Source: Gammaproteobacteria bacterium (lineage in GTDB: Bacteria > Pseudomonadota > Gammaproteobacteria > Tenderiales > Tenderiaceae). Taken from it: a stretch of 64,000 nt of DNA. The translations under genes were made by a program, and so were the position numbers. The notes below the pieces were generated by a model. It searched no databases, was not told where the DNA came from, and saw only the letters and a list, made by a program, of their open reading frames with translations. Location: NCBI GenBank assembly GCA_016200485.1, contig JACQEP010000016.1, positions 1 to 64,000 on the forward strand. Reading direction: 5' to 3'. Positions within the stretch are counted from its first letter, which is position 1; every line of letters begins with the position of its first letter. Positions 1 through 64,000 of this stretch are shown here, piece after piece.

Positions 1-11
1 ATATTAATTAC

Positions 12-31
12 GTGACTGATTCGTCAGTCAC
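12..31. other. Stem-loop with TTCG tetraloop
   Basis: Eight-base perfect stem (GTGACTGA / TCAGTCAC) closed by a TTCG loop, the very stable UUCG tetraloop type if read as RNA. It is followed by a pyrimidine-rich run (TCTTCCTACCCTCCTTC, about 40-57) and then a terminator. This looks like the 3' end of a transcript entering from outside the window, either an mRNA 3' UTR or a small RNA. The run contains CCTCCTT, complementary to Shine-Dalgarno sequence. Confidence 0.5.
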
Positions 32-63
32 TGTAGTCATCTCTTCCTACCCTCCTTCTTACA

Positions 64-90
64 GGGCGCCTTTATGACGCCCTTTTTTTT
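64..90 (+). terminator. Rho-independent terminator
   Basis: Stem GGGCG (64-68) / CGCCC (78-82) with a nine-base loop, followed directly by eight Ts (83-90). It ends a plus-strand transcript whose body lies upstream of the window. Confidence 0.75.
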
Positions 91-109
91 GCCTATTAGC
101 GCCATTTGT

Positions 110-174
110 TTGACGATAAAGTCATATTATTGACGTTTTCGACAATGACTTGACGCAATTTAGATTTAATCTAA
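110..174. promoter_or_regulatory. Phased TTGACG repeats and inverted repeat upstream of the DJ-1 gene
   Basis: TTGACG occurs at 110, 130 and 150, exactly 20 bp apart (about two helical turns). A perfect inverted repeat TTAGAT-TTA-ATCTAA follows at 160-174. TTGACG also resembles a -35 element. The arrangement looks like a regulator binding array in front of the DJ-1 family gene. No specific regulator is recognised, and no convincing -10 could be fixed. The rest of 175-299 shows only the ribosome-binding site AAGGAG just before 300. Confidence 0.4.
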
Positions 175-299
175 CCTTGTTCAGGGGCATACCTCCCGCT
201 TCGCCCTACGTTGGGTGGCAGACGCCCAAACGACAAATTGCGCGTATGATGATCCGAAACCAACCCGCAGACCAACATCCCTAGCAGAAGGAGAACAAC

Positions 300-854
300 A
301 TGCCATCCGTGCTCATTCCCCTGGCCCAGGGCTGCGAAGAACTCGAGGCCGTCACCATCATCGACTTATTGCGCCGCGCCCAATTTACTGTGGTCAGCGC
401 AGGACTAGAGGAAGGTTCCGTGAAAGGAAGCCGGGGAACCGTGCTCGTGCCTGACATGACGCTGGATAAGGCGCTGAAACAGCAGTACGACATGGTTGCC
501 CTGCCCGGGGGACAACCCGGCAGCGACAACCTGGAACGTGACCCAAGAATCCAAACCCTGCTCCGTGACATGGCTAAGGCCAGCAAATATACGGCGGCCA
601 TCTGCGCCGCCCCCAAAGTTTTGGCCAGTGCCGGCCTGCTTGAAGGCAAGAAGGCCACCAGCTTTCCTGGCGTACTCGACAAGATAAAAGTGCATGGCAT
701 GACCTTCATTGACGCGCCAGTGATCATCGACGGCAAGGTCGTCACCTCCCGCGGCCCGGGTACGGCGATGGATTTTGCGTTAACGTTGATAGAGCTATTG
801 GGCGGAAAGGCATTGCGGGATCATGTGGAAGGACCGTTGCAACGGCCTAAATAA
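300..854 (+). CDS. DJ-1/PfpI (YajL/ThiJ) family protein
   Basis: A 184-residue protein of the DJ-1 superfamily, the usual length for YajL/DJ-1. The nucleophile-elbow Cys is visible at C102 in AAICAAP, and the conserved acidic partner is at about E15 in GCEELEAV. Family members are described as oxidative-stress proteins with chaperone or glyoxalase/deglycase activity; the exact reaction here cannot be told from sequence. The start is supported by AGAAGGAGAACAAC directly before the ATG. The gene stands alone. It is preceded by the TTGACG array and followed 6 bp after its stop by a perfect palindrome (861-882). Cytoplasmic; no signal peptide. Confidence 0.9.
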   Translation: MPSVLIPLAQGCEELEAVTIIDLLRRAQFTVVSAGLEEGSVKGSRGTVLVPDMTLDKALKQQYDMVALPGGQPGSDNLERDPRIQTLLRDMAKASKYTAAICAAPKVLASAGLLEGKKATSFPGVLDKIKVHGMTFIDAPVIIDGKVVTSRGPGTAMDFALTLIELLGGKALRDHVEGPLQRPK

Positions 855-860
855 GTTCAA

Positions 861-882
861 GGGGCGATTCATGAATCGCCCC
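861..882. repeat. 22-bp perfect palindrome, REP-like family copy 1
   Basis: GGGGCGATTCA followed by its exact reverse complement. The same element occurs at 16273-16294 and 34113-34134, and a degenerate copy lies at 54408-54430. It sits between two convergent genes and touches the stop codon of the minus-strand repressor, so it may also act as a bidirectional hairpin. Confidence 0.7.
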
Positions 883-1247
883 TACTTGTTTCGTGGCTTA
901 ACCTTGGCCAGAGCCTCGAGAGAATCCAGCAGTTCCAGCACGGGTCGCTGACATTGCTTTGGCAGAGCTTGCCAGCGCTTGGCCAAATTCCTGGCAGTGG
1001 GTGTCAGACTATCGTAGTCACCAGATTCTTCTCTGACACCCACCTCGCCGCGGAGCAATTGCCCTGCATCCCATCCGAACAGCGCGGCCACATCCGCCAA
1101 GCGGCGGCTGGGAACCCCGCGGCTACGCCAATGATTATAGGTCTGGGTACTAATTTCCAGCCGCTGACAAAAGTCGCTCTTGCTCCACCCTCTAGGCTCA
1201 AGCGCTTGCTCAATTTTCAGAATCAGCGGGTCAACTTTCATAAACAT
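882..1247 (-). CDS. CI-like HTH repressor (no peptidase domain)
   Basis: About 121 residues. An N-terminal helix-turn-helix of the XRE/CI type lies at about residues 18-60 (SKSDFCQRLEISTQTYNHW). The C-terminal half has no recognisable LexA/S24 peptidase, so cleavage-type induction by SOS is unlikely. The reading frame is open further upstream, but ATG at 1247 is chosen because CGGAG sits eight bases before it; a second ATG lies at 1241. It is divergent from the Cro-like gene at 1325. An operator-like inverted repeat (1241-1255) covers its own start, suggesting autoregulation. This is likely the repressor half of a phage-type switch. No other phage genes are seen nearby. Confidence 0.75.
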   Translation of the reverse strand: MFMKVDPLILKIEQALEPRGWSKSDFCQRLEISTQTYNHWRSRGVPSRRLADVAALFGWDAGQLLRGEVGVREESGDYDSLTPTARNLAKRWQALPKQCQRPVLELLDSLEALAKVKPRNK

Positions 1248-1314
1248 AAAGTTTACTCCGCTGCAGCCAACCGGCAACAAACAATTTGTTTGACTGTAAC
1301 AAACTATTCGTTTA
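1241..1314. promoter_or_regulatory. Three operator-like inverted repeats of the CI/Cro switch
   Basis: Three sites fit YAAAC-N5-GTTTR: TAAACATAAAGTTTA (1241-1255), CAAACAATTTGTTTG (1278-1292) and CAAACTATTCGTTTA (1300-1314). Arms and spacer length are constant. Site 1 overlaps the repressor start codon and its Shine-Dalgarno. Sites 2 and 3 flank or cover the -35 and -10 of the rightward promoter, as in lambdoid operator regions. Confidence 0.75.
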
Positions 1315-1318
1315 TTCT
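1290..1318 (+). promoter_or_regulatory. Sigma70 promoter of the Cro-like gene
   Basis: TTGACT (1290-1295), a 17-bp spacer and TATTCT (1313-1318). Transcription would be expected to begin at about 1325, which is the A of the Cro-like ATG. The mRNA would then be leaderless, and no Shine-Dalgarno is present. The promoter overlaps operators 2 and 3. Confidence 0.7.
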
Positions 1319-1324
1319 ATTTGA

Positions 1325-1588
1325 ATGGATGCATTGACTAGAGCGATTGCAATCATCGGGGGACAGAACATCGTGGCACAAAGACTCGGCCTCAAATCAG
1401 CCATGGCGGTATCACAGTGGAAAAAGCGCGGCGTACCCGCTGAACACATCCTAAAACTTTGCAACATGACAGACTGGTCAATTACCCCGCATGAACTCGC
1501 GCCCGCCCTATACCCGCATCCCTCTGACGGCATACCAGAGCACCGGCGCAACAAGATGAATACCGAATCAATGACAACCTTCGACTAA
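1325..1588 (+). CDS. Cro/YdaS-like HTH DNA-binding protein
   Basis: An 87-residue protein with the YdaS/Cro-type pattern: GGQNIVAQRLGL, then VSQWKKRGVPAEH, then a loop ending in HELAPALYP, which corresponds to the family's H-x-LRPDIY. Proteins of this family are Cro-like repressors that oppose a CI-type repressor; some are also described as antitoxins or toxins. The start is fixed by the promoter, which places the transcription start on or next to this ATG. It is divergent from the CI-like gene and shares three operators with it. It is followed one base later by a small gene at 1590. Confidence 0.75.
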   Translation: MDALTRAIAIIGGQNIVAQRLGLKSAMAVSQWKKRGVPAEHILKLCNMTDWSITPHELAPALYPHPSDGIPEHRRNKMNTESMTTFD

Positions 1589-1589
1589 C

Positions 1590-1826
1590 ATGCAGCGCTC
1601 CATGGAACATCACCTCACGGACACTCTGACGGAAAGTCGTTACAAGGACGTCCTGATCCAGGCCAAGTCCTTGCTCGCGCTCACCGAACAATTGGTTCAA
1701 AATCCATATCTACTGAAAACCCAGGGTGAAACAATACTTGCCCTTTCTCTCGTTATCCATGATCTCCAGTGCCTCGTTACCACCATCGACAATGCACTTG
1801 AAGCGACACCCTGTAACCCGGAATAA
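1590..1826 (+). CDS. Small hypothetical protein downstream of the Cro-like gene
   Basis: A 78-residue, mostly helical and acidic protein (ESRYKDVLIQAKSLLALTEQLVQ and following). I do not recognise a family. Its ATG lies one base after the stop of the Cro-like gene, so it is likely cotranscribed and translationally coupled; another ATG at 1602 is possible. Its position is that of the first lytic-side gene in a phage immunity region. It has no signal peptide or membrane segment. Confidence 0.5.
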   Translation: MQRSMEHHLTDTLTESRYKDVLIQAKSLLALTEQLVQNPYLLKTQGETILALSLVIHDLQCLVTTIDNALEATPCNPE

Positions 1827-1873
1827 ACCTGCGCCACTAAACCTTGACCAATCCACGACTAACATAGCGGTGA

Positions 1874-3085
1874 TCAATGCGACCGCGCCACCACACGCAC
1901 ACCATCACGCACTTGATCGTCGGGATGGACGATAACGCGATCACCTTCATTAACACCGGAGAGAATTTGCGCGCTCAAGCCATTGCGTTGACCGACTTGT
2001 ACCACGCGTTTCACTGCTTTGTCTTGCTGCACCTGGAACAGCGCCCAGCCGTCGCCCTCGCGGAATAACGCACTGGCCGGTACTTGTAAGACATTATTGT
2101 CTTGCCACAAGACAAAGCTGGCTTCGACGCGGTAACCGTCGCCCAGTGGCTGCCACTGCGTGGCGGGTGAGGTGAAGCTGACGATGACCCACACCCGTTG
2201 CTCCTCCACGCCCAGCGCCGATACCTTGGTGAAACCGGCTGGCTCTACCAAACGCACTGAACCTTCCAGTGCGCCGTCGCCACCCCAGCGCTCAAACTCC
2301 ACTTTGGTTCCAGGACCGAGGCGCACGGCATCCGCCGACAGCACATCGACCTCGACTTCCAACGCGCTGGGGTCGCCGATTTCCATCAGTGCCTGCCCCG
2401 CCGCCACTACGCCCTCGCTCTTGCGTGGAATCTTGAGTACGCGTCCTGCCACGGGGGCACGAATGATGATTGGCTCCCTGGCATTAGTCGCAGCCGGTTC
2501 GGCAGCGTAACGCAAAGCAGTTTTCGCGGCTTCCATTTCGTAACGTGCGGTATCGACGGCGAATTGGGCGGAACGTAATTGCGACGCACTGCGCTCGGCT
2601 TCCGCCACTGCACGGTCTTCAGCATCTGCGGTGAGATGCCCCTGTGCTCGCAGGGCTTGTATCCGCGCCAATTCCTTTTGCGCCAGATCAGCAATCACAC
2701 TCGCGGCGTGGGCGTTCTGCTCGGCGGCACTGACCGTGGCGCGGGCGGCGGCAACCATGGCTTCAGCCTCAGAACGGCGGCGTGGGTCCAAGACCTCGGC
2801 ACGCTGCGGTTCGAGGCGCACCAAGCTAGCGCCCTGCTGTACCGTGCTGCCCACGTCGAGATCAATACGCCGCGCATAAGCGGCCACCGGTGACGCAATC
2901 ACGTAACGATCGACCACGCGAGTTCTGCCCTCCTGCTCGATGGTGACACGCAACGGCCCGCGTATCGCAACACCCACATCGACAGCGACAGGCTGGGGGC
3001 GAAAACCGTAGAACAGTCCGATGCCGATCAGCACTGCGATCACCGCCAGCAATATATGTCTACGCCATAGCACCCTATTGTTCAT
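1874..3085 (-). CDS. HlyD/DevB-family periplasmic adaptor of an ABC exporter
   Basis: About 403 residues. There is one N-terminal membrane anchor (residues about 10-28, HILLAVIAVLIGIGLFYGF), a split lipoyl/barrel-sandwich domain, a long Ala/Glu-rich helical hairpin (about 100-185), and beta-barrel and membrane-proximal domains. Start ATG 3085 is preferred over an upstream in-frame codon because GAGTGAGG precedes it and it clears the end of the permease gene (3090). It is the last gene of an ATPase-permease-adaptor operon and would link the inner-membrane ABC unit to an outer-membrane channel; no TolC gene is adjacent. The substrate is unknown. DevBCA and MacAB are the closest architectural relatives. 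Confidence 0.85.
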   Translation of the reverse strand: MNNRVLWRRHILLAVIAVLIGIGLFYGFRPQPVAVDVGVAIRGPLRVTIEQEGRTRVVDRYVIASPVAAYARRIDLDVGSTVQQGASLVRLEPQRAEVLDPRRRSEAEAMVAAARATVSAAEQNAHAASVIADLAQKELARIQALRAQGHLTADAEDRAVAEAERSASQLRSAQFAVDTARYEMEAAKTALRYAAEPAATNAREPIIIRAPVAGRVLKIPRKSEGVVAAGQALMEIGDPSALEVEVDVLSADAVRLGPGTKVEFERWGGDGALEGSVRLVEPAGFTKVSALGVEEQRVWVIVSFTSPATQWQPLGDGYRVEASFVLWQDNNVLQVPASALFREGDGWALFQVQQDKAVKRVVQVGQRNGLSAQILSGVNEGDRVIVHPDDQVRDGVRVVARSH

Positions 3086-3089
3086 AGCC

Positions 3090-5453
3090 TCACTCCGCAG
3101 TTTTGAGTACAGCGATAAGATCCAGTTGATCCAGCCGCCGCCGCACAATCAATCCTGACAATGCGGCAGAGATCAGCACCACCGTCACGGCAAAGGCATA
3201 CGTCGCCGGAGCCAGCACGACAGGCACCCGAAACAGATCATTTTGCATATTGTGGGCGATGAAATAACACATCCAATTGCCTAACCATAGACCGAGCGGG
3301 ATGGCGATGATCGTCAAGATACCCAACTCACCGAGGAGTATGTAAGAAATCTCGGCGCGGGTTAAACCCAGCACGCGCAGACTGGCCAGTTCGCGACTGC
3401 GCTCGGTAAGGGCGATGCGGGCACTATTATAGACCACGCCGAAGGCGATGATGACAGCGAAGAAGGTGGCAACATAGGTGAAGAAGAGCATCGTTTCTTC
3501 CATCACACGATTGAAGTTACGGATCTCTTGCATCCGTTCGGCAACGCCAGCCACGCGCGGCATGCCTTTGAGTTGAGTGAACAGTTGCTGCAGGCGCGCG
3601 CTGTCCACGCTGAGATAGGCGCCCGAGATCGTCGGCCCTTCACGCATGAAACGATTCAAGGCGGCGAGATCCATGTACGCGGAAACACCCATGTACTCTT
3701 TCACCAACCCCACGACGGTAGTTTCGCGTATTGGTCGATTACCTTCCAGAACCTCGACTACCAGGCGGTCGCCGGGATGAACATCCAACAGCTTGCCGAG
3801 ATAATCGGTGAGCATAATGCCGTCCGCGGGCAAGGCGACGGGATGTAATTCCGCATCGAGCAGGCGCTGGATATCGCCGTCCGGCTCTACGCCACGAACC
3901 CCAGTGCGATAACTGCGGTGACCGTGACGCAGGCGTACCGGTACTGCACGAAACACCTCGACATGTTGCACACCCGTCAGGCTCGCCAAATCGAAGCGGG
4001 CGCGATACGCCGTCGGGTCGGTAAAGGTGACGGAGAGATCCTCGCGTTGCGACATGCCATATTGGACACGTACCATGTAACCCACCGTGTCCCGCTGAAA
4101 CAGACCAGTAAGAATAACGCCGCAGGCCAACGCAATGCCCAACGTCGTCAACAGCGATTTCAGCGGCCGACGCTGAATGTGACGAATGATCATGCGCGCC
4201 GGCTGCGATAACCAACGTTTAAGCCCCATTTTTTCGACCCAGGTCTCGCGGTAGCGCGGCGGCGGCTCCGGCCGCATCGCCTGCGCCGGTCGTAATCTGG
4301 CGGCGTGCCAGACAGCAAACACGGTGCCTGCGGCGGCGGCCAGCAAACTCGCTACAGTGGCCTCAATCACTGTTGCGGGCGGCAAACTGAATTTCAAATA
4401 CGGGAAGTGATAAAACTCCATATAGAGCGCGGAAAGTTTCTGCCCCAGCCACACACCCAATGCAATACCGGTAACGATACCGGCGCCGACAATCACCGAC
4501 ACCAGATTGAGATAATGCCCCAACACTGCGTAGTTGCTGTAGCCAAAGGCCTTAAGCGTGGCGATCTGTTCACGCTGCATCGCCACCATGCGACCGATAA
4601 CGACGTTGAGCAGAAACGCGGCGATCCCCATGAACATGCCGGGAAATAAACTGGCCAGCGTACCGAGCTGCTGAAACTCTTCGGACAGAAAACGGTGCGA
4701 GCGTTGATCTTTACGTGCATAGGCACCCAGTCCGCCATAAGATTTGAGTCGCTCGTCGATGTGATCGATCACGGATTGTTCATCGGCACCGGGACGCAGA
4801 CTCAACGCCATATCGTTGAAGGCGGATTCCAGGTCATAGGCCTGCCCCAGGGCACGACGCCCCATCCACATCACGCCGTAACGCTTGTAATCAGGAAACA
4901 CCGAGCCTGGACGCAGTTGCTGCACAAATTCCGGTGACAGAGCGGTGCCGACCAAGGTCAACGTCTGACGGCGGCCGTTGATGATGGCGTCAAAATGATC
5001 CCCGAGTTTCAGCTTGTGTGCCTGTGCGAACGGCGAACTCACCACCACTTCATTGCTGGTATTCGGTGCCGGCAAACGCCCCTCGCGCAGATAGAGCGCG
5101 TTTAATCCCTGTTGACCGCTGTCGGGCAGCGATACCATCAGCGCGGTCACCGACTCGTTAAACTCCGGCATCTCCAGGCGTACCTGGGCCACGACGCGCG
5201 TCTCGACTTGATCCACACCCGAAATATCGAGCATGCGCTGACGCAACACTTCCGGCGCGCGTTTCAAGGAGACGAATACCTCAGCGAAACGATATTCACG
5301 GTAATAGCTGTCGCGTGACCCGCGCAATGCATCGAGCGTGGTAAGAAACATGATGTAAGTGCCGACACCGCTCATCACCACCAGGGCAATCGCCAGGGCT
5401 TGGCCCCGCATCTGCCACAAGTCGCGCCATAATTTGCGATTCAATGCGCGCAT
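3090..5453 (-). CDS. ABC transporter permease with two FtsX domains
   Basis: About 787 residues. An N-terminal membrane helix (QALAIALVVMSGVGTYIMF) is followed by a large periplasmic domain, a first FtsX domain with three helices, a second helix-plus-periplasmic-domain repeat, and a C-terminal FtsX domain (FFAVIIAFGVVYNSARIALTE and onward). This duplicated 8-TM design belongs to the LolC/DevC-like exporter permeases. Start ATG 5453 (MRALNRKLW) is chosen because the longer reading frame would run into the ATPase gene, which ends at 5458. It sits between the ATPase and adaptor genes with gaps of only a few bases, so they form one operon. Confidence 0.85.
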   Translation of the reverse strand: MRALNRKLWRDLWQMRGQALAIALVVMSGVGTYIMFLTTLDALRGSRDSYYREYRFAEVFVSLKRAPEVLRQRMLDISGVDQVETRVVAQVRLEMPEFNESVTALMVSLPDSGQQGLNALYLREGRLPAPNTSNEVVVSSPFAQAHKLKLGDHFDAIINGRRQTLTLVGTALSPEFVQQLRPGSVFPDYKRYGVMWMGRRALGQAYDLESAFNDMALSLRPGADEQSVIDHIDERLKSYGGLGAYARKDQRSHRFLSEEFQQLGTLASLFPGMFMGIAAFLLNVVIGRMVAMQREQIATLKAFGYSNYAVLGHYLNLVSVIVGAGIVTGIALGVWLGQKLSALYMEFYHFPYLKFSLPPATVIEATVASLLAAAAGTVFAVWHAARLRPAQAMRPEPPPRYRETWVEKMGLKRWLSQPARMIIRHIQRRPLKSLLTTLGIALACGVILTGLFQRDTVGYMVRVQYGMSQREDLSVTFTDPTAYRARFDLASLTGVQHVEVFRAVPVRLRHGHRSYRTGVRGVEPDGDIQRLLDAELHPVALPADGIMLTDYLGKLLDVHPGDRLVVEVLEGNRPIRETTVVGLVKEYMGVSAYMDLAALNRFMREGPTISGAYLSVDSARLQQLFTQLKGMPRVAGVAERMQEIRNFNRVMEETMLFFTYVATFFAVIIAFGVVYNSARIALTERSRELASLRVLGLTRAEISYILLGELGILTIIAIPLGLWLGNWMCYFIAHNMQNDLFRVPVVLAPATYAFAVTVVLISAALSGLIVRRRLDQLDLIAVLKTAE

Positions 5454-5457
5454 CGTC

Positions 5458-6195
5458 TCACCAACGCAACTCGGCCGCTGCTTTCTTTTGCGTGTTGTGT
5501 TCGATGCGCGACACCTGGCCATCGCTTAAATACACCACCCGGTCGGCCATAGCGGCGATCACGGCGTTGTGAGTGATGATCGCCGTAGTAGTGCCGAGCT
5601 CGCGATTGACCCGCGCGATCACGTCCAACACCAACACACCAGTCTGCGCATCCAGGGCGCCGGTGGGCTCATCGCACAATAATACCTGCGGTTGTTTCGC
5701 TACGGCGCGCGCAATGGCGACGCGTTGTTGCTCACCGCCCGACATCTGCACCGGAAAATGGTCCATGCGTTGAGACAATCCGACGAGGGCCAGCGCCCCT
5801 TCCGGCGTCATTGGGTTATCCGCAATCTCGGTAACCAGTGCGACATTTTCGCGCGCGGTAAGACTGGGGATGAGGTTGTAAAATTGAAACACGAAGCCGA
5901 CGTGCTCGCGGCGATAACGCGTCAGCGCTGCATCGTCGTAAACGCTGAGGTCATGGTCGCCATAACGCACCGTGCCGCTGCTGGGCGTATCCAGACCGCC
6001 GAGGATATTGAGCAGCGTCGACTTGCCGCTGCCGGAGGGTCCCAACAACACCACGAATTCACCGGGATACAACGCCAAATCCACACCACGCAGGGCTTTC
6101 ACCAGCACTTCGCCCATCTGGTAATCTTTGGTGAGTCCGCGCGCATCAAAAACGGGGCGTGTTGGCGGTGCAGCCTGCTGTTCCTCATTCATCAT
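5458..6195 (-). CDS. ABC transporter ATP-binding protein (LolD/MacB-type)
   Basis: A 245-residue single nucleotide-binding domain. Walker [10 protein letters not shown] is at 52-60, the Q-loop is around [10 protein letters not shown], the signature MSGGEQQ is at 151-157, and Walker [13 protein letters not shown] is at 171-182. The sequence is of the MacB/LolD/DevA class, which powers export or mechanotransmission rather than uptake. It is the first gene of the three-gene exporter operon (ATPase, permease, adaptor), transcribed leftward. Transported substrate is not predictable. Confidence 0.9.
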
Positions 6196-6509
6196 TGCAT
6201 CCGTTCGATATTATTTATCTATCGATATAGAGATAATTCACTGAACGCGTTGACTATTTTTCAGTTTTTTTCGCGTTTATTTAATTATAGACGGGCAAGA
6301 GAGGTTGTGACGAGAAACTCAGTCATAATAGCTACCACCAACCTAGGAATGGATAACATTCATTTTAGAAAGGTGGAGGACGAGATAATTGCAGTCAGAG
6401 GTACGCTAAGGAGCCTCTGATTAATTTATTGAAGCAGGTCGGCGGCGTTGCAAATAAACATATCGAACCGCCTTCTGACAAGTTTAGCGCCGCTTCTGCG
6501 GATTTATTA
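6196..6509. other. Intergenic region between the ABC operon and ubiB
   Basis: AT-rich, 314 bp, with no supported gene; the plus-strand reading frame here is an extension of antisense sequence. It should carry the promoter of the leftward ABC operon. A near-palindromic TATCTATCGATATAGAGATA (about 6217-6236) could be a regulator site. A GCGTTTATTTAATTATAGAC stretch (about 6273-6292) resembles the GCGTTTATTTGCGGAC repeats found at 24.3 and 27.2 kb. Confidence 0.4.
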
Positions 6510-8171
6510 TCAATCCCTATCCTCAGGAGGCCAGTAGGACATCAGAATCATCACTGCAAGCCCCCCTAACAACCAGGTAAGCAACGGTGCATCACCCAGC
6601 ATCTTGGGCGCAAAACCATCGAGCCCCAGCACTACCGCTGCGGCGACAATCAAACCGGCGGCAATGATGGCGGCAAAGTTGCGTTGATGTGCCTGTTTAA
6701 GTTCACGTCGCAATTTGATTAGCTCTTCTGAATTCCATTTTAGTTCCAGCTTGCCCTGTTCGGCACGTTGGGCGATCTCGAAAATCAGCCCTGGCAATTG
6801 CGGCAACTGTTCGGCCCACTGCGGCAGACTCGTCTTGAGATTGCGCCACAAGGCACGGACGCCTACTTGCTCGCTCATCCATAGCTCAAGGAACGGCTTA
6901 GCGGTCTTCCACAAATCGAGATCGGGATAAAGTTGGCGGCCGAGACCTTCGACATTAAGCAAGGTTTTTTGCAGCAAGACCAGCTGCGGTTGCACTTCCA
7001 TATTGAACCGGCGTGCAGTCTGGAACAGACGCAACAGGAGAAAGCCGAACGAAATATCTTTTAATGGTCGCTCGAAGATCGGCTCACAGACGGTGCGGAT
7101 CGCCGATTCAAATTCATCGACGCGCGTCCCGGCAGGCACCCAACCGGACTCGACATGCAGCTCCGCCACGCGGCGATAATCGCGATTAAAAAATGCGAGA
7201 AAGTTTTCCGCCAGATAACGCTGGTCACGCGGGTTTAAAGTGCCCACAATCCCAAAATCCACCGCCAGATACTTCCCCTCGGGTGAAGCGAATATATTGC
7301 CCGGATGCATGTCGGCATGGAAAAAATTATGGCGGAACACCTGGGTGAAAAATATCTCCACGCCACGCTCGGCCAGGTGCTTGAGGTCGACACCGCGCCG
7401 CTTCAGTTCTTCCACATTGCCAATTGGAATTCCTTCGATGCGCTCCATCACCATGACATTGCGGCGACAATGAGGCCAATAGACATCCGGAATGTAGAGC
7501 ATGGGCGAATCCTGAAAATTACGCCGCAATTGTGAGGCATTGGCGGTTTCGCGCATCAGATCGAGTTCGTCGAGAATAGTCTTTTCGTACTCGGCAACGA
7601 CGGCATGCGGCCGCAAACGGCGCGCATCTTTCCAGTACCGCGTCGCCAGATCGGCGATGATATACAGCAATCCGACATCACGCTGAATGATCTTCTTGAT
7701 CCCGGGACGCACCACCTTGACCACGACCCGCTTGCCATCGAGCAAGGTTGCCGTATGCACCTGGGCAATCGAGGCCGAGGCCAATGGCTGCTCATCAAAC
7801 GCTGAAAAAACATCGGTTAACGGCTTGCGATAGGCCTTCTCTATAATCTCACGTGCCAGACTGCCTGCAAACGGCGAAACACGGTCCTGAAGACGCGCCA
7901 ATTCGTCAGCAATATCATCGGGCAACAAATCGCGACGCGTGGATAAGATCTGGCCGAACTTAACAAACAGCGGCCCGAGATCTTCCAATGCTCGCCGAAT
8001 GCGCACTGCACGCGAGTCTTCGGGGCGACGGAACCAGTGCGGCGGCCAGACGTAAAGCAGAAAACGAAACGGGCGAAATAAATGGGTGGCAAAGACAATC
8101 TCATCAAGCCCGTGCTTGACTAGCACCCAGTTGATATACAGCAATCGTAAAAACTGACCGGGACGGATCAT
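6510..8171 (-). CDS. ubiB: Ubiquinone biosynthesis ATPase/kinase-like UbiB
   Basis: 553 residues, close to the usual length. It has the ABC1/ADCK-type N-terminal KxGQ motif ([11 protein letters not shown]), the Ala-rich loop [10 protein letters not shown], a protein-kinase-like core with [10 protein letters not shown] and VDFGIVG, and two C-terminal membrane helices. UbiB has ATPase activity and supports the coenzyme Q hydroxylation complex at the inner membrane. Its ATG overlaps the stop of ubiJ by four bases (ATGA), giving the ubiE-ubiJ-ubiB order typical of Gammaproteobacteria. Confidence 0.95.
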
Positions 8172-8797
8172 ACCCCCATCTTCCCACTATGCTGAGCGAC
8201 AAATTCGCGCAGCCGTTTTACCCGCTGCTCAAGACGATCACTGTCCAGACGCAGGGCATCGACCTGCTCAAGAAACTCTTTCATTTCCAAGGGCGCGACC
8301 AAATCACGGCTTTCGTGCTGGAAATATTCAGCGACATCGCGTTCAACGGTATCGACCGCCTGCTTATGCCAACGCTGCGCGCCACGAAACAGATTGCCGA
8401 CCTGATGGGCAATCACATCGCCCGTCAGTTTCGACAATTGCTCTTCCCAATCCAGATCGAGACCATCGAGGATGGATTGCACGCGCCGACCAAGATCAAC
8501 ATCACCTTCAATACTCACGCCATCACCAAACAGTGACGAAGGATGCTTGCTGGTACTCAACCGCAATAGACTCACCGGCCCGCCACGCAAGGTGACATCC
8601 GGCACACCTTCAAACACGGACTGTACACGCAAGCCATTGGCCGTCGGCACCAGATAAAATTGAATTTCAAGACCGGAAATGACAACGGCGATGACCTTCC
8701 CTTCCAGCATCGTCACTTTGCGCAACGACTCGGCATCCAGCCGCAAACATTGATCAAGGGCCTTTTCAAGCACTGCTGCAGCAAACAGGGGCAACAC
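8168..8797 (-). CDS. ubiJ: Ubiquinone biosynthesis accessory factor UbiJ (SCP2 domain)
   Basis: About 209 residues from a GTG start at 8797, close to E. coli UbiJ (201). The frame is open upstream, but that extension overlaps the end of ubiE, whereas AAGGA sits seven bases before this GTG, 13 bp after the ubiE stop. The N-terminal half is an SCP2-like lipid-binding domain ([17 protein letters not shown]...[12 protein letters not shown]) and the C-terminus is a coiled coil (about 160-205). UbiJ with UbiK helps assemble the Q-biosynthesis metabolon. Confidence 0.9.
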
Positions 8798-8810
8798 TTT
8801 CAGTTCCTTA

Positions 8811-9563
8811 TTAGAATTTGTAACCACGATGCAGGGCAACGATGCCGCCGCTGAGATTGAAAAATTCGCATTTTTCAAACCCCGCCTTTTCCATCATCGT
8901 TTTTAATTCCTGCTGCCCTGGATGCATGCGAATGGATTCGGCGAGATAACGATAACTCGCTTCATCGTCCGCAATAAGCTTCCCCATCAAAGGCAACAGC
9001 TTGAATGAATAGGCATCATAGATGGGCGCCAAGCCCGGCGCTACGGGTTTGGAAAATTCCAGCACCAGCAAGCGGCCGCCCGGCTTGAGCACGCGATAAA
9101 TCGAACGCAGTGCGGCATCCTTGTCGGTTACGTTGCGCAACCCAAAGGCAATGGTCACGCAATCGAAATTATCATCGGCAAACGGCAACGACTCGGCATT
9201 GGCCAACGTGTATTCAACATTACCAACCACGCCTTTATTCACCAATCGCGCCCGGCCACGACCTAACATTGCCGCATTGATATCAGAAGCCACCACCAGC
9301 CCGCGTGCGCCGACTCGCTCCGCCAACTGCAAGGCCAGATCACCGGTACCAGAAGCCAGATCCAGCGCATGCTGACCAGGACGCAAACCGGTCATTTCGA
9401 TAGCGAAGCGCTTCCACAAACGATGAACACCCAGCGACATGACGTCGTTCATGACATCATATTTGTCGGCGACGGAGTCGAACACCGCTCGCACCCGCTG
9501 TACCTTTTCTTCCAGCGGCACCTGCTCAAAACCGAAGTGCGTCGTTTTATGCTGCTCGCTCAT
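8811..9563 (-). CDS. ubiE: Ubiquinone/menaquinone C-methyltransferase UbiE
   Basis: A 250-residue class I SAM methyltransferase. The SAM motif [12 protein letters not shown] follows the UbiE signature [18 protein letters not shown], and a second signature ([20 protein letters not shown]) lies in the C-terminal half. It methylates C-2 of the demethoxybenzoquinol intermediate in ubiquinone synthesis and demethylmenaquinol in menaquinone synthesis. It overlaps the upstream DUF971 gene by four bases and is followed by ubiJ and ubiB in the same direction. Confidence 0.96.
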
Positions 9564-9946
9564 ATCCGTTCCTTGTCATGCGGTTGATGAAACGCGGAAT
9601 GATCATGCCCTGCCTCACGCAGCCGATTCAGATATTCCTGCCACAACTCCTGCTGATGTTTACCCAGGTTATACAGCGTATCCCAGGAGTAGAGCCCGGA
9701 GTTGTGGCCATCATCAAAATAAATTTTGACCGCGTAATTACCCACCGGCTCTATTGCAATGATATTGACGGCTTCCTTGCCGACCTGCAACACCTCTTGC
9801 CCAGCACCATGACCACGCACCTCGGCCGAAGGCGAAAAAACACGCAGATATTCGCAAGGCAATTTATAGATATTGCCATCATCAAAAACGACTTCCAGCA
9901 CATGCGATTTCTGGTGCAGACAAATATCGGTAGGACGTGGCGCCAT
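9560..9946 (-). CDS. DUF971 (gamma-butyrobetaine hydroxylase N-terminal-like) protein
   Basis: A 128-residue protein of the DUF971/GBBH-like N-terminal domain family: [31 protein letters not shown] early on, and [25 protein letters not shown] later. Related small domains contain metal-binding or Fe-S-carrier-associated proteins; no precise role can be given. It lies between hslU (14-bp gap) and ubiE (4-bp overlap), an arrangement found in other Gammaproteobacteria, so it is probably cotranscribed with both. Confidence 0.88.
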
Positions 9947-9960
9947 TATCGTTTCCTGAG

Positions 9961-11292
9961 CTAGAGAATGTAGCGACTCAAATCGTCATCGCTTGCCAAT
10001 TCGCTGAGATATTTATCCACATACGCGGCATCGATAACAAGCGTGGTTCCCGAACGATCGGGCGCCTCAAACGAAATCGTTTCCAGCAGCCGTTCCAACA
10101 CTGTATGCAAACGACGTGCGCCGATGTTTTCGGTGCGCTCGTTGACCTGCCAAGCCACTTCCGCCAAGCGGGCAATGCCGTCGGCGGCAAACTCAATCTT
10201 GACACCTTCCGTGGCCAACAAGGCAGCATATTGCTCGGTCAGTGATGCGTCGGGTTCGGTAAGGATTCGGACAAAATCGTCAACGGTCAATGCTTCCAGC
10301 TCCACACGAATCGGCAACCGGCCTTGCAACTCCGGCACCAGATCGGAAGGCTTGGACAAATGAAACGCCCCCGAGGCGATAAACAGGATGTGATCCGTAC
10401 GGACGATGCCATGCTTGGTAGTCACGGTGCAGCCTTCCACCAGCGGCAACAAATCACGCTGCACACCCTCACGCGACACATCTGCGCCGCTGAACTCACC
10501 GCGCTTGGCGATTTTGTCGATCTCGTCGATAAAGACTATGCCGTTCTGCTCGACATTTTGCAGTGCCTTGGCCTTGATTTCTTCTTCGTTCACCAGCTTA
10601 GCGGCTTCTTCATCCACCAGTAGTTTATATGCCTCATTTACCGGCAGCTTGCGACGCTGCATGCGGCCGCTACCTAAATTCTGAAACAGGCTTTGCAACT
10701 GCGAGCTCATATCTTCCATGCCGGGCGGCGCCATGATCTCCACGCCGGCCACGGGTGTACTCAATTCAATTTCGATGACCTTGCCGTCAAGTTCGCCCTC
10801 GCGCAATTTCTTGCGAAACATCTGCCGCGTCGACGATGAACGCTCTTCAGGTTCATTGGCGAAACCCACACCACGCGCCGGCGGCAGTAAAATATCGAGG
10901 ATTCGCTCTTCAGCCGCCTCTTCGGCGCGATATTGCACATCTTTCTTGGCCGACTCGCGCCGCATTTTGATGGACACATCGACCAGATCGCGAATGATCG
11001 ATTCGACATCACGACCGACATAACCGACTTCGGTAAACTTGGTCGCCTCGACTTTAATAAATGGCGCATTGGCCAATTTAGCCAGGCGACGCGCGATCTC
11101 GGTTTTACCGACACCGGTAGGACCGATCATCAGAATATTCTTGGGCGTAATCTCGTTGCGCAAACTGCCTTCCACCTGTGACCGGCGCCAGCGATTACGC
11201 AAGGCGATAGCCACCGCGCGCTTGGCTGCGCTTTGGCCTACGATGTGTTTATCCAGTTCCTGAACAATTTCTCTTGGAGTCATTGCCGACAT
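9961..11292 (-). CDS. hslU: ATP-dependent protease ATPase subunit HslU
   Basis: A 443-residue AAA+ unfoldase, the standard length. Walker A GPTGVGKT is at 57-64, Walker B is in [14 protein letters not shown], and the C-terminal tail DDDLSRYIL docks into HslV. The I-domain region (about 110-240) is present. It forms the HslUV (ClpYQ) complex, which degrades misfolded and regulatory proteins. The start at [10 protein letters not shown] matches the E. coli start. It follows hslV by about 23 bp on the same strand. Confidence 0.97.
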
Positions 11293-11315
11293 AATTCAAA
11301 ACCTTTCGTTGCGAC

Positions 11316-11861
11316 CTAACCCTTGGTCGCCAATTCTTCGATAACGATATTGTGGTTGGTATAAACGCAAATATCGGCCGCAATCGCCAGACTACGCTCA
11401 ACAATCGTGCGCGCGTCCAGTTCGGTATTTTGCATCAGCGCTTGCGCCGCCGCCTGGGCATAAGGGCCGCCGGAACCAATGGCCATGAAGTCATGTTCCG
11501 GTTCGATGACGTCGCCATTACCGGTGATGATCAATGAGGCACTGGCATCCGCCACCGCCAGCAATGCCTCCAGACGCCGCAGCATGCGATCCGTGCGCCA
11601 ATCTTTGGCCAGCTCGACCGCCGAGCGCACCAGATTACCGGAATGTTTTTCCAGCTTACCTTCAAATCGTTCAAACAGCGTGAAGGCGTCGGCCGTGCCT
11701 CCGGCGAATCCGGCGATCACGCGATCACCGTAGAGGCGACGCACCTTGCGGGCATTACCCTTCATCACCGTATTGCCCATCGACACCTGACCATCGCCGC
11801 CAATCACGACCTTGCCCGCCCGGCGCACCGCCAGGATCGTGGTCCCATGGAATTGCTCCAT
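11316..11861 (-). CDS. hslV: ATP-dependent protease peptidase subunit HslV
   Basis: 181 residues from the ATG at 11861, preceded by AAGGAG; the longer open frame upstream is not supported. The product begins [14 protein letters not shown], so the N-terminal catalytic Thr (TTILAVRR) would be exposed by removal of a six-residue propeptide. The beta-type proteasome fold signatures [20 protein letters not shown] and [11 protein letters not shown] are present. It is the dodecameric peptidase partner of HslU, encoded directly upstream of hslU. Confidence 0.96.
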
Positions 11862-11901
11862 GCCAAAACTCCTTACCCGGAAACTAAAAAGAGAAAGCGG
11901 G

Positions 11902-13593
11902 TTATTGTACACCAACCCCTTGCTGGATATTCCCCTGTTCGGGACCGACCACCCGATTCCGTCCCCCATGCTTGGCGACATACATGCGCTGATCGGCTTG
12001 ATCGACCAACACCGACAGACCGATCACCGGCGGCAGTGCGGCAACACCGCAACTAAAGGTCGAGAAAAACGCTTGGTCTTGAGTATGATGCTCGATGGCG
12101 GCAAAGCACTGGCGTAATTGATCCATAACCTTAACCGCCGACTCAACCGGCGTATCGGGCATGATAACCGCAATTTCCTCGCCCCCATAACGGCCAACAA
12201 TATCGACTGACCGTAATCGCTCTTGCAGCAACCGCGCCAGGCTTTTAATCACTCGATCACCCATGGCGTGACCATAGGTATCATTCACATTTTTAAAATG
12301 ATCGATATCGATCATGGCAAAACTAAGGGGATGTCCGTGGCGTATACTTCGGCCCATTTCACTGCGCAGACGCTCCATCAAGGTACTGTGATTCAACAAG
12401 CCAGTAAGACTGTCGCGCACCATCAAGGCACGGATCATGCGGTAGCGCGCGGCACGTATTGACACCACCGTCATCATATCTTCATCGGTAATCGACTTGG
12501 TAAGAAAATCATCGCCACCAAGCCGCATCGCCTCCAATTGCAGATCACGATCCGTCTCTGCCGATAAAAACACAATCGGCACGCCCATATAGCCCGGTTG
12601 CTGCCGGATCACTTTAGTCAACTCCATGCCACTGCAATCGGGCATGTGCATATCCATCAAGATCAGCTCGGGGGAAAAATCGGTCAGCGCATCCATCACC
12701 GCCATCGAATCACTGACCACCCGCGTTTTCATTCCGACCCGCCGCAACAACAACGCATGATATTGCGCCTGCTCAGGGACATCATCAACCACCAACACCC
12801 GGAACGGGTCTTCAATCTTGCGCGGCGACATCAGCGCATCAATGGCATCCACCACCGCTTCTATCCGCAATGGCTTGGTGAAATACGCCTGACCTCCCGC
12901 ACGTACCGCAGACAAACGCGTCTTGAACTCGGCACTCGATGAGATAAAAATCACCGGCGGCAGATCGGGCATTATTTTCTGCAAATCCAACACCAATGTA
13001 ATACCTGCCACTTCACCTTCCGGCAACATAACATTGGCAATGATGAGCGCGGGCAGTTGCTCCTGCACCGCTGCGCGCAGGGCTTGCGTCGAAGCAAAGC
13101 CTTTTACCGTGTAGCCAAAGTGTTCGATTTGGAGGATCAGAGGTTCGCGCAACTCGTCATCATCATCGAGAAGATAGAGCAGACGATTCGGTGTCTTACC
13201 TGTCAATTCTTTTAGAGTTACAGGCTTACTCTCAGCGGCCGCCGAATCGGACTGCATCGACTGCGCCCGCGCAATCTCTTGCGCCACGGCAGCCAGTTGT
13301 TGCCGCAACAAATTGATATCGGCATGCGTCGGGGGCATATTTGTCAGGACGTGCGCCTTGAGTGCCTGCTCCAACTCCCGCGCCACCTGACTCAGGTTGG
13401 GAAGGCCATAGGTCGCCCCGGAGCCGGTAAAATTGTGCGCCAAGCGGTGGGCCGTCGCTAAATCCGTTGTTTTCTCGCTGTTCAACCAGCGCTGGAGCAT
13501 GTCTTGCAGTTCGGCCAGACGCTTCGGCAACTGCTCGACAAAATTGCGCCGCAACAGCGCCAGCTGGGCCTGAAATTCACCTTCCGTTGGCAA
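11902..13593 (-). CDS. Hpt-REC-REC-GGDEF diguanylate cyclase
   Basis: 563 residues. The domain order is an Hpt-like N-terminus (H53 in LAHNFTGSG), a first receiver (about 135-255), a second receiver (about 264-385), and a GGDEF domain (about 400-550). The second receiver has D269/D270 and phospho-acceptor D314 (LILMDMHMP). In the first receiver the acceptor Asp is replaced by Asn (N187, [10 protein letters not shown]) although K240 is kept. The cyclase motif is GGEEI at 470-474 with an intact I-site RSVD at 461-464. So it probably makes c-di-GMP, is controlled by phosphotransfer through receiver 2, and has product inhibition. No histidine kinase gene is adjacent. It could feed the c-di-GMP-gated polysaccharide operon at 27-33 kb, which is inference. 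Confidence 0.88.
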
Positions 13594-13763
13594 GGGAAAT
13601 CCTCTCTAAAAACGATAAATTACGATACTAGACCTGGTTTGGATATCGACCTAAGGCCAGATCGCCATTACCCCTCAAGAATCTCTGATTTATGCCGTTT
13701 ATATATTTAAGGGTTTATCGTGGCCACGGCAGGCGATTTCAACTTTGAAATACGGTGTCGGCC

Positions 13764-14834
13764 ATGAAAATTGTCAGCAGCAGTATTCAACTCCATAACC
13801 AGCATCAGACCCAGGAAACCGAGATCGAGCGCGAACATTTGCGCGCCTGGATTGATCGCCCTGGCAACACCCCGAACCAACCAGCGCCCACAGCCACACG
13901 CATAACCAGCGCCAACGATCAGGTTACCTTGTCCGCCCAGGCACAGTCCATCCAGCCGGTAAAACAGCAAAGTGAACTCGACACCGAAGATGCGCATCAC
14001 GACCCCGTTGCCGATACCAAATTGCAAGCCCTGATTACCTTTGTCGAGCATGTCACCGGCAAACGTATCAAATTATTCGACCCTAGCGAATTACAGGACC
14101 CCAAAGACGCGCCTACACCTGAAATTCAAGACCCAAAACATGCACAGCCGCCGCGTCAGGGTTGGGGCGTGGAATATGATTATTATCATGCGCACACCGA
14201 AGAAGAGCAGATGCGGTTTCAAGCTGACGGCATAGTCAAAACCGCCGACGGCAAGGAAATCGGCATCGCACTCGAACTTAATCTCAGCCGTCGTTTTGTT
14301 GAAGAACAAAACATCAATCTCCGCGCCGGTGATGCCACGCGCAAACTAAAGGACCCACTGGTACTGAATTTCAATGGCAACGCTGCTGAACTGACCGAAC
14401 ACACATTTCGCTTCGATCTTGATACCGACGGCCGCGACGAACAAGTCGCCATCCTGACCCCCAACAGCGGTTATCTGGCGCTGGATAAAAATGGCGACGG
14501 CGCCATCAACAATGGCAGCGAACTCTTTGGCGCCCAATCCGGCAATGGCTTTGCCGACCTGGCCACCTATGACGAAGACGGCAACCACTGGATTGATGAA
14601 AACGACAGCATTTATCAGCACCTGCGCATCTGGAACCGTGATGCCTCAGGCAAAGACAGCCTGATCGCCCTCGGCCAACGCGGCGTGGGGGCTGTTTATC
14701 TGGGCAATATCCGCAGTCCCTTCAACCTCACCACCGCCAATAACACCCTGCTCGGCCAAGTCGCCAGCTCCGGGATGTTTCTCTATGAACACGGCGGCGC
14801 AGGCAGCGTGCAACAACTAAATCTGGTCGTGTAA
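13764..14834 (+). CDS. Conserved protein with EF-hand-like calcium-binding motifs
   Basis: About 356 residues from the ATG at 13764; a GTG nine bases upstream is also possible. The N-terminal half is polar and low in complexity. The C-terminal half has LDTDGRDEQVAIL, then LDKNGDGAINNGSELFG and DEDGNHWIDENDSIY, which are DxNxDG/DxDG loops of calcium-binding type. No signal peptide is obvious, so export (if any) would be unconventional. I recall similar proteins of unknown function in aquatic Gammaproteobacteria but cannot name a family. It is monocistronic and followed by a GC-rich palindrome. Confidence 0.75.
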   Translation: MKIVSSSIQLHNQHQTQETEIEREHLRAWIDRPGNTPNQPAPTATRITSANDQVTLSAQAQSIQPVKQQSELDTEDAHHDPVADTKLQALITFVEHVTGKRIKLFDPSELQDPKDAPTPEIQDPKHAQPPRQGWGVEYDYYHAHTEEEQMRFQADGIVKTADGKEIGIALELNLSRRFVEEQNINLRAGDATRKLKDPLVLNFNGNAAELTEHTFRFDLDTDGRDEQVAILTPNSGYLALDKNGDGAINNGSELFGAQSGNGFADLATYDEDGNHWIDENDSIYQHLRIWNRDASGKDSLIALGQRGVGAVYLGNIRSPFNLTTANNTLLGQVASSGMFLYEHGGAGSVQQLNLVV

Positions 14835-14856
14835 ACGTTAAAAACGTAAATCGCGC

Positions 14857-14878
14857 GGGGCACGGCGTGCCGTGCCCC
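14857..14878. terminator. GC-rich hairpin after the EF-hand-like gene
   Basis: GGGGCACGGC-GT-GCCGTGCCCC, a perfect 10-bp stem with a two-base centre. No T-run follows, so it is either a repeat of REP type or a weak terminator. It lies 23 bp after the stop at 14834. Confidence 0.5.
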
Positions 14879-14920
14879 TACATTGGCGACCCCAGTTAAG
14901 ATTCCCGATTAAAGGCAATT

Positions 14921-14949
14921 TTCAGCCTCAGCCCCAACCGGGGTATAAT
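14921..14949 (+). promoter_or_regulatory. Probable sat promoter
   Basis: A perfect -10 TATAAT (14944-14949) is preceded, with 17-bp spacing, by a weak -35 TTCAGC (14921-14926). Transcription would start at about 14956, giving a leader of about 37 nt containing TTAGGAGTCCC as ribosome-binding site before the ATG at 14993. Confidence 0.5.
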
Positions 14950-14992
14950 ACGTGCCTGTAAATCAAGACTGTTCACTTAGGAGTCCCTTTTC

Positions 14993-16210
14993 ATGTCGAA
15001 ATTAGTCAAACCCCACGGTGGCGGGGACCTGAAACCTTTGTTGCTCACTGGCCAGGCCCTGGCCAACGAGAAAAAGCGCGCCGCAACCTTGCCCCAGATC
15101 CACATCAGCTCGCGCGAAGTGGGCGACCTGATCATGCTCGGCATCGGCGGCTTCACGCCGCTGAACGGCTTCATGACCCGCGCCGACTGGGAAGGCGTTT
15201 GCGACGGCATGAAAATGGCCAATGGCCTGTTCTGGCCGATCCCGATCACGCTTTCTACCGGCAAAACCACTGCCGACGGCATCAAGACCGGCAGCGATGT
15301 TGCACTAGTGGACAGCGAAACCGGCGAAATCATAGCCACCATGACGGTGACCGAAAAATACAGCATCGACAAGGCACACGAATGCGCAATGGTGTTCAAA
15401 ACCACTGACAACGAACATCCCGGCGTGCAAATGGTGATGAATCAGGGCGAGGTGAATCTTGCGGGTCCGGTGAAGGTATTATCACAAGGGCGGTTCCCCA
15501 TCGACTTCGCCGATGTCTACATGACGCCCGCCGAAACACGCAAACTGTTTGAAGAAAAAGGCTGGAACAGCGTTGTTGCCTTCCAGACTCGTAACCCGCT
15601 GCATCGGTCACACGAATATCTGGTCAAAATCGCCATCGAGATCTGCGACGGCGTGATGATTCACTCGCTGCTCGGCAAATTGAAGGCGGGGGATATCCCC
15701 TCCGACGTGCGCGTCAAGGCGATCAATGCCCTGGTCGAAAATTATTTCGTCAAAGATACCGTCGTCCAATCCGGATATCCGCTCGACATGCGTTATGCCG
15801 GTCCGCGCGAAGCGTTGTTGCATGCATTATTCCGGCAGAACTACGGCTGCTCGCATCTGATCGTCGGCCGCGACCACGCCGGTGTCGGCGAATACTATGG
15901 CCCGTTCGATGCGCAACACATTTTCGACGAAATTCCGGCCGATGCGCTGGAAACCAAACCGCTGAAAATCGACTGGACCTTCCATTGCTACAAGTGCGGC
16001 GGCATGGCATCAAGCCGCACCTGCCCGCACAAACCGGAAGATCGTTTGTTACTCTCCGGCACCAAGCTGCGTAAAGCGTTATCCGAAGACCAACCGGTAC
16101 CGGCCGAATTTTCACGGCCCGAAGTATTGGCGATCCTGCGCGAGTACTATGCCGGTCTCGAGGCGCATGAGCGGGTTGAAGTAAAGCTCACAGGCCACTC
16201 AGCCAAATAA
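14993..16210 (+). CDS. sat: Sulfate adenylyltransferase (ATP sulfurylase)
   Basis: 405 residues of the monofunctional Sat (homo-oligomeric) type, not CysDN. Active-site motifs are [13 protein letters not shown] (nucleotide/sulfate binding) and [12 protein letters not shown], and a zinc-binding [15 protein letters not shown] lies near the C-terminus. The enzyme interconverts ATP plus sulfate and APS plus pyrophosphate. In sulfur oxidisers it runs in the ATP-forming direction on APS from sulfite oxidation; in other bacteria it serves sulfate activation. No aprAB or cys genes are adjacent, so direction is inferred only from the presence of phosphoribulokinase elsewhere in the window. It has its own promoter and a clear AGGAG site. 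Confidence 0.95.
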
Positions 16211-16230
16211 AAACGAAATTAAATCACCCC

Positions 16231-16296
16231 GCCGCAAGCGGACGGGGTACGCCAGGTGGGGCTTGCGGCACAGGGGCGATTCATGAATCGCCCCTG
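16231..16296. repeat. Inverted repeats between sat and the protease gene, including palindrome copy 2
   Basis: GCCGCAAGC (16231-16239) pairs with GCTTGCGGC (16261-16269). It is followed by the palindrome built on GGGGCGATTCA (16273-16294), extended here by CA/TG to 26 bp. The genes on either side converge, so these hairpins may serve both as transcript ends. Confidence 0.65.
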
Positions 16297-16309
16297 CCGT
16301 AAATAGCCC

Positions 16310-17713
16310 CTATTGAATCAACACAAACAACGCCTGATCACCGCGCCGAACATTGAGCAGGATTGCCTCGGCAGAAAGCTTCAGCGCCCGCTCCATTTCT
16401 TCGCGGCTGGTCACCCGCTGGCGATTCACTGTCACAATCAAATCATTTTGCCGCAACCCCGCTTGCCATGCGGGGCTGCCAGTCGCAACCTCAAGCAACA
16501 GCAAACCTCCGACCTGACTATTCAACTGCGAGGTTTCGGTAAGACTGCCAAACACCGCACCCTCAAAACGCCGGTTTAATCCGCGGCCTTCAAACCGCTC
16601 CTGTTTTGGCGCCTCAATTTTGGCCCGGATGCTACGCTTTTGACCCTCGCGCATGACCTGCAATTGAATTTCCGCGCCGGCACGTACCAGTCCGAGCGCA
16701 TTACGAAAATCCGCCGAATCTTTGAGCGGCCGATCATTGAAGGCCACCACAACGTCGCCGACTTTCAACCCCGCCTTGTCAGCGGCAGAACTTTCTTCCA
16801 CCCGTGAAATCACTACTCCCTGGCAACACGCAATGTTAAACGCTTTAGCCAACTCTGGTGTCAGGGTCTGCGCCCCTATTCCCAGTCGGCCACGGCGAAT
16901 CTCGCCGAATTCGATCAACTGATTCATCAATTCGCGCGCCATGTTGATCGGGATCGCAAAACCAATGCCGACGTTACCGCCACCCGGCGCGACGATAGCG
17001 GTATTGACCCCCACCAGCTCGCCACGCAGATTGACCAAGGCACCGCCGGAGTTACCCGGATTGATCGAGGCATCAGTCTGGATAAAATCTTCGTAGCCTT
17101 CGATGCCGAGACCGCTACGCCCCAACGCCGAGACAATACCGGAGGTCACCGTCTGTCCCAGACCAAAGGGATTACCGATGGCGACCACGAAATCGCCGAC
17201 GCGCAGGGTGTCGGAATTGGAAAGTGGCAGGGCACTGAGTTTTTCCGCCGGGATCTGGATCACTGCGACATCGGCTTCGGGATCGGCGCCGATCAGGGTG
17301 GCGGCAAACTCGCGGCCATCCGCCAGGGTCACCGTGATCTGCTGCGCCTTGTCGATGACATGATTATTGGTCAGCACATAACCATTGGCGGCATCGACGA
17401 TCACGCCCGACCCCAGACTCTGGTTGCGGCGTGTTTGTGGCCGCTGGTCCGGCACTCCAAAAAAACGGCGGAAGACGGGATCGCGCAGCAGCGGATTATC
17501 CGGGATGCTTACCTCGCTGGAAGTGGCAATATTGACGACGGCGGGCCGAATTTTTTCAATCATCGGCGCCAACGTGGGTAAGGGCTGCCCCTGGGCATCT
17601 TGTAATGGCACGACTGCAGTCGCCGTTCCCGCCACCAACATCGCTGCCACCCATCCGCACCGCAATAGCTGTCTCACGTCCTGAATCCTCACTTTAATTT
17701 TGAACCTCATCAT
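16310..17713 (-). CDS. Do-family periplasmic serine endoprotease (DegP/DegQ-like)
   Basis: 467 residues. The N-terminal hydrophobic segment (RQLLRCGWVAAMLVAGTATA) is a signal peptide. It is followed by a trypsin-like domain with the triad H118 (LTNNHVID), D148 (ADVAVIQ) and S222 (NPGNSGGAL), then two PDZ domains (about 285-375 and 395-467). It degrades and chaperones misfolded envelope proteins. The frame starts at 17713, but a GTG at 17677 (VRQLL...), with GAGG upstream, would give a more typical signal peptide. It is monocistronic and divergent from nrdJ. Confidence 0.92.
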   Translation of the reverse strand: MMRFKIKVRIQDVRQLLRCGWVAAMLVAGTATAVVPLQDAQGQPLPTLAPMIEKIRPAVVNIATSSEVSIPDNPLLRDPVFRRFFGVPDQRPQTRRNQSLGSGVIVDAANGYVLTNNHVIDKAQQITVTLADGREFAATLIGADPEADVAVIQIPAEKLSALPLSNSDTLRVGDFVVAIGNPFGLGQTVTSGIVSALGRSGLGIEGYEDFIQTDASINPGNSGGALVNLRGELVGVNTAIVAPGGGNVGIGFAIPINMARELMNQLIEFGEIRRGRLGIGAQTLTPELAKAFNIACCQGVVISRVEESSAADKAGLKVGDVVVAFNDRPLKDSADFRNALGLVRAGAEIQLQVMREGQKRSIRAKIEAPKQERFEGRGLNRRFEGAVFGSLTETSQLNSQVGGLLLLEVATGSPAWQAGLRQNDLIVTVNRQRVTSREEMERALKLSAEAILLNVRRGDQALFVLIQ

Positions 17714-17862
17714 AATCGATGCCAGTTAGTCTGAAAATCAGGCAGTTGGTTCCCATAGGAACAAACCGCGCCGAAAGCCGTCAAAGAATAGTCATCCACA
17801 GCTCAATCCCTGAATCAGGTCTCGCAAGCCACTGAACTCAGGTTATTTTTGTTAGCTGACCA

Positions 17863-17878
17863 ACACTATATGTAGTGT
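17863..17878. promoter_or_regulatory. NrdR box 1
   Basis: ACACTATATGTAGTGT matches the NrdR consensus (ACACWATATATWGTGT) closely and is nearly palindromic. NrdR is the ATP/dATP-sensing repressor of ribonucleotide reductase genes. It lies about 125 bp upstream of the -35. Confidence 0.7.
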
Positions 17879-17888
17879 TCATACATTT

Positions 17889-17897
17889 TTATCCACA
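17889..17897. promoter_or_regulatory. DnaA box upstream of nrdJ
   Basis: TTATCCACA is an exact match to the DnaA box consensus, 11 bp after NrdR box 1. A one-mismatch copy (TCATCCACA) lies at 17792-17800. DnaA control of reductase genes is known for E. coli nrdAB. Confidence 0.5.
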
Positions 17898-17987
17898 GGC
17901 TATCCAGAGCTTTTGCAATCCCCTTATGTCTTGTGTATTATATGTAACTTATTGAATCTCTGATATTAATTATTTTTACAAAAGTCG

Positions 17988-18016
17988 TTGACAATGCCGG
18001 CCCGAAAACCTAGATT
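17988..18016 (+). promoter_or_regulatory. Sigma70 promoter of nrdJ
   Basis: Consensus -35 TTGACA (17988-17993), a 17-bp spacer, and -10 TAGATT (18011-18016). The predicted start is at about 18023, directly before NrdR-like box 2. Confidence 0.7.
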
Positions 18017-18025
18017 TATAAGCAA

Positions 18026-18041
18026 CCACAATATATTGTGG
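18026..18041. promoter_or_regulatory. NrdR box 2 at the nrdJ transcription start
   Basis: CCACAATATATTGTGG is a perfect palindrome (18 bp with flanking A/T) that fits the NrdR core. Its place at the predicted transcription start suits repression. As RNA it would also form a small hairpin that shares two G residues with the next hairpin. Confidence 0.6.
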
Positions 18042-18092
18042 TCCCTGGATTTTCACGGGGGATCTGTAGTAAACCGAACCCAGGGACCTTTT
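18040..18092 (+). terminator. Attenuator-like hairpin in the nrdJ leader
   Basis: GGTCCCTGG (18040-18048) pairs perfectly with CCAGGGACC (18080-18088) and is followed by TTTT, across a 31-nt loop. It lies between the promoter and the start codon, where it could terminate transcription early or mask upstream sequence. No cobalamin riboswitch consensus is visible. Confidence 0.5.
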
Positions 18093-18135
18093 GGAAGCAC
18101 ACATCATTAACATGGACAGAGGGAGTAGTCGTCGC

Positions 18136-21100
18136 ATGAAGAGCGCCCAGCTGAAAGCAGTTTCCGCTGTACCCACCGAAATTACCTATCAAGCCGCATC
18201 CTTTGATATATGGGATAAAAAATACCGCCTCAAGGCCAAAAATGGTGACGTCATCGATGCCGATATCGACGGCACCTATCAGCGCGTCGCCCACGCCCTG
18301 GCCGAGGTAGAAAACACCCAGGAGCTACGCGATTACTGGCATGAGCGTTTCCTGTGGGCGTTGCGCCGTGGCGCGATCCCGGCGGGCCGCATCGTTTCCA
18401 ATGCCGGCGCACTGGAACATAAACCCGCGACCTCGACCATCAACTGCACCGTTTCCGGCACCGTCACCGATTCGATGGATGACATCCTGCAAAAGGTCCA
18501 TGAAGCCGGTCTGACACTGAAGGCAGGTTGCGTCGCGCCCGGTACGCTGGTTTACACCGAGCATGGCTTGGTACCGGCGGAACAGGCCGTGACGGAGAAG
18601 CACAACCAGATTCTGGCCTATGATCGCGATCTCAAGCGTTTCGAGATGCGCCGCATTGAACGGCATCTGACAACACACGTAGCGCACGATGAAAATATCG
18701 AAATCGTCAGCAACGGCGTATCGCTCAAGACCTCAATCAAACATCCGGTACTGGTACATCGCGATGGCAAACTGGTTTACGTGCGCGCCGATGGGGTTCG
18801 CGCCGACGATGCCCTGGTCCACCACACCTTTGATTGGACCGCCGATCATGACCATGCCTTGAGCGCATGGTTCGCCGGCGCCCATCTCGGCGATGGCAGC
18901 GCTTATGCCAGAACGATGAACTACAAATCCTCCCGCCAACAATGGGCCGAAAAGGCCAAGGCCTTCGGCAAACGGCTGACATTCAAGATCCGCGCCGCCG
19001 AGCGTGAAGTGGTGGAGCGTTACGCGGAATTTTTCCATGCCTTCTGCGGCAGCCAGGCCCAAACTGTCGCCGCTACAACCGCTAATAATACGCCGGTATG
19101 GGACTTTACCGTGTCCAGCTTCGAGGCCAGCCGCGCCGCCGAACTGATCGACCATCAGACCGGCAAGAAATCCTCGTCACTGCGGGTGCCGCGCTGGATC
19201 GCATCTCACCCTGAAAAATATTTCCTGCCCTTCCTTGCCGGCCTGATCGACACCGACGGCACCGTAAGCAAGGAACGCGGCTGCGTGACGATCGCCATGC
19301 AAAATGCGCGTTTCGCCGAAGAGCTAAAGGCATTATTGGGATTGTTCGGCGTACACGGCGCGATCACCATGCGCAAACCGCGTGCCCACGACTACCAGGG
19401 CCATATCATCCGCGACAACGGCGGCGCCATGCTAAAGATCAGCGATTCCGCTTTCCTCACCAAGATCGCAGAATTCATGGCTGACAGCGGCAAGAAATCC
19501 CGCATCCGGTGTCATGCCTCACAGGCGGGCCAATACGACCGTTACATCATGCCCGAAACCTTACGCAATGCGTTGCGTGAACTACAAACGACAGTCAATC
19601 ATCAGGAACGGCAAGCATTAGGCTTTTATCACGGTTATCACGAAGCATCCGTCATCAGTCGCGTATGGCTCGACCGCTGGGAAGCGCGCTTCCCGCAATT
19701 AAAAGAATTAATCCTGTTCACCCGCACCTTGCGCCCCGTGGAAGCGATCAACCGCAATCTGGATCTGCCCGAGACGTTCTACGATTTCACCGTTGAACGG
19801 CACAACAATTATCTGGCCGGCAACAACGGTCTGATGGTCATCCACAACTGTGGCATCGGCTATGAATTCTCCACCCTGCGCCCGAAAGGCGCCTTCGTCG
19901 CCGGCGCCGGCGCTTACACCTCGGGCCCGCTGTCGTTCATGGATATCTACGACAAGATGTGTTTCACCGTGTCCAGCGCTGGCGGCCGCCGTGGCGCGCA
20001 AATGGCAACCTTCGATGTCAGCCACCCGGACGTGATGGACTTCATCCGCGCCAAACGTGAAGACGGGCGCCTGCGTCAGTTCAACCTCAGCCTGTTGATC
20101 ACCCAGGAATTCATGGAGGCGGTGAAGAACGACGCGCAATGGCCACTGAGCTTCCCGTTGACCCAGAAAGAAGTGGGACTCGACGGCATTGACCTGACCG
20201 ACGGCGAGAAAGTGGTATGGCGCGATTGGCCGACCAAGGAAAAATACGTCACCAACAGTGAAGGCCTGGTCGCCTGCAAGATTTACAAGACGATTCGCGC
20301 CCGCCGCCTGTGGGACGTGATCATGTCTTCGACTTATGATTACGCCGAACCCGGCTTCATCCTGATCGACAAGGTCAACGAGATGAACAACAATTGGTTC
20401 TGCGAAACCATTCGCGCGACGAATCCTTGCGTAACTGCCGATACCTGGGTACACACCACTCAGGGTCCGCGACAGGTTAGCGATCTCATCGGCCAGCCTT
20501 TCGTGGCATTGGTGAATGGGCAATCGCATGCCAGCGGCGCCGAGGGCTTCTTTAAGACCGCCACCAAACCGGTAGTAAAACTGCAAACCCACGAAGGTTA
20601 CCAACTGCGCCTAACCGCCGATCATCGTGTGCGCCGCGTTATGGAATTTAGCCGTCACACCACTGAAACGGAGTGGTGCGAAGCAGGAAAACTTCAACCC
20701 GGCGACTATGTATTACTCAATGATCACCGCGCTGCTACTGCATGGACTGGTGAGTACAGCTATGAACAGGGTTATTTGCTCGGTCTGCTCATGGGTGATA
20801 GCACGCTCAAAACCGATAAAGCAGTCTTGTCCGTATGGAAACCGGCAGCTGTGGCCAACGGTGTTAGTGAACAATTGAGTGAGGGCCCACTGGCCGTGAT
20901 GGCTGAGGCACTGCGTGCTGCACAAACATTGCCGCATCGCAGCGATTTCAACGGCTGGCAAGAAATCAGCGGGCGCAATGAATACCGTCTAAGTCTGGGC
21001 GCGCTTACACAACTCGCCGAAGAAGTCGGTATGCGGCCAGGCGACAAGCGCATCACTCCAGCCCTGGAACAAGCCTCCAGCGAATGCTACCGCGGTTTCC

Positions 21101-22740
21101 TGAAAGGCTTCTTCGATACCGACGGCTCAGTGCAAGGATCGCAAACCAAAGGGGTCAGCGTGCGCCTGGCTCAATCCGATCTGCCGCGACTTGAATCTGC
21201 GCAACGCATGTTGCTGCGCCTGGGCATTGCCTCCAAGCTCTATAAGAATCGTCGCACAGGGGGCGGCAGCCTCCTACCCGATGGCAAAGGCGGCTCTGCG
21301 GAATATCAGACGCAACCACAGCACGAACTCGTCATCAGCGGCGAAAACCTGCTCCAGTTCCAGCAGCTGGTTGGCTTTGCCGATACCAGCAAAGCCTCGC
21401 GCCTGGAGCAATTGCTGGGCAGTTACAAGCGTTTGCTGAATCGCGAACGTTTTGTTGCTCGCGTCGAAAGCACTATCGCTGACGGCGTTGTCGATGTGTA
21501 TGACGTACAAGTCCCCGGTATCAATACCTTTGATGCGAATGGATTGCATGCCCACAATTGTGGCGAACAGCCATTACCGGCTTACGGCTCCTGTCTGCTT
21601 GGCTCGATCAACCTGACCAAGTTCGCGCGCGATCCATTCACCGACAAGGCACGTTTCGATTGGGATGAATTCCGCGAAGTGGTTGCCGTGTTCACCCGCA
21701 TGCTGGACAACGTTGTTGAAATCAACGGCCTGCCGCTCGAAGGTCAGCGCAATGAAATCATGCGCAAGCGCCGTCATGGCATGGGCTATCTCGGCCTCGG
21801 CTCCACCGTCACCATGCTGCGCATGCAATACGGCGATCGCGAATCGGTGCAATTCACCGAGCGCGTCACCCGCGAACTGGCGGTACAAGGCTGGCGCACG
21901 GCGCTGGATCTGGCCAAGGAAAAAGGCCCGGCACCGATCATGGACGAAGAGTTCACCGTCGATGCCGACATGCTGCGCAAACAGCCACAGATGAAGCGCG
22001 ATGGTTATAAGATCGGCGACAAGGTTAAGGGCAAGGTGTTGCACGCCAAATACAGCAATTACATGCAACGCATCGCCGAAGCCGATCCGGATCTGGTCAA
22101 CGAACTGGAAAAAGTGGGCGCCCGCTTTACCCATCACAGTTCGATTGCACCGACCGGCACCATCTCGCTGTCACTGGCCAACAACGCCAGCAACGGCATT
22201 GAGCCTTCATTCGCGCATCAATATTCGCGCAACGTGATTCGTGAAGGTAAAAAATCCAAGGAAAAGGTCGACGTCTACTCCTATGAATTGTTAGCCTACC
22301 GCGAACTGGTCAACACCAAAGCCTCGCCTTACAGCGAAGAAGCGGACGCGAAGCTGCCAGACTATTTCATCACTGCCGACGACATCAAACCCAAGGCTCA
22401 CGTTGATATTCAGGCCGCGGCGCAGAAATGGATCGATTCCTCGATCTCCAAAACCGCCAACGTGCCGACCGACTTCGCCTATGACGATTTCAAAGACATT
22501 TACCTCTACGCCTACGAACAAGGCTTGAAAGGCTGCACCACCTTCCGCTTCAATCCCGAGGCGTTCCAGGGCGTGCTGGTGAAAGATAAAGATCTGGAAA
22601 ATACTCTTTATCGCTTCACGCTTGATGACGGCGCGACCATTGAGGTCAAGGGCAATGAAGAGATCGAATACGACGGCGAAATCCACTCCGCCGCCAATCT
22701 CTACGACGCCCTCAAGGAAGGCTATTACGGCAAATTCTAA
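18136..22740 (+). CDS. nrdJ: Class II (B12-dependent) ribonucleotide reductase, large part NrdJa, with two inteins
   Basis: A 1534-residue precursor from the ATG at 18136, where GGGAG lies ten bases upstream; in-frame TTG 18091 and ATG 18112 are alternatives. Removing the two inteins (440 and 377 residues) leaves about 717 residues, the size of P. aeruginosa NrdJa. Extein landmarks are the redox Cys in STINCTVSGTVTDS, GCGIGYEFSTLRP, NPCGEQPLPAYGSCLLGSINL with the thiyl-radical Cys, and SIAPTGTISL. The enzyme makes deoxyribonucleotides using adenosylcobalamin, independent of oxygen. Both inteins interrupt core catalytic motifs, so activity depends on splicing. The C-terminal redox part is encoded separately at 22799. 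NrdR-like boxes, a DnaA box and a leader hairpin lie upstream. Confidence 0.93.
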   Translation: MKSAQLKAVSAVPTEITYQAASFDIWDKKYRLKAKNGDVIDADIDGTYQRVAHALAEVENTQELRDYWHERFLWALRRGAIPAGRIVSNAGALEHKPATSTINCTVSGTVTDSMDDILQKVHEAGLTLKAGCVAPGTLVYTEHGLVPAEQAVTEKHNQILAYDRDLKRFEMRRIERHLTTHVAHDENIEIVSNGVSLKTSIKHPVLVHRDGKLVYVRADGVRADDALVHHTFDWTADHDHALSAWFAGAHLGDGSAYARTMNYKSSRQQWAEKAKAFGKRLTFKIRAAEREVVERYAEFFHAFCGSQAQTVAATTANNTPVWDFTVSSFEASRAAELIDHQTGKKSSSLRVPRWIASHPEKYFLPFLAGLIDTDGTVSKERGCVTIAMQNARFAEELKALLGLFGVHGAITMRKPRAHDYQGHIIRDNGGAMLKISDSAFLTKIAEFMADSGKKSRIRCHASQAGQYDRYIMPETLRNALRELQTTVNHQERQALGFYHGYHEASVISRVWLDRWEARFPQLKELILFTRTLRPVEAINRNLDLPETFYDFTVERHNNYLAGNNGLMVIHNCGIGYEFSTLRPKGAFVAGAGAYTSGPLSFMDIYDKMCFTVSSAGGRRGAQMATFDVSHPDVMDFIRAKREDGRLRQFNLSLLITQEFMEAVKNDAQWPLSFPLTQKEVGLDGIDLTDGEKVVWRDWPTKEKYVTNSEGLVACKIYKTIRARRLWDVIMSSTYDYAEPGFILIDKVNEMNNNWFCETIRATNPCVTADTWVHTTQGPRQVSDLIGQPFVALVNGQSHASGAEGFFKTATKPVVKLQTHEGYQLRLTADHRVRRVMEFSRHTTETEWCEAGKLQPGDYVLLNDHRAATAWTGEYSYEQGYLLGLLMGDSTLKTDKAVLSVWKPAAVANGVSEQLSEGPLAVMAEALRAAQTLPHRSDFNGWQEISGRNEYRLSLGALTQLAEEVGMRPGDKRITPALEQASSECYRGFLKGFFDTDGSVQGSQTKGVSVRLAQSDLPRLESAQRMLLRLGIASKLYKNRRTGGGSLLPDGKGGSAEYQTQPQHELVISGENLLQFQQLVGFADTSKASRLEQLLGSYKRLLNRERFVARVESTIADGVVDVYDVQVPGINTFDANGLHAHNCGEQPLPAYGSCLLGSINLTKFARDPFTDKARFDWDEFREVVAVFTRMLDNVVEINGLPLEGQRNEIMRKRRHGMGYLGLGSTVTMLRMQYGDRESVQFTERVTRELAVQGWRTALDLAKEKGPAPIMDEEFTVDADMLRKQPQMKRDGYKIGDKVKGKVLHAKYSNYMQRIAEADPDLVNELEKVGARFTHHSSIAPTGTISLSLANNASNGIEPSFAHQYSRNVIREGKKSKEKVDVYSYELLAYRELVNTKASPYSEEADAKLPDYFITADDIKPKAHVDIQAAAQKWIDSSISKTANVPTDFAYDDFKDIYLYAYEQGLKGCTTFRFNPEAFQGVLVKDKDLENTLYRFTLDDGATIEVKGNEEIEYDGEIHSAANLYDALKEGYYGKF
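18529..19848 (+). other. Intein 1 (LAGLIDADG) in NrdJa
   Basis: A 440-residue in-frame insertion between LKAG and CGIGYEF. It begins with Cys1 (CVAPGTLVYTEHG, block A), has block B at SLKTSIKHPVLV, and ends with blocks F/G FYDFTVERHNNYLAG...VIHN followed by Cys+1. Two dodecapeptide motifs, WFAGAHLGDGSA and LPFLAGLIDTDGTV, mark a homing endonuclease with acidic residues kept in both. It therefore looks able both to splice and to home. Confidence 0.92.
20428..21558 (+). other. Intein 2 (LAGLIDADG) in NrdJa at the radical-Cys motif
   Basis: A 377-residue insertion splitting NP|CGEQPL, so the Cys+1 splice nucleophile is the catalytic thiyl-radical Cys itself. Block A is CVTADTWVHTTQG, block B LRLTADHRV, and blocks F/G VYDVQVPGINTFDANGLHAHN. 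Endonuclease motifs are YLLGLLMGDSTL and FLKGFFDTDGSV. It shows little evident similarity to intein 1, so it is a separate acquisition rather than a duplication. Confidence 0.92.
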
Positions 22741-22742
22741 AT

Positions 22743-22778
22743 GTAGGGTGGGTTAGCGCGTCAACGCGTAACCCGCCG
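22743..22778. repeat. REP-like inverted repeat between nrdJa and nrdJb
   Basis: GTAGGGTGGGTTAGCGCG ... CGCGTAACCCGCC forms a hairpin in the 58-bp gap. It is a divergent member of the GTAGGTCGGGTTAGCG family that flanks the RAYT transposase at 61 kb. Confidence 0.6.
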
Positions 22779-22798
22779 AAACTTGCGGAGCAACAAAC

Positions 22799-23488
22799 AT
22801 GGCTACCAAAATCACCAAAAAGATCACCGGCTACAACGTGGTCAAAAATGAACCCAAGGCCGAAGCGCCGAAGGTAGAAGCGCCTGTCGATAACGTGATC
22901 CATATGCACGAGAAAGTCGAGCGTCCGGACATGCTGATCGGCTCGACCTACAAGATCAAGACGCCGCTGTCGGAACACTCGCTCTACGTCACGATCAACG
23001 ACATCATCCTCAATCCGGGCACCGAACACGAACTGCGCCGCCCCTTCGAAATCTTCATCAACTCGAAAAACATGGATCACTTCCAGTGGATTGTGGCGCT
23101 GACGCGCATCATCTCCGCCGTCTTCCGCAAGGGCGGCGATGTCACCTTCCTCGTCGACGAAATGCGCTCCGTCTTCGATCCGCGCGGCGGTTATTTCAAA
23201 CGTGGTGGCAAATTCATGCCCTCGCTGGTCGCCGAAATCGGTGACGCCATCGAATCGCATCTGCGCATGATCGGCCTGATCAAGACCGAAGAGCTCGACA
23301 TTCATCAAAAGAAACTGATCGATGAGAAACGGCAGCAGTATGACAGCTCATTGAAACAAGCTGAAACCAGCAGCCCCAGCGACTTTCCCGATGGCGCCAC
23401 CCTCTGCGGCAAATGCCAGACCAAAGCCATGATCAAAATGGACGGCTGCATGACCTGCCTCAACTGCGGCGACTCCAAATGCGGCTAA
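22799..23488 (+). CDS. Class II ribonucleotide reductase C-terminal subunit NrdJb (TSCPD domain)
   Basis: 229 residues. A TSCPD-type domain occupies about 55-170 (YVTINDIILNPGTEHELRRPFEIFINS), and the tail has cysteine pairs CGKC and CMTCLNCGDSKCG. The split into NrdJa plus a NrdJb of this size matches P. aeruginosa, where NrdJb is required for activity; the C-terminal cysteines probably reduce the active-site disulfide. It starts at ATG 22799 after GGAG and is cotranscribed with nrdJa. Confidence 0.88.
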   Translation: MATKITKKITGYNVVKNEPKAEAPKVEAPVDNVIHMHEKVERPDMLIGSTYKIKTPLSEHSLYVTINDIILNPGTEHELRRPFEIFINSKNMDHFQWIVALTRIISAVFRKGGDVTFLVDEMRSVFDPRGGYFKRGGKFMPSLVAEIGDAIESHLRMIGLIKTEELDIHQKKLIDEKRQQYDSSLKQAETSSPSDFPDGATLCGKCQTKAMIKMDGCMTCLNCGDSKCG

Positions 23489-23700
23489 CCCCCGTCACAT
23501 CCACAGACGAACCCGTCGCCGGCGCATGGTACCTCAGCCCCGCCGGCAAGTTCATTCGCGTCTGGGCATTGGTGCATGGCAATTTTGGCACTCGTGTTGT
23601 GCTTAGCCCGTTGGGTGGCAAGCGTAGGATTGTGGATTTGGCGCAATGGGATACGTTGAGTTTGGAACGGTATCCGTTGGTTAGGCGGAGGGTGGGGTGA
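23479..23700 (+). CDS. Small hypothetical protein overlapping the nrdJb end
   Basis: 73 residues from ATG 23479, which overlaps the last ten bases of nrdJb in another frame (ATGCGGCTAA), suggesting translational coupling. The sequence (EPVAGAWYLSPAGKFIRVWA...SPLGGKRRIVDLAQWD) looks like a small beta-rich domain. No family is recognised, and there is no signal peptide. Confidence 0.55.
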   Translation: MRLTPVTSTDEPVAGAWYLSPAGKFIRVWALVHGNFGTRVVLSPLGGKRRIVDLAQWDTLSLERYPLVRRRVG

Positions 23701-23785
23701 TTTAGATACGCCACACAAATTTAATGTGAACCATTTCGTCTTTGCATTGCCCAATTTAAGTTTGGCGAAGAAGGAGAAAAAAGCC

Positions 23786-23980
23786 ATGAGTGACAAGCAC
23801 GAAGGGGGAATCACTATCGAACCAAACGGGAAGCCTCACAAAGCAAGGTACCGAATCAAAAAAGGAATGATCACCTTATCCTATGGATGCAACATCAAGA
23901 CCACTCAACTTGGACTATTACCGCCAGAAACGCTTGCGCACACCCTTCTCGCGGAAATGTTAACCAAAAGCGCATCGTAG
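23786..23980 (+). CDS. Small hypothetical protein
   Basis: 64 residues, beginning MSDKHEGGITIEPNG. Start ATG 23786 is chosen for the AAGGAG seven to ten bases upstream; the longer open frame has no such site. It is basic in the middle (KARYRIKKGMITLSYGC) with an acidic, helical C-terminus. I recognise no family. It is one of several small monocistronic genes in this islet. Confidence 0.55.
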   Translation: MSDKHEGGITIEPNGKPHKARYRIKKGMITLSYGCNIKTTQLGLLPPETLAHTLLAEMLTKSAS

Positions 23981-24035
23981 CAACACCCCGCCATCACTTG
24001 CATTACAAGCTCTTCGCGATACATAGGGAGAAATC

Positions 24036-24251
24036 ATGTCCGCAACAATTTGGTATCGAAAACCTGATAACTCCGTGGGTAGCGAGCTACACGCTAGCCC
24101 GGAAAACGCTACACAATCCTTAAGCAAGGCCTTAGAGAATGACAAAAATAGAGGTTATAAAATCTTTGAGAATTTCGTAGAGGGTACGACACATTACATC
24201 ACCAAAGATATGAATGATCGTTTTATTATTGAGCGCTGGATCAGTGATTAG
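24036..24251 (+). CDS. Small hypothetical protein
   Basis: 71 residues (MSATIWYRKPDNSVG ... DMNDRFIIERWISD), preceded by AGGGAGAAATC. Its composition is polar and soluble. No family is recognised. A REP-type inverted pair begins right after its stop codon. Confidence 0.55.
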   Translation: MSATIWYRKPDNSVGSELHASPENATQSLSKALENDKNRGYKIFENFVEGTTHYITKDMNDRFIIERWISD

Positions 24252-24253
24252 CC

Positions 24254-24349
24254 GTAGGTCGGGTTAGGCGCGCCTTTTGCGCCGTAACCCGACTATAGCG
24301 CATATCGAACATCGCAAACGTCGGGTTACGCTGCGCTAACCCGACCTAC
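24254..24349. repeat. Pair of REP-like inverted repeats (BIME-like)
   Basis: Two hairpins, 24254-24293 (GTAGGTCGGGTTAGGCG ... GTAACCCGAC) and 24319-24349 (CGTCGGGTTACGC ... GCTAACCCGACCTAC), stand in opposite orientation. They match the ends that flank the RAYT gene at 60988-61639. Related fragments lie at 26606-26622 and 27201-27233. Confidence 0.75.
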
Positions 24350-24360
24350 ACTAAATGAAT

Positions 24361-24404
24361 TTTTTTGCGTTCATTCGCGTTTATTTGCGGACTATCTTTC
24401 AATC
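24361..24404. repeat. Short AT-rich intergenic repeat (TTGCGTTCATTCGCGTTTAT)
   Basis: The sequence TTGCGTTCATTCGCGTTTAT, continued by TTGCGGACTAT and TTTCAATCACCGC, recurs almost unchanged at about 27243-27289. A shorter form (TTTGCGTTTATTCGCGGAC) lies at about 34154-34172, next to the intact metallopeptidase gene. It seems to travel with the metallopeptidase fragment. Confidence 0.55.
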
Positions 24405-24660
24405 ACCGCCCACGCCACAAATACATCCAGCGCCAGACATTGAGCAGGCTCGATAACGATGCCGCCAAATAGGTGAGCGCCGCCGCACTCAACACCTGTC
24501 GCGCTGCATTTTGATCTTTATCATCGACATATTGCCCGGCGCGCAATAACGGCAAAGCACGATTGAAGCTGGCATCCAGCTCCACCGGCAACGTCACCAG
24601 ATGCACCAACACCGACAACGCCATACTCATCAATCCCAACACAAACATCAGCCCGCGTAG
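24403..24660 (-). pseudogene. 3' fragment of a zinc metallopeptidase gene
   Basis: The translated C-terminal 85 residues (SMALSVLVHLVTLPVELDAS...LLNVWRWMYLWRGR) are nearly identical to the C-terminus of the intact metallopeptidase at 33401-34090. The part upstream of about 24660 is replaced by repeat-like sequence (GTAGGGCGCAATAGCG), and the HEVGH active site is absent. This is a truncated duplicate, not a functional peptidase. Confidence 0.8.
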
Positions 24661-24921
24661 GGCGCAATAGCGTAGCGCATTGCGCCGAATGTGACCTAGC
24701 CGCTCATCCTCTCCACCCCAGTTCTTTTCCATCCGGCGCATAACGCGGCTACACCTCATGCGCCCTACATGTTAAATATTTTCGCATTGATTTGCGTTTT
24801 TCATGGATTACCCTACCTAAATAGCCATCGCCAAAATTGCAAAACGGTCGGAAATCGCCTACCTTGATTACTTGTTGTGCGGCGGAAGAACATTCGACAA
24901 CTCTCCTATGGATGCAACAAC

Positions 24922-25473
24922 ATGGCGCAACGATATTCAGAAATATCAGATAAGCTGAAACAGTTTATCGAGAATCAAAAAATATTTTTTGTGGGCACCG
25001 CAACTGCGGACAGCAGGGTAAATATTTCCCCAAAAGGGATGGATTCCTTAAGAGTTCTTGGCAAGAACCGCGTCGCATGGCTAAACGTAACGGGCAGTGG
25101 CAATGAAACGGCTGCTCATACCCAGGAAAACCCTCGATTGACCATCATGTTTGCCGCTTTCGAAGGCGACCCTATGATCTTGCGTCTTTATGGAAATGCT
25201 AAGGTAATCCATAAGCATGATCCAGAATGGAATGAGCTATTTTCTTTCTTCAATCCAATTCCTGGTGCACGGCAGATTTTCGACCTTGCGGTTGACCTTG
25301 TTCAAACCTCTTGCGGCATGGCTGTACCGTTTTTTGATTACGCTGGAGAAAGGGAACAGCTAAGAAACTGGGCGATTAAAAAAGGTGAAGAAGGTCTAAA
25401 GATGTATTGGCAAGAAAAGAATCAAGTAAGCCTTGATGGCAAACCAACGAATATTATGGGAAAAGATGCCTAA
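24922..25473 (+). CDS. Pyridoxamine 5'-phosphate oxidase family (FMN-binding split barrel) protein
   Basis: 183 residues from ATG 24922. The N-terminal part FFVGTATADSRVNISPKGMDSLRVL and the following FEGDPMILRLYGNAKV are typical of the PNPOx-like flavin-binding split barrel. Members use FMN, heme or F420 and often reduce or detoxify small molecules; the substrate is unknown. It is monocistronic. Coding density is low and composition more AT-rich than in the flanking housekeeping genes, in line with an accessory islet. Confidence 0.8.
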   Translation: MAQRYSEISDKLKQFIENQKIFFVGTATADSRVNISPKGMDSLRVLGKNRVAWLNVTGSGNETAAHTQENPRLTIMFAAFEGDPMILRLYGNAKVIHKHDPEWNELFSFFNPIPGARQIFDLAVDLVQTSCGMAVPFFDYAGEREQLRNWAIKKGEEGLKMYWQEKNQVSLDGKPTNIMGKDA

Positions 25474-25546
25474 AACACATCCAATGGGCGCCAAAAAGCA
25501 GCCCCCATCGTTCCTCGACACGCAGCAAGCGCACCACTCCTGAGCA

Positions 25547-26047
25547 ATGATTACCTTAAGAGACTATGCGATAACTGACGCAGATCGACTTGTCGATCTT
25601 GCCAATAATGAAAACGTTTCCAGATATCTGATCTATACGTTCCCCTATCCATACACAAAACAGGAGGCGACATGGTGGATAGAAACAGGATCAAAGGCAA
25701 ATAACTCGGTAACAAAGGTTATTGAGTATCGAGGCGACTTTGTCGGCACCATAGGAATCACGCCACAAACTGGCTGGAAAAGCCACTCGGCGGAGATTGG
25801 TTACTGGCTAGGCGAGGAGTATTGGGGCAAGGGTATCGCCACCGAGGCGATACGCATCATGAGCGATCTCGCTTTTTCAGACATGAATTACAAAAAGCTA
25901 TTCGCCCCCGTTCTTGGCCCAAACAAAACTTCAATGCGGACGCTTGAAAAGAATGGTTATGTGCTGGAAGGCGTTTTTAAAGACGAGGCCTTTAAGAGCG
26001 GGCAATATTTTGATGTATCTTACTATGCCAAGTATTTCTCAAAATGA
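25547..26047 (+). CDS. GNAT N-acetyltransferase (RimJ/RimL-like)
   Basis: 166 residues. A GNAT fold with acetyl-CoA-binding pattern GYWLGEEYWGKGIATEAIRI (about 88-107) and C-terminal NKTSMRTLEKNGYVLEGVFKDEAF, characteristic of RimJ/RimL/Acetyltransf_3 proteins that acetylate protein N-termini or small amines. Its stop overlaps the possible first ATG of the next GNAT gene, so the two are likely cotranscribed. Confidence 0.85.
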   Translation: MITLRDYAITDADRLVDLANNENVSRYLIYTFPYPYTKQEATWWIETGSKANNSVTKVIEYRGDFVGTIGITPQTGWKSHSAEIGYWLGEEYWGKGIATEAIRIMSDLAFSDMNYKKLFAPVLGPNKTSMRTLEKNGYVLEGVFKDEAFKSGQYFDVSYYAKYFSK

Positions 26048-26079
26048 GATACTTGAGGCGAACATTCAAAAGACTTCAA

Positions 26080-26544
26080 ATGAAGATTGCCTATCTTGCC
26101 GACCATCAAAATGTAATACCTACCCTTTCAGATTGGTTCTTTCGGGAGTGGGCGTATTTACATCCTGATCGAACAGAAGATGATGTCACTAAATTGATAT
26201 CCAAAAGAACCAACAAAGATAGAATTCCACTGGCTTTGGTGGCGTTTGAGGGAGATGAATTAGTAGGCACCGTCTGTCTCAAGATCAACGATATGGATAC
26301 CAAACCAGAATTGACTCCATGGCTTGCGGGACTTTATGTGAAAGAATCATGGAGAAGCAAGGGTGTTGGTTCTACACTAGTAAAAGCCATTGAGGAGAAG
26401 GCGCTTGATCTTGGCGTAAATCACCTTTTTCTCTACACGCCAGCATCTGAACATTTTTATGCACGGCTAGGATGGTGTGTAATGGGTCGAGAAAATTACC
26501 ATAATATTCCAGTCACAGTCATGGAAAAGACAATTGTTCTCTAG
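26080..26544 (+). CDS. GNAT N-acetyltransferase
   Basis: 154 residues from ATG 26080 (MKIAYLADHQNVIPTLSDWF), a start that fits related proteins; an in-frame ATG at 26044 overlaps the previous stop. The acetyl-CoA loop is SWRSKGVGSTLVKAIEEKA, followed by HLFLYTPASEHFYARLGW. The substrate is unknown. It forms a tandem of two unrelated-looking GNATs with the gene before it. Confidence 0.83.
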   Translation: MKIAYLADHQNVIPTLSDWFFREWAYLHPDRTEDDVTKLISKRTNKDRIPLALVAFEGDELVGTVCLKINDMDTKPELTPWLAGLYVKESWRSKGVGSTLVKAIEEKALDLGVNHLFLYTPASEHFYARLGWCVMGRENYHNIPVTVMEKTIVL

Positions 26545-26640
26545 CAACGGCATTATGGGAGGGGCTCTCAAATACACCGCGCTCCGTGATCGCCAGCCCA
26601 CTGTGCGCAACCCGACCTATGACAGCTCAAAGGAATTCTC

Positions 26641-27189
26641 ATGGCCACGAAATGTTCGGTATTTATCGCAACCAGTTTGGATGGCTTTATCGCCAGAAAG
26701 AATGGTGATCTCGATTGGTTGCCGGGCAGTGATGGCGAAATGGGAAGCGAAGATTACGGCTTTAACGAGTTCTTCACGTCCGTTGATACTCTTGTCATGG
26801 GGTACACTACATATAATTTAGCGCTGACATTCAACGAATGGCCGTATCACGGCAAGCACGTTGTCGTGCTGAGCAGCAACTTCCCAAAAACACCAAAAAA
26901 GTTGGCAGCGAGCGTAGAAGGCTCTTCGATGCCGCCCAAAGAACTGATTCAACGATTGGCTACATCGGGCGCCGCACATATTTATGTTGACGGTGGAAAA
27001 ACAATCCAGGGTTTCCTGCGGGCCGATTTGATTCAGGGAATGACGATCACTAGAATCCCTGTCCTAATCGGCGAGGGACTCCCGCTTTTTGGACCCTTAC
27101 CCCATGACATCAAACTCCAACATCTCTACACAAAAGATTTTGAGAGCGGGTTTGTGCAAAGTAAATACAAAATTGTAAATCCTGCATAA
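26641..27189 (+). CDS. Dihydrofolate reductase-like (RibD C-terminal) protein
   Basis: 182 residues. FIATSLDGFIARKNGDLDWLPG at the N-terminus and VLIGEGLPLFGPL near the end mark the RibD-C/DHFR-like reductase family, NADPH-dependent enzymes distinct from FolA. The pteridine or other substrate is not known. The upstream sequence contains a REP fragment (26606-26622) and a start without strong Shine-Dalgarno. Confidence 0.85.
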   Translation: MATKCSVFIATSLDGFIARKNGDLDWLPGSDGEMGSEDYGFNEFFTSVDTLVMGYTTYNLALTFNEWPYHGKHVVVLSSNFPKTPKKLAASVEGSSMPPKELIQRLATSGAAHIYVDGGKTIQGFLRADLIQGMTITRIPVLIGEGLPLFGPLPHDIKLQHLYTKDFESGFVQSKYKIVNPA

Positions 27190-27200
27190 TCAGTCATAAA

Positions 27201-27289
27201 CGTCGGGTTACGCTATGCTGACCCAACCTGCATAGCGCTGTTTTTGCGTTCATTCGCGTTTATTTGCGGACTATTTTTTTCAATCACCG
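27201..27289. repeat. REP fragment plus second copy of the AT-rich repeat
   Basis: CGTCGGGTTACGCTATGCTG (from 27201) is a decayed REP hairpin. It is followed by the TTGCGTTCATTCGCGTTTAT repeat with CAATCACCGC, copied from the region next to the metallopeptidase fragment at 24.4 kb. The rest of 27290-27389 shows no gene. Confidence 0.55.
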
Positions 27290-27389
27290 CTACAAATTAA
27301 ACCGATCACAAATGCTGGATTGGGTAGAGGAACCCGACCGACACAAACCGAATATTTCCGTTTTCATTTGCGTCTATATTTAGAACACG

Positions 27390-28703
27390 CTACAGACGCT
27401 CTTTCCTGGCAATCCGCGAGACCTTCCATGGATTCCATCGGTCCCAATACGATACTTTGTGCAACCCTTCCATCAGATAGGCGTAGGTTCGTACCGTGCG
27501 AAGATAGATGCCATAGTAAAACGGCATCAGCGGAATGTAGAGATAAAGCGCATACTCACGCCGTCCAAACTTGTGATGCAGCAACAGTGTGGCGGTAATA
27601 AACTGAATATAGTTGGCACTCATATACAGAAACAGATTGATCAGAAAGATATATCCCAACCACTCGGCACTGAAAAACAACATCTGCACCAGATAAATCC
27701 ACCACTTGAAATCGAGAAGTAAATTGAAAAAAATATTTTCTGCGCTTGACAAGAAATTACTGAGGCGGAAATTTTTCGACGGGCGAAGAATATCAATGTG
27801 TTTACGGGTGCGAAAACGCACTAGCGATCGATCCCAGCGGTAACGCTGTTTCGCCAGCGTTCGCACCCGATCTGGAACATGGGTGTAACAGACGGCATAC
27901 GGCTGATGAGCGACTTTGAAGCCCATTTTGCGCACCTTGAGGGTAAGATCGCCGTCTAGGCCGGGACCGACATCCCAACCATAAATCCGCTCCAGGACAT
28001 CGCGCCGGAACGCGCCATGCGCACCGGCAATGATACGAAGCAGTCCAAGCGTTGAGGCAATCGTGCGTCCGACACTGATCGATTTCAGGTATTCGATTGC
28101 CTGTAACCGGGTAATGATATTGGCATCAATATTGGCGACTCGCACATCGCCGCCGACAGCTCCAACAGCGGGATCCATGATAAAGGGCAACAGGATTGTC
28201 TCAATGGCATCATCGTCCAGATATGAATCGGCATCGAGATGGATGATGTATTCTCCACGGGAATAACGCAGGGCGGTGTTGGCGGCCGAGGCTTTACCAC
28301 CGCGGACTTCATTACGGATGAAGCGTGTAATCCTGCCTTCGGACTCCAGGCGACGGCAAATGTCGGCGGTATCATCATCCGAGCCATCATCGACGATGAT
28401 TAGTTCGTAGTGTTTGTAACTTTGGCTTCGCAGCGACTCGGCAAGCGCGGGAATGTGCTTGCCCTCATTCTTGCCAGGCACGATTACCGATACCAGCGGT
28501 TGCTCGGTGAACAACACCCGCCGCGCCTGTTCGCGCCGCTCCCGTGAAAAATAATGCCGCGGCATATGCACGAGAAAAATAATGATATCGGATAACACAT
28601 AGCGCACGACATCGATCATGAAAAACGGCCAGAAGTAGGCCAGCACCTGCCAGGTGGTCAGGCTTTGCACGAACTCGATCAGACCATCAAGCAACCACAT
28701 CAT
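27390..28703 (-). CDS. Processive family 2 glycosyltransferase (exopolysaccharide synthase)
   Basis: 437 residues. Two N-terminal membrane helices (about 18-48) come before a GT2 domain with D106 (IIVDDGSDDD), DxD D157/D159 (HLDADSYLDDD), a catalytic-base region GLDGDLTLK (D250/D252) and the processive-synthase motif QRYRW (286-290). Three or four C-terminal membrane helices follow. This is the layout of PgaC/BcsA-like synthases that polymerise and extrude a polysaccharide across the inner membrane. The sugar cannot be told. It is the last gene of a tight four-gene operon and overlaps the GGDEF-like gene by 17 bp. No PilZ domain is present, so control probably comes from the neighbour at 28687. 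Confidence 0.88.
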   Translation of the reverse strand: MMWLLDGLIEFVQSLTTWQVLAYFWPFFMIDVVRYVLSDIIIFLVHMPRHYFSRERREQARRVLFTEQPLVSVIVPGKNEGKHIPALAESLRSQSYKHYELIIVDDGSDDDTADICRRLESEGRITRFIRNEVRGGKASAANTALRYSRGEYIIHLDADSYLDDDAIETILLPFIMDPAVGAVGGDVRVANIDANIITRLQAIEYLKSISVGRTIASTLGLLRIIAGAHGAFRRDVLERIYGWDVGPGLDGDLTLKVRKMGFKVAHQPYAVCYTHVPDRVRTLAKQRYRWDRSLVRFRTRKHIDILRPSKNFRLSNFLSSAENIFFNLLLDFKWWIYLVQMLFFSAEWLGYIFLINLFLYMSANYIQFITATLLLHHKFGRREYALYLYIPLMPFYYGIYLRTVRTYAYLMEGLHKVSYWDRWNPWKVSRIARKERL

Positions 28704-30099
28704 GACTCAGAAACTGCTCAAGCGCAGTTTGAGGATCGCTCACATCGGCAAGCGCATAAACCTGAAAGCGCAACCGCGGCTTGATCGATAGATTGTTTTC
28801 GAACAAAGCAATGATTCCCTGCTCGAGCCGACCGACGGCCAGCCTGGCCTGATCCATGTCGGTTTCTGTCATCACTACCAGAAATACGGTCTCGTTGCGC
28901 GCAGTGATAACATCGGAGCGGCGTAATATGGATTTAAATATCGCGCTCAACTCCATGAAAACATCGCGTGCACGTTTACCGAGCTTGATATACAGCGCAT
29001 CAAGACCACTGAATTCGAACAACACCAATGTGCTGCTGGATTTTTTGTAACGGCGGATGCGTTCCACCTCAATCCGGCAAAAATCCATGAAGCTGACGAA
29101 TGATGCCAGCTTCAGCTCGCTGTCGAAGATATTGGCGAACAGGCTCTCCATCCCGTAACGGGCGGCATTCTCGCCGAGCGATGAGACGGAGTAGCTCTGG
29201 ATGATGCGTATCAGTTGATTCTCCGGCGCCACACTCCGGCCACAGTTGTAGCACATGGACATGACGCGCGGGTCCTGAAACGCATGAGTGCATTGGTTAC
29301 AGTGATAAACCAATGAGGGTTTGTCATAGTCCACCCCAATATGCCGGAGTAATTGCTCACACTTCGGACAGACCATGGTTTCGCCACGCTTGAACTCGGA
29401 AAGCTCACCGGTATAAGCACACTTGAAGTGGTGTACCAGTTCATCGAGCTTCAGATCGGTGGCGCCGCAATGAGGACAGGCCTCGGTGAAATTGAGGAAA
29501 GCACAGTCACAGTGGCTGCAAAAATGGGCGCGGGCAAAGAATTCGCCATGCAACAGGCGCTGGTCTTGAAGATATTCCAGTGTCTGCAGCACACCGGCAT
29601 CGTTGTGATCAAACAATGGCTCGATCAGCGGATAAACATAGCCGGCAGAGGCCGAGGCCGTCGCCACCGGCACAAAGGGCGTCCCGCGACTGGCGATCAT
29701 GCGCAACACCTTGAAAGCGATATTGACATCGGCACTGCCACCATCATGGCCGCTGCCATCGATCCAGCTCAGGACCGGCTCAAATTGCGATACCAGTTCT
29801 CCAGCCGCCTTCTGGTCGAAGCTGTCGCGCGGCAGATAAACATCGGCAAAGCGATGCACCTTGCCCCCATAGACCAACCCCTTGTGCAAACCGACAATCG
29901 GCAACAGATAAAGCGCAGGATGATGACTTTGACGCACAGCGCGTATGATCGCTTCAGCTTGTTGCGGCTGATCGGTATCGATTACCAGAAAGGCATACTG
30001 CCAGGGATCGGTCTTCATCAGCTCTGCCAGGGTCACCGACATTAAAAAGGCGGGGCCCACTTGCCCGGCATCGAATGCCACAAACCAAGGTTGTCTCAT
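28687..30099 (-). CDS. Zinc-ribbon (TackOD1-like) protein with degenerate GGDEF domain and intact I-site
   Basis: 470 residues. The N-terminal third (1-180) is a Rossmann/receiver-like region. The centre (about 190-290) has repeated CxxC pairs (CSHCDC, CPHC, CPKC, CNQC, CYNC), like the TackOD1 output domain. The C-terminal third is GGDEF-like, but NETVF (402-406) replaces GGDEF, so it should not make c-di-GMP. The inhibitory-site motif RRSD is kept at 393-396 with the exact five-residue spacing, so it probably binds c-di-GMP, much as PelD does for Pel. It lies between the adaptor and synthase genes, overlapping both, and is a likely allosteric switch for the synthase. Gene-level function is inference. 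Confidence 0.8.
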   Translation of the reverse strand: MRQPWFVAFDAGQVGPAFLMSVTLAELMKTDPWQYAFLVIDTDQPQQAEAIIRAVRQSHHPALYLLPIVGLHKGLVYGGKVHRFADVYLPRDSFDQKAAGELVSQFEPVLSWIDGSGHDGGSADVNIAFKVLRMIASRGTPFVPVATASASAGYVYPLIEPLFDHNDAGVLQTLEYLQDQRLLHGEFFARAHFCSHCDCAFLNFTEACPHCGATDLKLDELVHHFKCAYTGELSEFKRGETMVCPKCEQLLRHIGVDYDKPSLVYHCNQCTHAFQDPRVMSMCYNCGRSVAPENQLIRIIQSYSVSSLGENAARYGMESLFANIFDSELKLASFVSFMDFCRIEVERIRRYKKSSSTLVLFEFSGLDALYIKLGKRARDVFMELSAIFKSILRRSDVITARNETVFLVVMTETDMDQARLAVGRLEQGIIALFENNLSIKPRLRFQVYALADVSDPQTALEQFLSHDVVA

Positions 30100-31103
30100 T
30101 ATCGGGTACCTCTCACACGCACCGCCATCCGGTCATAACGCGCCCATACTGCTGTGTCGGCCTGATTCACAGGCGTAATGCGTGCAATGATTTTGCCTGC
30201 GGGTTCGCCATAACCCATACCGGAATTCTCCGGCAGACGGCTGGCGGCCGAACGCACGGACTCCACCCGCCCCTCACTCTCCGTGCCGTCCGAGAAATAG
30301 ACCTTCAATACCTTGCCGGCCGTCACCAAGTCGAGCCTGTCCTGATCGAAATAAACGTCGATGAATACCGGGGCGTGATCACTCACCACATCAACGACAG
30401 CATCACCCCTGCCCACCACTTCATAACGATTGCGCAAGACAGCGCGCACTCGGCCCGCCAGCGGAGCTACCAACACTTCGGGCTGACAAGCCCCGGCTGC
30501 GATTACCCCATCGCGATTCCGCTGCGGCAGCGTACGTCCGCCTGACTGACGGTGCAACAGCCCCAACTCGCCGCGAACACGCGCGATCTTTAGCTTGAGG
30601 ATTTCGGCCTGTTTCTGATTCTGTTCATAGCGCCTCAGATATTCCCCATCGACTTCAAGCGCACGCCGTACACCCTCGTCCACCGGCTGCGGCGCCACCA
30701 ATTTCAGCTCGCCCAATAATGCATCAAGCTCGATCTGCTTACGCTGCGCTTCAAAATGCAGCTGCTCGCCGCGGCTGTCCATCACCGGCGAGGCAACATC
30801 ACTGCAACCCCGAGTTGGCTCGATAACGGCCAGCCGGGTACCGGCAGCCACATGCTGCCCCGACTGGACACCGAGTTCGGCAATGCGCCCACCAACGCTG
30901 GCACGGATCATAATACGCGGGCTATCGACATAGCCGCGTCCGCTAAATTGCCATATCCACATCACTCCGAGATAACCGATATACAGCACCAGCGAGCTGA
31001 TGAACAACAGATAGAGCCAGGAGGTGACGCGCGATCCCGGCGTGCGTTTCGGCGCACCTTCCGGCAGCCCTGTCATATAACTTGTTCGGTTGCGCAGTCT
31101 CAT
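30099..31103 (-). CDS. HlyD-family membrane fusion protein of the polysaccharide operon
   Basis: 334 residues. A single membrane helix (about 28-52, WLYLLFISSLVLYIGYLGVMWIWQF) is followed by a lipoyl half-domain (SVGGRIAELGVQSGQHVAAG), a helical hairpin (about 125-190) and a C-terminal barrel (LAGRVRAVLRNRYEVVGRGD ... VFIDVYFDQDRLD). The fold is that of periplasmic adaptors, including Alg44-type polysaccharide adaptors. It would bridge the synthase and the TolC-like channel encoded directly upstream. It shares one base with the next gene, ending at 30099 where that gene begins. Confidence 0.85.
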   Translation of the reverse strand: MRLRNRTSYMTGLPEGAPKRTPGSRVTSWLYLLFISSLVLYIGYLGVMWIWQFSGRGYVDSPRIMIRASVGGRIAELGVQSGQHVAAGTRLAVIEPTRGCSDVASPVMDSRGEQLHFEAQRKQIELDALLGELKLVAPQPVDEGVRRALEVDGEYLRRYEQNQKQAEILKLKIARVRGELGLLHRQSGGRTLPQRNRDGVIAAGACQPEVLVAPLAGRVRAVLRNRYEVVGRGDAVVDVVSDHAPVFIDVYFDQDRLDLVTAGKVLKVYFSDGTESEGRVESVRSAASRLPENSGMGYGEPAGKIIARITPVNQADTAVWARYDRMAVRVRGTR

Positions 31104-31117
31104 GCCACATGCCTTCG

Positions 31118-33130
31118 CTAGCGGATAAAATCAGTCAATTGGTGCAGCGCAAATCGCCTGACCCCCAATTGTGCACTCAATTGTTCCATGGTGTTCTCCA
31201 ACGCCCACTCGTCACTGAAATCCTTGACGCTTAGGGCAACCACCGCCTTGTCGCGACCTATCTTCGCCAGTATCACCTCAAGACGTCGTTGCTGCTGTGG
31301 TAATGATCGATTTTCATACGACATGATGTAAATATGATCGACCAGGCTTGCGACGTTGGCATAGAATTCCGGTGGCCAGGTCTGCGGCACCGAGACGCTG
31401 AGCGGATTATTCCCAATCACTTCCCGTACTGCCTTGAGCATCGCCAGATAATGGTCGAGATAGGTCTGACGATCCGCGTTATAACCCGGCAACACATGAG
31501 GTTCGATGTCGAGGTGAATCGCACTACCTTCCGCCGTCAGTTCAAGCGCTTGCCGCACCACCTCTGCCCGCCGCTCGGGGAATATCCACTCATTGCTGCC
31601 TGCCAGCAGACTCTCCACTGCAATGCCTTTTTCCTGCGCCGCGCTCACGAACGCCTTGCGCTTTGCCGCATCGATCTTCCTGCCCGCCACCAGCACCACT
31701 CGTTCGATGCTCTTGACATGAAGCATTTCCAACAGCACACGATTATCGGTACGGTTAAAAAACTCAGACCAAAGATAAGCGGCTCGCTCACCGACACGGG
31801 CACGGTAATGCTCATCGGGCAACGGCACCTCCGCGATATATTCCGGACGATAGTCGATCCCGGCAGCAGCAAGCAGATCGGAGACACGGAAATAGAGCTC
31901 CTGTTTGCTTCGTACCAGCTCTATACTTTCATCAAGCAGCGCACGCACTCGCAGCACGCCTTCGGCAACCTCGATCCGGTCCCCCAGAGCATGCTGCATC
32001 ATCACACGCCTTACACGCTCACTGGCACCAAGATAACGATAGTGTTGGCGCACGGCGCGCTGCTGTTGTTCACGCACACGCTCATAGGCATCGCGAGTCC
32101 GCGCCAGGCGCTGCCAGGACTCCAATTTGCCCTGCTGCTGCAACTCACGCAGTTCAAAAGATAGCCTGCGATCGCTTTGTTCCCGATCCAGCGGCACAGT
32201 GAAACGCAGACCCAGCGAGGCATAGTTATCGCCGTTGCCGGAAAACGTATCAAGTTCCTTGCGCACATACAGCTGCAAACGATCCTGATAGCGTGCACCC
32301 TCTCGTGTCCGGGCGATTTCATTGTGTAATTGTGGCGCTTCATCGTTTCCGGCGCGCCGCTCCATCTCCGCCAGCACTGTCGCCATCTGCACCCCAATCA
32401 GGGGCAGATGGATCGCCTGCCCGCCCCCAACGACACGCAAATGCTCCAGCTCCATACGCAACATCACCTGTTCCGACTCGGCGGCAAAAGCATCTTCCAG
32501 ATTACTCCATCCCCTGAAATAGGCACGCCGCTCGATACGGCCAGCCACATCCATCAACGACTGCTTAAGCTCCAGCAAACCGATTTTCATGCCGGTAAAC
32601 GCCTCGACAGACAACCGATCGCGACGACATTGATTTTGTTCCTCAGCCTGCTCACGCTGTTTCTGCAACTCCAGCATGCGTCGTTTGTTGTCCAGCGCAC
32701 GCGCTTGATCGCGATATTCCAAATAACCATTACGCAACACATCCCAGTCCAGCTCGAGATAGGCGCTGGACTCGCCGGCATCGTCAAGAAGGGTGCGATT
32801 GGCATAACCGCCGCGCAAACTCAAAGCCGTGCGTTTCTCCAGCTGGCGGGAATCAAAACTTAATTGCTCATCGCGTATTTCTGCCAGCGTTTGCCGGCCT
32901 GGTTCACAAGGCCGGGATAACATGTGGTGTCCGGCCTCAAGGGACTGCGGTACCTGCGCCAGCTGTTGCAGCCGCTGCGTGATGGTCTCTAACTGACTCC
33001 AGACCTGATCCGCTTCGGTGGCATCCATGGGCGCAGCGGCAATCGCCTCAGCGGATTCAGCATATGGTGGCGCTGGCAACATGAGCAGCCAGGCTAGCAA
33101 CACCATTACACTACGCCTATCCGTTTGCAT
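31118..33130 (-). CDS. TolC-like outer-membrane channel fused to a TIM-barrel (glycosidase-like) domain
   Basis: 670 residues. Signal peptide at about 1-24 (VMVLLAWLLMLPAPPYAES). Residues about 40-420 have the repeated long helices and short beta strands of outer-membrane efflux proteins (TALSLRGGYANRTLLDD, LQLYVRKELDTFSGNGDNYASLGLRF). Residues about 430-670 form a TIM-barrel-like domain with LDIEP at 540-544 (D541, E543) and DHIYIMSYENR, reminiscent of GH18-type active sites. I know of no standard system with these two parts in one chain. It is the first gene of the operon. A plausible role is an export channel with a periplasmic polysaccharide-processing domain. Confidence 0.75.
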   Translation of the reverse strand: MQTDRRSVMVLLAWLLMLPAPPYAESAEAIAAAPMDATEADQVWSQLETITQRLQQLAQVPQSLEAGHHMLSRPCEPGRQTLAEIRDEQLSFDSRQLEKRTALSLRGGYANRTLLDDAGESSAYLELDWDVLRNGYLEYRDQARALDNKRRMLELQKQREQAEEQNQCRRDRLSVEAFTGMKIGLLELKQSLMDVAGRIERRAYFRGWSNLEDAFAAESEQVMLRMELEHLRVVGGGQAIHLPLIGVQMATVLAEMERRAGNDEAPQLHNEIARTREGARYQDRLQLYVRKELDTFSGNGDNYASLGLRFTVPLDREQSDRRLSFELRELQQQGKLESWQRLARTRDAYERVREQQQRAVRQHYRYLGASERVRRVMMQHALGDRIEVAEGVLRVRALLDESIELVRSKQELYFRVSDLLAAAGIDYRPEYIAEVPLPDEHYRARVGERAAYLWSEFFNRTDNRVLLEMLHVKSIERVVLVAGRKIDAAKRKAFVSAAQEKGIAVESLLAGSNEWIFPERRAEVVRQALELTAEGSAIHLDIEPHVLPGYNADRQTYLDHYLAMLKAVREVIGNNPLSVSVPQTWPPEFYANVASLVDHIYIMSYENRSLPQQQRRLEVILAKIGRDKAVVALSVKDFSDEWALENTMEQLSAQLGVRRFALHQLTDFIR

Positions 33131-33400
33131 GATCTCGAAATTCCAATACCCAAAAGTGACGAAGAATTCACCACAGATTTAATCAGCGGTTCCTTAGATT
33201 CTATCGGCAGACAGGACGGAAACTTGCTTGAGCAAAGGGCATGAATCTATCACTGCATCACAATAAAAACCACATATTAAGCTATAAAAATTAGCTCAAA
33301 ATTTAATAACTAAAATGTACCACATGTAAGTTGGTATCTTGCATTTACAGCTCGCGCCTTTCAACCGCCCTCATTTCACAGCGCCCCCTCAAATACTTTT
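33131..33400. promoter_or_regulatory. Promoter region of the polysaccharide operon
   Basis: A 270-bp AT-rich gap upstream of the TolC-like gene. It holds an inverted repeat AGCTA-TAAAAAT-TAGCT (33280-33296) and runs of A/T suitable for a leftward promoter. A precise -35/-10 pair could not be fixed. No gene is seen. Confidence 0.4.
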
Positions 33401-34090
33401 TCAACCACGTCCCCGCCACAACGACATCCACCGCCAGACATTGAGCAGACTCGCCAGCGATGCCGCGAGATAGGTAAGCGCCGCGGCGCGCAGCACTTGC
33501 TGTGCCGCGACTTGATCTTGTTCATCGAGATATTGCCCGGCTTGCAATAATGGCAAGGCGCGATTGAAGCTGGCATCGAGCTCCACGGGCAACGTCACCA
33601 GATGCACCAATACTGACAAGGCCATGCCCGCCAAACCCAGCACGAACATGACCATCGCTGCACGTGGTGAACGGGCCAATAATGTGATCACCGGCATCAA
33701 CACTATCATTCCCGAGCCAAAGCGCTCCGCTTGTTGCGCAGCGCTGACCAACTGTGAACGCCAACGCAAAGGTGCATAATCCAGCGCATCCTGAATCGCA
33801 TGCCCGACCTCATGGGCCGCCACTGCGATTGCAGTCAATGATTTACCGTTGAAATGTTCTGCTGACAAACGAACGATTTTAGCAGTCGGATCATAATGAT
33901 CGCCCTGCTCGGCGATTTCGACACGCACTGCATTTAATTCAAACTTATCCAATAAGTGCCGCGCCAGTTCGGCACCGGTGCCGGGATAATCAGTCCGTGG
34001 TGCTGAGTGGCGTTGCATCACTCGCCGCGCCCACCACTGTGGCGCGAACAGAGCACCCAACAAGATAATTACGAGCAGGGCGAGATACAT
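33401..34090 (-). CDS. Neutral zinc metallopeptidase (YugP/Zn_peptidase_2 family)
   Basis: 229 residues. An N-terminal membrane helix (2-20) is followed by the zinc site HEVGH (H93, E94, H97), and two or three more hydrophobic helices lie at about 125-170 and 205-225. It belongs to the membrane-bound YugP-like metallopeptidases, whose substrates are unknown. A truncated second copy of its 3' third lies at 24403-24660. It is monocistronic; palindrome copy 3 lies just upstream of its start. Confidence 0.9.
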   Translation of the reverse strand: MYLALLVIILLGALFAPQWWARRVMQRHSAPRTDYPGTGAELARHLLDKFELNAVRVEIAEQGDHYDPTAKIVRLSAEHFNGKSLTAIAVAAHEVGHAIQDALDYAPLRWRSQLVSAAQQAERFGSGMIVLMPVITLLARSPRAAMVMFVLGLAGMALSVLVHLVTLPVELDASFNRALPLLQAGQYLDEQDQVAAQQVLRAAALTYLAASLASLLNVWRWMSLWRGRG

Positions 34091-34110
34091 GGATGCATGT
34101 CACCGATTTG

Positions 34111-34136
34111 CAGGGGCGATTCATGAATCGCCCCTG
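34111..34136. repeat. 26-bp palindrome, REP-like family copy 3
   Basis: CAGGGGCGATTCA and its exact reverse complement, identical over 26 bp to the copy at 16271-16296. It lies between the metallopeptidase start and the lipoprotein gene end, beside a TTTGCGTTTATTCGCGGAC repeat. Confidence 0.7.
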
Positions 34137-34190
34137 CCTGAAAATTTCGTGTGTATTTGCGTTTATTCGCGGACGAATATATTTTCAAGA

Positions 34191-34703
34191 TTACAAATCA
34201 GCGATCCGGGCCCGCTTCGCTTCGCCTGTGGGCTTCAACATCTTGGCGATATTCTTGGCCTCAAACAGACCCACGCTCTCGGGAACAAAAGCCACGCCGC
34301 GAAATTCTCCGTCCACGGGGCGCGTCAGGATGAAATAAGATTTACCGGCCGCAAACTCAAAACTGCGGCTGCGCTCCTGGGAAGCCACTTCCCAGCGCCC
34401 CCGCATTTGAGTGAGGTTGCGTACGGTGATTCTGACGCCACGAGGTTTGATATAGACCAGCGCATAATCGCCCTTGCCTAACTCCAGCAGTTTTTCCTTA
34501 TCCACTTCAATCGTGACTGGTTTGTCGGCGTAGCCTTGCACATGCTCGGTGGGTGGCCGCAGAAAATAAACCTTTGCAAACTCCGATTTCAAATCGGGTT
34601 GCAACAGGGGATGGCTGGCATTGATATGGGTGCTGCTGCAACCCGCCAATACAAATACTGCCGCCATGGCAGCGCCAAACCATTTGCAGATCGTCTTGCT
34701 CAC
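34191..34703 (-). CDS. DUF2846-like lipoprotein
   Basis: 170 residues with an N-terminal lipoprotein signal (AAVFVLAGCSSTH, lipidation Cys at about 22). The mature part KVYFLRPP...VTIEVDKEKLLELGKGDYALVYIKPRG resembles the DUF2846 family of small lipoproteins of unknown function. The GTG start at 34703 is supported by GGAGG eight bases upstream. It lies downstream of the Omp85-family gene on the same strand and may be cotranscribed with it (67-bp gap). Confidence 0.82.
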   Translation of the reverse strand: MSKTICKWFGAAMAAVFVLAGCSSTHINASHPLLQPDLKSEFAKVYFLRPPTEHVQGYADKPVTIEVDKEKLLELGKGDYALVYIKPRGVRITVRNLTQMRGRWEVASQERSRSFEFAAGKSYFILTRPVDGEFRGVAFVPESVGLFEAKNIAKMLKPTGEAKRARIADL

Positions 34704-34770
34704 CGCCGTATCCTCCCACCGTTTTAAACGAGTCTACGCCAAGGCGTGACACGCATCCACCCCGGCCGTT

Positions 34771-36117
34771 CTAAAAGGTGCTTCTGGTGCCCACATAAAA
34801 TTTATGACTGGCCTGCCCCAAGGCCTTAGCGTAATCGGCACGGATTTGCAGATCGACAAACCACTTAACCCGGTACCGTAACCCAACCCCCAGCGCTGAT
34901 TCCAGATTCTGCACATCGAAGACCCGGTTGTCCGGATACGTATTGCCAACATCATAAAACAAGACGCTGCGTAACGGCGCATAGCCAAACATGGGACGCA
35001 GATACTCAACATTGGCCGAAAAGAACGATTTTCCGGTAAAAACTCCCTTTTCATAAGCCCGCAGATCACGACTGCCACCCAAAGAGTAGGGGTCCCCCCC
35101 TCCTGGCAGACTACCGCCCGCGCCGCCAAACCGCATTTGCAAATCGATATTCTGGTGCTTGATATCACCGATGGGGAAATAGTGACGGTAATAAATTTGA
35201 TTGCTGCTAAAAGTCTTGTCGGAACCTAACCATGTCGGCCCAACTGAAAACTGGTACCCATAATCCATACCGCTGCGGCTATAAAGATAGTCATGCACCC
35301 GCAAATAACTAACGCTTAACCCAATCGCTTCCGATTTGCTATCGACAAAGACGGTGGGATCACCTGAGATAAAATCGTAATGATTTATCGACCAAGACCA
35401 ACTGACGCCGGCAAGCCAGCCGGTGGAAGGCCCAGAACCCAGCCAATGGTTGAGCCCGATGCCAAACGAATCCAACGCGGCCCAGGATTCAGCAATTTTG
35501 ACGCCATTTTCACTTTTGCTCGCCGGCGCACGCAAATACGTCAGGTTCAGGTTCAAACCATAATCCAAACCCGCCCAGCGCGGGTATTGATATTCCAGCG
35601 TTAACTCTGTTGGACTCTTTTGGTTAGCGCAGCAGCCTTTCTGAATTTCATAGGTTGCCCTGAGCCGCTGATTGAGACCAGCGATATTATCCCACCGGAT
35701 TTGCGCGCCATAACTCACCTCGCCATCCGCATTGCGATCCAACTTGGGGATGGGCAGGATATACAGTTTTTCGGTGACAGTAATTTTCAGTGCCTGCCCA
35801 TCCGCCTCCGGCAACAAGGTCGCCTCAACTTCCTTGAAGAGCCCCAAGTCCATGATCGCCTGCCGTGAGGCTTCGATTTTTCCGGGATCAACCACATCCC
35901 CTTCTTTGATCAGCATTTCCTGGCGCAAAATTCGGGGGGAGGTCACTTCATTACCGACAAAACGGATCTCGGTGATGATCTGCTGCGACTCCGGGCCCAT
36001 TGCGGACTCGGCCTCTTGAGCCATTGCAGTCCGACTCAAAAGACCCAACATCAGCGTCAACAATCCAATAGCAAGCTTTATCAGAGATAAATTTTTATAA
36101 AACAATGGGTTAATCAA
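34771..36117 (-). CDS. Omp85/BamA-superfamily outer-membrane protein with one POTRA domain
   Basis: About 448 residues. Signal peptide ending TAMA|QEAE, one POTRA domain (about 45-120, ITEIRFVGNEVTSPRILRQEM ... LKITVTEKLY), then a beta-barrel with the L6-loop motif GGSRDLRAYEKG and terminal Phe (TRSTF). It is smaller than BamA (five POTRA) and TamA. It is likely a single-POTRA member that inserts or secretes an unknown partner. TTG 36117 is preferred because GAGGA precedes it; a GTG at 36144 without ribosome-binding site is the alternative. Confidence 0.82.
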   Translation of the reverse strand: MINPLFYKNLSLIKLAIGLLTLMLGLLSRTAMAQEAESAMGPESQQIITEIRFVGNEVTSPRILRQEMLIKEGDVVDPGKIEASRQAIMDLGLFKEVEATLLPEADGQALKITVTEKLYILPIPKLDRNADGEVSYGAQIRWDNIAGLNQRLRATYEIQKGCCANQKSPTELTLEYQYPRWAGLDYGLNLNLTYLRAPASKSENGVKIAESWAALDSFGIGLNHWLGSGPSTGWLAGVSWSWSINHYDFISGDPTVFVDSKSEAIGLSVSYLRVHDYLYSRSGMDYGYQFSVGPTWLGSDKTFSSNQIYYRHYFPIGDIKHQNIDLQMRFGGAGGSLPGGGDPYSLGGSRDLRAYEKGVFTGKSFFSANVEYLRPMFGYAPLRSVLFYDVGNTYPDNRVFDVQNLESALGVGLRYRVKWFVDLQIRADYAKALGQASHKFYVGTRSTF

Positions 36118-36387
36118 CAACCATTCCTCGGCAACTGCCCGCACTATATTTATTAATTATAAATTCCATATTTCTTAATTTAGCTTGGAAATTACCAGAA
36201 AAATTCTCCCTTAAGACAGGTGATCGCAAAAACGATGGCCTGTAGTATAATTGCCCCTTTCTGACGGGCTTGGGGATAATACACGCTGGCCAAGAGAGCC
36301 GCGCCCCACTCCGGCATGATACCGCTAACCTGTATCAGAAACTAACGGATTTGAATCACATAGTTGTCATTTTTAAGGAGAGGACTC

Positions 36388-37257
36388 ATGTCCAGGAAAC
36401 ACCCCATCATCGCCGTCACTGGCTCATCAGGCGCCGGCACTTCGACGGTCAAGACCTCCATGGAACACATTTTCCGTCGCGAGGGGATCAAAGCTGCCGT
36501 CATTGAAGGTGACAGCTTCCACCGTTATGACCGCCAGTCCATGAAAAAGGCCGTTGCCGAGGCCCTGACCCATGGCACCACCCTTAGCCATTTCGGCGCT
36601 GATGGCAATATCTTCGACAAACTGGAAGAGCTATTCCGCACCTATGGCGAGACCGGCACTGGTAAGCTGCGCAAGTATCTGCACAACGAAGAAGAGGCCG
36701 CCCCTTACAAACAAGAACCCGGCACCTTCACCCCGTGGGAAGACGTCCCGGCCGGTTCCGACCTGCTGTTCTATGAAGGTCTGCACGGCGGCGTCGTGAC
36801 CGACGATGTCGATGTGGCGCAATGGGTGGACTTGCTGATCGGCGTCGTGCCGATCGTCAACCTGGAGTGGATCCAGAAGATCCATCGCGACAACAAGGAG
36901 CGCGGCTATTCTGCCGAAGCCGTGGTGGAAACCATCCTCCGCCGGATGCCGGATTACGTCAAATTCATCACTCCGCAGTTCTCGCGCACTGACGTCAATT
37001 TCCAGCGCGTACCGATTGTTGACACCTCTAACCCATTCATCGCCCGTGATATTCCGACCCCGGACGAGAGCTTTGTGGTCATCCGCTTCCGTTATCCAAA
37101 GAAGCATGACGTCGCTTATTACCTGCAAATGCTGCACGGCTCCTGGATGTCACGCCCCAACACCTTGGTGGTCCCGGCCGCCAAGATGGGGATGGCGATG
37201 GAAATCATCCTGACGCCGATCGTCCATGACATGATGGAAAAAAAGCGCACTGCCTAA
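36388..37257 (+). CDS. prk: Phosphoribulokinase (PrkB type)
   Basis: 289 residues from ATG 36388, preceded by AAGGAGAGG. P-loop GSSGAGTST is near the N-terminus, EGDSFHRYDR carries ligand-binding residues, and FYEGLHGG and VPIVNLEWIQKIHRD are class I signatures. It phosphorylates ribulose-5-phosphate to RuBP, the RuBisCO substrate. PrkB homologues without RuBisCO also exist in heterotrophs such as E. coli. No cbb genes are visible in the window, so autotrophy is suggested, not shown. A TATAAT at 36246-36251 is a candidate -10 without a clear -35. A strong terminator follows. Confidence 0.92.
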   Translation: MSRKHPIIAVTGSSGAGTSTVKTSMEHIFRREGIKAAVIEGDSFHRYDRQSMKKAVAEALTHGTTLSHFGADGNIFDKLEELFRTYGETGTGKLRKYLHNEEEAAPYKQEPGTFTPWEDVPAGSDLLFYEGLHGGVVTDDVDVAQWVDLLIGVVPIVNLEWIQKIHRDNKERGYSAEAVVETILRRMPDYVKFITPQFSRTDVNFQRVPIVDTSNPFIARDIPTPDESFVVIRFRYPKKHDVAYYLQMLHGSWMSRPNTLVVPAAKMGMAMEIILTPIVHDMMEKKRTA

Positions 37258-37270
37258 ACCAGCGGCAAAC

Positions 37271-37297
37271 AAAGGGCCCCGTGGGGCCCTTTGTTTT
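37271..37297 (+). terminator. Strong terminator after phosphoribulokinase
   Basis: AAAGGGCCCC-GT-GGGGCCCTTT, a perfect 10-bp stem with minimal loop, followed by GTTTT. It separates prk from the envelope operon that starts at 37437. Confidence 0.9.
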
Positions 37298-37436
37298 AGC
37301 GCTGCCCGCTTTACCCGGCAGCCGAATCACGGCACAATGAATATACCGATAAAACAGTATGTTAGTCTGGACGTTGAACTGAACCCGCTGCGGCCATGTC
37401 AGATATTTATCAACTCATGAAACAGACCCGTATCCA

Positions 37437-37970
37437 GTGCGCCTGACACCCACACTTCGTTGCCTGCTTTCCATTACGCTGCTCATCACCGCAAGTGGCG
37501 CCTTGGCCGAGCACGACAATGCGGAATCCGGCAACTATGAATCCCTGGCGACATCGGCCTTAAATTTACGCCGCGATCTGCTTGCAATCGAAGAAACGCT
37601 GCAAGAGCAGGCTTACCCGGATCGCATCGATATCTATCTCGACATGGACAACCTGCCCTATCTCTCCCTGCGCAGTATCAACATCATGCTCGATGACAAA
37701 ATCATCGCCCAGGGAGAACTCAATGATCAACAACGCGCCGCCTTCAATATGGGCGGGATGCAAAAACTCTACTCCGGCCCACTACCGCCGGGACGCCATG
37801 AACTAAAAGCCCTGTTTCGCGGCAACATTGGCCAATCCAATCAACACTCGAAAACATTAGCCTTTGAAAAAAAACCGGGCGTTGACGTCATCAAAATCAC
37901 CATCGCCGACCTGTTGCAACTGCGCCGCCCTGAATTTGTGTTTCGTCACGATCATATCGACACGCCTTAA
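37437..37970 (+). CDS. Periplasmic protein of unknown function, first gene of the ExbBD/TPR operon
   Basis: 177 residues starting with GTG. A signal peptide (CLLSITLLITASGALA|EHDNAE) is followed by a mostly beta domain (RIDIYLDMDNLPYLSLRSINIMLDDKIIAQGEL ... PPGRHELKALFRG). No family is recognised. It ends four bases before the next gene, and all genes to 45928 run the same way with tiny gaps or overlaps, so it is the likely first member of the operon. Confidence 0.7.
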   Translation: MRLTPTLRCLLSITLLITASGALAEHDNAESGNYESLATSALNLRRDLLAIEETLQEQAYPDRIDIYLDMDNLPYLSLRSINIMLDDKIIAQGELNDQQRAAFNMGGMQKLYSGPLPPGRHELKALFRGNIGQSNQHSKTLAFEKKPGVDVIKITIADLLQLRRPEFVFRHDHIDTP

Positions 37971-37973
37971 CCT

Positions 37974-39419
37974 ATGCTGCAACATACAACAGTCTGTCTC
38001 GCGCTTTGCCTGGCCATCCTGCCGGGACTGGGGCTATCAAAAGAAATCGACTTGCGCCGGGCGGACAACGTTGAGCTCGGCAATGCTATCTACACCTTGG
38101 TCAATGGCAATCCGCTCCAGGCCGCAGCACTCCTGGAACTTGCTGATAACCGCAATCGGCTTGGCGACGACAAGGATCTGGCGCGCATGTATCTTGCCGA
38201 CATCTGCGCCGAGCAAGGCCTGCGCACCAAGGCAATGCAGTTGTACCGCGAACTCGGCGAGCGTGGCGCTCACATCGAAATCAAAGATCTTGCATGGCTA
38301 AAACTGGCAAAACTGGCGCTGGAAGACCAGCAATTCGCCGTCGCCAAGCAAGCGATCTATGATGCCGGAAAAACACTCACCAACGAACAGGAAACCGAAC
38401 GCACCCTAATTAATGCCCATATCCTGATGGCGGAAAAACATCCGGAACAGGCAGTGGTATTGGTATCGGAAAACCTGGTCTCGGAAACCCAATGGTCACT
38501 TTATCAACGTTACAACCTGGGTGTGTTGTTGCTAAAACACTTCAAGAACAAACATGGGGCCGTGTTATTGCACAAACTCGGCGAAATGGATGTACGTAAT
38601 AATCCCGAGCGCGCCGCCCTGCGCGATCAGGCCAACCTCAGCCTGGGTTTTACCTTAATTCAACTTGGCAACCCGGTTCGGGCTCGCGAATACCTGAAGA
38701 AGGTTCAACTCAATGGCGCCCTGTCAGAACAGGCATTGCTCGGCATGGGGTGGACATACTCCAGCAGCGGCGACTACGAACGTGCACTGGTCTATTGGCA
38801 AGAGCTACAGCAGCGTCCTCTCACCAACGCCTTTTACTACGAATCGCTGCTGGCGATTCCTTACGCACTCAGCCAGGCCGAGGCATACAAACAGGCAGCG
38901 GAGCGTTATGAATCCGCCATTGACCAATTAAGAAGTGAAATCGTCAAGCTTACTGAGGCGCAAAAGGCCATTCGCGATCATCGCCTGTCCGCCATACTTA
39001 ACGCGCAGCCGGCACATGAAACGGATTGGCTAGGCGGCTGGCAAAAGGGGGTAACACCTGAAAATCATTTCCTGCCACTATTAATGCAGAACATCAAATT
39101 TCAGGGGGCATTGCGCGAACAGCGCTCGCTGCTACTACTACAGACCCAACTGGCGGGTCTTAAGGATACAATCACCCAATTCGAACAACATCCTCAGGCA
39201 AGCCACGTTCGTGCCGAGATTTCCCGCTCACACCTGAATCATCAGACATTAGCCACGTCCATTACCATCGCACTCAATGCTCAGCAAAGCAAGGTCGACA
39301 GCCTGGCGGTCGAGATATTGGACAGCTACAAAACACAACTGGCCAATTATACGCGCCAAGCCCAATTTGGCCTGGCGCAAGTGATTGAACACGCAACTGA
39401 AAAAACAGGGCATCCCTGA
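37974..39419 (+). CDS. TPR-repeat periplasmic protein
   Basis: 481 residues. A signal peptide (TVCLALCLAILPGLGLS) is followed by many helix-turn-helix TPR-like repeats (for example NPVRAREYLKKVQLNGALSEQALLGMGWTYSSSGDYERALVYW). It probably acts as a scaffold in the envelope. Its stop overlaps the ATG of the next TPR gene (ATG at 39419). The context is an ExbBD-powered system. Confidence 0.8.
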   Translation: MLQHTTVCLALCLAILPGLGLSKEIDLRRADNVELGNAIYTLVNGNPLQAAALLELADNRNRLGDDKDLARMYLADICAEQGLRTKAMQLYRELGERGAHIEIKDLAWLKLAKLALEDQQFAVAKQAIYDAGKTLTNEQETERTLINAHILMAEKHPEQAVVLVSENLVSETQWSLYQRYNLGVLLLKHFKNKHGAVLLHKLGEMDVRNNPERAALRDQANLSLGFTLIQLGNPVRAREYLKKVQLNGALSEQALLGMGWTYSSSGDYERALVYWQELQQRPLTNAFYYESLLAIPYALSQAEAYKQAAERYESAIDQLRSEIVKLTEAQKAIRDHRLSAILNAQPAHETDWLGGWQKGVTPENHFLPLLMQNIKFQGALREQRSLLLLQTQLAGLKDTITQFEQHPQASHVRAEISRSHLNHQTLATSITIALNAQQSKVDSLAVEILDSYKTQLANYTRQAQFGLAQVIEHATEKTGHP

Positions 39420-42256
39420 TGGTCTGGCGACGACTGACAATCCCTGCAATGATCGCGGCACTCACGGCTTGTGGCGGACAACCCACCACGACCGAACCGA
39501 CGTTGGACAGTCTCAAGAACACATCCATTCGCATTGAAAAATCGTCTTCAGTCAAGGCCGATGTAGCCAAGGCCATGGACACCTATGAAGACCTTGCCAC
39601 CAACAGTGACGACACGCAGCTGAATGCCAAGGCCATGCATCGCCTGGCAGAACTGGAAATGCAGCAGATTGAACGCCAGCTGGAACAAACCGATTCTGGT
39701 CAGGTGGATGCCAAAAGTTACGACAAAGCCATTTCCTGGTACCAGAAGCTGCTCGCCAATTACCCCAATTATGCCGAACGTGAAAATGTACTTTATCAGC
39801 TGGCCCGTGCCTACGAACACAGCGGCCGTACCGACAAGGCGCTACGTGCCCTTAAAATACTGACCCGCGACTACCCAAAATCGGAACGCGCGCCAGAGGC
39901 AAGTTTCCGCCGGGCGGAAATATTATTCAATCAACAGCAATTTCGTGACGCAGAACTGGCTTACGCCAGTGTAATTACCATCAACCGCAACTCCCAGTTC
40001 TATGAGCAATCGCTTTTCAAATACGGCTGGTCCATCTACAAGCAGGATCGCTGCAATGACTCACTGGACCCGTTTTTTGCACTGCTTGATTTGAAACTTA
40101 ATCGCAATGACATGCCATCTGAAATTGAGTCACTTGACTTCCTCGGCCGAGCCGACAAGGAACTGGTCAATGAGACTTTTCGCGTCATCAATCTTTGCAT
40201 GGCACAACAGCGCGGCGCCATCACCTTAACTGAATATCTACACAACAAACCACCGCGCATCTATGAATTTTTACTCTATTCATCGCTGGCGGAATACTAT
40301 TTAAAGCAAGAGCTTCCCGTTGAATCCGCCAAGACATACAGCGCCTTTACTGATCGTGCCCCATGGCATCCTTATGCCGTCGCATTCCAGGATAGCGCGA
40401 TCAAGGTTTACCACGACAAGGCGCTAACAGACTTGATCATCCCCGCCAAACGAGAATTTGTACGCCGCTATAATGCATTGTTCGACTATTGGGATACGCA
40501 TATTCATAATAATTATTTTGAGCATCTGGTCCGCGCCGACGAGAAAGCCAAAACCTTAATCCGCAGCCAACTGCGCACCCACATGGCCGACCTGGCGGAA
40601 TATCACCATGCCAAGGCGCAAAAATCCAAGATCGTGCTCGACTATCAGGAAGCCGTCTCCTGGTATCGCGCTTATTTGAAAAACTTCCCCGATGGTGAAA
40701 ACGCGCCGCGCATCAACTTCCTGCTTGCCGAGGCATTATTCGAGGACAAACTGTACGCCGACGCAGCGCGCGAGTACGAACGCACCGCTTATGAATACCC
40801 GGAACACCCGCAGGCCGCAGAAGCGGGGTATGCGGCGCTGGTCTCGTATAGCGAACAGGAAAAGCTGCTCAAAGACGAGGAGAAGAGCACCTGGCATCAT
40901 GGCGCCTTACAGAGCGCACTGACTTTTGCCCGCACCTTCCAGCACGACGCGCGCACACCCAAGGTACTGGTCAAGGCCGCCAATGAACTGTATCAGGCAC
41001 GGCGCTATGATGAGGCCGTTATCGCCGCACAAACAGTGCTTGACCGCTATCCAAAAGCCAGTGACGAAACAAAGCGCACGGCACTTACTGTGCTTGCCCA
41101 TACTCAATTTGAAGAAGATCATTATGAAGTAGCCGAACTTTTCTATACCGAACTCAGGGCGCTACTCAAACCCGGCGACGAAATGCTCAAGGAAGTTGAT
41201 GAGCGCCTTGCGGCTTGTATTTACAAACAGGCAGAACACTTCCGCGCCCAGGGCGCACTCACCAGCGCCATTACCGAATTCAAGCGCCTGATTGAAACCG
41301 CACCCAATTCGTCTGTACGGCCCATGGCCGAATTCGATATCGCCACCACCTATATCATTCTCGATGACTGGGAGAAGGCCGCAGACACTCTTGAAGCATT
41401 CAAGAAAAAATATCCCGACCACCAATTACGTGGCGCCGCTGATGAAAAGCTTGCAGTCGCTTATGTTCGCCTGGCAAAACATGCCGAGGCTGCAAAGGCT
41501 TTGGTCGGTCTTGCCAAAAAGGATGAAAACCCGCAAACCCGCCGCGAGGCCATCTGGCAGGCCGCCGAACTCTACGAGAAGAGCAACGACTTGCTTCAGG
41601 CATCGGTCACTTATGTTCAGTACGCGGATCAATTTCCATCGCCACTTGAACCTGCCATTGAAGCGCTTTATCGGGCTGGCAAACTTTATATCAAGCAAGG
41701 CAAGGATTATTACTATCTGGTGCAACTTGAAAAAATTTACGTCGCCGATCACGACGGTGGTAACGAGCGCACCAATCGCACCCGCTTCCTTGCCGCACAA
41801 GCTGCATTTGAACTGGCGGAGCCTCACTTCAAGCGTTATGAAGATGTGCGCCTGGTTGAACCGCTACGCAAGAATATGGAATTGAAACGGCAACTGATGA
41901 AACAGGCATTGGAGGCGTATACCAAGGCCTCTGAAATCGGCGTCGCCGACTACACCACCGCCGCTACCTTCCGCATCGCGGACATGTATGCCGATTTCAG
42001 TCACAAACTGATGGAATCCGACAAGCCAAAGAACTTAAATGACGAGGAAATGGAGCAATACAATCTCATGCTTGAAGAACAGGCGTTTCCGTTTGAGGAA
42101 AAAGCCATAGGCCTGCATCAAACCAACGCCGACCGCATTGCGGGCGGCCTGTATAATGACTGGACCCGCAAGAGCCTGGCAGCACTCGCCAAGCTCGTGC
42201 CGGCACGTTATGGCAAGATGGAACGATATGAACCTGCGATCAATGTCATCCGTTAA
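39419..42256 (+). CDS. Large TPR-repeat lipoprotein
   Basis: 945 residues. Lipoprotein signal at the N-terminus (IPAMIAALTACGG, Cys at about 18), then TPR/Sel1-like repeats over nearly the whole length (for example YPKSERAPEASFRRAEILFNQQQFRDAELAY). Large TPR lipoproteins of this kind accompany ExbBD/AglRQS-type motors in Agl-Glt gliding clusters of myxobacteria and related operons in other Proteobacteria; which component it corresponds to is not clear. It overlaps the genes on both sides. Confidence 0.8.
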   Translation: MVWRRLTIPAMIAALTACGGQPTTTEPTLDSLKNTSIRIEKSSSVKADVAKAMDTYEDLATNSDDTQLNAKAMHRLAELEMQQIERQLEQTDSGQVDAKSYDKAISWYQKLLANYPNYAERENVLYQLARAYEHSGRTDKALRALKILTRDYPKSERAPEASFRRAEILFNQQQFRDAELAYASVITINRNSQFYEQSLFKYGWSIYKQDRCNDSLDPFFALLDLKLNRNDMPSEIESLDFLGRADKELVNETFRVINLCMAQQRGAITLTEYLHNKPPRIYEFLLYSSLAEYYLKQELPVESAKTYSAFTDRAPWHPYAVAFQDSAIKVYHDKALTDLIIPAKREFVRRYNALFDYWDTHIHNNYFEHLVRADEKAKTLIRSQLRTHMADLAEYHHAKAQKSKIVLDYQEAVSWYRAYLKNFPDGENAPRINFLLAEALFEDKLYADAAREYERTAYEYPEHPQAAEAGYAALVSYSEQEKLLKDEEKSTWHHGALQSALTFARTFQHDARTPKVLVKAANELYQARRYDEAVIAAQTVLDRYPKASDETKRTALTVLAHTQFEEDHYEVAELFYTELRALLKPGDEMLKEVDERLAACIYKQAEHFRAQGALTSAITEFKRLIETAPNSSVRPMAEFDIATTYIILDDWEKAADTLEAFKKKYPDHQLRGAADEKLAVAYVRLAKHAEAAKALVGLAKKDENPQTRREAIWQAAELYEKSNDLLQASVTYVQYADQFPSPLEPAIEALYRAGKLYIKQGKDYYYLVQLEKIYVADHDGGNERTNRTRFLAAQAAFELAEPHFKRYEDVRLVEPLRKNMELKRQLMKQALEAYTKASEIGVADYTTAATFRIADMYADFSHKLMESDKPKNLNDEEMEQYNLMLEEQAFPFEEKAIGLHQTNADRIAGGLYNDWTRKSLAALAKLVPARYGKMERYEPAINVIR

Positions 42257-42884
42257 ACGCTTAGCAGGACTGCTGCTCACCGCCGTCCTGCTAAGCGGCT
42301 GTGGCGGCGCGACCGATCCCGTACGTCCGCGCACCGATGCGCCACCACCACCCGCCCCAATCACTGGCGCCAAGGGCGGGGCGGCGGCAACGGCCGCCGC
42401 GTTGGTCGATCCCGCCGCCCAGGCGGATTATGATCGCGCCCTCAAGGCAATGCAGGACCAAAAATTCGGGGACGCCGAGACCATTTTTTTTGAACTGGTC
42501 AAAAACCATCCCGATTATGCCGGCCCCTATGCCAATATCGGCATCCTCTTTAAGCGCAAGGGCAAGAACAACGAAGCCGAACAGGCCTTCAAGAAGTCGT
42601 TGGAGCTTAACAAAGAAAATGCCGATGTTTATAATCATCTGGCCATTTTGTACCGGGATCAGGGCAAATTCGATCTGGCACGCCAAACCTATGAGGCCGG
42701 ACTCCAGATCGCCCCTGCGCATCCGCATTTGAATCTCAACCTGGGGATCTTGCTCGACTTGTATCTTAACCAACCAGAAAAGGCGCTTGGCTATTTTCAG
42801 ACGGCACAGAAACTCAACCCTGACGACAAGCAGATTAAGATATGGCTCGCCGACATTCAAAAACGTCTCATCGCCAAGCACTAA
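42228..42884 (+). CDS. TPR lipoprotein
   Basis: 218 residues from ATG 42228, with GGAAC upstream. Lipobox LLSGC. About four TPR repeats follow (YANIGILFKRKGKNNEAEQAFKKSLELNKENADVYNHLAI and on). It overlaps the preceding gene by 29 bp and the next by 43 bp, so translation is coupled. It resembles PilF/NlpI-like assembly lipoproteins in architecture. Confidence 0.8.
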   Translation: MNLRSMSSVKRLAGLLLTAVLLSGCGGATDPVRPRTDAPPPPAPITGAKGGAAATAAALVDPAAQADYDRALKAMQDQKFGDAETIFFELVKNHPDYAGPYANIGILFKRKGKNNEAEQAFKKSLELNKENADVYNHLAILYRDQGKFDLARQTYEAGLQIAPAHPHLNLNLGILLDLYLNQPEKALGYFQTAQKLNPDDKQIKIWLADIQKRLIAKH

Positions 42885-43168
42885 TTGCAGCATTAGTGTT
42901 CACCGGTATTGGGCTTAAGCCACTGCCCCTCTATGCCGAAGAGATCCAAACCCTCAACGTCGAGGGTATGACCATTTACGGCCAGCGCGAGCTGCCGAAG
43001 GTGATGTACATTGTGCCCTGGAAAAAAATGGACACTGCGGACATTGATAAACCCACGACCGGTAGTTTGGTGGCCGATGTACTCGACCCTCTGAACCCGG
43101 AGTTATTTCAGCGCCAGGTACGCTATCATGACCTGATGCAAAATATGCTTGCCTCGCCCGCGCGTTAA
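42842..43168 (+). CDS. Small exported protein of the ExbBD/TPR operon
   Basis: 108 residues. A signal peptide (ALIAALVFTGIGLKPLPLYA|EE) is followed by NVEGMTIYGQRELPKVMYIVPWKKMD, which looks like a short TonB-dependent-type or beta segment. I do not recognise a named family. It overlaps the preceding TPR gene by 43 bp. Confidence 0.65.
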   Translation: MARRHSKTSHRQALIAALVFTGIGLKPLPLYAEEIQTLNVEGMTIYGQRELPKVMYIVPWKKMDTADIDKPTTGSLVADVLDPLNPELFQRQVRYHDLMQNMLASPAR

Positions 43169-43258
43169 CTTTTTTCCTAAATTCAGACATACCACTCTAA
43201 ACCCATTACACTTGCGATCGATATAATCTCAGCACCCTGTGTTGTTAAGGAGAATCTA

Positions 43259-43912
43259 ATGGAAGCACTGAATGGTCTGGTCCGCTTTTTCCAAAATGGC
43301 GGCTTTTTCATGTATTTGATCCTGCTGGTCACCTCGGTCGGTCTGGCGATTGCGGTGGAGCGTTTCCTCTACCTCAGCCGCGCCAGCGCCAGCAGCCGCA
43401 AGGTTTGGGATGACGTCGTGCCGCTAGTCCAGCGTGGCAACATTGACCAGGCGATGAAGCTGGCCAGCGAATCCAAGGCGGCCATGGGGAACATGCTGGC
43501 CTACGGTCTGGCGCGGGTCAAAAACCGGGCCGAGCACCGCGACGAAATCGAAACCGCGATGGAAGAAGGCCTGATGGAAGTCATCCCCAACCTCGAAAAG
43601 CGCACTCACTACCTGGCCACGCTGGCCAATGTCGCGATGCTGCTCGGACTGCTCGGCACTGTCTCCGGCCTGATCGATGCCTTCGGCGCCGTCGCCCACG
43701 CCGAACCCTCGCAAAAGGCCGAACTGCTCTCCGCCGCGATTGCCGTCGGTATGAACGCGACCGCGTTTGGCCTGGGCGCAGCCATCCCGATGATGCTGAT
43801 CTACTCTTTCCTGCAAAGCAAGACCACCGCGCTGGTGGATAGTCTGGAAATGGCCGCAGTCAAATTCCTCAACATGCTCGACACCGCCAACAAGAGTGGA
43901 AAAGGCGCATGA
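43259..43912 (+). CDS. exbB: MotA/TolQ/ExbB proton-channel family protein
   Basis: 217 residues with three membrane helices (about 15-35, 120-145, 160-185). The signatures are NVAMLLGLLGTVSGLIDAFGAV and ATAFGLGAAIPMMLIYSFL. As the inner-membrane stator pentamer it would use the proton gradient to drive the TonB-like protein at 44900. It is preceded by a 90-bp gap with AAGGAG and a possible TATAAT (43222-43227), so a second promoter may exist here. It overlaps the first exbD by four bases. Confidence 0.92.
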   Translation: MEALNGLVRFFQNGGFFMYLILLVTSVGLAIAVERFLYLSRASASSRKVWDDVVPLVQRGNIDQAMKLASESKAAMGNMLAYGLARVKNRAEHRDEIETAMEEGLMEVIPNLEKRTHYLATLANVAMLLGLLGTVSGLIDAFGAVAHAEPSQKAELLSAAIAVGMNATAFGLGAAIPMMLIYSFLQSKTTALVDSLEMAAVKFLNMLDTANKSGKGA

Positions 43913-44403
43913 GAAGCCGGCTTCGCCGCCGGGGGCATGAAACCCCCGACCTTGAGGTAACGTCATTCATCAACCTCATGGTGGTCCTGGTGACATTCTT
44001 CCTGGGATCGGCGACTTATTTCCAGAACGCCGTGCTGGAACTCAATATCCCGCCTGCGGTTACCGGTGCGGCGAATCCGAGCGAGGCGCTGCAACTGGAA
44101 GTTACCATTCGTCCAGATTCGCTGGATGTCGGCGATCACAAGGGTGGGCTGATCCAACGCATTAAAAACAAAAACGGCACCTATGATTTCAAAGGCCTCA
44201 ACGAAACACTGAAACAAGTCAAAGTGCGTTTCCCCGACAAAAAAGACGCCGTCATTTTGTCCGAACCCAACACCCCGTATCAGGTCCTCGTGAAAACCAT
44301 GGATGCCACGCGTACCTTTGCCGTGGTCTCCGCCGGCTCGGTGCGCTTCGGTGAACTGTTCCCCGACATCTCGCTGGGCGACGCGCCAGGGACTCAACCA
44401 TGA
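43909..44403 (+). CDS. exbD: ExbD/TolR-like protein lacking the transmembrane Asp
   Basis: 164 residues. A short cytoplasmic N-terminus leads to a membrane helix with LEVTSFINLMVVLVTFFLG, then a periplasmic domain. In ExbD/TolR/MotB the helix carries an essential Asp (normally in PFIDVM); here the aligned residue is Asn22. The second ExbD (44400) keeps its Asp. The pair may therefore form an asymmetric heterodimer with one proton-inactive chain. It overlaps exbB and the second exbD by four bases each. Confidence 0.88.
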   Translation: MRSRLRRRGHETPDLEVTSFINLMVVLVTFFLGSATYFQNAVLELNIPPAVTGAANPSEALQLEVTIRPDSLDVGDHKGGLIQRIKNKNGTYDFKGLNETLKQVKVRFPDKKDAVILSEPNTPYQVLVKTMDATRTFAVVSAGSVRFGELFPDISLGDAPGTQP

Positions 44404-44900
44404 AAATGTCGCGTCGCGCCAAGCGCATGCAGCGTCATCACCGGCGCAAGGGACATGCCACCATCAACCTGGTACCGATGATCGACTTGCTGACGGTATT
44501 AGTATTCTTCCTGCTGGTGAATGCTGGCGATGTGCAAAATATGCCCACCACCAAGAGCCTGAAATTACCCGAATCCACCGCCCAAGGCGCGGCCAAGGAA
44601 ACGGTTGTCGTTATGGTCACTGCCCAGGACATCGTCGTCGAGGGGCGCAAGATCGTCACCACCGACGAGGCCATCAATCTACAGAACAGTTTCATTCCGG
44701 CCCTGGTGGAAGAATTGCGCTATCAGGCGCAACGCACCAAGGCGCTGAATAGCAAAACCGCCGTCCCCGACGAGATCACCATCATGGGTGACAAGGCCAT
44801 CCCCTATGTACTCTTGAAAAAGATCATGGTGAGCTGCACCCAGGCGCAATACAACAAAATCTCGCTGGCAGTCTCCCCGCAAACGGTAAAGGCGGAATAA
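44400..44900 (+). CDS. exbD: ExbD/TolR-like protein (Asp intact)
   Basis: 166 residues. A basic N-terminus (RRAKRMQRHHRRKG) is followed by a membrane helix with D29 in INLVPMIDLLTVLVFFLL, the conserved proton-carrying Asp. The periplasmic domain ends at about 165 (KKIMVSCTQAQYNKISLAV). This is the second of two tandem exbD genes, arranged ATGA-to-ATGA, and should be the proton-active partner. Confidence 0.92.
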   Translation: MKMSRRAKRMQRHHRRKGHATINLVPMIDLLTVLVFFLLVNAGDVQNMPTTKSLKLPESTAQGAAKETVVVMVTAQDIVVEGRKIVTTDEAINLQNSFIPALVEELRYQAQRTKALNSKTAVPDEITIMGDKAIPYVLLKKIMVSCTQAQYNKISLAVSPQTVKAE

Positions 44901-45928
44901 TGAGCGCGACGTTAGCGATGACTGCCCCCACCATGCCTTGGACCAGCAACGCTGCGGATGAGCGCCGTTTTCGCATCATCAGCACGGTGTGTATCATTCT
45001 CGCCCTGCTGCTGGGTGTGGCCCTGAATTTGCTCCGTGTCCCACCGCCCCCCGTGCGCGAAGCTGCAATCGTGCCGCCGCATCTGGCGCAGATCATCATG
45101 GAGCGCAAACAAATCGAAATCCCCAAGGTTGAGCTACCACCGGCGCCGGAACTGCCCAAACTTGAGGAGAAAAAGCCGGAGCCTGAAGTCCCCGCGAAAG
45201 AGGTTAAAAAAGAGGAACCAAAACCGGAGGCCAAACCTGAGCCGCAGCAGGCACCGCCTGTTCCAGCCGTTGCCGAACAACCGCAGGCTAGAGTCGAAGC
45301 CGCGCGTAAAAAAGCAGCCGCCAGCGGCGTCCTGGCCATGAGTGACATGCTGGCCGATTTGCGTGACTCTGCACCGGCAACAACCGCGAGCACTAACAAA
45401 CCGGCGCAGGAACTGATCACCAGTGGCCAAAAAGAAAGCGCCAAGGCCACCTCTATTCTGGTGGGCAAAGCCAGCAAAGGCAGCGGCGGCATCGATACGT
45501 CCAAATTTGGCCGCAGTACCGGCAGCGGCGCCGATCTCGGCGGCCGTCAGGTTGCCAGCATCAGCAGCGAAATTGCCAATCAGGAGGCCAGCGGCAGCAG
45601 TGTAGCCAGCGCAAACAAAGCCAAGGGCGAACGCAGCAGCGGCCGTTCGGAAGATGAGATTGCCCGCATCATGCAAGCCAACTACAACGCAATTTATGCC
45701 ATTTATCAACGCGCACTGCGTAGCAACCCGGCATTGCAGGGCAAAATCGTATTCAAGATCGTGATCGACCCCAGCGGCGCCGTCACTGAATGCAGTATTG
45801 TTTCTTCTGAATTGGGCGACGCCGACCTGGAGCGCAAACTGACACTCAAGATCAAGAGCATCAATTTTGGCGCCAAGGATGTTTCAGCCACATCGGTCAA
45901 CTATCCGATGGAACTCTTGCCGAACTAA
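44900..45928 (+). CDS. TonB-like energy transducer with AgmX/PglI-type C-terminal domain
   Basis: 342 residues. One membrane helix (about 26-47, IISTVCIILALLLGVALNLL) is followed by a Pro/Lys/Glu-rich spacer (about 60-125, KKPEPEVPAKEVKKEEPKP), a Gly/Ser-rich region, and a C-terminal domain (about 245-342, RSEDEIARIMQANYNAIYAIYQRALR...PALQGKIVFKIVIDPSGAV). The latter matches the AgmX/PglI C-terminal tail of myxobacterial gliding clusters. The layout is that of TonB: anchor, periplasm-spanning spacer, outer-membrane contact domain. It is the last gene of the operon. Confidence 0.85.
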   Translation: MSATLAMTAPTMPWTSNAADERRFRIISTVCIILALLLGVALNLLRVPPPPVREAAIVPPHLAQIIMERKQIEIPKVELPPAPELPKLEEKKPEPEVPAKEVKKEEPKPEAKPEPQQAPPVPAVAEQPQARVEAARKKAAASGVLAMSDMLADLRDSAPATTASTNKPAQELITSGQKESAKATSILVGKASKGSGGIDTSKFGRSTGSGADLGGRQVASISSEIANQEASGSSVASANKAKGERSSGRSEDEIARIMQANYNAIYAIYQRALRSNPALQGKIVFKIVIDPSGAVTECSIVSSELGDADLERKLTLKIKSINFGAKDVSATSVNYPMELLPN

Positions 45929-45987
45929 TTAATGCGTATTGGTCATTGTCTACGCAAATACGCAAACTGGCCGAAAGCTAGGCGCAA

Positions 45988-46734
45988 ATGGATATTGACG
46001 CTATTCTCCTCGCCGGACTGATTTTCGCCGCTGCATTACTGTATGCCGCAGTCGGTCATGGCGGCGCCTCCGGCTATCTTGCCGCGATGGCCTTGTTTGG
46101 TATCGCGCCCGCCACCATGAAACCCACCGCCCTGGCGCTGAATGTCCTGGTGGCCAGCATCGGCACATATCGTTTCGCACGCGCCGGACATTTCGACCGA
46201 CGCCTATTTTTGCCGCTGGTATTGTGTTCCGCGCCCGCCGCCTTCATTGGCGGCTATTGGCAACTGCCCGCCGTTTTTTACGCCCCGTTATTGGGTGTTG
46301 TTCTCGCCTACACCGCCCTCTGGATGTGGCGTGGCGCACCCACCTCCCACCAGGAACGAATTCACACACCACCCACACTGCCCTTATTAATCAGCGGCGC
46401 CGGTATCGGCCTGCTCTCCGGCTTGACCGGTGTCGGTGGCGGCATTTTTCTCAGTCCGCTCATGATCATGCTGGCCTGGGCTCCCACGCGCACTGTGTCG
46501 GCGATTGCCGCGCCGTTTATTTTGGTTAACTCAATCGCAGGCTTGATCGGTTTGAGTAGCGCCGGAATTAGTTGGCCACAGTCATTGCCGTTATGGGCAT
46601 TGCTGGCGTTGGTGGGCGGGTTGATTGGGGCTGAGTATGGCAGTCGCTACCTCAGCACACCCTACATCCGCCGCGCATTGGCATTAGTGCTGGTCGTGGC
46701 CGCATTGAAAATGATCGCGCGCAGTTTTTCCTGA
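45988..46734 (+). CDS. TauE/SafE-family (TSUP) membrane permease
   Basis: 248 residues with seven or eight membrane helices and two copies of the family's Gly-rich motif (AAVGHGGASGYLAAMAL near the N-terminus, GLTGVGGGIFLSPLM in the second half). TSUP proteins export or move sulfite, sulfonates or other C2/sulfur anions. Given sat and a possible sulfur-oxidising host, sulfite export is plausible but unproven. It is monocistronic. Confidence 0.88.
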   Translation: MDIDAILLAGLIFAAALLYAAVGHGGASGYLAAMALFGIAPATMKPTALALNVLVASIGTYRFARAGHFDRRLFLPLVLCSAPAAFIGGYWQLPAVFYAPLLGVVLAYTALWMWRGAPTSHQERIHTPPTLPLLISGAGIGLLSGLTGVGGGIFLSPLMIMLAWAPTRTVSAIAAPFILVNSIAGLIGLSSAGISWPQSLPLWALLALVGGLIGAEYGSRYLSTPYIRRALALVLVVAALKMIARSFS

Positions 46735-47093
46735 ACACATTCTCAAAAAAAGGCAGTACGCCAGCTTCTTCCTACCCCTTCTTACGGCTTTATTTATTTT
46801 TTACCGTCTACACAGTGTGCTTGGTAACCCTTGCCATTCATCATGAGTTTTGCCACCCCCTTTTTTAGACAATAAAGCCCTATTAAATATATAGATATGA
46901 ACAACATCCCGTCCGGCCAAGGATGCGCCATCCAAGACATGAAAATAGGTTATTTAACATTCCCGCCTGAGCTCGGCTCAACTATTCACCCCACTGGCCG
47001 TTATGTTTTCGTGGCCCAGTCACCGCCACAGGACTGGCCGAGTGGATCAGTCCCATATCGAATATTCTCTGACATCAAAGACAAGGGGGTCTC
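46735..47093. other. Intergenic region before the chemoreceptor gene
   Basis: 359 bp. It contains a pyrimidine stretch TTCTTCCTACCCCTTCTTAC (about 46767-46786) similar to the one at 40-61, and T-rich sequence that could end the permease transcript. A 66-codon frame (46897-47097) overlaps the chemoreceptor ATG but has no recognisable product and no good ribosome-binding site. AAGGGGGT precedes the ATG at 47094. Confidence 0.4.
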
Positions 47094-49140
47094 ATGAACT
47101 CGTTCCTCGCTCCCGCTGCGGCCATCATGAATCGCATGCGTTATTCCCAAAAGTTTGCACTCATTACGCTAATCGTCTTCGTGCCGATGATGATACTCGC
47201 CACCATGCTGCTGCAACGTATCCACGATGAAATTAATGTCACCCGGCAAGAACAGCTCGGGCTGCAATACCTGAAACAAAGCCGGCAACTGTTGCAACAC
47301 ATCGCCCAACACCGGGCGATGACGGGGGCCTACCTCAATGGCGATCAAAGTTTCCAAAGCAAGATTATGGACAAGCGCGGGACTGTTGATGCTGCGTTCA
47401 CCAAGCTGAAAGAGATGGAGAGCAGCGAGAACACTCGTCTCGAGCTCAACAGCGAGCTAAGCGCCCTGCAAAGTAAATGGGAAACCATTAAGAACAGCTC
47501 CATGAGCATGTCCCCACCCGAGAGCCTCAAGACACACACCGCCCTGCTGGCGGATGTGCTCGACTACAACGCACGCATTGCCGATAACAGCCAGATGAGT
47601 CTGGACGGTCATGCAGATGCATTTTACCTCGGTGACATTCTGACCAACAAATTGCCGCTGGCCCTCGAATCCCTGGGTCAGGGACGTGGCCTGGGGGTAT
47701 CGATCGCGGCCAAGGGCGAAATTACACCCGAGCAAAAAACCAAGATCTCGGTACTGCTTGATCGCGTCAATATTGCCATCCAATCAGTCAAATTCGAAGC
47801 CAAGTTGGCCACCAAACATGACGTGGGATTACAGGCCAAGCTCGACAAGGGGTTTGAAGAGGGTGCCGCAGCAATCGCCATGCTCACGAATTTCTACACC
47901 ACCGCGTTTATAGACGCCACGGCCATCCAGGTAAAACCAAACGAGGTCTTCGATACAGCCACCTTTGCCATTGATAAAAGCTTTGAGAACTATGATTCGG
48001 CCCTACCGGAACTGGGGGCGCTCTATAACGCCCGCATTGCCAGTGGCACCAAGGCCATGTGGTTAGATGGCGGGTTGGCTGTCGCAGTACTTGGACTGGT
48101 GGCCTACATGTTCGGCGGCTTGTACTCATCCATTGAAACCAATATTGTCCAGACGGGGCAGGCGGCACAGCGCCTGGCAGGCGGCACAGCGCCTGGCAGG
48201 CGGCGATCTCACCACTCGCCTCACCATTAATACTCATGACGAAATGCAGGGCATTGCCACCAGCTTTAATACCATGGCCCAGCAAATGCAACAGGTGCTG
48301 GAGAAAATTGTCGGCAGCGCTGCGCAATTGGGATCGGCGTCGGAAGAAGTCGCAACCTCTTCTCAAGACAGCGCTAACAACATTGATCGCCAGCGCCGGG
48401 AAACAGAGCTGGTCGCGACCGCCATGAATCAAATGACCGCGACCGTGCATGAAGTGGCCAACAATGCCGCTGGCGCGGCCACCGCTGCCAGCAAGGCGGA
48501 GCAAGAGGTTCGTAATGGATTAAGCGTGGTGAATAACACCGTGACCACAATCAGCCACCTGGCCGCTGAGGTGGAAAAATCGGCGGGAGTGATCAAACAA
48601 CTGGAAAGCGACAGCCAGGCGATCGGTAAAATTTTGGACGTCATCAAATCCATTGCCGAGCAAACCAATCTGCTGGCGCTGAATGCGGCGATAGAAGCGG
48701 CACGCGCCGGTGAACAGGGCCGGGGCTTTGCCGTGGTGGCCGACGAGGTACGCACCCTGGCCAGCCGCACCCAGCAATCGACCGTTGAAATCGAGGCCAT
48801 GATCGCCAAGCTGCAAACGCAATCACGCAGCGCAGCGGCCACCATGCAGGAAGGCAGCAAGACTGCTGAAACCAGCGTCAGTCAGGCGCATCAGACCGAA
48901 CAAGCGTTACAGAGCATCAGCGCTTCGGTATCCACCATCAATGAAATGAATACCTTGATTGCCAGCGCAGCGGAAGAACAAAGCGCCACCGCCGAGGAAA
49001 TGAACAAGAATGTTTCGAATATTCGCGACCTGGCGGAACAGACCGCCAGCGGCTCGGAACAAACCAAGAGCGCAAGCCAGGAATTAAGCCGCCTCGGCGC
49101 TGAACTGCAAAATCTGGTGGGGCGGTTTAAGATTTCGTAG
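47094..49140 (+). pseudogene. Methyl-accepting chemotaxis protein, frameshifted by a 19-bp tandem duplication
   Basis: The first frame (47094-48230) encodes TM1, a periplasmic sensor domain and TM2 (about residues 325-345), then fails in the HAMP domain. The second frame (to 49140) continues with [22 protein letters not shown] and the signalling domain [27 protein letters not shown]. The break coincides with GGCGGCACAGCGCCTGGCA present twice in a row (48161-48179, 48180-48198). Removing one copy restores a single frame of about 675 residues. The sensor has no recognised ligand. It is either a recent inactivation, a slippage-reversible switch, or an assembly error. Confidence 0.88.
48161..48198. 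repeat. Exact 19-bp tandem duplication in the chemoreceptor gene
   Basis: Two adjoining copies of GGCGGCACAGCGCCTGGCA. The unit length is not a multiple of three, so the second copy shifts the HAMP domain out of frame. Confidence 0.95.
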
Positions 49141-49141
49141 A

Positions 49142-49207
49142 GTAGGGTGCGCCATGCGCACGCGCGCTTTTTAGCAGCAAAGCAATGGTGCGCATGGCGC
49201 ACCCTAC
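49142..49207. terminator. Inverted repeat between convergent genes
   Basis: GTAGGGTGCGCCATGCGCAC (49142-49161) and its exact reverse complement (49188-49207) are separated by 26 nt. They lie between the chemoreceptor stop (49140) and the end of the oxidoreductase gene (49215). It probably serves as a bidirectional transcript end and resembles REP-like elements. Confidence 0.6.
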
Positions 49208-49214
49208 GTTGTAT

Positions 49215-52200
49215 TTACAACAACACCCGCTCAATCCCACCCTGCTTCGCCTGCTCGATAAAACGGCTCTGCCAACCGGCACCGAGTTGCTTATTGGCCA
49301 GCTCGACCACAATATAGGCAACCTCGGCATTAGTATCGTCGCCATAACGAGCCAAGCCTTGCTGGCAGGCGGGGCATGATGTCAGCAACTTCACCTGTCC
49401 TGTTTCCGCACGCGGCTGCCCCGTTAGGGCGGTGATGCCTTTTTGCAACTCTTCCTGCTTGCGGAAGCGCACCTGGGTGGCGATGTCCGGACGCGATACC
49501 GCAAATGTGCCTGCCTCGCCGCAACAGCGCGGCGAGAGTTGCACATCCTGATTCAACAAAGTCGACGCGACCTTGATTGGATTGTGCGTCTTCATCGGTG
49601 TGTGGCAAGGATCGTGATACAGATATTTCACACCATCGACATTCTCCAAACTGACACCCCGCTCCATCAAAAACTCATGGATATCGAGCAAGCGGCAACC
49701 CGGGAAGATTTTTTCGAACTCATATTTCAGCAACTGATCCATGCAGGTGCCGCAAGACACAATGACGGTCTTGATGTCGAGATAATTGAGCGTGTTGGCA
49801 ATACGATGGAACAATACGCGATTATCGGTCGTGATCTGACGCCCCTTGGCTGCATCACCACTTGAGGTTTGCGGATAACCGCAACAAAGATAGCCTGGCG
49901 GCAACACTGTCTGCACGCCAGTGTTATAAAGCATCGACAATGTGGCGAGACCGATCTCGCTAAACAACCGCTCCGAGCCGCAACCCGGAAAATAAAACAC
50001 GGCTTCGGTTTCTTCAGTAACCCTGGTCGGATCGCGCAAGATCGACACTGTCTTGGCGTCCTCCGCGCCCAGCATGGCGCGCATGGTCTGTGACGGCAAC
50101 CCAGCCGGCATCGGCTTCTTCATGAAGTTGATGATCTGCGCCTTGACCGGCATCTTACCGGTAGTCGCCGCAGGCAGTTCCTTTTCGCCAAACCAGCGTT
50201 TTTGCTTGAATATGCGATGTGCCAAACGTTGCGCGCCGTAACCCCACTCGATCATCAGCTTACGCATAATCTTGATCGTTGCCGGATCGGTGATATTCAA
50301 AAACGCCATTGCCGCCCGCGTGCTGATATTGGTGCGCTTCTGGCCGCGATTCTGGAGTATGGTCCGCATGCGGATTGTCACATCACCGAAATCGATATTG
50401 ACCGGACACGGATTCAAACACTTGTGACACACCGTACAATGGTCGGCAACATCGTTCATCTCATCGAAATGACGAATCGAAATCCCGCGCCGTGTCTGTT
50501 CCTCGTACAGAAACGCTTCAATAATCAGGCCCGAGGCCAAAATCTTGTTGCGCGGCGAATACAACAGATTGGCGCGTGGCACATGGGTACTGCATTCCGG
50601 CTTACACTTGCCGCAACGCAGACAATGCTTAATGTCGTCATTGAGCGCGCCGAGTTCGCTTTCTTCGAGAATCAGCGCCTCTTGCTGCACTAAACGCAAA
50701 GAAGGTGTATAGGCGTTATTCAATCCTGAGCCCGGCATCAACTTGCCGCGATTGAAATTGCCCTTGGGATCGATCTTCTGCTTGTAATCGGCGAAACGCT
50801 GAACATCGGCCGCACCCAAATACTGAAACTTGGTGATGCCGATGCCGTGCTCACCGGAAATAACACCCTCCAACGCAGTCGCCAGATGCATCACCCGCCC
50901 AACGATCTGGTCCGCTTCCTGCAACATCTGATAGTCATTGGAGTTGACCGGAATATTGGTGTGCACGTTGCCATCGCCAGCATGCATATGCATGGCAACG
51001 AATAAGCGGCTGGTACGTATCTCTTTATGAATCTCATCCAGACGCTTACGCACTGGCTCCAGATCCTGGCCATGGAAAATATCTTTCAGTGGTCGTTCTG
51101 CCTCGTGGCGATAGGAAATGCGTAAATCACGGCGCAACAGGAGATTAAACAGCGTATCACCGGGCTGTAGCGCAGCACGCGCCTCGGCATCCAATAATTC
51201 ATCATGGGCTACCGCCGGCTGATCGAGACATTCCATCAATGTCGTCCAGCGACGCTCCAGCTTGCTGACATACTCAAGCGCGGCACGACGCTTGGCTTCG
51301 AAAATCGCCGCTGCTTCACTGCTATGCTCATAGCCCGGCGCGCGCCGTGACTCCGGCAAATCGCCTTGCAGATACTCACGCACCGCCGCCAGCATGCGCA
51401 GCTTGTTGCGCGTTGAATATTCGATATTGATGCGCTCGATGCCGTCGTTGTAGTCACCCAGACGCTCCAGCGGAATCACCACGTCTTCATTCACTTTGAA
51501 GGCGTTGGTGTGGGCGGCAATGGCGGCGGTACGTGAACGATCCTCCCAGAACCGGCGCCGCGCCTCGGGGCTGACCGCCACAAAACCTTCAGCGTTGCGG
51601 GCATTGGCCATGCGCACCACGGTGGAAGATGCTTCGGCGACGGCGTTTTCATCGTCGCCCGCGACATCGATCAACAACACCATCTTCGGCCGCTCGCGGC
51701 GTGGCGCCTTGGTGTTATAGTTCACGGCCTTGACGTAACGCTCATCGAGATGTTCCAGCCCCGACAACATGACATTGGGATTGGCATCGAGATAGTTCTT
51801 GGTTTCGAGGATCGCCGGTACGGCAAGGCTGACGTTATTGCCGAAAAATTCCAGACACACCGTGCGCGTGAATTTGGGTTCACGATGTAAAATAAACACG
51901 CCCGAGGTAATCAGGCCATCACAGCCTTCTTTCTGAATTCCTGGCAAGCCGCCGAGAAACTTATCGGTGACATCCTTTCCCAAGCCACGTTTGCGAAACA
52001 GGGTACCAGGCATGCGCAACAGCTCCGGCTCGCTGCGTCGTGTCTTGCCATCGGCTTTGTAACGCGTCACACGAAACGTGACTTCCGCCTGATCGTGGAT
52101 CTTGCCAAGGTTGTGATTGAGACGTTCAACTTCAAGCCAGTCGGCGTCCGGCGTCACCATCCGCCACGACACCAGGTTATCCAGCGCCGTGCCCCACAAC

Positions 52201-53069
52201 ACCGCCTTCTTGCCACCGGCATTCATGGCGATGTTACCGCCGATGGTGGAGGCATCCTGTGAGGTCGGGTCGACCGCAAAGACCAGTTTATTGGCATGAG
52301 CCAGATCGCTGACCCGGCGCGTGACCACGCCCGCCTCGGCGCGCACGGTGGCGACCTTGTCCGCAACACCCTCCAGCGCGCGATATTCAACCTGCCCCAG
52401 CGCTTCCAACTTCTCGGTATTGATCACGGCAGTATCGCCATACAGGGGCACCGCCCCGCCGGTATAACCGGTACCGCCGCCCCGCGGGATGATAGTCAGG
52501 CCCAGCTCAATACAGGCCGCGACCAGGGGCGCGATCTCGGCCTCAGTGTCCGGCATCAACACCACCAGCGGGTATTCCACGCGCCAGTCGGTGGCGTCCG
52601 TCACATGCGACACCCGCGACAGGCCATCGAAACGGATATTGTCCTTGCGGGTGACTTTGGCGAGGCGTCTGAACACCTTTTTGCGCAACGCCCCCTGCCG
52701 CGGCAACCAGGCCTCGAACTCGGCCACCGCCACCCGCGCCTTGGTCACCAGCTGCAAGGCCCGGTCATTACCCGACGCCCGGATCAGAATCTGGTCCAAA
52801 CGATGGTGCAAGGCATGCGTCAAAGACCCCCAGCGGCTAGGATTTTCCAGCAGGTCATCCTGGATAAAGGGATTGCGCTGAATGACCCACATATCCCCCA
52901 GCACTTCGAACAACATCCGCGCCGAGCGACCCGTGCGGCGAGCGCCTCGCAGCTCATTGAGGACGCCCCACATGGAATCGCCGAGGTAGCGTATGACTAT
53001 CTCACGATCGGAGAAAGACGTGTAATTATAGGGGATTTCGCGGAGCCTGATCCCGCTGTCTAATGTCAT
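49215..53069 (-). CDS. Large FAD-linked oxidase/Fe-S oxidoreductase (DUF3683, GlcD-GlpC-like)
   Basis: 1284 residues. The N-terminal 160 residues resemble DUF3683. An FAD-binding (PCMH) domain follows with [17 protein letters not shown] (about 212-228), then an FAD-oxidase C-terminal domain, two ferredoxin-type clusters ([16 protein letters not shown] and [16 protein letters not shown], about 855-930), and two CCG domains ([34 protein letters not shown]). The make-up is that of D-lactate/glycolate-type dehydrogenases feeding electrons to the quinone pool, fused in one chain. The exact 2-hydroxyacid is unknown. It is monocistronic. Confidence 0.9.
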
Positions 53070-53231
53070 GATTTAGTTGGCCGATAACAATATCGGGCGA
53101 CTGCCCGCACAGGCCGCAAGTGTATCATGTCCATGGGATAGGATTAACTTGCCGCTGCTGCGGGAAGAAGGCCAGGGTGGCGGTGTCGTAACAATCCATG
53201 CATGTTGAAACAAAAGGGAAACTCGACTGTC

Positions 53232-54329
53232 ATGAATGACGCAACGAGCGGAGTGAATCTCTCGAGCTTTGTCCGGCTCGAACCGATCGCCTCCCTCCAG
53301 CCCGACCAGATCTCTGAACTGGCCGCCCAGGCCATGGAACAAGCCGCGACCAAAGGCCGCCCCCTGTTCAAGACTGGCGACAGCGACAACTCGCTCTGGT
53401 ACTTGATGGAGGGCGAAGTTGAGTTGCGCGCACCCGATGGCACTACTACCCGCATCGCCAGCAAAACACCGCAAAGCCGCCATCCGCTGGATAATCAGCA
53501 ACCGCATCGTTGCACTGTGACCGCGTTAACACCGGTGATCTTCATCCGCATCGACCGCGAGCTGGTCGACACCATGCTCGCCTGGGCGCAGAGCGCATCA
53601 TCCGACACCGAAGAAGTGATCATGAGCGGCGATGAAATCATCACCATCGACAAAGGCGCGCTCAAGAGCAAGATGCAGCACTCACCCAACTTCCGTAAAT
53701 TGCCTGCCGCCAACATCGATCTGCTGCTGGAAAAAATGGAACCGATGCGCGTCCACGCCGGTGAAGTCATCATCCGCCAGGGTGACGAGGGCGATTATTT
53801 TTACGTGATTGAACAAGGCGAGGCGCTGGTCACACGCATTGCCGATGCCGACGAACAAAATAATGATGACTCGATCGAAATGGCGCACCTGAGCGAGGGC
53901 TCAAGCTTTGGCGAGGCGGCATTGATTTCGGACAAGCCCCGCAATGCCACGGTCTCCATGCAAACCGACGGCGTATTGCTGCGGCTGAATAAGCAAGAAT
54001 TCCTGACCCTGATGCAGGAACCGATGCAGAACTGGATTACACTGGAAGATGCCGGAAAGAAAATTGCACAAGGCGCACAATGGATCGATGTCCGCGCCCG
54101 CAACGAATTCCAGCACCACCACATGCCTGGCGCGATCAACATCCCACTCAACGACACACACCGCCTCGCGCAGACACTTGCCCACGACAAACAGTACATT
54201 TGCTATTGCCAGACCGGCCGCCGCAGCTCCGCCGCGGCGTTTATTCTGAGCCAGTACGGCTTTGAGGTGAGCGTGATTAAAGGTGGCTTGCCGAATGTTG
54301 AGTCGATGGCGAGTCCTGGCGCGGCGTAG
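53232..54329 (+). CDS. Cyclic-nucleotide-binding and rhodanese domain fusion protein
   Basis: About 365 residues from ATG 53232 (ATG 53202 in the same frame is possible). The first cNMP-binding-like domain (about 10-115) is followed by a second (about 140-260) with the canonical GEVIIRQGDEGDYFYVI and EGSSFGEAALISDKPRNATV. A C-terminal rhodanese domain (about 275-360) has active-site CQTGRRS. Rhodanese with Cys handles sulfane sulfur; the cNMP domain suggests ligand-controlled activity. It has no DNA-binding domain, so it is not a CRP regulator. It is divergent from the large oxidoreductase. Confidence 0.87.
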   Translation: MNDATSGVNLSSFVRLEPIASLQPDQISELAAQAMEQAATKGRPLFKTGDSDNSLWYLMEGEVELRAPDGTTTRIASKTPQSRHPLDNQQPHRCTVTALTPVIFIRIDRELVDTMLAWAQSASSDTEEVIMSGDEIITIDKGALKSKMQHSPNFRKLPAANIDLLLEKMEPMRVHAGEVIIRQGDEGDYFYVIEQGEALVTRIADADEQNNDDSIEMAHLSEGSSFGEAALISDKPRNATVSMQTDGVLLRLNKQEFLTLMQEPMQNWITLEDAGKKIAQGAQWIDVRARNEFQHHHMPGAINIPLNDTHRLAQTLAHDKQYICYCQTGRRSSAAAFILSQYGFEVSVIKGGLPNVESMASPGAA

Positions 54330-54407
54330 ATTCTCCGGATTACGCCGCTCCGCGACTAACCAGACCACATAGTGCTCATTGTTTAATAATCGGCTGAAAC
54401 TATAAAT

Positions 54408-54430
54408 GAGCGATTCATGAATCGTCCCTG
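54408..54430. repeat. Degenerate copy of the GGGGCGATTC palindrome
   Basis: GAGCGATTCATGAATCGTCC keeps the core of the palindrome found at 861, 16273 and 34113, with two changes in the outer arms. It lies just before the end of the YqaA-like gene. Confidence 0.55.
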
Positions 54431-54441
54431 CGATTGATTTT

Positions 54442-54882
54442 TTACACCCACAACAACAAAAACGCATAGCGACACCCTCTGCCGATCGCCGTAAACAGTA
54501 GCGCCAGCCAAGGGTTGATGCGTAACCAGCCCGCCACCAAACACAGCGGATCGCCAATCACCGGCAGCCACGACAAAAGTAAAAGTGGACTCCCCCAGCG
54601 CTGTAGTTGTTTGAGCATCACCTGTTGCCGGGGATGACTCAAACTTCGGCCGGGAAAACGCACAGCCAGCCAGCGACCGATGCCCCACGAGGTCATGCCG
54701 CCGATGACATTACCGACCGTCGCCACCACAAACAGCGTGCTGATGGCATGCGTCTTCTCCAGCGCCAAGGCCAGCAACACCACTTCCGAGCCGCCGGGAA
54801 ACAGCGTGGATGAGACAAAGGCACTGGCGAACAGCCCCCATAAACCCCACTCCTGCACCCACTCGTCCATCGTCTCCATCAT
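54442..54882 (-). CDS. YqaA/DedA-like (VTT-domain) membrane protein
   Basis: 146 residues with four or so hydrophobic helices: WGLFASAFVSSTLFPGGSEVVLLALAL, ATVGNVIGGMTSWGIGRW, LLLLSWLPVIGDPLCLVAGWLRI, and a C-terminal helix. It is of the YqaA group in the DedA/SNARE-associated (VTT) superfamily, small inner-membrane proteins proposed to affect lipid or proton handling. It is monocistronic. Confidence 0.88.
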   Translation of the reverse strand: MMETMDEWVQEWGLWGLFASAFVSSTLFPGGSEVVLLALALEKTHAISTLFVVATVGNVIGGMTSWGIGRWLAVRFPGRSLSHPRQQVMLKQLQRWGSPLLLLSWLPVIGDPLCLVAGWLRINPWLALLFTAIGRGCRYAFLLLWV

Positions 54883-55101
54883 CCTAAAAAAAGCAAACGG
54901 CTAAGGCCGCAAAGAACGCGAAGGAAAATCGCCCAACAGGCGCATCTGCGCTCAAGGGTACCGCCTCAACACAACAGCGTTGAATATTTGCGTCCTTAGC
55001 GTCCTTCGCGGTTCTATCGTTCTTCTTCAGCTTGCACAAGGTAGCATCCCCCGCCGGGATATGCTAAACAGTCGGATCGAAATTGATTAGGAATCAACAC
55101 T
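54883..55101. repeat. Intergenic region with inverted repeat pieces
   Basis: 219 bp. GCAAAGAACGCGAAGGA (about 54907-54923) is partly complementary to GTCCTTCGCGGTTCT (about 55000-55014), a dispersed repeat type. No gene is supported. A ribosome-binding site for hemJ is weak. Confidence 0.4.
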
Positions 55102-55524
55102 ATGCTTTGGGTTAAAGCCTTTCACATCATTTTCATGGTCACCTGGTTCGCCGGACTGTTCTATTTACCACGCTTGTTTGTCTATCACGCGATGAGTGAT
55201 GACCCGCCGAGCCTGGAGCGGTTTAAGATTATGGAGCGCAAGCTCTTCTACGGCATTATGACTCCCGGCGCGGTGCTAACGACAGTGTTTGGCTTGTGGC
55301 TGGTGATGGGCTATGACCTGGGCCTTAACAGCGGCGGCTGGTTCCATGCCAAAATGGCCCTGGTGCTATTGTTAATTGGTTATCACGTTTGGTGCGGCAA
55401 GCTGGTGAAGGATTTCAAGCATGACCGCAACCGCCGCAGCCACGTTTTTTTCCGCTGGTTCAATGAATTCCCAGTACTGATTTTGATCGCGGCAGTAATC
55501 CTGGTCGTGGTTCGACCCTTTTAG
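55102..55524 (+). CDS. hemJ: Protoporphyrinogen IX oxidase HemJ
   Basis: 140 residues with four membrane helices. It shows HemJ hallmarks: N-terminal KAFHIIFMVTWFAGLFYLPRLFVYH with conserved His, and GWFHAKMALVLLLIGYH in the third helix. HemJ oxidises protoporphyrinogen IX to protoporphyrin IX in heme synthesis at the inner membrane in organisms lacking HemG/HemY. It is monocistronic, and a hairpin follows (55544-55570). Confidence 0.92.
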   Translation: MLWVKAFHIIFMVTWFAGLFYLPRLFVYHAMSDDPPSLERFKIMERKLFYGIMTPGAVLTTVFGLWLVMGYDLGLNSGGWFHAKMALVLLLIGYHVWCGKLVKDFKHDRNRRSHVFFRWFNEFPVLILIAAVILVVVRPF

Positions 55525-55848
55525 GCGCAACGTTTTGTACACACCCGGCGCCGGCAGGTCAAGCGCCGGGGATAAAATATTTCCCCGCCCTGAGACCGTC
55601 TCGGCAAACATTAATAACTAATTGAAACTTATAAAGATATATTTTAAGATCACGACGTGATCAGTTTAATAAATCTGTAACAACGGCGGCCACTTGGCAT
55701 GCCTGATTGTAAATCATGCACAGAGTTATCCACAGGATTAGTGCATAACATGGCAAATCAAAACAATCATAAGCAGTTAGCGTTACTCACTTAAGAAATT
55801 GCGTTAACAAGACCATTCAAAATACTCGGTTTTGGCGAGGGTGCTAAA
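55525..55848. other. Intergenic region upstream of priA with DnaA box
   Basis: 324 bp. A hairpin CCCGGCGC (55544-55551) / GCGCCGGG (55563-55570) follows hemJ, with no T-run. An exact DnaA box TTATCCACA is at 55726-55734. TAAAAT (55845-55850), with TTCAAA (55817-55822) at 22-bp spacing, is a poor promoter match near the priA start. No gene is seen. Confidence 0.5.
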
Positions 55849-58065
55849 ATGCCCGCCATGGCCAACCCCCCTACCATTTTGCGCGTCGCAATACCCTCAC
55901 CACTGTATCGCTGTTTCGATTATCTGCCGCCGCGCGATGGCAGTAACCCCAATCTGCAACCGGGCATGCGACTGCGACTGCCCTTCGGCCGCAGCCAGAC
56001 GGTGGGGATTTTGCTCGAGGTCGTCGACCATTCATCGATTGATCGCCAGCGCCTGCGCCCGGCCGAAGCGGTGCTGGATCAAACGCCGCTCCTTCCGCCG
56101 GACTTATTACATTTTTTGCGCTGGGCGGCGGACTATTATCACCACCCGCTGGGCGAGGTCATCGCCACAGCACTGCCAACGCGGCTGCGGCAAGGTGAGG
56201 CAGCGATTCCGGGCCAACGTTCACGCTGGCATTTGAGCGACATCGGTGCCGAACAGGACACCACTGCCTTGGCGCGCCGCGCAGTTCGACAGGCCGCATT
56301 GTTGCAGCGCTTGCGGGCCAACGACAATTGTCTTGCCGATGACGAACTGGACGACAGCGTCGATCGCAAAACGCTAAACCAACTCTGCACCAAAGGCTGG
56401 GCGCGCATCGAGCAGATTCCCGATCTGAAACACAATCATAACCCCAGTGACACACCGCCATCACTAAACCCAGCACAAGCCGCCGCCGTTGATACTGTGT
56501 GTGCACAGCTCGATAAATTCACGCCATTCTTACTTGATGGTGTGACGGGCAGCGGTAAGACGGAAGTGTATTTGCAAATCATCGCTCAAGTGCTGGCCTC
56601 AGGCCGACAGGCGTTAGTACTAGTGCCTGAAATCACACTGACCCCGCAATTGTTAATGCGCTTCGAGCAGCGTTTCTCGGCGCCGCTGGCGGTGCTGCAT
56701 TCCGGCTTAAGCGAACATGAACGGCAAAATGCCTGGCTTTACGCCGCTGCTGGCGATGCGGCGATTGTGATCGGCACCCGCTCCGCCGTGTTCACGCCGC
56801 TGGCGAAGCCGGGGGTAATCATTGTCGATGAAGAACACGACGCGTCGTTCAAACAACAATCCGGATTCCGCTATTCGGCCCGCGATCTAGCGCTGGTACG
56901 CGCGCAGCAATTGAATATTCCCATCGTGCTCGGTTCGGCAACACCGTCGTTTGAAAGTCTGCTCAATGTAAAACAGGGGCGTTTTCAACGCTTACATTTG
57001 CCGGATCGCGCCGGTAGCGCACAGGCACCGCGCGTGGAATTGCTCGATCTGCGACGACAGGTGATGCAGGAACAACTTTCCGAACCTTTGTTGCAACGTA
57101 TGCGACGGCATTTGGATGCGGGCGGCCAGGTGTTGCTCTTCCTCAATCGTCGCGGCTTTGCACCAACATTGATTTGCCACGAATGCGGCTGGACTGCGGA
57201 GTGTCGCCGCTGCGATGCGCACATGACGCTGCATCAGCAACAACGACACCTGCGTTGCCATCATTGCGGCAGCCAACGGCCATTGCCGCAACAATGCCCG
57301 AGCTGCGGCAGCGCCGATTTACGCGCCATCGGCAGCGGCACCGAACGCATCGAACAAACGTTGCAACAACACTTCCCGGACATTGGCATTTGCCGCATCG
57401 ACCGCGACAGCACCCGGCGCAAGGGCAGCCTCGAACAAATCCTCAGTGACATTCACGATGGTCGTAGCCGGATTTTGATTGGCACCCAGATGCTGGCCAA
57501 GGGCCATCACTTTCCTGATGTCACTCTGGTCGGCGTTCTCGATGGTGATCAAGGCCTGTTCGGCATCGACTTTCGTGCCGGGGAACGGATGGCGCAATTG
57601 ATCGTACAGGTCGGCGGTCGCGCCGGTCGCGCCGAACGTCCGGGTGAAGTGGTGATCCAGACTCATCATCCCGACCACCCGCTGCTGCAACGCTTGTGTC
57701 GCGAGGGTTACCACGCCTTCGCCGAAGATGCCTTGGCCGAACGCGAAACCGCCGCTCTGCCGCCCTACCAATACTTGGCGGTATTACGGGCGGAAGCAAG
57801 CCAGCGTGAAGCCCCGTTGGCATTTTTGGAACAGGCACAGGCCTTGGCTGCCGGGATCGGGCACGCCGGTGTCGAACTGTTCGGACCACTGCCCGCACCG
57901 ATGGAACGCCGTGCCGGAAAATTCCGAGCCCAATTGCTGCTGCAAGCCCCTCGCCGAGCCACATTGCATAAGCTGTTGGATATCTGGACGCCACGATTAT
58001 CGGAATTGCCAACGGCGCGCAAAGTCAGAATGTCGCTGGATGTGGATCCGATAGATTTGTTGTAA
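55849..58065 (+). CDS. priA: Primosomal replication-restart helicase PriA
   Basis: 738 residues, typical length. An N-terminal 3'-DNA-binding domain (about 8-110) is followed by Walker A GVTGSGKTEVYLQ (about 230-242), Walker B VDEEHDAS, and a zinc-binding region with four CxxC pairs (CHEC, CRRC, CHHC, CPSC; about 440-490). The second helicase domain has the QMLAKGHHFPDVTLV and GRAGRAERPG motifs. It restarts stalled replication forks. GAGGG lies seven bases before ATG 55849. It is followed by an RHS fragment rather than its usual neighbours. Confidence 0.96.
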   Translation: MPAMANPPTILRVAIPSPLYRCFDYLPPRDGSNPNLQPGMRLRLPFGRSQTVGILLEVVDHSSIDRQRLRPAEAVLDQTPLLPPDLLHFLRWAADYYHHPLGEVIATALPTRLRQGEAAIPGQRSRWHLSDIGAEQDTTALARRAVRQAALLQRLRANDNCLADDELDDSVDRKTLNQLCTKGWARIEQIPDLKHNHNPSDTPPSLNPAQAAAVDTVCAQLDKFTPFLLDGVTGSGKTEVYLQIIAQVLASGRQALVLVPEITLTPQLLMRFEQRFSAPLAVLHSGLSEHERQNAWLYAAAGDAAIVIGTRSAVFTPLAKPGVIIVDEEHDASFKQQSGFRYSARDLALVRAQQLNIPIVLGSATPSFESLLNVKQGRFQRLHLPDRAGSAQAPRVELLDLRRQVMQEQLSEPLLQRMRRHLDAGGQVLLFLNRRGFAPTLICHECGWTAECRRCDAHMTLHQQQRHLRCHHCGSQRPLPQQCPSCGSADLRAIGSGTERIEQTLQQHFPDIGICRIDRDSTRRKGSLEQILSDIHDGRSRILIGTQMLAKGHHFPDVTLVGVLDGDQGLFGIDFRAGERMAQLIVQVGGRAGRAERPGEVVIQTHHPDHPLLQRLCREGYHAFAEDALAERETAALPPYQYLAVLRAEASQREAPLAFLEQAQALAAGIGHAGVELFGPLPAPMERRAGKFRAQLLLQAPRRATLHKLLDIWTPRLSELPTARKVRMSLDVDPIDLL

Positions 58066-58149
58066 ATGGGAACGCGGCCATCCGAAATGACGTAGATGGG
58101 TTATCCCGTTGTCCTTTCTTCTTTCCCCTTTTCCCTTTAATCTGTGCTC

Positions 58150-59760
58150 ATGTTCAACGACCTCCCTGAATCGGAACACTCACTCGCGGCATGGTCTGTT
58201 CTGCGCCGCCTGCAATCGCGCACCTACCCCAACGGCGTCAAAACCAGCTGGCAATATGAAGCCGACACCGGCCGCCTCAAAAGCATCACCCATAACAAGT
58301 CAGACACCAGCCTGATCTACAGCGACACCTTCACCTACGTCCCCAACACCACGCTCTACAGCCGCATCACCCGCACCACGGCCAGCAGCGTCAGCAACAC
58401 CGACTACACCTACGACGGCAACCAGCGCCTCGAAACCGTCACCGAAGCCGACGGCCGCAACACCGTCTTCGTCTACGACGCCTTCGGCAACCGCACCCAG
58501 GAGACCATCACCAATCTCAACAACCCCGCCGCCAGCGGCGGCACGCCCAAAGCCTACGGCGTCTATCGCTACGCCTACGACGGCAATCGCCTGCAAACAG
58601 TTTATTACACACCGCCCGCCGGCAGCGAAGCCGTGCAGAAACAACTCACCTACGACAGCGTCGGCCGCATCCAAACCCGCAGCCACGCCACCAACGGCCT
58701 CACCACCTACACCTGGGATGACCGCGGCTATTTGATCAAACTCCAAAAACCCGGCACCACCGTTGACTACGCCTACAACGCCCTCGGCGCCCGCGTCAGC
58801 AAAACCGTCAATGGCCAAACCACAAAATACCTCACCGCCCCCGTCTTCGGCATGAACCACGTGCTGATGGAGCTCGACAGCAACAACAGCGTCACCGCCC
58901 GCCATGTCTACGGCGACCATGAACCCCTGGCCGAAGAGATCGGCGGCGCCAGCCAATACCTGCTCCCCGGCGGCAGCACCGGCAACATCACTCATGCCTT
59001 AAGCAGCAGCGCCGCCGTCATCAACGAATACCGTTACGACGCCTTCGGCAGCCGCACCCTCGTCAGCGGCAACACCACCACCCGCCACGGCTACACCGGC
59101 GAGGAATACGATGCCAACACCGGACTCCTGTACCTGCGCGCCCGTTACTACGACCCGCAGCTCGGCCGATTCATCAGCGTCGATCCGTTCCTCGGCCGCA
59201 TGGCGGAACCGGCGACGCAGAATCGGTATGTGTATGTGATGAATAATCCGCTTTCGTTTGTGGATCCGAGAGGGTTGGCGTCGATTGAGGCGTGCGGCGA
59301 TGCATTTTCAATCGGTGGGGCTGGAGGGTGTGCGATTCTCGATTTGGCAACTCTAGACGTTTATTCCAAAGTGATGCCTGGTTTGGGCAATAGCAGCGGG
59401 TATTCTCTGATGTTGTCTACGGCCACCCCGAGTAATGGCGTCACATTGGAAGGTACGGTAGGTGGTCGGCTCTATGGTCCTATACATGGAGCATTAACAG
59501 CGTCTGCTAACCTGACTGAGTTTAACGAAAGAGGTTTGGCATTTGCAGCGCCATCTTTGGTTGACGATAAGAGAAATGCTGATTTATCACTTGGTCTCGC
59601 CTGGGGAGAGGGAACGATTGCGGGCGGAACTGCGTACACAGAGAAGAAGTTCAATTTAATAGAAGAAATTGATAAGCAACACTATAGCGCGAATGAGTGG
59701 GTGAGATCAAAACTCGATCCAACATATAGTCCACCACCCTCAGTGTGTAGGTACAAATAA
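58150..59760 (+). CDS. RHS-repeat protein fragment with variable C-terminal domain (candidate toxin)
   Basis: About 536 residues from ATG 58150. It starts inside the RHS region (YD-type repeats such as YEADTGRLKSI, YDAFGNRTQE), lacking the secretion/N-terminal parts, so it is an N-terminally truncated or displaced gene. The core ends with GLLYLRARYYDPQLGRFISVD and NRYVYVMNNPLSFVDPRGL (to about 378). After this the composition changes sharply, becoming more AT-rich, to an unrelated domain of about 160 residues (SIEACGDAFSIGGAGGC ... PPPSVCRYK). This is the polymorphic-toxin position. The domain resembles no nuclease I know. Its stop overlaps the start of a small membrane protein (59760), probably its immunity partner. 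Confidence 0.8.
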   Translation: MFNDLPESEHSLAAWSVLRRLQSRTYPNGVKTSWQYEADTGRLKSITHNKSDTSLIYSDTFTYVPNTTLYSRITRTTASSVSNTDYTYDGNQRLETVTEADGRNTVFVYDAFGNRTQETITNLNNPAASGGTPKAYGVYRYAYDGNRLQTVYYTPPAGSEAVQKQLTYDSVGRIQTRSHATNGLTTYTWDDRGYLIKLQKPGTTVDYAYNALGARVSKTVNGQTTKYLTAPVFGMNHVLMELDSNNSVTARHVYGDHEPLAEEIGGASQYLLPGGSTGNITHALSSSAAVINEYRYDAFGSRTLVSGNTTTRHGYTGEEYDANTGLLYLRARYYDPQLGRFISVDPFLGRMAEPATQNRYVYVMNNPLSFVDPRGLASIEACGDAFSIGGAGGCAILDLATLDVYSKVMPGLGNSSGYSLMLSTATPSNGVTLEGTVGGRLYGPIHGALTASANLTEFNERGLAFAAPSLVDDKRNADLSLGLAWGEGTIAGGTAYTEKKFNLIEEIDKQHYSANEWVRSKLDPTYSPPPSVCRYK

Positions 59761-60050
59761 TGAGTCGGCAGGATATCCAGCAGCTTCTGGTATTGATCGT
59801 TGTTTTAGGTTCGATTGTTGCAATTGCTACTGATTTGGTCGAAGAGTTTGTATTGATCGGTGTATGGTTAGTCAATGTAGGGGCGTTTTTTGAATTTTTA
59901 TGGGCAATTAAGAAAAATGTGCCGTTTCCATATTATATGGGTTACGGCGAAAAATATTTCGGGCGCAAATTTTCGACTATTTTTGGATACGTAATTTTCT
60001 TAACTATTTTCACTTTGTTGCTTATTGTGACGGTAGGGTATTTTCTTTGA
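59760..60050 (+). CDS. Small membrane protein, candidate immunity protein of the RHS C-terminal domain
   Basis: 96 residues with three likely membrane helices (about 8-25, 28-50, 72-96: LVLIVVLGSIVAIATDL, LIGVWLVNVGAFFEFLW, IFGYVIFLTIFTLLLIVTV). Its ATG shares one base with the RHS stop codon. The position directly after an RHS variable domain and the same low-GC composition suggest an immunity gene. A membrane-located immunity protein would fit a toxin that acts on the membrane or cell wall; this is inference. Confidence 0.6.
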   Translation: MSRQDIQQLLVLIVVLGSIVAIATDLVEEFVLIGVWLVNVGAFFEFLWAIKKNVPFPYYMGYGEKYFGRKFSTIFGYVIFLTIFTLLLIVTVGYFL

Positions 60051-60100
60051 ACGCGCGTAAGGCGCACTAATTACGATGTAAGACGCCAATAACTGAAGCA

Positions 60101-60192
60101 AGCGTAGCCCGGATGAAGTGAAACGGAATCCGGGACTGACGATAGGATAAACGATAAATACCTCGATTCCGCTACGCTTCATCGAGGCTACA
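60101..60192. repeat. Inverted repeat cluster of the CGTAGCCCGGATG type
   Basis: AGCGTAGCCCGGATGAAG ... GGAATCCGGG, with CTTCATCGAGGCTAC in opposite orientation at the right end. This common dispersed repeat type lies between the immunity candidate and the truncated exported protein. Confidence 0.5.
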
Positions 60193-60263
60193 TTGAATGT
60201 ACGAACACGAACACCACAACAAACAACAACACAACCGGCGTGGCCGGTCCTGGGGAAAGAAGT

Positions 60264-61010
60264 ATGAAACACGCTGAGATGACGACCACCCAATTCAAAC
60301 TCAACACCCTCGCCCGCGCACTGCGCGTCGCGGCGATCAGCGCCGGGATGGTGTGGAGCGCGGGGGCGGGGGCGGCGGAGATGTGTTCCATCGGCGACGG
60401 AGGGATCGTCAATTCAACATCGAATACGCCGTCCAACTTCGCCGGCGTCACCCTTAACAAAACCCTGACCCTGCTCAACCAAGTCAACAACATCCGTGGC
60501 GCGACCTATGATCCGGTCAAGGGCGAAGTGGTGTTTGTGGGTGAAGGCGCGGTTCAGGGGGTGATCGACATGGACGATCTGGTGGTGGCGATCAATTCCG
60601 TCTTCGCCATGAATCAGGACCCCGGCATTACCTTCTATACGGCGGATACCGCCCGGGCTTATCAGACCGGATTGTGGGATGTCACCTACTTCGGCGCCAC
60701 TCGCAACCGCAACTTCGGCCAGATTCTGTTCGAGGCCGATTATCTGCTTAAACAACTGTCACTGGGGATTGCCGAGAACGGCGCATTGCTTCAGACCGCA
60801 TATCCGGGCTTGCCCAGTGATTACAAAGGTTTCGCCGAGCGCATGTTCAAGGACAACCTGACGCTGCAAGATAACAGTGGCAATGCGCTGTCGGTGGAGT
60901 TCTGGTTTGCCCCCAAGGCGGTGACGCTGGCCAAGACGGATGCGACAGAGGGGAGCCAATCGTTTGTGTTCCGTGAAGCAGACATCGTAGGTCGGGTTAG
61001 CGTAGCGTAA
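60264..61010 (+). pseudogene. Exported protein gene truncated at its 3' end by a REP element
   Basis: About 248 residues from ATG 60264, after GGGGAAAG. A signal peptide (RVAAISAGMVWSAGAGAAEM) is followed by a soluble domain (FAGVTLNKTLTLLNQVNNIRGATYDPVKGEVVFVGEGAVQG). The last residues (IVGRVSVA) are encoded by the REP sequence GTAGGTCGGGTTAGCG, so the original C-terminus has been cut off. No family is recognised. Confidence 0.6.
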
Positions 61011-61017
61011 CCCGACA
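60988..61017. repeat. REP-like hairpin at the left side of the RAYT gene
   Basis: GTAGGTCGGGTTAGCG plus TAGCGTAACCCGAC forms a hairpin with a small loop. It starts within the truncated gene and ends 15 bp before the transposase ATG. Confidence 0.75.
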
Positions 61018-61032
61018 TGATATGTCATTGAA

Positions 61033-61569
61033 ATGAGATACCGGCGTGTATTCATCCCCGGAGGATCGTTCTTTTTTACTCTCGTAACAGAGGAACGCCG
61101 TCCATTGCTTTTGAACGCGACGACGATTGACGTGTTGCGCGCGGCTTTTCGCGCGGTGCGCGCCAGGCATCCCTTCGAAATAGATGCGATCGCGGTGCTC
61201 CCTGACCATCTGCATTGTATCTGGACCCTGCCGCCTGGCGATGCGGATTTCTCCAGACGCTGGCGCCTGATCAAGACCTGGTTTACCAAACATTGCGACC
61301 CGGCGTTGCGCATCGCCCCGAATCGTTCCCGTGCCACAAAGCAGCAACAGGCCATCTGGCAACACCGGTATTGGGAGCATGCCTTGCGGGATGAAGCAGA
61401 TTTTGTCCGCCATGTGGAATACATTCATTACAACCCGGTGAAACATGGGTATACGTCATCACCCTTGGCATGGCCCTATTCCAGTTTTCACCGCCACGTT
61501 GGGGAAGGGATATATCCCGCGGATTGGGGACAGGCCTCATTGGATTTCGAAGGTGTTGGGCATGAGTGA
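61033..61569 (+). mobile_element. REP-associated tyrosine transposase (RAYT, Y1/HUH family)
   Basis: 178 residues. The N-terminal RAYT pattern MRYRRVFIPGGSFFFTLVTEERRPLL is followed by the HUH motif LPDHLHCIW (H59/H61) and the catalytic Tyr region VEYIHYNPVKHGY (Y130). RAYTs mobilise or propagate REP elements as single-stranded DNA. REP-like ends lie on both sides, and the same family is scattered over the window (22.7, 24.3, 26.6, 27.2 kb). The gene looks intact. Confidence 0.92.
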
Positions 61570-61579
61570 GCGGCTAGGT

Positions 61580-61639
61580 CGTCGGGTTACCCTAAAGGAC
61601 TAGGACTTTCAGTCCGTCGCGCCCGCTAACCCGACCTAC
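61580..61639. repeat. REP-like element at the right side of the RAYT gene
   Basis: GTCGGGTTAC ... GCTAACCCGACCTAC is the reverse orientation of the left element, with a longer middle (AAAGGACTAGGACTTTCAG). The two elements frame the transposase, about 0.6 kb in all. Confidence 0.7.
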
Positions 61640-61725
61640 AATACTGTCGCTCTGTTGCGCCGCCTCCTCCGGCAAGGGATAATTGCCCGCTAATCGTGTA
61701 TTTATCGCTGAGAACCCCAAGCTCC

Positions 61726-63486
61726 ATGAAACAACATTTGCAACAGCTCGTTACCCAGGCCATCCGCACCCTGCAACAGAACGGCACCCTGCCCGGGGGG
61801 TTGGATGCCACCCCGTTGCTGGAGCGCTGCCGCGATCCGCGCCATGGCGATTTCGCCTGCAACAATGCGCTGATGCTGGGCAAGGCCGCAAAACAGAATC
61901 CACGCCAGCTGGCGGAAAAGCTGATCGCCGCATTGCCGACATCGGATCTGGTCGCCAAGATCGAGATTGCTGGCCCAGGCTTTATCAATTTCACGCTTAA
62001 ACCAGAGGCCTATCAGGCGGCGGTCACGGATGCGCTGGATCAAGGCAACCGCTTTGGCCGTTCGAGCGTGGGTGCGGGTAAGTCTATTCAAGTTGAATTC
62101 GTTTCCGCCAACCCGACCGGCCCGCTGCATGTCGGCCACGGCCGTGGCGCAGCTTATGGCGCTACCGTCGCCAACCTGCTCGCCGCTGTGGGCTTTAACG
62201 TCCATCGCGAGTATTACGTCAACGACGCCGGACGGCAGATGGATATCCTCGGCACCAGCATCTGGCTGCGGTATCTGGAACAATGCGGCGAGAAGTTCAC
62301 CTTCCCCAGCAACGGCTACAAGGGTGAATACGTGCGCGAGATTTCCGGCGCGCTCTACAAAATGCGTGGCATCACATTGCGCCACTTCGCCGACGAAGTG
62401 TTTGCCGATATCCCCGCCGATGAACCGCAGGGCGGCGATAAAGAAATCCATATCGATGCCCTGGTGGCGCGGGCGAAAAATCTGCTTGGTGCCAGCGCCT
62501 ATCGCGAAGTGTTTGATCTCGGTCTCGACACCGTGCTGGCCGACATCCGCCAGGATCTGGAAGAATTTGGTGTCACCTATGATCAGTGGTATTCCGAACA
62601 TTCGCTGACCGAATCCAATGCTGTCGAACGTACCCTGCAACGCTTGCGGGATAATGGTTTTGTTTATGAAAAAGACGGCGCGCAGTGGTTCCGCTCCACC
62701 GAATTCGGTGATGAGAAAGACCGCGTCGTGGTGCGCGAGAACGGCCAGATCACCTATTTCGCCTCTGATATTGCCTATCACATGGACAAGATGGAGCGCG
62801 GTTTTGAGCGTGTGATCGACATCTGGGGCGCCGATCATCACGGTTACGTACCGCGCGTCAAAGGCGCGCTCAAGGCACTGGGCGATAATCCGGACAAACT
62901 CGACGTGCTGCTGGTGCAATTCGCCATTTTGTATCGCGGCGGCGAACGGGTGCAGATGTCGACGCGCTCAGGCCAGTTCGTAACACTGCGCGAATTACGC
63001 GCTGAAGTCGGCAATGATGCCGCGCGTTTCTTCTATGTGATGCGCAAGTGTGAGCAGCATATGGACTTCGATCTTGATCTGGCTAAGTCGCAATCTTCCG
63101 ACAATCCTGTTTATTACATTCAGTATGCTCATGCCCGTGTCTGTAGCGTGCTGCGGCAATTGACGGAAAAGGGCTTTAGTTACGATGCGGCCCAAGGCCG
63201 TGCCAGCCTGCATTTGCTGCATGAAGCCCACGAACAGACGCTGATGATGAATCTGTCGCGTTATTCTGAAATCCTTGAGATGGCGGCGCTCAATCACGAA
63301 CCGCACCAGCTGGCGCATTATCTGCGTGATCTGGCCAATGATTTTCATGTCTATTACAACTCGCATCAGTTCCTGGTCGACGAGGCGGCGCTGCGCAATG
63401 CACGTCTTACCTTGATTCAAGCCGTGCGCCAGACTATTAAGAATGGCCTTGAGCTGCTCGGCGTCAGCGCGCCGGAAAGCATGTAA
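61726..63486 (+). CDS. argS: Arginyl-tRNA synthetase
   Basis: 586 residues from ATG 61726; the in-frame GTG at 61696 lacks support. It is a class I synthetase: the HIGH-type motif HVGH (135-138, [15 protein letters not shown]) is followed by the KMSKS counterpart MSTRSG and the C-terminal anticodon-binding DALR domain ([11 protein letters not shown]...). It charges tRNA-Arg. The SPOR-domain gene follows 6 bp later, as in Pseudomonas. Confidence 0.96.
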
Positions 63487-63492
63487 GCCGCT

Positions 63493-64000
63493 GTGAAAGA
63501 TTACAAAGGCAGCTCCAGCAAAGGCAAGTCCAAGAGCAAACCGCGCGGCAAAGGCCGAGGCGGCAGTAGCACACCTGGCTGGGTGATGCTGGTCACTGGC
63601 TTGGTGATTGGCGGACTGGTCGGTGTTGGCGCTTACCTATTTATTAAAAAAGACGGCACTCCGCAATCAGACACTAAAACGGCTGCCGAAACCAAACCTG
63701 TCTCCAAAGCACAGCCTGCTGAAAGCTCCAAATCAAAAGCTGAAGCCAGAAAATCTATACCAGAGAAACCGCGCTTTGAATTTTATACTTTGCTACCGGA
63801 ACAAGAAGTTGTAATTCCGGACAACGAAATACGCGAACAACAACAGCGCATCGCTGAAAAACAAAGCGGCAAGTACGTTATCCAGGTCGGCTCATTCCGC
63901 CACAAGGAAGACGCTGACAGCCTCAAGGCTAAACTTGCCTTCCTTGGCGTCGAGTCCAGTATCGATAGCGTTTCCAGCAATGAGGAAACCTGGCATCGTG
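63493..64000 (+). CDS. SPOR-domain (FtsN-like) cell-division protein, 3' end outside the window
   Basis: 169 residues visible, incomplete. GTG start at 63493 (VKDYKGSSSKGKSKS), a very basic cytoplasmic N-terminus, one membrane helix (about 36-55, WVMLVTGLVIGGLVGVGAYLF), then a Ser/Lys-rich linker and the beginning of the SPOR domain (YVIQVGSFRHKEDADSLKAKLAFLG, about 136-160). SPOR domains bind denuded septal peptidoglycan. The motif EFYTLLPEQEVVIP is shared with FtsN-like proteins encoded after argS in other Gammaproteobacteria. Confidence 0.9.
   Translation, partial: MKDYKGSSSKGKSKSKPRGKGRGGSSTPGWVMLVTGLVIGGLVGVGAYLFIKKDGTPQSDTKTAAETKPVSKAQPAESSKSKAEARKSIPEKPRFEFYTLLPEQEVVIPDNEIREQQQRIAEKQSGKYVIQVGSFRHKEDADSLKAKLAFLGVESSIDSVSSNEETWHR

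Follow-up and report, generated by a model that had tools for sequence, protein, structure and literature searches.

Does a compact operon in a gammaproteobacterial genome encode a self-contained, c-di-GMP-gated machine that makes and exports a polysaccharide and, if so, does it belong to any of the named secretion systems? The question concerns four genes in a contig stretch of 64 000 nucleotides, hereafter called the window, for which an earlier note based on the letters alone had proposed such a function.

The operon and its surroundings

The four ORFs occupy positions 27390–33130 of the window, all on the minus strand, in the order C, A, R, S, exactly where the earlier note had placed them. 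C (31118–33130, 670 amino acids) is a predicted TolC-like outer-membrane channel with a C-terminal TIM barrel, A (30099–31103, 334 amino acids) is an HlyD-type membrane-fusion adaptor, R (28687–30099, 470 amino acids) is a putative cytoplasmic regulator, and S (27390–28703, 437 amino acids) is a processive family-2 glycosyltransferase (GT2). The domain assignments made at that time were borne out by profile matches for S (PF00535, 1e-30), A (HlyD_3, 1.6e-13) and R (TackOD1, PF18551, 8.8e-51), and by fold for C. The tight spacing, put at 14 bp or less or overlap, was measured as a 14 bp gap between A and C, an overlap of 1 bp between R and A and an overlap of 17 bp between S and R. A search of the window for known RNAs, including c-di-GMP riboswitches, yielded nothing above the Rfam thresholds, and a promoter scan returned motifs no commoner than in shuffled sequence.

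A Zn_peptidase_2 protein is encoded just upstream of the operon (33401–34090, minus strand), and a 118-amino-acid fragment that repeats its C-terminal part lies at 24403–24759 (minus strand). Recent insertion of the operon between the copies of a direct repeat (24407/33408, 242 bp, 9001 bp apart) was considered and ruled out because their identity, 82%, is too low for a fresh event. Elsewhere in the window, the translation of a 1549-amino-acid ORF (18091–22740, plus strand) resembles the large chain of a ribonucleotide reductase interrupted by two intein-like inserts.

Conservation and spread of the gene set

With R as the query against 84 980 species, 336 relatives were detected and the best 80 were analyzed. 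Among these 80 loci, which were picked by similarity to R, so that the result applies where R is close and not to every TackOD1 gene, C, A, R and S occur together in 71, and the remaining nine are truncated by a contig end at the expected place of the missing gene or genes. Chance grouping of the four genes is therefore excluded, and the co-occurrence on which the initial proposal hinged is found across phyla, the relatives of R coming from Gammaproteobacteria, Desulfo-lineages, Acidobacteria, Bacteroidota, KSB1 and others. In the same set of 80, the gene order is C-A-R-S in 64 loci, R-S-C-A in six (KSB1, Calditrichaeota and others) and A-R-S-C in one; the flanking genes vary from locus to locus. 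Two loci contain TackOD1-GGDEF genes without an adjoining GT2 gene. TackOD1 itself is rare, exceeding the cut-off in 18 of the 369 sampled genomes of the window's class, and relatives of R (E 1e-20 or better) are present in 15 of 398 genomes of its phylum.

A more distant form of the locus consists of R-S-A, with or without C, and several gammaproteobacterial and alphaproteobacterial relatives have R-S-A without C beside them. Judging from these loci, C would not be universally needed, and the description of the machine as self-contained holds for the operon in the window but not for the many relatives that possess the R, S, A core and lack C. In Methylocystis, one gene next to R and S encodes a TolC-family protein (OEP, 7.7e-47) and another the barrel; in two Desulfurellales the barrel likewise has a gene of its own, located after S. 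Such split and fused versions would fit a single machine with fusible parts.

In Thiodiazotropha and its relatives (three loci), an extra HlyD-like gene and a gene for a 1039-amino-acid protein, possibly an RND pump, precede the operon. R and S are also found on a 29-kb plasmid of Aeromonas caviae typed as mobilizable (pKAM345_3; locus L137, 5611–7971). None of the phage records matched R, and no close copy of the operon DNA was found among plasmids.

The channel/barrel protein

Taken alone, the C protein of the window has no Pfam match. Its AlphaFold model, built from an alignment of 46 sequences, has a mean pLDDT of 87, and in a fold comparison its first two thirds match the structures of TolC, OprM and VceC (best E 7.5e-9). 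The TolC-like part (residues 37–423; 31862–33022, minus strand) is modeled as two beta hairpins and two long helical hairpins, and a GH18-like, eight-strand TIM barrel spans residues 448–662 (31145–31789, minus strand), with profile matches to 10yv (7.5e-10) and, weakly, to YaaH and a chitinase. Among the 46 homologues, 16 match OEP and five match Glyco_hydro_18 (PF00704) in Pfam, in agreement with the TolC/TIM-barrel reading already given in the earlier note.

The characteristic motifs of GH18 are DxDxE and MxY. At the position of the catalytic DxDxE, C has HxDxE instead (H539-L-D541-I-E543; 31502–31516, minus strand), and H539, D541, E543, P544, M603 and Y605 are kept in at least 90% of the 46 homologues. 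The barrel thus appears to be related to GH18 without being a standard member, and, given the substituted motif, its catalytic activity is uncertain. A stand-alone barrel protein encoded on a Methylocystis plasmid (locus L139, 9357–10301) has DGLHFDVEP at the motif position, apparently a step between DGxDxDxE of GH18 and HxDxE of C.

The target of the barrel could be peptidoglycan, in which case it would open the cell wall for the HlyD/TolC conduit while S makes an ordinary exopolysaccharide. YaaH, one of the closest weak profile matches, is a spore cell-wall protein, the fold matches include Cwp19, and two C homologues contain LysM domains. Typical TolC/HlyD systems are, however, generally known to function without a built-in wall hydrolase, and in some relatives the barrel is encoded separately, so this possibility deserves attention but appears distinctly less plausible than action of the barrel on the secreted chain.

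The synthase, the adaptor and the polymer

The motifs D157xD159, D250xD252 and Q286xxRW290 of S are invariant in a 33-row alignment; the last of these (Q286-R-Y-R-W290; 27834–27848, minus strand) is the QxxRW motif of processive synthases. The solved structures related to S include chondroitin, hyaluronan and chitin synthases, and the best NCBIfam match is PgaC/IcaA (173.4 bits, 7.2e-51; cut-off 422.3). A matches HlyD_3 with 51.8 bits against a cut-off of 22.2 and, by hydropathy, has a single N-terminal transmembrane helix (residues 26–51).

Because S is similar to PgaC and chitin synthases and the barrel of C is GH18-like, and GH18 relatives act on N-acetylhexosamine polymers, the product of S might contain N-acetylhexosamine, a conjecture to which we assign a little less than an even chance. 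On an Alisedimentitalea plasmid (locus L138, 5986–10640), genes for a TackOD1-only regulator, GT2, HlyD and galE follow one another, and galE may hint at Gal or GalNAc as the substrate there.

The PgaC/IcaA match (7.2e-51) could also mean that the operon encodes a divergent PNAG (Pga-like) system with different export parts. With a score of 173 against a cut-off of 422, and with a conserved unit that includes neither PgaA nor the PgaB deacetylase nor PgaD, such an origin is unlikely. Still less credible is the export of something other than free polysaccharide, for example a glycolipid: HlyD/TolC systems are generally known to carry many substrates, but the motifs of S are those of a processive enzyme, without exception in the alignment, and the unit encodes neither a lipid carrier nor an ATPase. 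Secretion of a polysaccharide remains the preferred reading.

The regulator

R consists of an N-terminal alpha/beta domain, TackOD1 zinc ribbons and a degenerate GGDEF domain (AlphaFold model pLDDT 88), and hydropathy analysis reveals no hydrophobic segment. The TackOD1 domain (residues 127–305; 29185–29721, minus strand) scores 172.6 bits against a cut-off of 32 and contains eleven cysteines and one histidine that are likely zinc ligands; the cysteine pairs are conserved among the relatives, and R has every cysteine. The ‘zinc-ribbon' recognized initially is therefore present and can be specified as PF18551, an archaeal and bacterial output domain whose function is obscure (PMC5847659).

The second domain (approximately residues 320–467; 28699–29142, minus strand) scores 16.2 bits for GGDEF in Pfam, under the cut-off of 23.8, but the R family profile matches solved diguanylate cyclases (3ign, 2.1e-13) and the fold of the model agrees, which secures its identification as a degenerate GGDEF domain. 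The GG(D/E)EF active site reads NETVF in R and is degenerate in the relatives examined. RefSeq labels plasmid-borne homologues of R as ‘diguanylate cyclase', and an active enzyme would raise c-di-GMP locally rather than sense it; given that the members examined have no GG(D/E)EF motif and that conservation is concentrated at the I-site, not at the active site, this role is highly improbable.

A TackOD1 protein encoded on a Palleronia plasmid (locus L144, 4134–5831), with a GT2 gene directly after it, has a receiver domain and no GGDEF match; the receiver domain appears to be an alternative input to the same TackOD1 module.

The I-site and c-di-GMP gating

The I-site of R is the motif R393-R-S-D396 (28912–28923, minus strand). 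R393 and D396 of this RxxD motif are invariant in all 39 non-Bacteroidota proteins, and Arg393 is missing in 44 of the 51 Bacteroidota proteins, which form one group in the R tree, the tie between the I-site and c-di-GMP being essentially a single evolutionary contrast rather than 44 independent ones. R424, 31 residues away from R393, drops from a frequency of 0.95 outside Bacteroidota to 0.02 inside. There are 23 columns of R that are at least 97% conserved outside Bacteroidota; 21 of these stay at least 92% conserved inside, and only R350 and R393 are lost. Within the Bacteroidota group, R350, R393 and R424 vary freely and D396 is mostly kept. In the case of PelD, c-di-GMP binding and pellicle formation both depend on each of the residues R367, D370 and R402 (PMC2170427), whose equivalents in Bacillus cereus are R363, D366 and R395 (PMC7112168).

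True GGDEF proteins above the cut-off were found in all 14 non-Bacteroidota genomes and in none of the 36 Bacteroidota genomes, many of the latter being metagenome-assembled and possibly incomplete, and four of them belonging to named cultured strains (two of Prolixibacter, one each of Roseivirga and Crocinitomix). The I-site pattern and the distribution of diguanylate cyclases together support R as a putative PelD-like c-di-GMP receptor and thus lend independent support to the c-di-GMP gating that the earlier note had suggested. Our reading is that in Bacteroidota the constraint on these arginines was lost after the loss of the signal.

The GGDEF-like domain might instead be a structural dimerization module and the arginine pattern a meaningless drift of one lineage. 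The Bacteroidota retain the domain despite the apparent lack of diguanylate cyclases in their genomes, and their R proteins are a single clade, as such a scenario would have it; lineage drift, however, should not single out the I-site arginines while sparing 21 of 23 equally conserved columns, so that on balance this explanation seems improbable.

A putative secretion machine

Gene content, conservation, the folds of C and R, the motifs and the tie between the I-site and the c-di-GMP genes are the direct results behind the functional prediction. On this basis, the operon probably encodes a c-di-GMP-gated, synthase-dependent complex for the synthesis and secretion of a polysaccharide; complex formation, the direction of the regulation, polymerization, export and trimming are the parts that we infer. 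In the predicted mechanism, S, at the inner membrane, would build the chain from a nucleotide sugar and feed it into the periplasm, with A as the bridge from S to C. The exit through the outer membrane would be formed by C, whose GH18-like barrel, predicted to face the periplasm or the mouth of the channel, would clip or tailor the chain. R would bind c-di-GMP at the RxxD I-site and activate S from the cytoplasm, in the manner of PelD in the Pel system.

A broader generalization, which we favor only slightly over its negation, is that these loci represent an unnamed class crossing phylum boundaries, in which TackOD1, as the regulatory subunit, connects the GT2 synthase with the HlyD conduit and has an exchangeable input domain. 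In most lineages this would be a dead GGDEF domain that binds c-di-GMP, in Palleronia a receiver domain and in Bacteroidota, which would operate the machine without c-di-GMP, either a signal-free relic or a site for a new ligand. The operon type is apparently a widespread, unnamed variant of synthase-dependent polysaccharide secretion, and in the plasmid records examined its genes are annotated as ‘diguanylate cyclase', ‘glycosyltransferase', ‘HlyD family efflux transporter' and ‘hypothetical protein'. If the prediction is correct, a matrix-polymer system present in many phyla has gone unnamed, the functionally obscure TackOD1 domain gains a concrete role open to testing, the Bacteroidota provide a natural experiment on the evolution of a c-di-GMP receptor once its signal disappears, and the channel-hydrolase fusion lends itself to a clear-cut test of whether polysaccharides leave the cell via a TolC-type conduit.

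Comparison with known systems

No named polysaccharide system with this list of parts was found in Pfam, NCBIfam or the mostly open-access literature searched, which agrees with the initial impression that no standard system has this composition. PgaABCD provides the NCBIfam model closest to S, yet the score is far under the cut-off, and the conserved unit, limited to four genes, includes no PgaA, PgaB or PgaD. S is not a BcsA-type synthase (27.6 bits for CelA on S against 699.1), the BcsB family has no match among the four proteins, and none of them matches PilZ, the domain that Alg44 of the alginate system combines with HlyD. In two relatives, both with a genome of about 2.1 Mb, a PAS-GGDEF-EAL gene comes after R-S-A, and we take these loci to be a possible match to the Francisella novicida cluster FTN_0451-0456. 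A review ties the c-di-GMP genes of this cluster to biofilm (PMC3952080). The sfz/sfb stalk-formation genes of iron-oxidizing bacteria, likewise an uncharacterized GT2-based export cluster with a hydrolase, were ruled out because the part lists differ: they encode BcsB-like and EpsE-N-GT2 fusion proteins and GH10, and HlyD and TolC go unmentioned (PMC8250860).

Compared with TackOD1 proteins elsewhere, R is distinguished by its tie to a GT2/HlyD pair. At the sequence level it has the receptor features of the Pel type, a degenerate GGDEF domain with an RxxD I-site, but it is soluble and contains TackOD1, whereas PelD combines a GAF domain with membrane helices; S is a PF00535 GT2 rather than a PelF-type (GT4) synthase, and PelB, PelC, PelE and PelG are absent. 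The shared traits extend to the downstream arginine, the setting in an exopolysaccharide operon and, if the barrel of C is active, the presence of a hydrolase activity (PMC2170427, PMC7112168). The BgsBA system differs in that the synthase itself binds c-di-GMP. It has an HlyD-like partner, BgsB, and we know of no TackOD1 protein or channel/barrel fusion in it. The GT2 synthase of this Sinorhizobium system, which produces mixed-linkage beta-glucan, is activated by c-di-GMP (PMC5567048). For cyanobacterial cellulose, an XcsAB-TolC conduit of GT2, HlyD and TolC, with an endoglucanase, has been proposed, export of polysaccharides by a TolC-like channel being so far no more than a model in cyanobacteria (PMC12430437); there, the cellulose synthase bears PilZ, TolC is encoded outside the operon and the hydrolase is separate. 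The nearest functional comparisons are therefore PelD for the gating, BgsBA for the pairing of a GT2 with an HlyD-like partner, and XcsAB-TolC for the route of export.
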